Shown one piece after another: positions 1 to 37,061 of a DNA stretch of 37,061 nt. The stretch comes from Thermodesulfovibrionales bacterium. Its GTDB lineage: Bacteria; Nitrospirota; Thermodesulfovibrionia; Thermodesulfovibrionales; UBA9159. Location: positions 1-37,061 of the forward strand of contig DASRZP010000114.1 of assembly GCA_035686305.1 (NCBI GenBank), given 5' to 3'. Made by a program: the position numbers and the translations under genes. The notes under the pieces are model-generated. The model was not told the origin of the DNA, made no database searches, and was given only the letters and a program-made list of their open reading frames with translations. Position 1 is the first letter of the stretch. Each line of letters starts with the position of its first letter.

Positions 1-29
1 GCGAATGCTTTGAAATCAAATTTCCTCAT
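1..29 (-). CDS. 5' end of an unidentified minus-strand gene (partial)
   Basis: Read on the minus strand, an ATG at position 29 opens a frame of nine codons (MRKFDFKAF) that runs off the window edge. A purine-rich GGGG-type ribosome-binding site sits about 9 nt upstream, within 30-50. The gene would be divergent from lpxK. Nine residues are too few to identify a family, so this is only a plausible gene start. Confidence 0.35.
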
Positions 30-314
30 GTTTGATAACCCCTTTCGTTCTCTTCCTCTTATCACAATGTACATCAGAAAACCGACCCAGTCAATGTGCG
101 ACGCACCTCTTTGCTTACTCATAATCAGACGATGAAGATCATGCACACGTTACAACAAGGAATAAGAGGAAACCGGTATCTCCTATCTTCACTGCTATAT
201 AGGGCCCCCTTGACCGCTTCCAGGGGCGCCTGTGTCGGTCGAATTTCCCTGTCTTGCGGCCCCCCCGGTCTGCACTTGCTCTTTGGCATTCACTTTTGAT
301 AGGATTCGGCGATA
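30..314. other. intergenic region between a possible divergent gene and lpxK
   Basis: I see no convincing coding frame here; the short open frames have no family resemblance. A stop codon in the lpxK frame at 300-302 fixes the upstream limit of that gene. The region probably carries divergent promoters, but no promoter stands out clearly. Confidence 0.4.
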
Positions 315-1361
315 ATGGGCCCCCTCGAATTCATATACTATCTCGGCTATTCCTTCGAGAGAAGCCGCAGCCTGAAGCGTCAGAGGAGACTCCCCTGTCC
401 GGTGATCAGCGTGGGGAACATAACCGTAGGCGGAACAGGAAAGACGCCTGCTGTGATAGCAATAGCAGAAAAGGCAAAAGAACGGGGCTATCATCCCTGT
501 ATCCTTACGAGGGGGTACGGAGGCAAGGCGAAGGGGCCATGTTTCGTCAGTAAGGGCAGTGGGTCACTGCTCAGTGTCGGCGAAGCCGGGGACGAACCTT
601 TTCTCATGGCTGAGAGATTGAAAGGAGTCCCTGTTGTAAAGGGTGGAGACCGATACGAGGCCGGCCTGTTCGCACTGGAGGAACTGGGTTTTCAACCCTC
701 TTCCTCCATTCATCATCCTTTGCTTTGTATCCTTGATGATGGCTTCCAGCACTGGAGGCTGCATAGGGACAGGGATATCCTCCTCATCGACGGTACCGAT
801 CCCTTTGGCAACAGGAGACTTCTTCCTATGGGGAGACTGAGAGAACCATTGACAGAGATGAAAAGGGCCGATGTAATCGTTATAACAAAGAAAGTCCTCG
901 GCGAAAAAGGAATCGTTAGGTCTTCAGGATTCTCTTCCTTCGATAGCCTCATCGATGAGATCAGGGACAACAGCCCTGATGCGCCGCTCTTTGTTGCTGA
1001 GCACCTTCCAACGGGCCTTACAACCGCCTCAGGAAAAGACCTTCCAATAACGGCCATCTCAGGGAAGACGATATATGGCTTCGCAGGAATCGGAAATACC
1101 GACTCTTTCAGAGAGACCCTTCTCAGCATCGGAACCAGAGTTTCCGGCTTTAAGCCTTTCAGGGACCACGTCGCATACAGCCAGGGGGATATAGAGAGGA
1201 TATCTCTTGCTTCAAAGGCGTGCAGGGCCGATTGGATTGTGACAACAGAAAAGGATATAATGAAAATCAGGGGGTACTCCGTCCCTGAGAATCTCGTAGT
1301 ATTACGGATAGATTTCAGTGTTGACACCGCCTTTTACGACGCACTATTCAAGGAGGCTTAA
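315..1361 (+). CDS. lpxK: tetraacyldisaccharide 4'-kinase LpxK
   Basis: LpxK phosphorylates the 4' position of the lipid A disaccharide using ATP, at the cytoplasmic face of the inner membrane, in the late Raetz pathway of lipopolysaccharide synthesis. The 348-residue product is of normal family length. It has the characteristic P-loop GNITVGGTGKTP at about residues 35-46, preceded by a short N-terminal hydrophobic helix used for membrane attachment. Further family signatures are the ILTRGYGG segment at about residue 63 and the DDGFQHW motif near residue 140. The ATG at 315 must be close to the true start, because an in-frame stop lies at 300-302. An AGGA-like element precedes it. The gene ends directly against the next start, so the two are likely co-transcribed. 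Its presence implies an outer membrane with lipid A. Confidence 0.95.
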   Translation: MGPLEFIYYLGYSFERSRSLKRQRRLPCPVISVGNITVGGTGKTPAVIAIAEKAKERGYHPCILTRGYGGKAKGPCFVSKGSGSLLSVGEAGDEPFLMAERLKGVPVVKGGDRYEAGLFALEELGFQPSSSIHHPLLCILDDGFQHWRLHRDRDILLIDGTDPFGNRRLLPMGRLREPLTEMKRADVIVITKKVLGEKGIVRSSGFSSFDSLIDEIRDNSPDAPLFVAEHLPTGLTTASGKDLPITAISGKTIYGFAGIGNTDSFRETLLSIGTRVSGFKPFRDHVAYSQGDIERISLASKACRADWIVTTEKDIMKIRGYSVPENLVVLRIDFSVDTAFYDALFKEA

Positions 1362-1775
1362 ATGGTCAAATACATAAACGTCAAGAGCAGGATGAGGAAC
1401 GAATTCATAGATGTAACCGACAAGATACAGGAGGTCATTCACGAAGAGGGGATCACGAGTGGCGTCTGCTACATCTATGTCCCCCATACGACTGCAGGCG
1501 TGACGATCAACGAAGGCGCCGATGCCTCGGTCCAGCATGACATACAGACCTTCCTTAACAGGCTTGTTCCCGCCGATGGCGATTACCATCACCGGGAAGG
1601 AAATGCAGACGCCCATATCAAATCGACTCTCATAGGCGTCTCAAAGGCCGTCTTTATTGACGAAGGGAAGCTCGTTCTCGGCACATGGCAGGCTGTCTAC
1701 TTCTGCGAATTTGACGGCCCGAGGCACCGGAGGCTGGCGATCAAACTCACCCGAACCGTAAAGACCGCGATCTAA
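1362..1775 (+). CDS. yjbQ: YjbQ/UPF0047 family protein
   Basis: This 137-residue protein belongs to the UPF0047/YjbQ family. Family members fold as a small beta barrel that assembles into trimers and have been annotated as secondary thiamine-phosphate synthase; the physiological role is still unsettled. Family hallmarks are visible: the YVPHTTAGVTINEG segment at about residues 39-52, the later HIKSTLIG segment, and the C-terminal LGTWQAVYFCEFDGPR. The conserved histidines of the metal/anion site (PHTT and HHREGNADAH) are present. The start is immediately after the lpxK stop, and its AAGGAGG ribosome-binding site lies inside the end of lpxK, so translation is probably coupled. A functional link to LpxK is not evident. 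Confidence 0.9.
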   Translation: MVKYINVKSRMRNEFIDVTDKIQEVIHEEGITSGVCYIYVPHTTAGVTINEGADASVQHDIQTFLNRLVPADGDYHHREGNADAHIKSTLIGVSKAVFIDEGKLVLGTWQAVYFCEFDGPRHRRLAIKLTRTVKTAI

Positions 1776-2115
1776 ACGACCTTAAGGGCTATTGGACTTC
1801 ATCCGCTCTCCCTCCAATTATTATCTCCCCGTCATCCCTGAGTATCCCCAGATTTACGGTATCGCCGACCTAACGCCGGCTCCCGATGGCCATGAGGACA
1901 GAGGCTAAAGTTTTCCTTCTTACATTACGATAAGAGTAGCAGATAACTTCTCATTTCCATGAAATTTCCATAAAGGAATACCCTGAATGATGAGAGATGG
2001 GGCGGCATAGACAAGAGAAGATGCTAGCATGCCGGATGGAGCCAGAAAACTTCATTGAGGAGGACGGCACGGATCCGCGTTTTTGTCTTCCCCCATGCAA
2101 ATCCGGAGGTGTGCA
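1776..2115. other. 340-nt gap with a possible gene relic and a palindrome
   Basis: No intact gene is visible. On the minus strand, 1789-1869 reads as 26 residues with a protein-like pattern (GDTVNLGILRDDGEI) enclosed by stop codons. This recalls the end of a PDZ-type domain and may be the remnant of a lost gene. Near the next gene there is a perfect 10-nt palindrome (ATGCTAGCAT, 2021-2030). It partly overlaps a wider inverted repeat, CGGCAT at 2003-2008 and ATGCCG at 2029-2034. These could be an operator for the downstream regulator. I did not find a well-spaced sigma-54 promoter. Confidence 0.4.
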
Positions 2116-3492
2116 ATGAGAGGCGCCGGCAAAGGCGAGATACTGATCGTTGACGACGAGCCGAATGCCGTCAAGGTCCTATCCTCGATACTCTCGGAAG
2201 ACGGTTATGAGGTGCGCGAGTCGAACGACGTTGACAGTGCGACACGGATAATCCATAAAATGAATATCGATGCCATCATTACCGACCTGAAAATGCCAGG
2301 AAAGGACGGGTTGGAGCTGTTCGGCTATATTTCAAAGAATCATCCCGACATACCTGTGATCTTTCTCACCGCCTATGGAACCGTAGAATCTGCGGTCTCG
2401 GCGATGACCTGTGGCGCCTACTACTATTTTATTAAGCCACCTGACTATACGAAGCTCAAGGGCATCCTGGCCCGGGCCGTCGAGAAGCGGCGGCTCGGAA
2501 GGGAACTCGCATCGATCAAGAGGAGGCTGGCGAATGATGGCGACCGCTCCGGCATTATCGGCACTTCAGAGGAAATGCGGGGCATCCTTGATACCATTCA
2601 GGCCGTCAGGGATTCGGCGAGCAGCGTCCTTATCTGCGGCGAGACCGGCACGGGGAAGGAGCTCGTAGCACGGGAACTCCATTATGGAAGCTCAAGAAAA
2701 GACAGGCCCTTTATCGCCTTCAACTGTGCTGCCATCCCGAGGGAGCTCGTGGAGAGTGAACTCTTCGGCTATGAAAGAGGGGCCTTCACCGGTGCTGTCA
2801 CGAGGAGGATCGGACGCTTCGAAGAAGTGGCGGGAGGAACGTTGCTCCTCGATGAGATCGGTGAACTTGAACTTTCGATGCAGGCGAAACTCCTCAGAGT
2901 GCTCCAGGAAAAGGAGATCGGCCGGCTCGGGAGCAACAGGGACATCAAAGTAGATTTCAGGCTGGTCTCTTCCACGAATCGTGACTTGAAGAAAGAGGTC
3001 CGGAACGGGACATTTAGAGAAGACCTTTTTTACAGAATAAATGTCGTGCAGATAGATATCCCGCCACTGAGACAACGACAGGAAGACATCCCTCTCCTCG
3101 TAAGAGAGTTCATAAAGGAGTTCTGCGTAAGGGAGAAGAAAACGCTCACTGCCTCTGAGGAGGTAATGACCGCATTCAAGAACTATCCCTGGCCAGGGAA
3201 CATAAGGCAACTCAGAAACGTAATAGAAAGGGCGGTAGTGCTTGCAAAGACCGCCAGCGTTACCCTTAACGACCTTCCCGACGGATTCTGCCTGACAGGA
3301 GCATTACTGCGGGAGGGAACAGACACAAGACAGACACTGAAAGAATTGGAATCCCAGGCCGTCGAGGAGGCACTTCTGAGATGCAACGGGAACAAATCAC
3401 AGGCTGCCAAGAAACTCGGTATATCGAGAAAGGCGCTTTACAAAAAGCTGAGCAGCAGAAAGCATCTCTTGAAGGAAGACCAAGACTCGTGA
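2116..3492 (+). CDS. orphan NtrC-type sigma-54-dependent response regulator
   Basis: This is a three-domain bacterial enhancer-binding protein of 458 residues. Residues 8-125 form a receiver domain with acidic residues D13, D14 and phospho-acceptor D57 (TDLKMPG), and the conserved lysine in FIKPP. The central AAA+ domain has Walker A GETGTGKE, the sigma-54-contacting GAFTGA loop and Walker B LLLDEIGE. The C-terminus has a Fis-type helix-turn-helix (NKSQAAKKLGISRKALYKKL). It should activate sigma-54 promoters when phosphorylated. I chose ATG 2116 over the TTG at 2083 because a GGAGG sits 6 nt upstream at 2105-2109 and the receiver begins right after it. No histidine kinase adjoins it, so its partner and targets are unknown. 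Confidence 0.92.
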   Translation: MRGAGKGEILIVDDEPNAVKVLSSILSEDGYEVRESNDVDSATRIIHKMNIDAIITDLKMPGKDGLELFGYISKNHPDIPVIFLTAYGTVESAVSAMTCGAYYYFIKPPDYTKLKGILARAVEKRRLGRELASIKRRLANDGDRSGIIGTSEEMRGILDTIQAVRDSASSVLICGETGTGKELVARELHYGSSRKDRPFIAFNCAAIPRELVESELFGYERGAFTGAVTRRIGRFEEVAGGTLLLDEIGELELSMQAKLLRVLQEKEIGRLGSNRDIKVDFRLVSSTNRDLKKEVRNGTFREDLFYRINVVQIDIPPLRQRQEDIPLLVREFIKEFCVREKKTLTASEEVMTAFKNYPWPGNIRQLRNVIERAVVLAKTASVTLNDLPDGFCLTGALLREGTDTRQTLKELESQAVEEALLRCNGNKSQAAKKLGISRKALYKKLSSRKHLLKEDQDS

Positions 3493-3511
3493 AAGAGCCC
3501 GATTGACAATC

Positions 3512-3545
3512 CCTTTCCCCTCGCCCACAAAGACGAGGGGAAAGG
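3512..3545. terminator. perfect 12-bp hairpin between convergent genes
   Basis: CCTTTCCCCTCG (3512-3523) and its exact complement (3534-3545) form a 12-bp stem with a 10-nt loop. It lies just after the response regulator stop and just before the end of the convergent carbonic anhydrase gene. A bidirectional terminator is the natural reading. No strong U-tract follows on either strand, so it may act with Rho or mainly as an RNA stabiliser. Confidence 0.65.
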
Positions 3546-3562
3546 CGTCGAGAAGGAAAATG

Positions 3563-4270
3563 CTAGGCTGCTTTCTTCAGATGCTCCCTCTTTTGTTGTT
3601 CAGCAGGCACCCCAAGATCAAGGATCTCGAACTTGCCGGTTTCGAGATAGTATTCGGCCCCGATAATCTTGAGTTTCCCTTCCCGGGCCAGCTCCCTGAC
3701 TATCTTACTCTTCATAATGTCCATGTATGTATTCTTCACATTCTCCTGCACAGCGAGATTGAGGGTCTGCTTCTCGTCTTTCCCGGCCTTCTTTGCGGTC
3801 TTTACAGCAGGAAGAATCTTCTTCAGGATCGCCCCGATATTTCCTTCAGGCTTTCCCGTAGCCTCAAGGGCAGCCTTTACAGCCCCGCACGATTCATGAC
3901 CGAGGATGACAAGGAGTGGAGTTTGAAGATGCTCCACCCCATACTCTATGCTGCCGAGAGTCGTCGGCTCCACAACATTCCCGGCAACCCTCACAACAAA
4001 AATGTCTCCAAGTCCCTGGTCGAATATGATCTCGGGAGCCACCCTAGAATCAGAGCACGTAAGCACCGTCGCAAAAGGGTGCTGCCCTTTTGTAAGCTCC
4101 TGCCGTCTGCTATCTCCGAGATCTTTTTTTGACAGCTCACCGGAAATAAACCTCTTGTTTCCGTCGATCAGGGTATTGAGGGGGTCCTTACCCCCTTCAA
4201 TACCCGCGTACACGAGACCTGCAATTGCCACGAAACATACCAAAGCAAACAAAAGACCTGATGACCGCAT
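3563..4270 (-). CDS. beta-class carbonic anhydrase with a signal peptide
   Basis: The enzyme interconverts CO2 and bicarbonate. The zinc ligands of the beta class are all present: C72, H125 and C128, with the D74-R76 catalytic dyad in the CSDSRV motif. Residues 1-22 (basic start, long hydrophobic stretch, then VYAG) look like a Sec signal peptide, so the 235-residue protein is probably exported to the periplasm. Cytoplasmic beta enzymes lack this. An AAAAGGAGG ribosome-binding site precedes the ATG at 4270. The gene is convergent with the orphan response regulator and has its own promoter. No bicarbonate transporter or carbon-fixation gene is nearby. The likely role is supplying bicarbonate or buffering CO2 outside the inner membrane; this is inferred from the signal peptide. 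Confidence 0.93.
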   Translation of the reverse strand: MRSSGLLFALVCFVAIAGLVYAGIEGGKDPLNTLIDGNKRFISGELSKKDLGDSRRQELTKGQHPFATVLTCSDSRVAPEIIFDQGLGDIFVVRVAGNVVEPTTLGSIEYGVEHLQTPLLVILGHESCGAVKAALEATGKPEGNIGAILKKILPAVKTAKKAGKDEKQTLNLAVQENVKNTYMDIMKSKIVRELAREGKLKIIGAEYYLETGKFEILDLGVPAEQQKREHLKKAA

Positions 4271-4335
4271 ACTGACCTCCTTTTGTTTGAAAGTGTCATA
4301 CTGATGGAATGAGAAAAGATTATCACGGAAGAGGA

Positions 4336-4344
4336 ATTATATCA
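4336..4344 (-). promoter_or_regulatory. extended -10 promoter for the carbonic anhydrase gene
   Basis: On the minus strand the sequence TTGATATAAT contains a consensus TATAAT with an upstream TG (extended -10). It lies about 65 nt before the ATG. No good -35 is present at 17 nt, which is usual for extended -10 promoters. The match is visual only. Confidence 0.5.
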
Positions 4345-4514
4345 AGGAGGCAGGGAATAGGAATACGGACTGAAAATCGTGCAGGCTGCGCTATTCCTCT
4401 TAAGTTTTATAAAATGAATGATTTGTTGCAATATTCTAAGGAAAAGCAATCACCCTTGTGTCATGGGTGCTTGCAAGCCTGTGGGCAGCCTGATTCCGGT
4501 TCCACGTAACCTTT

Positions 4515-4541
4515 TGCAATTTTTCAACGTCTGATATACTA
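4515..4541 (+). promoter_or_regulatory. sigma-70-type promoter of the Gly/Tyr-rich protein gene
   Basis: TTGCAA at 4515-4520 and TATACT at 4536-4541 are 15 nt apart. A TG dinucleotide one base before the -10 (TGATATACT) makes it an extended -10 promoter. The predicted transcript would start about 55 nt before the chosen ATG. Confidence 0.5.
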
Positions 4542-4602
4542 AAAAAGGATAAAAAGGTCCTCAAATGTATAGGCCAGGAGGACCGCGAAAAGGGAGATGG
4601 AT

Positions 4603-5052
4603 ATGAAAGGGGTCATTTGTCTTATACTTATCGTCATGATCTTGATTGTTGCAAGCGCTCCGGCCGTTTATGCTGCTGGGTCGGGATACTATTCCGGCGG
4701 AGGAGGTCACTATGGGGGAGGTCCCTATTACAGGGGCGGCTATTATGGTCGGTACGGCTATTACGGCGGTCACTACCATGGCTGGCGTGGGTACTACTGG
4801 ATCGGTCCTGGGTGGTGGGGTCCGTGGTGGGGTTATCCTTACTATCCGTATTATCCATATTCTTATTCGGCGCCACCGGTCGCCATGGAGCAGCAGGCTC
4901 CGGTGTATGTTCAACCGGCCCCTCAGCAAGAGGAGCAGAACTATTGGTATTACTGCCCGAATCCGCAGGGCTACTATCCCTATGTGAAACAGTGTCCTAA
5001 GGGATGGATGAAGGTTGTTCCTTCTCCGGTTCCAGGGAACGGTAAGGAGTGA
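4603..5052 (+). CDS. secreted Gly/Tyr-rich low-complexity protein of unknown function
   Basis: The first 25 or so residues form a Sec signal peptide ending near AVYAAG. The mature part starts with a Gly/Tyr/His-rich stretch (GGGGHYGGGPYYRGGYYG and similar) and continues with Trp/Pro/Tyr-rich repeats. It ends in a compact segment, YYCPNPQGYYPYVKQCPKGW, whose two cysteines could form a disulfide. I took ATG 4603 (149 aa) because AAGGGAG then sits 6 nt upstream; the ATG at 4597 would directly abut that site. The next gene, a lipoprotein, begins 4 nt after the stop, so the two are surely one operon. An envelope or surface role is likely. I cannot assign a specific function. Confidence 0.75.
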   Translation: MKGVICLILIVMILIVASAPAVYAAGSGYYSGGGGHYGGGPYYRGGYYGRYGYYGGHYHGWRGYYWIGPGWWGPWWGYPYYPYYPYSYSAPPVAMEQQAPVYVQPAPQQEEQNYWYYCPNPQGYYPYVKQCPKGWMKVVPSPVPGNGKE

Positions 5053-5056
5053 AGAT

Positions 5057-5578
5057 ATGTTAAAGCTCAGGACAAGCATCCTTGGAGTTTTGGTGTCACT
5101 GGTTTTGGGAGGATGTGCGACCCTTCCGTCGGGTCCCAGTGTGATGGTTCTGCCGCCCCCTGACAAGCCCTTTGAGCAGTTCCAGGCAGAGGATGCCATG
5201 TGCAGACAGTGGGCAGCACAACAGATAGGGATGAATCCCCAGGAGGCGGCTAATCAGCAGGCAGTTGGGTCGGCTGTTCTTGGCACGGCGATCGGTGCGG
5301 CAGCAGGAGCCGCGATCGGCAGCGCCAGCGGCGATGTAGGCGCCGGTGCGGCGATTGGCGCAGGCTCAGGACTTCTCGTGGGATCTGCCGTAGGAGCCAA
5401 TGCCAGACAGGCTTATGGATGGGAGGCGCAGCGTCGGTATGACATCGCATATCAGCAGTGCATGTATGCCAGGGGCAATCAGATCCCGGGAGTAATGCCG
5501 AGGAGTCGTACCCAGAGGATTCCACCTCCACCACCTCCTCCGCCTTACCCTTATTCACCGACACCTCCAATGCAGTAG
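5057..5578 (+). CDS. glycine-zipper lipoprotein
   Basis: The 173-residue product starts with a lipoprotein signal peptide whose lipobox is LVLGGC (mature Cys at about residue 20). The middle carries a glycine zipper of alternating Gly/Ala runs (AIGAAAGAAIG, AGAAIGAGSG) flanked by a conserved-looking QFQAEDAMCRQWA segment and a second cysteine in QQCMYARG. The tail is proline-rich with eight consecutive prolines. Such zippers are known from membrane-associated proteins, so the protein is expected at the inner face of the outer membrane. I chose ATG 5057 because AAGGAG precedes it and the lipobox spacing fits. It is co-transcribed with the Gly/Tyr-rich gene and the pair probably works together in the envelope. 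Confidence 0.8.
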   Translation: MLKLRTSILGVLVSLVLGGCATLPSGPSVMVLPPPDKPFEQFQAEDAMCRQWAAQQIGMNPQEAANQQAVGSAVLGTAIGAAAGAAIGSASGDVGAGAAIGAGSGLLVGSAVGANARQAYGWEAQRRYDIAYQQCMYARGNQIPGVMPRSRTQRIPPPPPPPPYPYSPTPPMQ

Positions 5579-5585
5579 AGCGCCC

Positions 5586-5622
5586 CGCTCCTGGCCTCTG
5601 GACGTTTCTGACCCCAGGAGCG
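5586..5622 (+). terminator. hairpin after the lipoprotein gene
   Basis: CGCTCCTGG (5586-5594) pairs with CCAGGAGCG (5614-5622), a 9-bp stem with a 19-nt loop, 7 nt after the lipoprotein stop. Only a short U-containing tail follows (CGTTCTATA). It is a likely but imperfect terminator of the two-gene envelope operon. Confidence 0.5.
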
Positions 5623-5754
5623 CGTTCTATAGCAGATTCAGCAAAGGCTCATCTAAGAAAAAGCTCTCACCAGGATGATAGGTATTGATCTCGCCTAATC
5701 TTTCCGTGTCCTTTTCTTCTGCTGGTGTCACTGATTATGTTATTATTCATCCTC

Positions 5755-6495
5755 ATGGAACAGCGCATTCAGAAGATTCTCTCGGAACTGGGCATTGCAT
5801 CGAGGCGAAAGGCAGAGGAACTCATCCTCGAGGGGAGGATTGTCGTCAATGGACGGGTTGCGACAGTGGGGATGAAGGCAGACGCTGCCAGCGACTATAT
5901 CAAGTTGGACGGAAGACTTGTTTCAAATCCTTTGCGCAAAAGAGCTCAGCCGACGTATCTGATGCTCAACAAGCCGCGCGGTGTCGTCACAACCCTCATC
6001 GATCCCGAAGGAAGGCCCACGGTGAAGGACCTTCTGAAACACATAAAATGCAGGGTCTTTCCTGTCGGAAGACTTGACTTCCATTCAGAAGGTTTGCTCC
6101 TCCTGACCAATGACGGCGACTTTGCGAATGCCATACTCCATCCTTCAAAAAAAATACCGAAGACCTACCTTGTGAAGGTGAAAGAAATTGTTGATGACGG
6201 CGACATCGAGAAGCTGCGGCGGGGAGTAAAGCTTGAGGATGGACTGACCATGCCGGCAAGGGTGAAGAAGATCAGACAGACAGAGAACAACTCCTGGATC
6301 GAGATGACAATATACGAAGGGAAAAAAAGACAGATCAGGAGGATGCTCGAAAGGATCGGACACCCTGTAATGAAGCTGAAGAGAATAGCCGTCAACGGCC
6401 TTAAACTCGGTGATCTGCGGTCAGGGGAGATCAGATATCTCACCCCCGAAGAAATTGAGACGACAAAGAAGGAGATAGCCTTTGAGAGCCCGTAG
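5755..6495 (+). CDS. rluB: RsuA/RluB-family 23S/16S rRNA pseudouridine synthase
   Basis: The protein (246 aa) has an N-terminal S4 RNA-binding domain (about residues 3-50, with GIASRRKAEELI) and a pseudouridine synthase domain. The catalytic aspartate lies in PVGRLDFHSEGLLLLTNDG. The enzyme isomerises a uridine in ribosomal RNA. The RluB-type call (23S, helix 89) rests on overall resemblance; an RsuA-like target in 16S rRNA is possible. The start is uncertain because no good ribosome-binding site is visible. ATG 5755 gives the usual family N-terminus (RIQKILSELG), while ATGs at 5725 and 5737 would add a hydrophobic stretch atypical of the family. aspS follows after 94 nt with its own promoter. 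Confidence 0.87.
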   Translation: MEQRIQKILSELGIASRRKAEELILEGRIVVNGRVATVGMKADAASDYIKLDGRLVSNPLRKRAQPTYLMLNKPRGVVTTLIDPEGRPTVKDLLKHIKCRVFPVGRLDFHSEGLLLLTNDGDFANAILHPSKKIPKTYLVKVKEIVDDGDIEKLRRGVKLEDGLTMPARVKKIRQTENNSWIEMTIYEGKKRQIRRMLERIGHPVMKLKRIAVNGLKLGDLRSGEIRYLTPEEIETTKKEIAFESP

Positions 6496-6538
6496 TCAAC
6501 CGTCAGCAGTCTCTCTCCTACCGGTGATCAAAACATGC

Positions 6539-6566
6539 TTGGGACTGCCGACTTCTGAGGTATGAT
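6539..6566 (+). promoter_or_regulatory. promoter of aspS
   Basis: TTGGGA (6539-6544) and TATGAT (6561-6566) are separated by 16 nt, ending 23 nt before the aspS ATG. A small palindrome, GATAGACTATC, overlaps the expected transcription start. It is a fair sigma-70-type match. Confidence 0.45.
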
Positions 6567-6589
6567 AGACTATCCTGATTGGAGGGTTT

Positions 6590-8389
6590 ATGGTTCGTGA
6601 CAGGTTTTGCGGCGAAGTGATGGAATCGGACACCGGCACCACCATCTCTCTCGCCGGATGGGTCTTCCGGAGAAGGGACCACGGCGGCTTGATCTTCGTT
6701 GATCTCAGGGACAGGAGCGGATTATGCCAGGTTGTTTTCAGTCCGGACGTATCTGAAGAGGCCCATAAACTCGCCCGTGATCTCAGGGGTGAGTTCGTTA
6801 TATCGGTCTCCGGTGAGATCAGAAGGAGGCCTGAAGGGACAGAGAATCCCAATCTCCAAACGGGCATGGTCGAAATGTACGTTAGCGCGTTGAAAATTCT
6901 CAATGAGGCCTCTCCCCTTCCCTTCACCATGGAGGAGGCGGCTGAGGCGTCGGAGTCTCTGAGACTGAAATACCGGTATCTCGACCTGAGACGGCCTGAG
7001 CTTCAGAACAACCTCATCCTGCGCCACAAAGCCACAAAGGCGATACGAGACTACCTCGATGAGAACGGATTTCTCGAAATCGAGACACCAATGCTCACGA
7101 AATCAACGCCCGAAGGCGCCAGGGATTATCTCGTGCCGAGCAGGATGAACCCGGGCCATTTTTACGCCCTTCCCCAGTCTCCGCAGCTTTTCAAACAGAT
7201 ACTCATGGTTGCAGGCATGGAACGGTACTTCCAGATCGTCAAGTGTTTCCGGGACGAAGACCTGAGGGCCGACAGACAGCCGGAGTTTACTCAGATAGAC
7301 CTTGAGGCATCCTTCATGGACAGAGAGGATATCATGGGTCTCACCGAAGGGATGCTCGCGAGGCTCTTTAAGGAAGTCCTGGATACTGAGGTCCCTAGGC
7401 CCTTCGAAAGACTGAGCTACAGGGAATCCATGGAGAGGTTCGGCAATGATAAGCCTGACCTGAGGTTCGGCCTCGAACTGCGGGAGATGGCAGACCTCGC
7501 AGAAAAAGGCTCATTCAAGGTCTTTCTCGATGCCATAGCATCAGGCGGAAGGGTAAAGGCCATAAACGGAAAGGGCTTGGCAGGACTTTCGAGAAAAGAT
7601 GTTGATATGCTCACCGAAGACGCAAAGGCCTTCGGCGCAAAGGGGCTTGCATGGATAAAGGTGAAAAACGGATTTGAATCTCCCATCGCAAAGTTCTTCC
7701 CTGAGGAGGTTCTGCGCGAAATGGCTCACAGACTCGATGGAGAGGAAGGGGATCTTATGCTCTTTGTCGCGGACAGGGAAAAGGTCGTCCATGATGTCCT
7801 GAGCCGGATGAGGCTGGACCTGGGGAAGAGGCTGAACCTTGTGAAGCCCGGGTTCAGATTCGTATGGATACTCGATTTCCCCCTCCTCGAATGGGACGAA
7901 GAAGAAGAGAGGTTCCAGGCCATGCACCATCCCTTCACATCTCCTGCGGATGAGGATATGGATATGCTTTTTTCAGCACAGACTTCGGGTGCGTATGCGG
8001 CTGACAACCGACAGAGGATGGCCGCGATAAGGGCAAAGGCCTATGACATTGTCCTGAACGGTTATGAAATCGGAGGCGGTAGTATCCGTATCCACAGACA
8101 GGATGTGCAGAGAAAGATGTTCGAGGTCTTGAACATATCGGAGGATGAAGGGAGGATGAAGTTCGGTTTTCTCCTCGACGCCCTCGCCTTTGGCGCTCCA
8201 CCCCACGGCGGCATAGCTCTCGGCCTCGACAGACTCACCATGATCATGGTGGGGGCGACATCGATAAGAGATGTCATCGCCTTCCCGAAGACACAGAAGG
8301 CCTTTTGCCTCATGAGCGGGGCGCCTTCAGCAGTTGAACAGAAACAGTTGAGAGAACTCCATATAAGAGCCATGGATTTACCGGTGTAG
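6590..8389 (+). CDS. aspS: aspartate--tRNA ligase, probably non-discriminating (Asp/Asn)
   Basis: Class II aminoacyl-tRNA synthetase of 599 residues, the full bacterial length. It has the N-terminal OB-fold anticodon-binding domain (GWVFRRRDHGG), class II motif 2 (FRDEDLRADRQPEFTQID), an inserted GAD-type domain in the middle, and motif 3 near the C-terminus (GIALGLDRLTM). GGAGG precedes the ATG. Histidine 31 in RRRDHGG and glycine 83 in RPEG correspond to residues associated with relaxed tRNA recognition in the Pseudomonas-type enzyme, where discriminating enzymes carry leucine and lysine. This suggests it charges both tRNA-Asp and tRNA-Asn with aspartate and would need GatCAB amidotransferase. 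That is inferred; GatCAB is not in this window. Confidence 0.96.
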   Translation: MVRDRFCGEVMESDTGTTISLAGWVFRRRDHGGLIFVDLRDRSGLCQVVFSPDVSEEAHKLARDLRGEFVISVSGEIRRRPEGTENPNLQTGMVEMYVSALKILNEASPLPFTMEEAAEASESLRLKYRYLDLRRPELQNNLILRHKATKAIRDYLDENGFLEIETPMLTKSTPEGARDYLVPSRMNPGHFYALPQSPQLFKQILMVAGMERYFQIVKCFRDEDLRADRQPEFTQIDLEASFMDREDIMGLTEGMLARLFKEVLDTEVPRPFERLSYRESMERFGNDKPDLRFGLELREMADLAEKGSFKVFLDAIASGGRVKAINGKGLAGLSRKDVDMLTEDAKAFGAKGLAWIKVKNGFESPIAKFFPEEVLREMAHRLDGEEGDLMLFVADREKVVHDVLSRMRLDLGKRLNLVKPGFRFVWILDFPLLEWDEEEERFQAMHHPFTSPADEDMDMLFSAQTSGAYAADNRQRMAAIRAKAYDIVLNGYEIGGGSIRIHRQDVQRKMFEVLNISEDEGRMKFGFLLDALAFGAPPHGGIALGLDRLTMIMVGATSIRDVIAFPKTQKAFCLMSGAPSAVEQKQLRELHIRAMDLPV

Positions 8390-8421
8390 GGAGGGCTGCC
8401 GTGTAGATTAGACACGTCGGG

Positions 8422-8451
8422 TTGACTTTATCCGGTCATACCGTATATACT
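8422..8451 (+). promoter_or_regulatory. strong promoter ahead of rpmH
   Basis: TTGACT (8422-8427) and TATACT (8446-8451) are 18 nt apart; TATATA two bases earlier would give 16 nt. The -10 ends 17 nt before the rpmH ATG, so the leader is very short. This is one of the best sigma-70-type matches in the window and suits a ribosomal protein gene. Confidence 0.65.
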
Positions 8452-8468
8452 TTTGACCGAGGAAATTT

Positions 8469-8609
8469 ATGGGAACTTATACAACATTTCGCCCTCACAA
8501 GATAAAGAAAAAGAGAACTCATGGCTTCATGGAGAGGATGAGTACCCCGGGAGGCAGGAAGACCCTTCAGCGGAGGCGCGCAAAGGGACGCAAACGGTTA
8601 ACGGTTTAG
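8469..8609 (+). CDS. rpmH: 50S ribosomal protein L34
   Basis: This 46-residue basic protein reads [20 protein letters not shown] and continues with [14 protein letters not shown] and [12 protein letters not shown], an unmistakable L34. It is a component of the large ribosomal subunit that packs against 23S rRNA. GAGGAA lies about 7 nt before the ATG. As in most bacteria it heads the block that ends in yidD-yidC, but the usual second gene, rnpA, is not recognisable. The gene is shorter than typical ORF-finding cut-offs and easily missed. Confidence 0.97.
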
Positions 8610-8626
8610 CCCCCTTTCTCCTCCCC

Positions 8627-8803
8627 ATGGACAAGATCCCTGAAAACCCTTTCGAAGTCGATCGCCGCGGCTTTACGAGTGCTCATTGGCTTATTATTGC
8701 AGCGGCTATGAAGGGATCATGGGGAATCTTCCATGAAGTATCAGAAGCCCTTTCCCGTCGCTTTTTCCCATTCTCGGCTCGCCACGTCATAGGGAAACGA
8801 TGA
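8627..8803 (+). pseudogene. rnpA position: no intact RnpA, possible 58-aa ORF or remnant
   Basis: Between rpmH and yidD, where rnpA (about 110-120 codons) normally lies, only 190 nt are available. One frame is open from ATG 8627 to a TGA that overlaps the yidD ATG in an ATGA arrangement. It encodes 58 residues starting MDKIPENPFEVDRRGF and ending [10 protein letters not shown]. No ribosome-binding site precedes it. The RnpA signature around RNR..KR is absent in all three frames. A weak RnpA-like start (SLKTLSKS) occurs in another frame at about 8640-8665, and VDRRGF followed by a hydrophobic run lies in this one, which could mean a shifted and truncated relic. It could equally be non-coding sequence. 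No function is assigned. Confidence 0.3.
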
Positions 8804-9009
8804 CCAGGATACTCATATCCCTGATAAAGGTCTATCAGCACGTGATATCGCCCCTCTTCGCTCCGAGTTGCAGGTTTGCGCCGTCATGTTCCCTATATTC
8901 CATCGAAGCGCTGAAGAGATATGGCGCATGGAAAGGCACTTATCTCTCGATACGGAGGATCGTGAAGTGCAATCCCTTTCACCCTGGCGGATATGACCCG
9001 GTAAAATAA
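8800..9009 (+). CDS. yidD: membrane protein insertion efficiency factor YidD
   Basis: YidD is a small, amphipathic inner-membrane-associated protein that helps YidC-dependent insertion of membrane proteins. The 69 residues contain the family core: [23 protein letters not shown] with three conserved cysteines, followed by [16 protein letters not shown]. The ATG overlaps the preceding frame's stop (ATGA), and AGGGA lies about 5 nt upstream. yidC begins 3 nt after its stop, so the two are co-translated as in most bacteria. Confidence 0.95.
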
Positions 9010-9011
9010 AC

Positions 9012-10604
9012 ATGGACTCAATGGACAAAAGAACATTCCTTGCTATACTCCTGACACTCATCGTCTTGATGGGATACCAATTCCTATTCACAAAGCCCGA
9101 ACCCCGGCAGCCTCTGAAGACCGAAACTAGGACTGCACCCGAGACGGCAAAAGAAGGGCCCGCGCCTCTGGCACGTGCCTCAATCGCTCCGGTCGCTAGT
9201 GAGCCGGTCGAGGCAAGGGACATAAAGGTTGAGACAGACTTCTACATCGCTACGCTGACGACGAGAGGCGGAACCATGAAAGACTTTGAACTGAAGAAAT
9301 ATAAAGACCCTGATGGTAAAGGGGTCTCCCTGCTCAAGAAGCAAGGTCTCTACCCCCCTTTCGGTCTGGGGACGAATATCGATGACTTCAGCATCTCAAA
9401 CAAAAATTTCGTCGTATCCGGCTCCAATCTGAATCTGACGAGTGGTCAAAAGGGCTCGATTACGTTCGAGTATTCCTCCCCTCCTGTCTCGGTGAGAAGG
9501 GTTTATACTTTCTACGGAGACCATTACCGATTTGACCTCAAGGACGAGGTCTCGGGCATTCCCGAATACTGGCTCAGCCTCGGCTCTGATTTCGGGATCC
9601 ACGATCACGGAGCGTCGTCGGCTCCGCATATCGGGCCGGTCATCCTGAAAGACAATGACAGAATAGAACTGGACCCAAGAAAACTGGGCGAGCCAAAGAC
9701 ATACAAAGACGGACTCCATTGGATTGCGCAGGAAGACAAGTATTTCTTCGCTTCGATCGTGCCTTCAGGCCAGATCACCGAGGCAAAGGCATGGAAGTTG
9801 AGAGATTCCGCTACGGTTGCCTTCAAGGTTCCATCAGGCGCGAACAGTGTCATGATATACGCTGGGCCAAAGGAGTACGAAAGACTGAAGGAACTGCACG
9901 TCGGTCTCGAACATATTGTGGATTTTGGCTTCTTTTCGCTCCTGGCAAGACCTCTTTTCTGGATACTGAAGTTCTTCTACAAGTTCATCGGAAACTACGG
10001 ATGGGCCATAGTCCTTCTGACCATAATGGTGAGGATACCCTTTATCCCCCTCATCAATAAGGGCCAGAAGTCGATGAAGCGGCTCCAGGAACTCCAGCCG
10101 AGACTCAATGAAATGCGAGAAAAATACAAGAAGGATCCCCAAAGGATGCAGAAGGAGACGATGGAGCTCTACAAAAAATACAAGGTGAACCCTGTAGGAG
10201 GCTGCCTTCCGATGCTCCTCCAGATCCCGGTCTTTTTCGCGCTGTACAAGGTGCTCATGATATCGATCGAGTTGCGGGGCGCTCCCTTTATCTTCTGGAT
10301 AACCGACCTGTCAGGCCCTGACACGCTCTTTGGACATATCCCTTCATGGTTCCCCATGATCGGAGGCTTCGCGGTCGGTCCCCTTCCCCTCGCCATGGGC
10401 CTTACCATGGTTATCCAGCAGAAGATGACGCCCTCTTCCGCCGATCCGACGCAGGCCAAGATGATGATGCTCATGCCGATTGTCTTTACGTTCCTCTTCC
10501 TTAATTTTGCGTCAGGCCTCGTACTCTATTGGCTGGTGAATAATGTCTTTGGCATTGTTCAGCAATTTTACGTCAACAGGAAACCTTCCGGACAACAAAC
10601 CTGA
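9012..10604 (+). CDS. yidC: membrane protein insertase YidC
   Basis: YidC inserts and folds inner-membrane proteins, alone or with SecYEG. The 530-residue product has the Gram-negative layout: an N-terminal transmembrane helix (residues about 7-26), a large periplasmic beta-sandwich domain (about 60-330), then the conserved five-helix 60KD_IMP domain. The key intramembrane arginine lies in MVRIPFIPL. The coiled cytoplasmic C1 loop (QELQPRLNEMREKYKKDPQR) and the GGCLPMLLQIPVFFALYKVL helix are clear. The start could be ATG 9012 or the second ATG at 9021 (MDKRTF, nearer the family norm). The gene is tightly linked to yidD. The jag and mnmE genes that often follow are not here; the pil cluster comes next. 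Confidence 0.96.
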   Translation: MDSMDKRTFLAILLTLIVLMGYQFLFTKPEPRQPLKTETRTAPETAKEGPAPLARASIAPVASEPVEARDIKVETDFYIATLTTRGGTMKDFELKKYKDPDGKGVSLLKKQGLYPPFGLGTNIDDFSISNKNFVVSGSNLNLTSGQKGSITFEYSSPPVSVRRVYTFYGDHYRFDLKDEVSGIPEYWLSLGSDFGIHDHGASSAPHIGPVILKDNDRIELDPRKLGEPKTYKDGLHWIAQEDKYFFASIVPSGQITEAKAWKLRDSATVAFKVPSGANSVMIYAGPKEYERLKELHVGLEHIVDFGFFSLLARPLFWILKFFYKFIGNYGWAIVLLTIMVRIPFIPLINKGQKSMKRLQELQPRLNEMREKYKKDPQRMQKETMELYKKYKVNPVGGCLPMLLQIPVFFALYKVLMISIELRGAPFIFWITDLSGPDTLFGHIPSWFPMIGGFAVGPLPLAMGLTMVIQQKMTPSSADPTQAKMMMLMPIVFTFLFLNFASGLVLYWLVNNVFGIVQQFYVNRKPSGQQT

Positions 10605-10711
10605 GCGTCTTCAAGGAACCTCCTGAGCCTTTGAGCCGCCGCGGATGAGAAGGTCTCAGCGCCCCTTGTGAAAAAGGACAAAAACCCCAGGACATTGAAG
10701 GGCTTAGCTTG

Positions 10712-10740
10712 TTGACAACGGGTACGTTTTAGTATTATGG
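10712..10740 (+). promoter_or_regulatory. promoter of the pil operon, giving a nearly leaderless pilB mRNA
   Basis: A consensus TTGACA at 10712-10717 is followed at 17 nt by TTATGG (10735-10740) or at 15 nt by TATTAT (10733-10738). Transcription would begin near 10745-10748, right at the pilB ATG (10749). No ribosome-binding site precedes either pilB ATG, which agrees with a leaderless transcript. Confidence 0.5.
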
Positions 10741-10748
10741 TAGTTAAT

Positions 10749-12575
10749 ATGGCGGCAAAGCTCGGTCAGATGCTCATTGCTTCAAGTATCATCTCTGAGG
10801 AACAGCTGAAACAGGCGCTGAACCTTCAGAAAAAAGAGGGCGGTCGACTCGGAACAAATCTTGTCAAACTCGGCTTCATCTCTGAAGAGAAACTCGTTTC
10901 ATTCCTGAGTAAGCAATACGGTGTCCCTGCGATAAACCTTGCAGAATATTCCGTAGATTCTTCCGTCATCAAGCTCGTACCGATCGAAATGGCGAGGAAA
11001 TACCTCATCATGCCTGTGACGAGAGTCGGTGCGACGCTCACCATCGCCATGGCTGACCCTTCCAACCTCTTTGCAATAGATGACGTCAAGTTCATGACGG
11101 GTTACAATGTTGAGGTTGTGGTATCGAGCGAAAGCAATATTATCCATTCGATCACAAACAATTACGGCCTTGTGGGCAAGAACGAGGTCGTGAAGGTCGC
11201 AAGAGAGACTCAGGCCTCGGCGTCTCAGATTCTTCAGGCAAAGGATTATACGGTTTCCGATGAGGAGGGTTCAGGTGACGGCAGCTTCGGCAGCATGGAT
11301 GAAGGACCGACAATCGATGTCGAAGAATTCGACAAGGTCGTCGGCACGGCACTCGACGGCATAGAGACCGTTGAGGATAAGGACGACGCTGAGGTCGTCA
11401 AGGAGGTAGAGGCCCCCATCGTCAAGCTCGTGAACGGGATATTCGTGAACGGGATCAAGGCCGGTGCAAGTGACATCCACATAGAGCCTTATGAAGCTGC
11501 ACTCCGTGTACGCTACAGGGTGGACGGAGTCATGTATACCGTGATGAGCCTCCCGACAAAGATCAAGGCAGCTCTTACCTCCAGAATAAAGATCATGTCA
11601 AGGCTCGATATCGCTGAGAGAAGATTGCCCCAAGACGGAAGAATAAAGCTGAAGCTCGGAAAGAAGAGAGAGATCGATTTTCGTGTCTCGACCCTGCCGA
11701 CACTCTTCGGCGAAAAGACTGTTTTGAGACTCCTCGATAAATCAAACCTCCAGGTTGACCTGACAAGGCTCGGATTTGAGAAACTTCAACTCGAACATTT
11801 TATGGAGGCCATCGAAAAACCTTACGGCATGGTCCTCGTTACCGGTCCGACGGGAAGCGGTAAGACCACAACCCTTTATTCCGCCCTGAATCATCTGAAT
11901 AAACCTGACACCAATATCATGACCGCCGAGGATCCTGTTGAGTACAATTTTATGGGCATAAACCAGGTTCAGGTAAAGGAAGAGATCGGCCTCACCTTTG
12001 CGTCTGCGCTCCGTTCGTTCCTGAGACAGGACCCCGACATAATCATGGTGGGCGAGATCAGGGATTTTGAAACGGCGGAGATCGCCGTCAAGGCTGCACT
12101 GACCGGCCACCTTGTGTTGAGCACGCTCCATACCAACGACGCACCGAGCACCATAAGCAGATTGTTGAATATGGGCATCGAGCCCTTCCTCGTATCATCT
12201 TCCGTCATACTCATCCTGGCCCAGCGGCTTGCGAGGAAGATCTGCCAGCAATGCAAGGTCGAGGAGAAGGTCCCGGTCCCTGCACTCATAAAGATCGGTT
12301 TCCCCGAGGAGAAGGCGAAGACCATCAAGTGTTATACCGGAAAGGGCTGTCCGGCATGCAACAATTCTGGCTACAAGGGAAGAATAGCGCTCTATGAGGT
12401 GATGCCTATCAAGGATGAAATACGGGAACTGATCCTTGAGGGTGCGTCAGCCGGAGAGATAAAGAGGACGGCCATACGTCTCGGGGCAAAGACCCTCAGG
12501 ATGAGTGGTATGACAAAGGTCGAAGAGGGGATCACATCGATCGAGGAAGTACTGAGGGTAACTTTTGGAGATTAA
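10749..12575 (+). CDS. pilB: type IV pilus assembly ATPase PilB
   Basis: PilB is the hexameric cytoplasmic motor that drives pilus extension. The 608-residue protein has an N-terminal MshEN-type domain (about residues 1-150), an acidic linker, and the GspE/PilB ATPase core. That core shows Walker A GPTGSGKTT, an aspartate-rich box, Walker B DPDIIMVGEIRD and a histidine box LSTLHTND. A zinc-binding CxxC pair (CQQC and CPAC) is present, as in extension ATPases and unlike PilT. I preferred ATG 10749 (MAAKLGQML) because it matches the usual family start; ATG 10737 would add four residues. pilT follows after 12 nt. A GspE of a secretion system is the alternative, but the pilT and pilC neighbours argue for pili. 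Confidence 0.95.
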   Translation: MAAKLGQMLIASSIISEEQLKQALNLQKKEGGRLGTNLVKLGFISEEKLVSFLSKQYGVPAINLAEYSVDSSVIKLVPIEMARKYLIMPVTRVGATLTIAMADPSNLFAIDDVKFMTGYNVEVVVSSESNIIHSITNNYGLVGKNEVVKVARETQASASQILQAKDYTVSDEEGSGDGSFGSMDEGPTIDVEEFDKVVGTALDGIETVEDKDDAEVVKEVEAPIVKLVNGIFVNGIKAGASDIHIEPYEAALRVRYRVDGVMYTVMSLPTKIKAALTSRIKIMSRLDIAERRLPQDGRIKLKLGKKREIDFRVSTLPTLFGEKTVLRLLDKSNLQVDLTRLGFEKLQLEHFMEAIEKPYGMVLVTGPTGSGKTTTLYSALNHLNKPDTNIMTAEDPVEYNFMGINQVQVKEEIGLTFASALRSFLRQDPDIIMVGEIRDFETAEIAVKAALTGHLVLSTLHTNDAPSTISRLLNMGIEPFLVSSSVILILAQRLARKICQQCKVEEKVPVPALIKIGFPEEKAKTIKCYTGKGCPACNNSGYKGRIALYEVMPIKDEIRELILEGASAGEIKRTAIRLGAKTLRMSGMTKVEEGITSIEEVLRVTFGD

Positions 12576-12587
12576 GAGGAAAATCGC

Positions 12588-13679
12588 ATGACAACATTGT
12601 ACGATTTACTGAAACAGATGACCGACAAGGGGGCCTCGGACCTTCATATAACCGTCGGCTCTCCTCCCAAGCTGAGGATCGACGGCAAATTGATCTCCGT
12701 CGACCATCCTCCCCTGACCCCTGCAGACACAAAATCCCTCTGTTACAGCATCCTGACCGACGCACAGAAGCACCGCTTTGAAGAGCACAATGAGCTTGAC
12801 CTCTCCTTCGGTTTGAAAGGGATCAGCAGGTTCCGATCGAATATCTTTATGCAGAGAGGGGCTGTGGCCGGTGCTTTCAGGACCATACCTTTTGCCATCA
12901 AGACCTTCCAGGAACTGGGACTTCCGGAGATCGTCAACGACCTTGTAAAGAGGCCGAGAGGCCTCATCGTCGTAACGGGCCCCACGGGCAGCGGGAAATC
13001 GACAACCCTTGCTACCATGGTAGATAGGATTAATGAAGAACGGTATGACCATATCATAACCGTCGAGGACCCCATCGAGTACCTCCACAACCATAAGAAA
13101 TGCCTCATAAACCAGAGAGAAGTGAACGCCGATACATCCTCATTCAAGACGGCACTCAAGTACGTCCTCCGGCAGGACCCTGATGTGGTGCTTATCGGCG
13201 AGATGCGGGACCTCGAAACCATAGAAGCCGCCCTTACTGTTTCCGAAACAGGACACCTTACGCTAGCGACGCTGCACACCAACTCTGCCGTCCAGACGAT
13301 CAACCGCGTCATCGATGTCTTCCCTTCCCATCAACAGGAGCAGATAAGGGTGCAGCTCTCCTTCGTGCTCGAGGGCATACTTTCACAGCAGCTCATCCCG
13401 AAGAAGTCAGGAAATGGACGGGCCCTTGCCATAGAGATCCTTGTCCCAAGCCCTGCCATAAGGAACCTCATCAGGGAAGACAAGGTCCATCAGATATATT
13501 CAAGTATGCAGACAGGACAGTCCCGGTCCGGGATGCAGACCATGAACCAGTCCCTTGTGGAGCTCTATGCGAAGGGACATATCTCGTACGAGGACGCTGT
13601 GGGGCGTTCGGCAATCCCCGATGAATTAATCAACATGATCCAACGGTTAACAACATCTCAAGGGAAAGGGAGGGCATAG
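12588..13679 (+). CDS. pilT: twitching motility retraction ATPase PilT
   Basis: PilT powers pilus retraction. The 363-residue protein has the short N-terminal PAS-like domain (SDLHITVGSPPKLRIDG) and the ATPase core with Walker A GPTGSGKST, Walker B DPDVVLIGEMRD, and the LATLHTNSA box. The C-terminal AIRNLIRE signature is the diagnostic PilT retraction motif. The zinc-binding cysteines of PilB are absent, as expected. AGAGGA precedes the ATG at 12588. It lies between pilB and pilC in the same operon. Confidence 0.96.
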   Translation: MTTLYDLLKQMTDKGASDLHITVGSPPKLRIDGKLISVDHPPLTPADTKSLCYSILTDAQKHRFEEHNELDLSFGLKGISRFRSNIFMQRGAVAGAFRTIPFAIKTFQELGLPEIVNDLVKRPRGLIVVTGPTGSGKSTTLATMVDRINEERYDHIITVEDPIEYLHNHKKCLINQREVNADTSSFKTALKYVLRQDPDVVLIGEMRDLETIEAALTVSETGHLTLATLHTNSAVQTINRVIDVFPSHQQEQIRVQLSFVLEGILSQQLIPKKSGNGRALAIEILVPSPAIRNLIREDKVHQIYSSMQTGQSRSGMQTMNQSLVELYAKGHISYEDAVGRSAIPDELINMIQRLTTSQGKGRA

Positions 13680-13680
13680 C

Positions 13681-14886
13681 ATGCCGTCGACATATCAGTG
13701 GTCAGGAAAGACATTGAGGGGCACCATCGAATCCGGTGAACTGCTTGCGAGCTCAAAGGATGAGGTGATAACCCTCCTGAGAAGGAAGAGCATAACACCG
13801 ACGTTGATCACTGAAAAGGTGACGAAGCCCAAATTGGGCTTCAAGGGAAAGGTAAGCGACAAGGATATCGTCGTGTTCACAAGACAGTTCGCAACGATGA
13901 TAGACGCCGGGTTACCCCTGGTTCAAGGCCTTGAGATTCTTTCGGAACAGGTGGAGAATAAAAGCCTCTCAAGGGTGCTGACTCAGATCAAGGCGGATGT
14001 TGAGGCCGGTTCGACCTATGCCGATGCCCTCAAGAAACATCCGAGGGTATTTTCAGAGCTCTATGCGAATATGGTCGCTGCCGGTGAGGCTGGGGGTATC
14101 CTCGATACGATCCTGAACAGGCTTGCCGCGTACATCGAAAAGGCCATGAAGCTCAAGAAGAGGGTTAAAGGCGCCATGATTTATCCGGCCGTTGTTTCGT
14201 CAATCGCTATACTGGTCATCGCCGTTATCATGATCTTTGTAGTCCCGACATTTTCAAAGATGTTCGCATCGATGGGTGGAACGCTCCCGCTCCCGACGCT
14301 TATCATTATTAAGGCGAGTAACTTCATAGCGGGGGTCGGGGGGCTCATTGTTCTCATGATAATCGTCGCCACCATTGTATCTATTGCTCAGATACGCCGT
14401 ACGGAAAAGGGGAAGAAGGCCGTTGATGCGATCCTCCTGAAACTGCCCGTCTTCGGTCTCATCCTCAAGAAGGTCGCCGTCGCAAAATTCACGAGAACCA
14501 TGGGAACCCTTGTGAGCAGCGGCGTACCGATCCTCGATGGTCTTGAGATCACGGCAAAGACGGCGGGGAACAAGGTAGTGGAGTACGCCGTCATGGACGT
14601 GAGGAAGTCGGTTGCAGAAGGGAAAACCCTCGCTGAACCTTTGGCAAAGGCAAAGGTATTCCCCCCCATGGTGACCCACATGATTGCCGTCGGTGAATCG
14701 ACGGGCGCCCTTGACGCCATGCTCTCAAAGATCGCCGATTTTTATGACGATGAGGTGGACAACGCTGTCGCGAACCTCACGGCCATGATGGAGCCTATGC
14801 TCATGGTGTTCCTCGGTGGTTCTGTCGGCTTTATCGTCGTCGCCATGTATCTCCCGATCTTCAAGTTGATCACGCTTATCAAATAA
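13681..14886 (+). CDS. pilC: type IV pilus inner-membrane platform protein PilC
   Basis: PilC is the polytopic membrane protein that couples the PilB/PilT motors to pilin assembly. The 401 residues contain two T2SF/GspF domains: the first with FTRQFATMIDAGLPLVQGLEIL and the second with FTRTMGTLVSSGVPILDGLEI. Three main transmembrane helices are visible, at about 170-190, 220-240 and 375-395. GGGAGG lies just upstream of the ATG. The stop of pilT is 1 nt before the start, indicating translational coupling. Confidence 0.96.
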   Translation: MPSTYQWSGKTLRGTIESGELLASSKDEVITLLRRKSITPTLITEKVTKPKLGFKGKVSDKDIVVFTRQFATMIDAGLPLVQGLEILSEQVENKSLSRVLTQIKADVEAGSTYADALKKHPRVFSELYANMVAAGEAGGILDTILNRLAAYIEKAMKLKKRVKGAMIYPAVVSSIAILVIAVIMIFVVPTFSKMFASMGGTLPLPTLIIIKASNFIAGVGGLIVLMIIVATIVSIAQIRRTEKGKKAVDAILLKLPVFGLILKKVAVAKFTRTMGTLVSSGVPILDGLEITAKTAGNKVVEYAVMDVRKSVAEGKTLAEPLAKAKVFPPMVTHMIAVGESTGALDAMLSKIADFYDDEVDNAVANLTAMMEPMLMVFLGGSVGFIVVAMYLPIFKLITLIK

Positions 14887-14889
14887 CGG

Positions 14890-16536
14890 ATGCAGGAAGT
14901 CCTTCTGAACCGATTAAAGGCCCTGATACTCTTCAGGGTTTTTTTTGTCACCCTCCTCCTCGGGACCTTTCTCCTCTTTGACATAGGGCCCTACAAATTC
15001 CCCCAGCCCCGCTCAATCATCTATCTCCTCATATCCTTCTATCTCCTCTCCACCATTTATGGGTTCCTGCTCTACAGGATAAAGAATCTCGTTGTCTTTG
15101 CTTATCTACAGCTATCAATTGATGCCCTTGCAGAAGTTTTTCTCACTTTTCTGACGGGAGGGATTCAGAGCTGGTTTTCGTCGATCATGCTCCTGACAGT
15201 CATGGCCTCGGCGATCGTCATGGACAAGAGGGCCGGTTATGTTATAGCGACCACCTGCAGCCTCCTCTATGGTCTCATGATAGACCTTCAGTTCTACGGC
15301 TTCATCGCGATAACCTACGACCCAACATTACAGGAGAAGGACTTTCTCTATAATATCTTCACCCATATTGTCGCCCTCTATCTGACCGCTTTTCTCATGG
15401 GCCATCTGTCATCAAGGCTTGAAAGAACAGCTCAGAGCCTTGAGGAGAAGGACTCCAGTCTCAAAGATCTCACACTCTTCAACCGGGAATTAATCGAGAA
15501 CCTGCCGAGCGGACTCTTGACGACTGACGGGTCACAGAAGATCCTCCTCTTCAATAGGGCCGCCGAACATATAACGGGCATGAACAAGACCGAGGCTCTT
15601 CAGAAGCATATTACCGATGTCTTTCCCTTTCTCCCCACGCCGCTCGAGATCGGAAGGGTAGACGGAGTGATCCGTTACCATGGAGAGATGAAGACCGTGG
15701 GACTTACCCTCTCTGACACCATCGACAGCGAAGGACGCAAGAAAGGGTATATCTGCGTCTTTCAGGATATCACACAGCTCAAGAACCTTGAAGCGGAATT
15801 GAAACACCGGGAGACACTGGCGGCTATAGGCGAGCTTTCTGCAAATATGGCCCATGAGATACGAAACCCCCTGGCTTCCCTGAAGAGTTCGATTGAAATG
15901 CTTAAAGAGGGGGCTCTTACGAAGGATCACGGTGACAAACTCATGAATATAGCCATCAGCGAAATGGACAGGCTCAACAAGATCATAACCGATTTTCTCA
16001 CCTATTCGAGGCCGAGACCGCCTGAATTCTCGTGGTTTGACCTCGGCATTATGCTTGACGAGACCATTGAACTCTTAAGCCGTACCTCTCCTGACCCGGA
16101 TCTCATTCGGATAACAAAGGACTTTCCCGATTACACGGAGATATACGCCGATCACGGAAAATTGCGGCAGGTCTTCCTTAACCTCGGCGTGAATGCCATC
16201 GACGCGATGCCAGGAGGAGGCGAATTGACAATACGAACAAGGCGGAAAGAGGATAGCGTGACAATCCTGTTTGAGGACACCGGGGTGGGAATACGTCCTG
16301 AAAATCTCAGAGAGGTTTTCTATCCCTTCTTCACGACAAAAGACAGCGGTACGGGACTGGGGCTCTCAATAGCTTACCGGATCGTTGAGGAGCATAACGG
16401 CATGATGAACCTCACGAGCAAGCCCGGCCACGGTACGGTCTTCGAAGTCACCATTCCCGTCGTCTGTTCACACGTCATGCACCAAGGGCTGAAAGGAGAG
16501 AAAAAACTGGAGCCGAGTGGTCATGGAAACTTATAA
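14890..16536 (+). CDS. pilS: sensor histidine kinase PilS
   Basis: PilS is the membrane sensor of the PilS-PilR pair that controls pilin transcription in well-studied species. The 548-residue protein has about six N-terminal transmembrane helices (residues 10-180), a PAS domain (about 190-300), a HisKA domain with the phosphorylated histidine in MAHEIRNPLAS, and an ATPase domain with N box (NLGVNAIDAMPGGG), G1 (DTGVGI) and G2 (GTGLGLSIA) motifs. The multi-helix sensor type resembles the Pseudomonas protein, which senses pilin in the membrane. The gene starts 3 nt after the pilC stop and overlaps pilR. The start has only a weak ribosome-binding site. Confidence 0.93.
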   Translation: MQEVLLNRLKALILFRVFFVTLLLGTFLLFDIGPYKFPQPRSIIYLLISFYLLSTIYGFLLYRIKNLVVFAYLQLSIDALAEVFLTFLTGGIQSWFSSIMLLTVMASAIVMDKRAGYVIATTCSLLYGLMIDLQFYGFIAITYDPTLQEKDFLYNIFTHIVALYLTAFLMGHLSSRLERTAQSLEEKDSSLKDLTLFNRELIENLPSGLLTTDGSQKILLFNRAAEHITGMNKTEALQKHITDVFPFLPTPLEIGRVDGVIRYHGEMKTVGLTLSDTIDSEGRKKGYICVFQDITQLKNLEAELKHRETLAAIGELSANMAHEIRNPLASLKSSIEMLKEGALTKDHGDKLMNIAISEMDRLNKIITDFLTYSRPRPPEFSWFDLGIMLDETIELLSRTSPDPDLIRITKDFPDYTEIYADHGKLRQVFLNLGVNAIDAMPGGGELTIRTRRKEDSVTILFEDTGVGIRPENLREVFYPFFTTKDSGTGLGLSIAYRIVEEHNGMMNLTSKPGHGTVFEVTIPVVCSHVMHQGLKGEKKLEPSGHGNL

Positions 16537-17890
16537 AAGCAAGATACTGGTAGTAGAAGACGAGAGGAGCATGAGGGAGGTTCTCAAGATCCTCCTGGAA
16601 GGTGAGGGGTACGAGGTCCAACTCGCTCGGGACGGAACGGAAGGACTCGAATGGCTAAATAAGGATATCTATGATCTCATAATTACCGATATAAAGATGC
16701 CAGGCGCCGATGGTTTTCAGATACTCAAGAAGTCACAGGATCTTTCACCAGAGACCCTCGTCATTATGACAACGGCCTTCGGCACCACAGAGTCCGCCAT
16801 AGAGGCGATGAAGCTTGGGGCCTATGATTATGTTCACAAGCCCTTCAAGATCGATGAGATACGGTTGACTGTCAGGAAGGCCATTGAGAAGCGGAAACTC
16901 AGGGGTGAGGTCTCAATCCTCCGTGAGAAGATCAGGACCACCTATGAACTCGGGAATATCTTTTACAAGAGCCCGAAAATGCAAGAACTCCTCAGAGTCC
17001 TGCCGAAGATAGCCGAGAGCAACTCCAATGTCCTCATCACCGGGGAAAGCGGGACAGGGAAGGAATTTGTGGCAACAGCACTCCATAATCTCAGCCTTCG
17101 CAGGGAAAAGAACTTTGTTGCTATGAACTGCGCGGCCTTTCCCGAGGGCCTCCTTGAGAGTGAATTGTTCGGCCACATGAAAGGGGCCTTTACCGGTGCG
17201 GTTTATAACAAGCAGGGCCTCTTTGAGATAGCGGACGGGGGGACCCTCTTCCTCGATGAAATCGGCGAGATGCCGATGAACCTCCAGTCAAAGCTCCTCA
17301 GGGTCCTCGAAAACGGAACATTCAGAAGGGTTGGCGGTACGTCAGACGTCAAGGTGGATGTCAGGCTTCTGTCGGCGACAAACAAGAACCTCTCTGAAGA
17401 GATCGGCGCCGGAAGGTTCAGAGAAGACTTATACTATCGCTTGAATGTCATTCCCGTTGATATCCCTCCCCTGAGAGAGCGAAAGGATGACATCCCCCAG
17501 CTCGTTGAGCATTTCATCACGAAACTCTCGCCCGCGAGAAAAAGGCAGGTCTCTCCCGATGCGATGATGCTCCTCATGAACCATCCCTGGAGGGGCAATG
17601 TCAGGGAGCTTGAAAACGTCATGGAAAGGATCCTCCTCATGACAGACAGGGAGGAGATTTCCGCAGAGGATATCCCCTTAGAAACAGCAGGCTCTTCGGC
17701 AGAGATAAGAGGTCTTCCTGACATCACGAAAGAAGGGATCGATCTTGATGCCATCGTAGAAGACATAGAAAAGCACTATCTTACAGAAGCACTGAGACTG
17801 ACGAATGGAGCAAAAACAGAGGCTGCAGCGCTCCTCAAGCTCTCCTTCAGGTCATTCCGTCATCGATTGAAGAAGTACGCAGTTACGTAA
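16523..17890 (+). CDS. pilR: sigma-54-dependent response regulator PilR
   Basis: PilR activates sigma-54 promoters, classically that of pilA. The 455 residues comprise a receiver (D13, phospho-acceptor D56 in TDIKMPG, lysine in VHKPF), an AAA+ domain (Walker A GESGTGKE, GAFTGA loop, Walker B LFLDEIGE) and a Fis-type helix-turn-helix at the C-terminus. ATG 16523 is favoured over the in-frame GTG at 16517 because GGAG then lies 10 nt upstream. The first 14 nt overlap the end of pilS, so the pair is co-translated. The pilin promoter it would control is not in the window. Confidence 0.94.
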   Translation: METYKSKILVVEDERSMREVLKILLEGEGYEVQLARDGTEGLEWLNKDIYDLIITDIKMPGADGFQILKKSQDLSPETLVIMTTAFGTTESAIEAMKLGAYDYVHKPFKIDEIRLTVRKAIEKRKLRGEVSILREKIRTTYELGNIFYKSPKMQELLRVLPKIAESNSNVLITGESGTGKEFVATALHNLSLRREKNFVAMNCAAFPEGLLESELFGHMKGAFTGAVYNKQGLFEIADGGTLFLDEIGEMPMNLQSKLLRVLENGTFRRVGGTSDVKVDVRLLSATNKNLSEEIGAGRFREDLYYRLNVIPVDIPPLRERKDDIPQLVEHFITKLSPARKRQVSPDAMMLLMNHPWRGNVRELENVMERILLMTDREEISAEDIPLETAGSSAEIRGLPDITKEGIDLDAIVEDIEKHYLTEALRLTNGAKTEAAALLKLSFRSFRHRLKKYAVT

Positions 17891-17908
17891 TTCGACAACG
17901 TGGACGGT

Positions 17909-18667
17909 TCAGGTAATCCGCTCGTGGTGAGAATAGACGTTGAACCTGCTTCCCCGCATGAATCCGACGATCGTAACACCTCCTCTTTCGGCGATCTCGA
18001 CGGCAAGGTTCGTCGGGGCTGTACGCGTTACAAGCATCGGGATACCCCATCGGGCGCATTTCGACGCTATCTCTGAAGAGATCCTTCCGCTGGCAAGCAT
18101 GATTTTCCCCCGGAAGGGGATGTGATCGAGCACGGCATATCCGATAACCTTGTCCACGGCGTTATGCCTGCCGATATCTTCGGCAAAGCAGATAATTCCT
18201 TTGCTGTCCGAGAGCGCAGCGCTGTGTATGCAGCCTGTAAGGTGGTAGAGATCCGACCTCTTCTGGAACTCACGGTAAATCTCTCTCAGTCGCGCCTTCT
18301 CTATGGTAAAGGTGTCTTCTATCGAGCCGATATCGACCTTCCTATCAAAGGTGATCCCGCCGACACACCCTGAGGTTATGGTCTTTCCCTCCGTTGAGAC
18401 CTCGCCCTCGGCAGGTATGTTCACGAGAATCTCTTCTCCATATTCTATGGCCATGCGCTCAGCGCACCATCCCCCCTTTATGACATCTTCCGTCATCATG
18501 AGACCCACAACGAGTTCCCTCACCATATGGGGAGTACAGTAGAGGCTGAGCGCTTCCTTTCCGTTCACCGATATCCGCACCTTCTTCTCAAGGGCAAGAC
18601 TGTCCTCGATATGCTCAACAGAGTCATCAGTGTGCTTAGAGATCTTCCTACGCACTACACCTTCCAT
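17909..18667 (-). CDS. fdhD: formate dehydrogenase accessory sulfurtransferase FdhD
   Basis: FdhD passes sulfur from a cysteine desulfurase to the molybdenum cofactor of formate dehydrogenases. The 252-residue protein shows the family core (LTGCIHSAAL, EDIGRHNAVDKVIGYA and SGRISSEIASKCARWGIP). Of the CxxC pair known from the E. coli protein only the first cysteine, C101 in SGCVGG, is present; single-cysteine versions are known in the family. The gene is convergent with pilR, only 18 nt apart. No formate dehydrogenase gene is in view, so its client lies elsewhere. The ATG at 18667 fits the family length. Confidence 0.95.
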   Translation of the reverse strand: MEGVVRRKISKHTDDSVEHIEDSLALEKKVRISVNGKEALSLYCTPHMVRELVVGLMMTEDVIKGGWCAERMAIEYGEEILVNIPAEGEVSTEGKTITSGCVGGITFDRKVDIGSIEDTFTIEKARLREIYREFQKRSDLYHLTGCIHSAALSDSKGIICFAEDIGRHNAVDKVIGYAVLDHIPFRGKIMLASGRISSEIASKCARWGIPMLVTRTAPTNLAVEIAERGGVTIVGFMRGSRFNVYSHHERIT

Positions 18668-18710
18668 GATCCATTATAGAATACCGGCCTGTCCTCCCGT
18701 CAATTTGTTA

Positions 18711-18740
18711 TTGAATATCGGAAAAGAATCTTGATATACT
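18711..18740 (+). promoter_or_regulatory. promoter of the lytic transglycosylase gene
   Basis: TTGAAT (18711-18716) and TATACT (18735-18740) are 18 nt apart, with a TG one base before the -10 (extended -10, TTGATATACT). Transcription from here would give a leader of about 150 nt before the favoured ATG at 18896. Confidence 0.5.
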
Positions 18741-18895
18741 CTTCTAGGGCTTTAATCCGGTTGATGTTTCGTTCAAATCTCCATAGGGCTTTCTCCAACC
18801 AAGGGAATCTCTTTTCAGGGGATCCCCGGGACTCCGCGGAGGATCGGGACAAGAACGGTACCGTTATCAATGGGGCCGAAGCCCTGTGGCATTGT

Positions 18896-21106
18896 ATGAG
18901 AACGTTTCTGAGTTTCAATCTTATCTTCGCTTTCCTCTGGGTTGTTCTGTCGGCAAGTCCGGGGCTGTCGGAAGGGTCCGGTGCCGCACAGAAGGATGAG
19001 GGCGGCAGTCCCAGAAAAGTCAAGGTCTCAGGGGCATATGTCTTCAAGGTACCTGAGTCGGCCTGTTCCTCTGAAGGGTGCCTGGCTCTCAGGGAAGGCA
19101 AGGAACTGCTCGATGGGGCAAAGTACCGGGAAGCGATCGTGAGATTGAAATTTGCTTACCGGGAGCTCCCTGTTGCCGGGGATTATGCGCTCTTTTTCAT
19201 GGCAAAGGCTTTCTCCGGCATGAAGGATTTTGAGGATGCAAGGGCCTGCGTCGACGATCTCCTCCGTGCCTATCCTGACTCGTTGCTCAAGAAAAGGGTC
19301 AGGGCATTGCAGATCAGAAATGGCATCTCGGAATCAGAGACCTCAGCGGAAGGAGTGAAGAGAGAGGACCTCTTGAAGGCCTTTGAAAGCTATGCCTCTG
19401 ATTATCCCGAAGACATGGACATGAAATTCCTCTTCGCACAGTTCCTGAAAAAGCGGGGGGGAAAAGAGCAGGCAAAAAGACTCTTCAGACAAGTCTATGT
19501 AAAGAACTGCTCCCTTTCCGAAGAAGCCTACCGGCAGTTGGAATACTCTGACGTTTCAGTCGAAGACATGCTCGCAAGGGCCTCAAACCTCATAAGGGAT
19601 GTCGAGTACAAAAAGGCTGAGACCCTGCTCAGGAAGACCATCACCATTGCCGAAGGTTCTCTGCGGGATGAGGCACAGAGGAAACTGGGAACAGCGCTCT
19701 TCAGGCAGAAGAGATATAAGGAATCTACTGCCGAGTTTTTTAAGGCAGGGGATCTCTACGGTGCCGCCCGATCACTCTTCCGGGCTGGAGAACTCGATGG
19801 CTTTCATTCGGCACTCTCAAGACTCGTTTCCATGGAGGATCAGCGGGCAGGGTCTCTCTGGCTGGCGCTCGCGTCAAAGAGACGAAGAGAGGGAGAGACC
19901 GGGGAGGCCCTGGAGATTTATACGAGAGTCAGAAATGCCTATCCTTCCCATAGCGAAGAGGCCCTCTGGGGCATGGCCTGGACATTCTACCGCAAAGGTG
20001 ACTACGAGATGGCCCTCAAGACACTCACTGAGCTCAGCCGCTCACACCCTGACCCCAAATATCTTTACTGGAAGACGAAGTCTCTGGGTAATACTGATGA
20101 AGAGGGAGTCACCCGAGCGTGGGGCCCCGATGCTGAATCGTTCGTTGATCTCGGCAACGAGAGTAACGGAGATTTCTATGGACTTCTGACCAGAATATAC
20201 GTCAACGGTCGCAAGGAGAGACACTCCGGCCTTATAGAGGATACCGCGGGTTCAAAGACATCGCTTTCGACTTCCGAGAGTTTTTGCTCTCAGACGATAC
20301 CGTTGTCATCGGAAACCCCTTTGGCATTCGTCGGTCGGCAGGAAGAGGATTCCGCTTCTTCTTCGTTGCTTCAAAGGAACGCAGACCTTGCAAGGGCTTT
20401 CGAGCGCTTTCTTATTCTCATGGCAATCGGAACAAAGGAAGACGCAGTAGCTGAACTCCTGTCGAAGTCGCAGGAAATCTCAAATCCTGAACTCCTCCTT
20501 TACGCCGGCCGTGCATTGAAGGAGGCGGGGTCATACAGAAGTGCGATAGCCCTCGTCTCGCGGCTGGCAAAGCATCAGGAGGTACGGGTGGGGTCGGAGG
20601 CGGCCATCTCTGATATCCTGTACCCTCTGGCGTATTGGTCCGTAGTCGAGAAGGCGACAAAAGATCACGGTCTCGACCCCATCATTCTCTTATCGGTCAT
20701 GAGGGAAGAGAGCCGCTATGACCCTGAGGTTCGCTCTGCCGCAGGCGCCATCGGCCTCATGCAGATCATGCCCCAGACCGCAGATACCCTCAGCCGCCAC
20801 AAGGTCACAACAGCGGACGAAATCTATGATGTGAAGACCAATATAACCATAGGGGCCTATTACCTCAGTCTCCTCATGAAGGAATTCCATTCATTACCTG
20901 TGGCGATAGCAGCATACAACGCAGGAGAGGAAAAGGTCAGGGAATGGCTAAAGAAGGGGAACTACAGGTCCTTCGACGAATTCATTGAAGACATTCCCTT
21001 TGATGAAACGAGGAATTATGTAAAGAAGGTCCTCTTGACCTATTCGGCTTATAAGCAGAAGAGTTCCCCTGCATTTTCGGCGTGCAACGGGCAGGCATCA
21101 CCGTGA
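18896..21106 (+). CDS. slt: soluble lytic murein transglycosylase (Slt family, TPR-rich)
   Basis: The enzyme cleaves the glycan strands of peptidoglycan, leaving anhydromuramyl ends. The favoured start gives 736 residues with a signal peptide (MRTFLSFNLIFAFLWVVLSA). A long helical region of tetratricopeptide-like repeats (about residues 60-570) then leads to a C-terminal SLT domain from about residue 595. The catalytic glutamate lies in MREESRYDP, followed by AAGAIGLMQIMPQTA and VAIAAYNAGEEKV. The frame is open upstream to a TTG at 18731 and includes an ATG at 18764, but these would put about 45-55 residues before the signal peptide and lie almost on the promoter. The zapB-like gene follows after 16 nt. 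Export to the periplasm is inferred from the signal peptide. Confidence 0.9.
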   Translation: MRTFLSFNLIFAFLWVVLSASPGLSEGSGAAQKDEGGSPRKVKVSGAYVFKVPESACSSEGCLALREGKELLDGAKYREAIVRLKFAYRELPVAGDYALFFMAKAFSGMKDFEDARACVDDLLRAYPDSLLKKRVRALQIRNGISESETSAEGVKREDLLKAFESYASDYPEDMDMKFLFAQFLKKRGGKEQAKRLFRQVYVKNCSLSEEAYRQLEYSDVSVEDMLARASNLIRDVEYKKAETLLRKTITIAEGSLRDEAQRKLGTALFRQKRYKESTAEFFKAGDLYGAARSLFRAGELDGFHSALSRLVSMEDQRAGSLWLALASKRRREGETGEALEIYTRVRNAYPSHSEEALWGMAWTFYRKGDYEMALKTLTELSRSHPDPKYLYWKTKSLGNTDEEGVTRAWGPDAESFVDLGNESNGDFYGLLTRIYVNGRKERHSGLIEDTAGSKTSLSTSESFCSQTIPLSSETPLAFVGRQEEDSASSSLLQRNADLARAFERFLILMAIGTKEDAVAELLSKSQEISNPELLLYAGRALKEAGSYRSAIALVSRLAKHQEVRVGSEAAISDILYPLAYWSVVEKATKDHGLDPIILLSVMREESRYDPEVRSAAGAIGLMQIMPQTADTLSRHKVTTADEIYDVKTNITIGAYYLSLLMKEFHSLPVAIAAYNAGEEKVREWLKKGNYRSFDEFIEDIPFDETRNYVKKVLLTYSAYKQKSSPAFSACNGQASP

Positions 21107-21122
21107 AGGAGATGCCTCTGCA

Positions 21123-21443
21123 GTGAAGAGCCTTTTTGATGAACCGACGCCCGAGCATCCGCTGAAGCCGCAGGATCCGTCGCAAAAGGCATTGCCAAAA
21201 ACTCCCAAGGAGGATACACCGTTGGACAGACTCAAGAATCTTGAAGAAAAGATTGCGGATGCTATCAACAAGGTCAAGACGCTGAAAGAAGAAAAAGTGT
21301 TCCTGGAACGGAAAATCAAGGAGCTTGAGGAACAGCTCAATGAAAGGAACCTTGAAGTCGAGAGGCTCACCTCCGAGAAAACCCTGGTGAAACGCCAGGT
21401 GGAAGAACTTCTCAGCGAGCTGGATACCTTAGAACTCAGTTGA
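21123..21443 (+). CDS. ZapB-like coiled-coil protein
   Basis: The 106-residue protein has a proline-rich, probably disordered N-terminus (about residues 8-32) and then one continuous coiled coil with clear heptads (LKNLEEKIADAINKVKTLKEEK onward) to the end. Its position directly before zapA suggests a ZapB-like partner in the division ring. The start is GTG, with AAGGAG at the end of slt about 12 nt upstream. Sequence identity to ZapB cannot be judged by eye because any coiled coil would look alike; the name rests on context. Confidence 0.7.
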   Translation: MKSLFDEPTPEHPLKPQDPSQKALPKTPKEDTPLDRLKNLEEKIADAINKVKTLKEEKVFLERKIKELEEQLNERNLEVERLTSEKTLVKRQVEELLSELDTLELS

Positions 21444-21456
21444 GAGGGTTGCGTCT

Positions 21457-21723
21457 GTGGGAACAATAGAGGCATACATCCTCGGCCAGAAATACACGAT
21501 TAGAGGCGACGCCCCTGATGAGCATATCGAGAAGCTTGTCGCATATGTAAACAGCAAAATACAGGAAGTGTATAAAAATGCTCCCAATACGGCACCGCTC
21601 AAGGCTTCTATCTTGGCGGCAATCGATATCGCCGATGAACTGTACAGGCTCAGAGACGAACAGGAAATCATAGCGAGGGGAATCGAAGACAAGGCCAATG
21701 CGCTCACGGGGTTATTTGACTGA
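21457..21723 (+). CDS. zapA: cell division protein ZapA
   Basis: ZapA bundles FtsZ filaments at midcell. The 88-residue protein has the family layout: a short beta-alpha head with the ILGQKYTIRGD motif and the EHIEKLVAYVNSKIQEV helix, then the alanine-rich helix LKASILAAIDIADELYRLRDE that makes the dimer/tetramer coiled coil. The start is GTG at 21457, with GAGAGGG upstream. It is co-transcribed with the coiled-coil gene before it. Confidence 0.93.
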   Translation: MGTIEAYILGQKYTIRGDAPDEHIEKLVAYVNSKIQEVYKNAPNTAPLKASILAAIDIADELYRLRDEQEIIARGIEDKANALTGLFD

Positions 21724-21770
21724 ATAAGAAGAGGACGGCACGAGTTCTCACCTTCCTTTCGTGGCAATAG

Positions 21771-21790
21771 CAATGCCCTTGAGGGTATTG
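21771..21790 (+). terminator. hairpin after zapA overlapping the rho promoter
   Basis: CAATGCCC (21771-21778) pairs with GGGTATTG (21783-21790) around a TTGA loop, including one G-U pair. A T-run (ATTTTTT) follows about 10 nt later. It may end the slt-zapA transcript. Its right arm shares three bases with the -35 box of the rho promoter. Confidence 0.5.
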
Positions 21791-21816
21791 ACAAAATAAT
21801 ATTTTTTAGCTATTTT
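21788..21816 (+). promoter_or_regulatory. promoter of rho
   Basis: A perfect TTGACA (21788-21793), a 17-nt A/T-rich spacer and TATTTT (21811-21816) make this the closest match to a sigma-70 consensus in the window. Transcription would start near 21823, about 90 nt before the rho ATG. Confidence 0.75.
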
Positions 21817-21913
21817 ACAAGTAGCAATGCTTCTTTAGAAACCTTCTGGATAGGTGCATAACCTACCGGACGAAAAAACCACCAGCGATAAATCCCAAGA
21901 GGAGTTAATACCT

Positions 21914-23173
21914 ATGGAAAATATTTCGATTTCCGAGCTGAAGGAGAAGACTATCGATGATCTCGCAAAAGTGGCGAAAGGCCTGAACGTGGAAGGCGCA
22001 TCGGGTCTCCGCAAACAGGATCTTATCTTCGCCATTCTGCAGGCTCAGATTGAGAAATCGGGAAATGTCTTCGGCGCCGGTGTCCTCGAAATACTTCCTG
22101 ATGGTTTTGGTTTTTTGCGCTCTCCCGATTACAGTTATCTTCCCAGCCCCGATGACATCTATGTATCACCTTCTCAGATTCGGAGGTTTAATCTCAGGAC
22201 AGGAGATATGGTCTCAGGCCAGATACGGCCGCCGAAAGAGGGCGAACGATATTTCGCCCTCCTCAAGGTGGAGGCGGTGAACCATGAATCCCCTGAAGAC
22301 AACATCAGCAGAGCTCTCTTCGACAATCTCACCCCATACTATCCTACGGAACGCATAAAACTCGAACACACCAATAATGACTACTCGACTCGGGTCATGG
22401 ACCTCATATGCCCCATAGGAAAGGGGCAGAGGGGCATGATCGTTGCTGCCCCGCGAACAGGAAAGACTATGCTTCTCCAATCGATCGCAAAGGGGATAAA
22501 GAAAAACCACAGAGAGATCCACCTCATCATCCTCCTCATCGATGAACGCCCTGAAGAGGTTACGGACTGGAAGCGTCAGGTAGCCACAGCCGAGATTATC
22601 AGTTCGACCTTCGATGAGCCGCCGCCGCGGCATTGCCAGGTCTCTGAAATGGTTATCGAGAGGGCAAAAAGGCTGGTCGAGTCCAAGAGGGACGTCGTCA
22701 TTCTCTTGGACAGTATCACGAGACTCGCTAGGGCCTATAACGCGGTCATTCCGACAAGTGGCAAAGTCCTTTCAGGAGGTCTCGATGCAAATGCGCTCCA
22801 GAAGCCGAAACGGTTCTTCGGTACTGCCCGGAATATCGAAGACGGCGGGAGTCTCACGATCATAGCCACTGCCCTCATCGATACGGGGAGCAGGATGGAC
22901 GACGTCATATTCGAAGAGTTCAAGGGTACAGGGAATATGGAACTTCATCTCGATAGGAAACTGGTTGACAAACGTATATTCCCGACGATCGATATTAATG
23001 CCTCGGGGACGAGAAAAGAAGAGCTCCTCGTGGATAAAGACACCTTGAATAAGATGTGGATACTCAGGAAAGTCCTCAACCCCCTCAGTACCGTCGAGAG
23101 TATGGAATTCCTTCTCGCCAAGCTCATGGGCACAAAGAGCAACAAGGACTTCCTCGAGATGATGAACAAATAG
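21914..23173 (+). CDS. rho: transcription termination factor Rho
   Basis: Rho is the hexameric RNA helicase that ends transcription of untranslated RNA. The 419-residue product has the N-terminal Rho domain ([19 protein letters not shown]), the cold-shock-like RNA-binding fold ([20 protein letters not shown]), and the RecA-type ATPase with Walker [12 protein letters not shown], the Q-loop and R-loop region (ARAYNAV), and the conserved [15 protein letters not shown] chose ATG 21914 because AGGAG lies about 10 nt before it; an upstream in-frame GTG at 21854 has no such site. There is no N-terminal insertion, so the length is the common compact form. Confidence 0.96.
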
Positions 23174-23233
23174 TTATCCCGACCCTACTTCGATTATCGC
23201 GACGACAGCCCCTCTTCAGCTTTTGAGCGCGTC

Positions 23234-23248
23234 GCCGGTGAGACCGGC
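23234..23248. terminator. short GC hairpin between convergent rho and the potassium channel gene
   Basis: GCCGGT (23234-23239), a GAG loop and ACCGGC (23243-23248) form a tight 6-bp stem in the 91-nt gap between two convergent genes. No T-run follows. It may be a weak or Rho-assisted bidirectional terminator. Confidence 0.4.
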
Positions 23249-23264
23249 CGATCAATATGAGGAG

Positions 23265-24263
23265 TTAGCCGCCTGCCATATCTTCGAGAACCTTGAGCTT
23301 CGTTCTTTCCCCAAGGGCGATCAAAACATCCCCGGCTTTGATCGTAGTCCTGAACGTCGGATTGAACCTCATGTCGCCGCCGCTCCTTTTTATGGCTACG
23401 ATGATAATACCCAGATCACGGCCGATGCCGCATTCGTCAAGGGTGACGTCAGCCACCTTGGATCCTTCGCGCACAGGGATCTCTTCCATCTGGAGGTCGA
23501 TGTTCCCTGACCGCGTTGCGAATTCGATAAAGTCGACAACGGCAGGCTTCAGTAAGGTATGGGCGATTCTCAATCCCCCGATATGGTACGGAGAGACAAC
23601 CCTGTCCGCCCCGGCCCTGAGGAGTTTCTGTTCGGATCCTTCCTCGCCGGCCCTCGCCACAATATTCAGTTCTGGGCTCAGCACCCTTGCGCTGAGCACG
23701 ACGTAGAGATTTTCAGCATCTGTTGAGAGTACCGATATGAGGCCCCTGGCCCTTTCAATTCCTGCCTCTTTCAGTACATCGTCGTTTGTGGCATCTCCGC
23801 GGACAAACAGCAGCTCTTCATCAAAGGCGTCGGTAGGAGAATGCTCTTTCTCGACAACGACAAAGTGCGCTCCCTTCTCCTTAAGCTCCTTGCAGATGAC
23901 CTTTCCCATCCTTCCATAGCCGCAGACGATATAGTGGTCTCGCAATCCCTTGATCCTCTTTTCCACCTTCCTCCTCCCGAAAATCTCCTGTATTTCTCCC
24001 TCTACGACGATTCTTGCCGCATTATTGAGCGCATAGAGAATGGTACCCACTCCTCCGACGATAAGGAAGATTGTGAAGGCCCTTCCGACATTAGAAAGTT
24101 CATGGACCTCCCGATACCCCACCGTTGTAATGGTCGTGACGGTCATATAGAGCGAATCGAAGAACGACCAATGCTCGATGAGAACGTATCCGATCGTCCC
24201 GATGAGGGTCACCACCGCAATGAGGGACAGGGAAAAAACGAATTGTCTCCTAACCGCTCGCAT
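23265..24263 (-). CDS. two-helix potassium channel with TrkA-N/TrkA-C (RCK) domains
   Basis: The 332-residue protein starts with two transmembrane helices flanking a pore loop (residues about 10-85), followed by a TrkA-N/RCK nucleotide-binding domain with YIVCGYGRMGK and a TrkA-C domain. This is the MthK-like channel layout. The selectivity filter reads T47-V-G-Y-R51 where the usual sequence is TVGYG; the arginine codon is CGG on the minus strand (24111-24113). I chose ATG 24263, which overlaps the end of the upstream gene by 14 nt and has GGAG 3 nt upstream; a TTG at 24287 is an alternative. It should gate potassium or a related ion, but the filter change makes selectivity uncertain. Confidence 0.88.
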   Translation of the reverse strand: MRAVRRQFVFSLSLIAVVTLIGTIGYVLIEHWSFFDSLYMTVTTITTVGYREVHELSNVGRAFTIFLIVGGVGTILYALNNAARIVVEGEIQEIFGRRKVEKRIKGLRDHYIVCGYGRMGKVICKELKEKGAHFVVVEKEHSPTDAFDEELLFVRGDATNDDVLKEAGIERARGLISVLSTDAENLYVVLSARVLSPELNIVARAGEEGSEQKLLRAGADRVVSPYHIGGLRIAHTLLKPAVVDFIEFATRSGNIDLQMEEIPVREGSKVADVTLDECGIGRDLGIIIVAIKRSGGDMRFNPTFRTTIKAGDVLIALGERTKLKVLEDMAGG

Positions 24264-24732
24264 TGTCTCCCGCACCTTGCTGCACAATGTTCCCGATCAT
24301 GCTTCTAAAGCGCTTCAAATGGGTACCTTCCCAATACACTCTACCACAAGAATGGCAAAGGAAAAAACTGTTGCAGTTCAGAAAAACATACTCAGGAACG
24401 GCGTCTCTCACCGTTCCCTTCTCAGGAACGTGCTGGAGGATACCATTACACCGTGCGCATCTGCCCTCGCCGTAGCCCGTTATGCCGCAGCGTGTTATCA
24501 CTTCCCTTAGCTGCTCCAGAGGACTATTTGACCGGACAAGGTAAAGACTCTTCAGGTTCTTCATTCTCATAAAGTGGGAGTCCCTCGTAAGGAGAAAGCG
24601 GCCCTCCCGAAGTGTCAGTCTGAGAAGGTCGCCGTCCTCGATGTCGGGATAATAGAGGGTATCAAGACCAAGGAGCCTCAGCCATCGTGCAAGACGGCCG
24701 AGCATGGAATCTGCGATGAAGCGTCTCTCCAT
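24250..24732 (-). CDS. Mut7-C (PIN-like RNase) domain protein with zinc ribbon
   Basis: The product (160 aa from ATG 24732) has the Mut7-C/DUF82 core: RFIADSMLGRLARWLRLLG, then LLTRDSHF, a PIN-type nuclease arrangement of acidic residues. A C-terminal zinc ribbon follows, with CARCNG and CHSCGR cysteine pairs. The family is predicted to act on RNA; no substrate is established for small bacterial members. A start at 24768 would lengthen it by 12 residues but falls inside a strong hairpin, so 24732, preceded by AGAGG, is preferred. It lies directly downstream of rpoC and overlaps the channel gene. Confidence 0.85.
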   Translation of the reverse strand: MERRFIADSMLGRLARWLRLLGLDTLYYPDIEDGDLLRLTLREGRFLLTRDSHFMRMKNLKSLYLVRSNSPLEQLREVITRCGITGYGEGRCARCNGILQHVPEKGTVRDAVPEYVFLNCNSFFLCHSCGRVYWEGTHLKRFRSMIGNIVQQGAGDNASG

Positions 24733-24746
24733 ATCCTCTGAAACCA

Positions 24747-24782
24747 GTGGGCACTTAAGGGGCTTCATCCTTAACTGCCCAC
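24747..24782 (-). terminator. 14-bp hairpin after rpoC
   Basis: Arms at 24769-24782 and 24747-24760 pair over 14 positions with a single mismatch (GTGGGCA.TTAAGG), around an 8-nt loop, beginning 20 nt after the rpoC stop. It probably ends or attenuates the rpoBC transcript before the Mut7-C gene. A continuous T-run is missing (TGGTTTCAG follows), so partial read-through is likely. Confidence 0.6.
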
Positions 24783-24801
24783 TCAGAATGTTCAGGAGAA
24801 C

Positions 24802-27800
24802 TTATTCTTCAGGTTCTTCAGCAGCCGGAACCGTGGCAAAGAGCGGCTGCAATTCCCGTTTCACGAAGGTGTTGCGATATTTCTGCATGCCCGTACCGGC
24901 AGGAACGATCCTCCCCATGATCACATTCTCCTTCAACCCGTTAAGCTCATCGATCTGGGCGTTGATCGCAGCCTCCGTGAGAACCCTCGTCGTCTCCTGG
25001 AAGGAGGCGGCAGAGACCCAGCTCTCCGTGGTGAGGGATGCCTTGGTGATTCCAAGGAGGAGGGGTTTGCCCTGCGCAGGAGTGCCGCCTTCAGACCGAA
25101 CCCGTTCGTTCTCTTCCTGAAAGAATGCCCTGTCAACCTGTTCTCCGATGAGGAATATCGTATCTCCGGGGTCTTCGATCCTCACCTTCCTCATCATCTG
25201 ACGGACAATGGTCTCAATATGTTTGTCATTGATCGAGACGCCCTGGAGCCGGTAAACCTTCTGGACCTCATCCACAAGATACCTCTGGAGTTCCTGAGGT
25301 CCGAGGATGTCCAGGATACTGTGCGGGTTCACTGCCCCGTCCATCAGGGGTTCTCCTGCCTTCACCCAGTCCCCTTCATGGACGCTCACGTGCTTGCCCT
25401 TCGGTATGAGGTATTCCCTCTGCTCATCTCCACCCTTGACCACGACAACACGCATTCCCTTGTGTGCGCCTCTGAATTCAACAACCCCGTCGATTTCGGT
25501 GACGATCGCCTGTTCCTTGGGACGGCGCGCCTCAAAGAGCTCCGCAACCCTCGGAAGACCGCCGGTGATATCCTTTGTCTTCGTCGTCTCCCTCGGGATC
25601 TTTGCGAGGATGTCGCCGGGGAAAAGGACATCACCCTTTTCGACGAGGATATGGGCTCCGGCCGGCAAGAGATACCGTGCAAGATTTTGGGAAGACGGTA
25701 TCTTCAACGTAGCCTTGCCATGCTCATCCTTTATCGAGATCCTGGGCCTCATGTTTGCGGGATAATCGATGATGACCTTGTGGGAAAGACCGGTGATCTC
25801 ATCGACCTCCTCCTTTACCGATATCCCTTCCACAATGTCCCCGAAGGCGACCTTGCCGCCGACCTCGGTGAGCAAGGGCGTCGAATAGGGATCCCACTCG
25901 ACGAGCCTCTGTCCGGCCTCAACCTTCTGCCCCTCTTCCGCCTTCAGCTTGGCGCCGTAAACGAGATTATACTTCTCCCGCTCTCTTCCCTGCCCGTCAA
26001 TAATCGCTATGAGGGCGTTCCTGTTAAGGACAACAAGGGCGCCTTCCCGGTTTCGCACGGCATTGATGTTTATGAACTTCACCTTTCCGTGATTCTTGGC
26101 ATCAAGGACAGCCTGCTCAATGACCTTCGTCGCAGCACCGCCGATGTGGAAGGTACGCATCGTCAACTGGGTACCGGGCTCTCCGATCGATTGGGCAGCA
26201 ATAATCCCGACGGCCTCTCCCGTCTCGACCAGTTCGCCCCGCGCGAGATCCCTTCCGTAACATTTTGCGCAGACACCGATCTTGGCCCGGCAGGTGAGAA
26301 CGGATCTGATTTTTACCCTGTCGATACCGCTCTCGATGATCCTCTGGGCAACCTCTTCGTCGATCTCCTGGCTCTTCCTGACAACCACATCCTTTGTGAC
26401 AGGGTCAAGGATGTCTTCAACGGAAAATCTTCCGGTTATCCTCTCCTCAAGGGGCTGGATTATCTCTCCGCCTTCGACAAGGGAAGAGACCAGAATGCCG
26501 TCCGTCGTTGCGCAGTCATCTTCCAGGATATTGACGTCCTGGGCAACGTCCACAAGCCTCCTCGTTAGATAGCCAGAGTTCGCCGTTTTAAGGGCTGTGT
26601 CAGCAAGACCCTTTCTCGCTCCGTGGGTCGAGATAAAGTACTGGAGAGGGGACAGTCCTTCCCTGAAGTTAGCAGTAATCGGCGTCTCGATGATCTCTCC
26701 CGAGGGTTTTGCCATAAGACCTCTCATACCGGCAAGCTGCCTTATCTGGGCAGTGCTTCCTCTTGCGCCTGAATCTGCCATCATGAATATGCTGTTAAAG
26801 GCCCTTCGCTCTTTCAACTCCTCTTCCGTAAACTTCCTGCCGTCTTCGGCCCCGAGTTCCTTCATCATCTCGTCGGCAATCCGTTCCGTAACATTGGCCC
26901 AGATATCGATGACCTTGTTATACCGCTCGCCGTGGGTGATCAGGCCGTCGGCATACTGCTTCTGAATTTCCATGACCTCCTGCTCGGCCGCCCTGATCAG
27001 TTCAGCCTTCTTTGAAGGTATATGCATATCAGCCATACAGATCGAGATGCCTGACTTTGTGGCAAAGGTAAACCCTAATTTCTCGAGATTATCGAGAAAG
27101 ACCACTGTTGCCCTTCTGCCGGCCCTTTTGTAGGCATATTCGATGATCTTGCCCAATTCCCTCTTCGTGATCTCCCGGTTAATGGTCTCGAAGGGTATCT
27201 CGGCCGGGAGTATTTCACTCAGGAGGATTCTTCCGCAGGTCGTTTCAACAATCTGACCGTTTATCCTGACGTTGATCCAGTTATGTTCTTCAAGCTTGCC
27301 GGAATCGTATGCCTCCCTCACCTCATCGGGGTCCGAGAATATCTTTGTCTTGCCCTCTACATGGGCTTCCTTCTTTCTCATGCTGTTGAGGACCTCCTCA
27401 GCGGTCGTCTCTACAAGATAGACATAACTCTTTGCGGGGTCCTTTTTCTTTGCTTCCATCCGTACATATATCCGTTCGTCTTCCTTCACTTTGTCGGACT
27501 CGTATGCTACCTTGACCTCTTCAGGGCTCGAGAAGACTCTTCCCTTTCCCTTTGAGAGATAGTAGATTCCGAGGACCATATCCTGAGTCGGAACAACAAT
27601 AGGCTTTCCGTTGGCAGGAGAAAGGATGTTGTTCACCGACATCATGAGGACCCGGGCTTCTATCTGGGCCTCGATCGAAAGAGGGACGTGAACCGCCATC
27701 TGGTCTCCGTCGAAGTCCGCATTAAATGCGGTGCAGACGAGCGGGTGGAGCTTGATCGCCTTTCCCTCGACGAGGATGGGGTCAAAGGCCTGGATGCCAA

Positions 27801-29106
27801 GTCTATGGAGGGTCGGGGCACGGTTCAGAAGTACAGGATGTTCGGCAATCACGTCTTCGAGGGCGTCCCAAACCTCAGGCTGTTCCTTCTCAACGAGCCT
27901 CTTTGCAGCCTTCAGGGTCGTGGCAAAGCCCCTCTCCTCCAGCTTGTTGAAGACAAAGGGCTTAAAGAGTTCGAGGGCCATTCTCTTCGGAAGTCCGCAC
28001 TGATGGAGTTTCAGTTCGGGACCGACCACGATAACCGAACGGCCCGAGTAGTCAACCCTCTTCCCGAGAAGGTTCTGTCTGAAGCGTCCCTGTTTGCCTT
28101 TGATCATGTCGCTGAGAGATTTCAGGGGCCTCTTCGTTGCCGTCTTCAAGACCCTGCTCCTTCTGCCGTTGTCAAAGAGGGCGTCAACGGCTTCCTGGAG
28201 CATCCTCTTCTCGTTCTTTATGATGACGCTCGGCGCCTTGAGTTCCATAAGCCTCTTGAGCCTGTTATTCCTGTTAATGACCCTTCTGTACAAGTCATTC
28301 AGGTCTGATGTCGCAAAACGGCCTCCTTCAAGGGGGACAAGAGGTCTAAGGTCAGGAGGCAGAACAGGGACAGCATCCATGATCATCCACTCGGGCTTGT
28401 TCCCCGAGAGCCTGAATGCCTCGGCGACCTTCAGCCTCTTGGTGAGTTTCTTCTTGACGCCGAAAGATGAGGCCTCCTTTATTTTCGCTTTCAATTGAAC
28501 GGCAAGAGAGTCGAGGTCCAGCCTTCTCAGGAGTTCTCGTATCGCCTCAGCACCCATACCCCCTTTGAACCGGGAACCGAACTCCGCAGTCTTTTTCTTG
28601 TACTCGTCCTCGGTCAGAAGTTCTCGCTCTTTCAGCGGAGTATCGCCGGCGTCAATGATAATATAGTTTTCGAAGTAGAGGACCTTCTCGAGATGCCTCA
28701 TGGTCATATCGAGTAGAGTACCGATTCTGCTCGGTACCCCCTTAAGAAACCAGATATGAGCCACAGGTGTTGCGAGTTCTATATGGCCCATCCTCTCGCG
28801 CCTCACCTTGGACTGAATGACCTCGACGCCGCACTTGTCGCAGACAACTCCCCTGTGCTTCATCCTTTTGTATTTGCCGCAGAGGCATTCCCAGTCCTTT
28901 ACCGGGCCGAAGATCTTCGCACAGAAGAGTCCATCCCTCTCGGGTTTAAAGGTGCGGTAGTTGATGGTCTCAGGTTTTTTGACTTCACCATAAGACCATT
29001 CCCTGATTTTTTCCGAAGAGGCGAGCTTTATCCGGATCGCCTCAAAGTCCGTAGGATTCTTTGGCCTCTGAAAAAGGGCATAAACATCTGTTTCGACGTC
29101 TACCAA
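24802..29106 (-). CDS. rpoC: DNA-directed RNA polymerase subunit beta'
   Basis: This is the 1434-residue beta' subunit, carrying the catalytic magnesium motif [12 protein letters not shown], the N-terminal zinc site ([20 protein letters not shown]), the bridge-helix/trigger-loop region and the second zinc site ([13 protein letters not shown]). The start codon is TTG at 29106. No nearer ATG exists, and the following sequence ([17 protein letters not shown]) aligns with normal RpoC N-termini. AAGGGGG lies about 10 nt upstream, inside the end of rpoB. The gene begins 3 nt after the rpoB stop. A segment of about 29 residues occurs twice (residues 522-550 and 587-615); most beta' subunits known to me have it once. 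Confidence 0.98.
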
Positions 29107-29109
29107 AAC

Positions 29110-32100
29110 TTATTCCCCCTTGCTTTTCTTCTCCAGGAGCTCAACGTCAAGACCAAGGCTCTGGAGTTCTTTAATTAATACATGGAAAGACTCAGGAACC
29201 CCTGGTTCGAGAGTCGCGTCGCCTTTCACGATCGCCTCATACATGCGGCCCCTTCCGGTGACATCATCGCTCTTTACCGTCAGGAATTCCTGCAGCGTAT
29301 AGGCGGCACCGTATGCCTCAAGCGCCCAGACTTCCATCTCACCAAGCCTCTGGCCACCGAACTGCGCCTTGCCGCCAAGGGGCTGCTGGGTGACAAGGGA
29401 GTACGGGCCGATGGAGCGGGCATGCATCTTATCGTCAACAAGGTGATGGAGCTTCAGCATATACATACAGCCGACGGTTACGGGCCTCTTAAAGGGCTCA
29501 CCCGTTCTGCCGTCACAGAGGGTGATCTGGCTTGACGCCGGAAGGCCAGCCTTCTTCAGCATCTCCCTCGTCTCGCTCTCCTTCGCGCCTTCAAAAACAG
29601 GGGTCGCAACGTGGAGCCCCAGGGCCCTCGCAGCCCATCCGAGATGGGTCTCGAGGATCTGCCCGACGTTCATCCTCGAAGGGACACCGAGGGGGTTCAG
29701 TACGATATCAACGGGAGTCCCGTCAGGAAGATAGGGCAAGTCCTCTTCAGGCAGCACCATGGCAACGACCCCTTTGTTCCCATGCCTTCCTGCCATCTTG
29801 TCCCCGACCTGGAGCTTGCGTTTCATCGCGATATAGACCTTGACCAGTTTATTCACGCCGGGGGGGAGTTCATCGCCCCTTCGCACCCGATCAACACTCT
29901 CATCGTATCTGGACTCAAGGTACCGTATGTACTGATTCGCCTCATGGTGAATTACTTCGAGTTTTTCTTTTATGTCGAGGTCAGCAATCTTGATCCGCAG
30001 AAGGTGTTCGTCTTTTATTCTATCGAGTTGCTTCTCCGTCAGCTTCCTCCCTGCCTGGCAGATCACCTCCTTCGACTTCGGGTCTTTCACGTCCTCCATG
30101 ACCTTGCATCCGACGAGGAGGTTCTTCACCTTCCTGAACTTTTCCTCTTTGACGATCCTCACTTCTTCCTCAAGATCGCGCTGCAATCTCAGGATGTCGT
30201 CTTCTTCGATACTCTTCGCCCTTTCGTCCTTCTCCGTCCCCTTTCTCGAAAATATCCTCACATCAACAATTACGCCTTCGATACCAGGCGGAACATAGAG
30301 ACAACTCTCCTTCACATCCTCGGCCTTTTCACCGAAGATGGCCCTCAGCAGTTTCTCTTCAGGCGTCAGCTGGGTCTCTCCCTTGGGAGTGACCTTTCCA
30401 ACAAGGATATCCCCGGCCTTCACCTCTGCACCGATCCGGATGATTCCACTTTCGTCAAGGTCTTTCAGCGCTTCTTCTCCGACATTCGGTATGTCTCTCG
30501 TTATCTCTTCAGGGCCGATCTTGGTATCGCGGGCCTCAACTTCGAACTCCTCTATATGGACGGAGGTAAAGACATCTTCTTTCACAAGCCGTTCACTGAG
30601 GAGGATTGCGTCTTCAAAATTGTATCCCCCCCACGGCATGAAGGCGACAAGAACATTCTTGCCGAGGGCTAGCTCCCCCCTATCGGTGGAAGAACCATCG
30701 GCAAGGACATCATCTTTCCCCACGGCGTCCCCGACATTCACGATAGGCTTCTGGTTTATGCAGGTCGCCTGGTTGGACCTCTGGAACTTTATCAGGTTAT
30801 AGATATCGACACCGCCGGCATCTTCCGCAGCCCTCACAACAACCCTCGATGCATCAACACACTCGACAACACCTGCCCTTTTTGCGAGGACAAGAGCTCC
30901 GGAATCCCTTGCGGCGGCATGCTCCATCCCCGTGCCAACGATAGGCGCCTCCGTCTGAATGACCGGAACCGCCTGCCTCTGCATGTTGGATCCCATGAGT
31001 GCCCTGTTCGCATCGTCATTTTCGAGGAAGGGGATTAATGATGCTGAGACGCCGACGATCTGTTTCGGGGAGACGTCCATGTACTGGACTTCCTGAGGCG
31101 TTACCATCTTGAAATCTCCGCCAACCCTTGCCGAGACTGCGTCACCGACAAGGTTTCCCTTCTTATCAACCGGTGAAGTCGCTTCCGCAATAATGAACCT
31201 TTCACCTTCTATGGCAGAGAGATACTCAATCTCCTGCGTCACCCTTCCATTGGCGACCTTCCGGTACGGCACCTCGATGAAACCAAAATCATTCACCCTT
31301 GCGTAGGTGGCGAGGGATGTTATCAGTCCGATATTCGGACCTTCCGGCGTTTCTATCGGGCATATTCTTCCATAGTGGGTCGGATGAACGTCCCTCACTT
31401 CGAACCCTGCCCTCTCGCGGGTAAGACCTCCGGGGCCGAGGGCAGAAAGTCTTCTCTTGTGGGTGATCTCGGAGAGCGAGTTTGTCTGATCCATAAACTG
31501 GCTCAACTGGCTCGAGCCGAAGAACTCCTTCACTGCAGCCATGACGGGCTTTGCATTGATGATGTCATGGGGCATGGCAGTCTCGAGCTCGGTGAGCGTC
31601 ATCTTTTCCTTTATGGCGCGTTCCATCCTCACGAGTCCGATTCTGAACTGATTCTCAAGGAGTTCACCGACACCCCTGATACGTCTGTTGCCGAGATGAT
31701 CGATGTCGTCGATCTCGCCTTTGCCCGTCCTCAGGTCAAGGAGGTAATGAACGATCTCCACAATGTCCTTATCCGTAAGAACCCTTATCTCCAGACCAGT
31801 CCCAAGGCCGAGTCTCTTGTTGATCTTCAATCTCCCCACCGACGAAAGATCATACCGTTTTGGATCGAAGAAAAGACCGTTGAAGAGGTCCCTTGCTGAA
31901 TTGATTGTCGGGGGTTCCCCCGGTCTCAGTTTTCTGTACACCTCGATGAGCGCCTCATCCTGGGAGCTCACCTTGTCGGTCAGAAGGGTATCCCGCAGTG
32001 AAGAGAGGTACTTGACATTATCTATGTAAAGCAGGTTGAGGGTGTTGACCTTGAGGGCAAGGATCTTGCCGAATATCTCCTCGGTAATCGGCTCGTTACT

Positions 32101-33045
32101 TTCCAGGATGACCTCGCCCGTTTCAGGGTCTATGACATCGACGAGGGTGATCCTCCCTATGATCTCCTCTTTTAGTATCGGGATCTCCTTGATGCCCGAG
32201 GTCTCCATCCTCTTAATGGCTCCCTTTGAGATCTTCGATCCCTCCTTCACAATGATTTCCTTTGTCTGGGATGCGACAATATTCTTTACCGCCTTTATTC
32301 CTGCCAGAACCTCGCTCACGACCCGCGTGAAGGTATGATGATCCTTGATCGTGATCTTCTCGACAGGATAGAAGGTCTTCAGCAGGTCTTCATTAGAGTA
32401 TCCCAGTGCCTTCAGCACGATCGTGGCAGGAAGTTTCTTTCTCCTATCGATGCGGACGTAGAGGATATCCTTGGTATCAAACTCAAAATCAAGCCACGAC
32501 CCCCGTGAAGGTATGACTCGTGCGGAATAGAGGAGCCGACCACTGGCGTGGGTCTTCCCCTTGTCATGACTGAAAAAAACACCGGGAGAACGGTGGAGCT
32601 GGCTCACAATAACCCTCTCGGTCCCGTTGATGACAAAGGTGCCTGTATCGGTCATAATAGGCATTTCTCCTATATAGACCTCCTGCTCCCGCGACTCCTT
32701 CAGCCTTTTTTTCCCGCCGTCTTCTACCTCCCAGAGGTTCAGTTTAACCCGAATCTTGATCGGAGCGGCATAGGTTATTCCTTTTTGCAAGCAATCCCTG
32801 ATATTGAATTTCGGTTCGTTCAAAAGGTATCCCAGGAATTCAATGGACGCCGTTTCATTGTAATCCATGATCGGAAAGACGCTTTTCAGTGCAGCCTGAA
32901 GTCCTGTATCTTCCCTTCCGTCCATCGGGATATCCTTCTGGAGGAACTTCTCAAATGAGCGTTTCTGTATCTCGATGAGATTGGGCACCTCCAGAATGGG
33001 CGGAACCTTACTAAAGTTTAATCTCTCTCTCAAAACCCTTGCCAT
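29110..33045 (-). CDS. rpoB: DNA-directed RNA polymerase subunit beta
   Basis: The beta subunit, 1311 residues, forms with beta' the active-site cleft and contains the rifampicin pocket. Characteristic segments are [20 protein letters not shown] followed by [17 protein letters not shown] (rifampicin region), [15 protein letters not shown], and the C-terminal [12 protein letters not shown] and [20 protein letters not shown]. The residues of the rifampicin region look wild-type. The ATG at 33045 is preceded by GGAGAAGGAG. It is co-transcribed with rplL upstream (90-nt gap) and rpoC downstream. Confidence 0.98.
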
Positions 33046-33135
33046 GTTTCTCCTTCTCTCCAGTTACGAAATGAGGTTCAGGCAAAGGCTGAGGCTCCGT
33101 ATTCTTCACCCCAACCTTAACCTTACACTCTCTCT

Positions 33136-33519
33136 TTACTTAATCTCCGTCTTTGCTCCCTGCTCTTCGAGTTTCGCCTTCATGGATTCGGCCTCTTCTT
33201 TGGTGACGCCGGTCTTCACCGGTTTCGGGGCGCCGTCGACGAGGTCCTTTGCCTCCTTCAGACCGAGTCCTGTCAGCTCTCTCACGACCTTGATGACCTG
33301 AATCTTCTTATCACCTGCTGACGCAAGGATGACGTCAAAACTGGTCTTCTCTTCGGCCGCAGCCGGAGCGGCCGCACCTGCTGCAGGAGCTGCTGCAACA
33401 GCAACGGGAGCTGCTGCCGTAACGCCATAGCGCTCTTCAAACTCTTTAACAAATTTTGACATGTCGAGTATCGTCATAGTGTCGATGAACTCAAAAACCT
33501 GTTCCTTTGTGATTGCCAT
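33136..33519 (-). CDS. rplL: 50S ribosomal protein L7/L12
   Basis: L7/L12 forms the flexible ribosomal stalk that recruits translation factors. The 127 residues show the N-terminal dimerisation helix pair, an alanine-rich hinge (about residues 33-55), and the factor-binding C-terminal domain with [32 protein letters not shown] lies 8-10 nt before the ATG. It follows rplJ in the usual order, 107 nt away. Confidence 0.98.
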
Positions 33520-33626
33520 TCTTATTGGTCCTCCTTCGTTCTTAACAAATTATCATTCGTGACCAGCCATGAGGAGTGCGGCAGTCTTTGCTGCCCCGAT
33601 TGGGAAGCCCTCTCCTCAGGCATCCG

Positions 33627-34145
33627 TCACGATTCACGCTTCGTCTTCAGAGAATGCACTGCGTAGGCAAAGCTACTCACCGTTGCAGAAAGGGCTGCAG
33701 CCAGCTTGCTTAAGGGGGCCTGGAAGGCGCCGGCCATCATTGACAGGAGCACTTCCCTTGACGGCAGTGTCGCCACGTCCTTTACTTCGTCCACACCGAA
33801 GAATTTTCCCTCGATGACTCCGCCACGGAGCTTGAGTTTCTCGTTCTTCTTCGAAAACTCCAGGACTTTCTTGGCCGCCGTTACCGGGTCGTCGTAGCCG
33901 ATAGCAACAGCCACCGGTCCCTTGAAGGCATCTCTCCCGGCAGACACCGGGGTATCCTGAGCTGCTATGCGGGCAAGGGTGTTCTTTACAACTCTGTACT
34001 CCACCCCTCCTTCACGGAGAAGCCGCCTCAGGTCGTAGAGCTCTGCAACAGTCATGCCTTTGTAGTCCGTAAAGATTACCGCCTTTGCCTCTGAGAATCT
34101 GTCCTTCAGTTCAGCAATAGCCTGTCCTTTTTCTTCCTTATTCAG
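33627..34145 (-). CDS. rplJ: 50S ribosomal protein L10, apparently starting at CTG
   Basis: L10 is the base of the L7/L12 stalk and the autoregulator of this operon. The core is typical (AVIFTDYKGMTVAELYDLR, YRVVKNTLARIA and the C-terminal LLSMMAGAFQAPLSKLA). A perfect AAAGGAGG (34151-34158) lies exactly 5 nt before a CTG at 34143-34145, which gives NKEEKGQAIAELK and 172 residues, the normal L10 length. The nearest in-frame ATG is at 34202; it would add 19 non-conserved residues and lacks a ribosome-binding site. The out-of-frame ATG just after the Shine-Dalgarno reads ATG ATC TGA and stops at once. I therefore favour CTG, initiated with Met. Confidence 0.93.
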   Translation of the reverse strand: MNKEEKGQAIAELKDRFSEAKAVIFTDYKGMTVAELYDLRRLLREGGVEYRVVKNTLARIAAQDTPVSAGRDAFKGPVAVAIGYDDPVTAAKKVLEFSKKNEKLKLRGGVIEGKFFGVDEVKDVATLPSREVLLSMMAGAFQAPLSKLAAALSATVSSFAYAVHSLKTKRES

Positions 34146-34217
34146 ATCATCCTCCTTTCCCAGAGACCACGCATCAGCGAGACCGTAAAACTTCTCCCGC
34201 ATCCTACGTCGAAATCA

Positions 34218-34292
34218 GTCAGCATTGTCTCGGTAGGCAGCCGGTCGGCCTCTCGCCGACAGGCTTTATGGTAACCACCTACGGTCTCTGAC
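34218..34292 (-). ncRNA. L10 leader (ribosomal autoregulatory element)
   Basis: On the minus strand upstream of rplJ the RNA can fold with outer arms GTCAG/CTGAC, a second stem GTAGG/CCTAC inside the conserved-looking GACCGTAGGTGG and CCTACCGAGAC, and an inner hairpin GTCGGC/GCCGAC. This layout and sequence match the widespread L10 leader, which binds the L10-L12 complex to repress translation of the operon. It ends about 75 nt before the rplJ start. The call rests on visual folding, not on a covariance search. Confidence 0.75.
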
Positions 34293-34303
34293 AATACATC
34301 AAT

Positions 34304-34351
34304 CGGACTAAGTCCGAAGCTTTTTGATTATAGATAAGAGCCCGGACTGAG
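34304..34351 (-). promoter_or_regulatory. three-arm, mutually exclusive hairpins between rplA and the L10 leader
   Basis: Three arms share one hexamer or its complement on the minus strand: AGTCCG (34343-34348), CGGACT (34311-34316) and AGTCCG (34304-34309). The middle arm can pair with either neighbour but not both. A choice between two hairpins is the usual form of a switch or attenuator. It lies just upstream of the L10 leader, 38 nt after the rplA stop. Confidence 0.4.
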
Positions 34352-34388
34352 TAACGCTCTCTCTCACTCTTGACTTCAGCCTTTTCAT

Positions 34389-35078
34389 CTATTTAGTCGT
34401 TAGTCTGCCAATGTCAATCCTGATTCCCGGTCCCATGGTTGAGGACAAAGTAATCTTCCTCAGATACCTCCCTTTGCTCGTACCCGGTTTTGCCTTGAGA
34501 ATGGAATCGATAACCACCCTTGCATTATCAAGGAGGGAGGTTTCGTTGAAGGAAACTTTCCCTACAGGAACATGCACGATGCCGCCTTTTTCCGCCTTGT
34601 ATTCCACTTTCCCTGCCTTTATTTCCTTCACCGCCTTTGCAACATCAAAGGTGACGGTACCGAGCTTCGGATTCGGCATGAGCCCCCTCGGACCAAGCAC
34701 CTTACCGAGTTTCCCGACAAGACCCATGATATCAGGGGTTGCCACGGCGCTGTCAAAATCGAGCCAACCCTTCTGGATCTTCTCAACAAGGTCTTCAGCT
34801 CCCGCATAATCCGCGCCTGCCCCGAGGGCCTCTTTCTCCTTTTCGCCCTTGGCAAAAACGAGGACCCTGACCTTCTTGCCGGTACCGTGAGGGAGCACGA
34901 CAGTGCCCCTTACCATCTGGTCGGATTTCTTAGGGTCAACCCCGAGGTTCAGGGCGAGATCTACAGACTCATCGAACTTTACATATGAAGTCTCTTTCAC
35001 AAGCTTTACAGCCTCTTCAAGGGAGTATTCTTTGCCGGCCTCAACCTTTGTGCCGGCAGCCTCCATCTTCTTTCCCAT
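34389..35078 (-). CDS. rplA: 50S ribosomal protein L1
   Basis: L1 binds 23S rRNA at the E-site stalk and helps release deacylated tRNA; in many bacteria it also represses its own mRNA. The 229-residue product has the normal length and the conserved [20 protein letters not shown] signature. I chose ATG 35078 (MGKKMEAAG) because GGAGG lies 6 nt upstream; extending to an in-frame ATG at 35144 adds 22 residues without family character. A 137-nt spacer separates it from rplK. Confidence 0.97.
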
Positions 35079-35215
35079 CTCCAACCTCCAAACTCGAACA
35101 GATTTTTTCCGCCCCAGAGGACAACGAGAACCGGGAACTCTCAAGCAATGCTGCAGCTCGGTCCGATCCCGTCTCTGTCTTCTCTACTATCGGTCTTTCA
35201 GGTAAGTTTGTCTTT

Positions 35216-35644
35216 TCACTCAACAATGTCAACACCCATGCTCCTTGCAGTACCACGGATTATCGCAGCAGCCTTCTCCAAAGAGTGTGCATTGAGGTCG
35301 GGCAATTTTGTTCTTGCTATCGCCATCACCTGATCTGACGTCAGTTTGCCCACCTTCTCTTTATTCGGAGTACCTGACCCCTTCACAATGCCGGCGGCCT
35401 TCTTAATGAGTTCAGAAGCGGGAGGCGTCTTTGTTATGAAACTGAAGGACCGGTCAGAATACACGGTGAGGATAACGGGAATGATCGTTTCGCCCATCGC
35501 CTGAGTCTGGGCATTAAAAGCCTTACAGAATTCCATTATATTAACGCCATGGGGACCCAACGCCGGTCCGACAGGGGGTGCCGGATTCGCCTTTCCCGCA
35601 GGTATCTGCAATTTCACCTGGGCCGCAACTACCTTCTTAGCCAT
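35216..35644 (-). CDS. rplK: 50S ribosomal protein L11
   Basis: L11 forms the GTPase-associated centre with helices 43-44 of 23S rRNA and is required for the stringent response. The 142-residue protein has the proline-rich N-terminal domain ([33 protein letters not shown]) and the RNA-binding C-terminal domain ([19 protein letters not shown]). GGAGG lies 6 nt before the ATG. It heads the L11-L1 pair after nusG. Confidence 0.98.
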
Positions 35645-35700
35645 CTAAACCTCCATTCGTTTCACAAATTGCATTGAAAAGAAACGCAGACTGCACATTA

Positions 35701-35729
35701 TCAATAAAATCACGGCATGATCCTATGAA
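35701..35729 (-). promoter_or_regulatory. TTCATA-N17-TATTGA element upstream of rplK
   Basis: On the minus strand TTCATA (35724-35729) and TATTGA (35701-35706) are exactly 17 nt apart, a promoter-like spacing. The first 11 bases (TTCATAGGATC) recur in the secE leader with the same spacing to a similar hexamer. It may be an internal promoter, though the -35 is poor, or a protein-binding element. Confidence 0.35.
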
Positions 35730-35772
35730 TTCCACATTCTCCATCTCCCGGAACCCATTCTGCATTGCTCTG

Positions 35773-36297
35773 CTACGCCTTCTCCACCTGGAAGAAACCG
35801 AGTTCAACGGGCGTCTGTCTTCCGAAGATGCTGACCATAACCTTCAACCTTCCATGGTCCATGTCAACCTCATCGATAAACCCGACAAAATTTGTAAAGG
35901 GTCCGTCGATAATTCTGACATTCTCGCCTTTCTGGAACTGCGTCTTAATCTGGGGCGCCGGCCCCCTTTCAAGCTGCTGAAGGATGATCTCCACCTCTTC
36001 CTCTGGAAGCGGAACGGGTTTTGTTCCACCCACAAAGCCGGTGACCCTCGGAGTACTTCTCACAAGATGCCACGTTTCATCATCGAGTTCCATCTCGACA
36101 AGGACGTATCCGGGATAAAATTTTTTGTCGCTTTCCCTCTTCTTGCCACCCCTGAGTTCTATCACCTTTTCTGTCGGTATAAGGACCCTCGATATCTTGT
36201 CCTTGAGACTCCTCTTCTCAGCCTTATCCTCAATGCTCAGCTTTACTTTCTCTTCATAGCCGGAATATGCATGAACCACATACCAGTTTTTTGCCAT
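35773..36297 (-). CDS. nusG: transcription elongation/antitermination factor NusG
   Basis: NusG bridges RNA polymerase with Rho or the ribosome. The 174 residues contain the NGN domain (NWYVVHAYSGYEEKV, then FYPGYVLVEMELDDETW and VRSTPRVTGFVG) and the C-terminal KOW domain (FQKGENVRIIDGPFTNFVG). The gene follows secE by 4 nt, as in most bacteria, so the two are co-translated. Confidence 0.98.
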   Translation of the reverse strand: MAKNWYVVHAYSGYEEKVKLSIEDKAEKRSLKDKISRVLIPTEKVIELRGGKKRESDKKFYPGYVLVEMELDDETWHLVRSTPRVTGFVGGTKPVPLPEEEVEIILQQLERGPAPQIKTQFQKGENVRIIDGPFTNFVGFIDEVDMDHGRLKVMVSIFGRQTPVELGFFQVEKA

Positions 36298-36301
36298 CCT
36301 C

Positions 36302-36487
36302 TTACCTTAGCGCTACCTTCACGATTTTTGAGAGACCCGTGTCGACGATCCCCAGAAAGAAGGAGATGACGATTACCGTCACGATCACAACCCACGTGGA
36401 GCCAATAAGCTCCTCCCTGGTTGGATAAACAACCTTCTTGATCTCGATCTTCACTTCCCGAAAGAATTCTTTTATCTTCTCAACCAT
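36302..36487 (-). CDS. secE: preprotein translocase subunit SecE
   Basis: SecE is the essential clamp of the SecYEG channel in the inner membrane. The 61-residue single-span form has the conserved amphipathic segment (FFREVKIEIKKVVYPTREEL) and one transmembrane helix (about residues 30-53). GAGGAAGG directly precedes the ATG. It lies between tRNA-Trp and nusG, the standard position. Confidence 0.96.
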   Translation of the reverse strand: MVEKIKEFFREVKIEIKKVVYPTREELIGSTWVVIVTVIVISFFLGIVDTGLSKIVKVALR

Positions 36488-36514
36488 ACCTTCCTCAACC
36501 CCGGGATGGTATTC

Positions 36515-36543
36515 TTCATAAGGTGATCACAGGATCCTATGAA
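36515..36543 (-). promoter_or_regulatory. TTCATA-N17-TATGAA element and hairpin in the secE leader
   Basis: On the minus strand TTCATA (36538-36543) lies 17 nt before TATGAA (36515-36520). The same bases form an inverted repeat (CTTCATA..TATGAAG, 36514-36544). The first 11 bases match the element ahead of rplK. It is either an internal promoter or a folded RNA element. Confidence 0.35.
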
Positions 36544-36616
36544 GCTCCCCGGGCTCCTTCCCGCTCGGGTCCACGACCCGTAATTTCTCACGTCTCAGAA
36601 CTGTCCGTGCAAAAAG

Positions 36617-36693
36617 TGGCAGGCCAGGAGGGATTTGAACCCCCACCCCTCGGATTTGGAGTCCGATGCTCTAGCCGTTAGAGCTACTGGCCT
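36617..36693 (-). tRNA. trnW: tRNA-Trp (anticodon CCA)
   Basis: The minus strand folds as a full cloverleaf: acceptor AGGCCAG/CTGGCCT (7 bp), D arm GCTC/GAGC, anticodon stem TCGGA/TCCGA with loop CTCCAAA (anticodon CCA, tryptophan), five-base variable loop and T arm GGGGG/CCCTC with TTCAAAT. A G discriminator and an encoded CCA end follow, 77 nt in all. It is transcribed within the tuf-rpmG-secE-nusG operon. Its first two bases are also the last two of the rpmG stop codon. Confidence 0.97.
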
Positions 36694-36844
36694 ATGCCTT
36701 TGTCTCCTTATGCATGGTATGCCGTCTGCAGTTCCGGCAATACTTCTTTAATTGTATCTTTTCCGTTGTGTTCTTCTTGTTCTTCATGCTCGAATAGTTC
36801 CTGTTCTTGCATTCCGTACACTGAAACAATATGATATCTCTCAT
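36692..36844 (-). CDS. rpmG: 50S ribosomal protein L33 (zinc-ribbon form)
   Basis: L33 is a small protein near the ribosomal E site. The 50-residue product begins [17 protein letters not shown] and ends [17 protein letters not shown]. It is the cysteine-containing form, with CxxC pairs at C9/C12 and C36/C39 that bind zinc. GGAG lies about 8 nt upstream of the ATG. The TAG stop (36692-36694) overlaps the 5' end of tRNA-Trp by two nucleotides. The gene is short and easily missed. Confidence 0.95.
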
Positions 36845-36866
36845 CTCTGTCACTCCACTCTTCTGG

Positions 36867-36898
36867 CCCCCCCTTGTCCGGGGCAGGACAGAGAGGGG
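36867..36898 (-). terminator. GC hairpin between tuf and rpmG
   Basis: On the minus strand TGTCC and GGACA pair around a 6-nt loop, with a C-run and a G-run outside that can extend the stem imperfectly. It lies in the 75-nt tuf-rpmG gap. No T-run follows, so it more likely stabilises or attenuates the transcript than ends it. Confidence 0.35.
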
Positions 36899-36919
36899 TA
36901 GTCTTTATCTCTCAATCTC

Positions 36920-37061
36920 TTACGCAATCACCTCGGTAACGACGCCTGCGCCTACAGTCCTTCCGCCTTCCCTGATCGCAAACCTCAACTCCTTCTCCAT
37001 CGCTATCGGCGCAATCAGCTCCACCGTAACACTGATATTGTCTCCGGGCATCACCATCTCC
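36920..37061 (-). CDS. tuf: elongation factor Tu, C-terminal end (partial)
   Basis: The last 46 codons of EF-Tu lie at the window edge. The minus strand reads [20 protein letters not shown], then [22 protein letters not shown] and a TAA at 36920-36922. This is the unmistakable end of domain III. EF-Tu delivers aminoacyl-tRNA to the ribosome. The gene continues beyond 37061 and heads the operon order tuf-rpmG-tRNA-Trp-secE-nusG. Confidence 0.97.

Follow-up and report, generated by a model that had tools for sequence, protein, structure and literature searches.

RNase P is the textbook ribozyme, kept almost everywhere, and the gene for its protein, rnpA, usually lies between rpmH and yidD. In the stretch of DNA studied here (the window, 37,061 nucleotides from a Thermodesulfovibrionales bacterium of the phylum Nitrospirota), no more than 190 nt separate these two neighbours, which raises the question whether rnpA has been lost, and what would then cut the 5' ends of the tRNAs. 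As set out below, the RNA-based RNase P, that is rnpA together with rnpB, has very probably been lost, and the enzyme that cuts the tRNA 5' ends in its place is most likely one protein of 218 aa, the protein-only RNase P known as HARP. The features concerned are the following.

8469..8609, forward strand: rpmH, ribosomal protein L34, 46 aa (PF00468 70.7 bits, TIGR01030 64.9 bits), left border of the missing rnpA
8610..8799, forward strand: 190-nt interval without RnpA, the position of rnpA in relatives with the RNA enzyme (RnpA profile and gap lengths)
8627..8803, forward strand: 58-codon open frame with an ATGA overlap on yidD (0 Pfam, 0 NCBIfam families)
8800..9009, forward strand: yidD, membrane protein insertion efficiency factor (PF01809 108.2 bits, TIGR00278 89.1 bits), right border
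9012..10604, forward strand: 530-aa open frame 3' of yidD, which we take to be yidC, membrane insertase
36617..36693, reverse strand: tRNA-Trp gene with encoded 3' CCA (Rfam tRNA 65.6 bits; ARAGORN), presumed substrate of HARP
G000:C107:6712-7368, reverse strand: HARP, 218 aa, on a contig of 12.3 kb other than the window

The empty rnpA site

As the original prediction stated, rpmH, yidD and yidC are intact and in the standard order. L34 and YidD are confirmed by Pfam and NCBIfam, and the open frame that follows them, which we presume to be yidC from reading the sequence rather than from a family scan, has its counterpart in 112 of 112 loci examined (yidC matches by tblastn, the window included). 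With the rpmH stop at 8609 and the yidD start at 8800, the gap is exactly 190 nt. None of its six translated frames carries an RNR..KR-like signature, again as predicted, and a profile built from relatives finds no RnpA in any sense frame. The best score is -1.4 bits, which 13-15% of shuffles equal or exceed, so that the weak RnpA-like pieces once read in two of the frames do not stand out from chance. The 58-codon frame with its ATGA overlap does exist, and its length is mildly unusual: when the gap is shuffled with dinucleotides preserved, 41 of 2000 shuffles reach it in the same frame. Pairwise short-word BLAST finds no counterpart to it in the gaps of six other genomes of the family, and it is probably neither a gene nor RnpA. 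We infer that the 190-nt gap is what remains at the site, without detectable coding function.

Neighbourhoods of yidD or rnpA were fetched for 111 genomes; counting the window too, rpmH and yidD were both located in 111 of 112. The gap measures 304-471 nt (median 330) in 42 genomes that have the RNA enzyme, and the RnpA frame can be read from it in 41 of these, whereas in 69 genomes without the RNA enzyme, the window included, it measures -19 to 190 nt (median 16). The lengths are bimodal, and the absence of rnpA from its usual place, with which the original prediction began, is far from chance. These sets represent 69 of the 73 genomes of the window's class that lack the RNA enzyme (left out are G289, at a contig start, and G267, G215 and G257, with no YidD match) and 42 of the 44 with RnpA or rnpB (left out are G249, whose stretch shows no rpmH, and G277, which has no YidD); second YidD matches of G176 and G132 were kept outside the set. 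No other gap among the 69 is as long as that of the window, and G298, which belongs to the window's family and lies outside that set, has one of 192 nt. Across the seven genomes of this family the gaps run from 32 to 192 nt, and pairwise short-word BLAST finds no similarity between them at E 0.01; for G295-G298, the data cover the rpmH-yidD gap only and not HARP, RnpA or rnpB. The proposed comparison of the interval in close relatives has revealed neither RnpA in the window's gap nor anything resembling that gap. In three genomes of family f2 (G004:C14, G104:C21, G255:C85), HARP and yidD share a contig, 4.4-5.1 kb apart and on opposite strands.

The profile used for detecting remnants was built from the frames in the 42 RNA-enzyme gaps, 41 of which were used (G291 was dropped for a wrong frame), and was run on the three sense frames. 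Compared with shuffles, no convincing RnpA remnant emerges from any of the 17 gaps that reach 70 nt. The gap of G259 scores 2.2 bits, which no more than 1.5% of its shuffles match; one such value can be expected by chance among 17 tests, and it was rejected as a sign of a general remnant. As a control of sensitivity, 63-residue fragments of RnpA from five held-out families were scored: unmutated, none fell below 15.9 bits (medians 21.5-87.3), and random replacement of 50% of the residues gave medians of 0.3-35.6 bits. Therefore, a fresh remnant would be visible, but a C-terminal one in an advanced state of decay could escape. It had been suggested that rnpA either decayed or moved. Within the assembly no move is seen, and decay holds only in the sense of a loss past detection, as no remnant stands out in the 190 nt.

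RNase P of the genome and of the phylum

The draft genome of this bacterium comprises 3,231,682 bases in 147 contigs, and is 97.66% complete and 0.93% contaminated. The searches proposed for it at the outset (PF00825, rnpB models and a HARP profile) yielded no RnpA with PF00825, a model that matches in 10 of 14 control genomes, no type A rnpB with RF00010 (74 of 74 candidates scored; 11 of 14 control genomes positive) and no type B rnpB with RF00011 (51 of 51 candidates scored; 6 of 14 positive). The rnpB models were these two bacterial ones, with the archaeal RF00373 outside the search. Conversely, one HARP (PIN_5) was found, with E=4.4e-60 and without internal stops (4 of 14 control genomes positive), in line with the suggestion that HARP serves instead of rnpA. 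It scores 203.3 bits with PF08745 (cut-off 27) and 205.5 bits with TIGR03875 (cut-off 95.3), and matches seven distinct RNase P sequences in the PDB at E 9e-63 to 2e-41. Among named genomes, the best 80 of 187 relatives are 64-86% identical to it, and the titles among these 80 are mostly Nitrospirota, Nitrospirae or Nitrospiraceae, with several Thermodesulfovibrionales, Thermodesulfovibrionia and Thermodesulfovibrio and one Nitrospinota. PF20698 (PIN-TPR-GreABC) also weakly matches this protein.

For Aq880, the eLife 2021 study (PMC8266387) terms the aspartates D7, D138, D142 and D161 indispensable, and describes the basic residues R125 and R129 of the spike helix as needed for activity. The HARP residues D28, D159, D163 and D181, which correspond to these aspartates by motif and by a near-constant numbering offset (21, 21, 21, 20), are each identical in 75 of 75 aligned HARPs. 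R146 and R150 are likewise present in 75 of 75, their pairing with R125 and R129 coming from the numbering offset, with no alignment to Aq880. Both alignment and tree hold 75 of the 76 HARPs found, the one of G247 being cut by a contig end. Judged from its sequence, the HARP of this genome is intact, keeps the catalytic aspartates and is predicted to be the sole RNase P. As modelled for Aquifex, HARP would act as an oligomer whose spike helices grip the tRNA elbow and whose metal-dependent PIN active site hydrolyses the 5' leader. A HARP is expected to form at least a tetramer and to cut pre-tRNA at +1.

This state is shared by many relatives. In a sample of 295 genomes of the phylum, HARP is found above cut-off in 76, RnpA in 211 and rnpB in 217. 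All 76 HARP genomes belong to the window's class, and none of 178 genomes outside it has a HARP above cut-off. Within the class, 117 sampled genomes divide into 70 with HARP only, 6 with both enzymes (G190, G227, G249, G269, G287 and G291, each with HARP, RnpA and rnpB), 38 with the RNA enzyme only (among which G223 shows RnpA only and G277 rnpB only) and 3 with neither. As such, relatives do not all keep a full-length rnpA: the other 69 HARP-only genomes likewise show none. Four of the HARP-only genomes (G014, G052, G079 and G168) are listed as one contig, and assembly gaps therefore do not account for their missing RNA enzyme. It should be noted that rnpB in relatives was searched with stricter Infernal filters, scoring 4 candidates per genome, so that a very divergent RNA could escape; class genomes that do have rnpB reach E 4e-55 or better under those same filters.

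The three class genomes in which neither HARP nor RnpA nor rnpB was found are G146, G257 and G263. For these, and for G257 in particular, which is also without yidD, the double absence is likely due to incompleteness. The rpmH-yidD gap is short in G263 and G146, whose listed completeness is 95% and 100%, and either missing contigs or some further solution may lie behind what is seen there. Outside the class, weak PF08745 matches in 18 genomes were rejected as HARP, as they reach 20-23 bits against a cut-off of 27 and cover profile positions 157-202 only. They fall in families f27, f35 and f39, most of the open frames that contain them are 340-390 aa long, and they probably represent another PIN family.

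Probable repeated loss and competing explanations

To count losses we used a tree of L34, YidD and YidC for 112 genomes, made by a quick method with SH-aLRT support only, and assumed the RNA enzyme to be ancestral and never regained. On this basis the best tree implies 10 losses of the RNA enzyme, a number that falls to 8 when branches below 80 are collapsed and to 6 when branches below 95 are. Two losses lie inside f9, where the HARP-only G107 and G156, and separately G122, stand among both-enzyme genomes; the HARP tree likewise places G107 and G156 beside two both-enzyme genomes. From these sequence comparisons, the RNA enzyme looks to have been lost repeatedly within the class. We found no account of such repeated loss within Nitrospirota in the literature searched, in which few subscription papers were in reach.

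The HARP tree, which has no outside HARPs as root, shows 13 changes of family label against a minimum of 12. Near HARP lies a TPR gene that we call lapB-like from our own reading of its sequence, in 68 of 75 HARP loci and eleven families; its product carries a C-terminal zinc-ribbon-like tail (e.g. L001:2128-3456). That HARP tracks both the families and this neighbour suggests an old HARP that would have coexisted with the RNA enzyme in the class. The class ancestor may thus have carried HARP beside the lapB-like gene, perhaps with an Rnl3 ligase, in addition to the RNA enzyme. The latter would then have been lost independently in several families, with rnpA vanishing from between rpmH and yidD. 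When HARP is set against the RNA enzyme, 4 independent pairs are available on starred branches (7 on all), none of which change the same way, and these are too few for significance.

About 40 tRNA genes were found in the genome by search. Two neighbouring pairs lie 5 and 3 nt apart (ARAGORN; L188, L189), and their 5' ends must therefore come from cutting. CCA is encoded by all 18 tRNA genes examined (loci L187-L193 and the tRNA-Trp of the window), and the HARP of Hydrogenobacter has been reported to be about 10 times slower in vitro on a CCA-bearing precursor (PMC10652100); these two observations are in tension with HARP as the sole RNase P candidate. The 43 tRNAs in the fetched loci of relatives were sampled only through their chance proximity to HARP or yidD, and were kept out of the CCA comparison. 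In the HARP locus of seven f3 genomes (L113-L116, L121, L138, L148), a tRNA-Leu is found whose 3' end is given by ARAGORN as GCA instead of CCA; this may mark a site of integration or be an artefact of the ARAGORN call.

The Rnl3 ligase was found in the window's genome neither by PF18330 nor by TIGR01209 (each positive in 2 of 14 control genomes). It occurs in 18 of 295 genomes by PF18330 and in the same 18 among 80 by TIGR01209, all of them HARP-positive, and in 16 of the 18 all or part of the ligase gene is found no more than 1 kb from HARP on a shared contig. Among the 76 HARP genomes, these 18 comprise 5 of the 6 with both enzymes and 13 of the 70 with HARP only, so that neither model detects the ligase in 57 HARP-only genomes. 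The raw contrast gives a Fisher p=0.002 with kinship ignored. We did consider that ligase loss follows loss of the RNA enzyme, and rejected it: the contrast is gone after correction for relatedness, with 4 independent pairs only, which on average change the same way in 0.9, the opposite way in 0.4 and show no difference in 2.6.

Could rnpA and rnpB be present in the organism and merely absent from the draft, or could rnpA have been relocated? The 147 contigs and 97.7% completeness leave some room for this, and that HARP lies on a separate 12.3-kb contig of a draft genome counts against our own reading as well. However, rpmH, yidD and yidC are contiguous in the window, which means that the usual rnpA site is covered and empty, while in the 42 genomes measured with the RNA enzyme it holds 304-471 nt, with RnpA read in 41. 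Moreover, both genes would need to be missing together, a double absence shared by 69 other genomes, four of them single contigs, and we consider this explanation extremely improbable. The idea that rnpA persists in the gap as a decaying pseudogene, or that the gap encodes a short functional RnpA-like protein, could draw on the 58-codon frame, rarely matched by shuffles, and on the length of the gap, which exceeds that of the other 68 RNP-less gaps, though not that of G298, a genome of the same family outside this set. The RnpA profile nevertheless scores no better than shuffles where a fresh remnant would show, and the other six family genomes have nothing alike in gaps of 32-192 nt, which makes either version very unlikely.

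Alternatively, HARP might have another job, such as RNA repair or circularisation with a ligase, leaving tRNA 5' ends to an unknown enzyme or to leaderless transcription. Cooperation of HARP and ligase on C/D box RNAs has indeed been proposed, and four recombinant bacterial HARPs are noted to have failed on pre-tRNAs (PMC12153264); the encoded CCA of the 18 tRNA genes also fits poorly with the Hydrogenobacter report. Still, no ligase is detected in this genome, nor in 57 of the 70 with HARP only, and HARP must be retained there for something other than a ligase-linked job. Furthermore, HARP is found in 70 of 72 class genomes without the RNA enzyme (G257, without yidD, left out), and a tRNA gene that follows another after only 3 or 5 nt, as in two pairs here, could not be transcribed separately without a leader. 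As such, we give this explanation little credence. A HARP patchwork from repeated horizontal gains, instead of an ancestral HARP, is unlikely but deserves to be taken seriously: an ancestral HARP requires 7 to 11 losses where free parsimony needs 7 changes, and 7 of 75 HARP loci show no lapB-like neighbour (two in f5, one in f11, four in f3), although some of these loci are cut by contig ends. Against it stand the neighbour retained in the other 68 and a HARP tree within one label change of the minimum. Loss of the RNA enzyme would be repeated under any HARP history, unless rnpA came back to the same rpmH-yidD site. Replacement of the RNA enzyme by HARP, from an ancestor that would have carried both, is the reading that we retain.

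Comparison with known systems

The HARP described here is like those of the Aq880 type in its family models, its size, its four catalytic aspartates, probably its conserved arginines, and its position as the only candidate for RNase P in the genome. The gene order rpmH-yidD-yidC, with rnpA missing, is that of Aquifex (A. aeolicus and A. pyrophilus; PMC10941002). Unlike the Aquifex HARP, it has a Nitrospirota host and a lapB-like TPR neighbour, and no RNA ligase was found in its genome. That genome, at 3.2 Mb, is not condensed, and has relatives with both systems within the same taxonomic order. Thermodesulfovibrionales are named among HARP bearers by Seshadri and Gopalan (2025, PMC12153264), who report that 164 of 178 HARP-bearing bacterial genomes have the Rnl3 ligase. 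As in their HARP-Rnl3 pairs, the ligase is here always accompanied by HARP and mostly adjacent to it; unlike in their set, it occurs in only 18 of 76 HARP genomes. The 57 HARP-only genomes that show no such ligase bear on the 2025 proposal of cooperation between HARP and an RNA ligase.

We consider it reasonably probable that RNase P RNA has been displaced by protein across the class, through at least 6 losses (10 on the best tree) and with both-enzyme intermediates still living, and that HARP, mostly without the ligase and, at least in the genome of the window, acting on tRNAs whose genes encode CCA, has been adapted as a general RNase P. Sister lineages with only the RNA enzyme, only HARP, or both, would be natural replicates for asking what lets a protein replace a catalytic RNA.

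According to Daniels et al. (2019, PMC6380272), HARP is the only form of RNase P encoded in a few genera of Aquificae and Nitrospirae, and most bacterial genera with HARP carry both forms of RNase P. The genome studied here resembles the HARP-only Nitrospirae of that survey in phylum and state. Their survey, as its text describes it, relied on RnpA as a proxy, with no search for the RNA itself, whereas rnpB was included here, along with 295 genomes, gap lengths and a tree. The HARP-only state in Nitrospirae and, in Aquifex, the deletion of rnpA were already known in outline; their probable repeated occurrence by loss within one class is what is added here.
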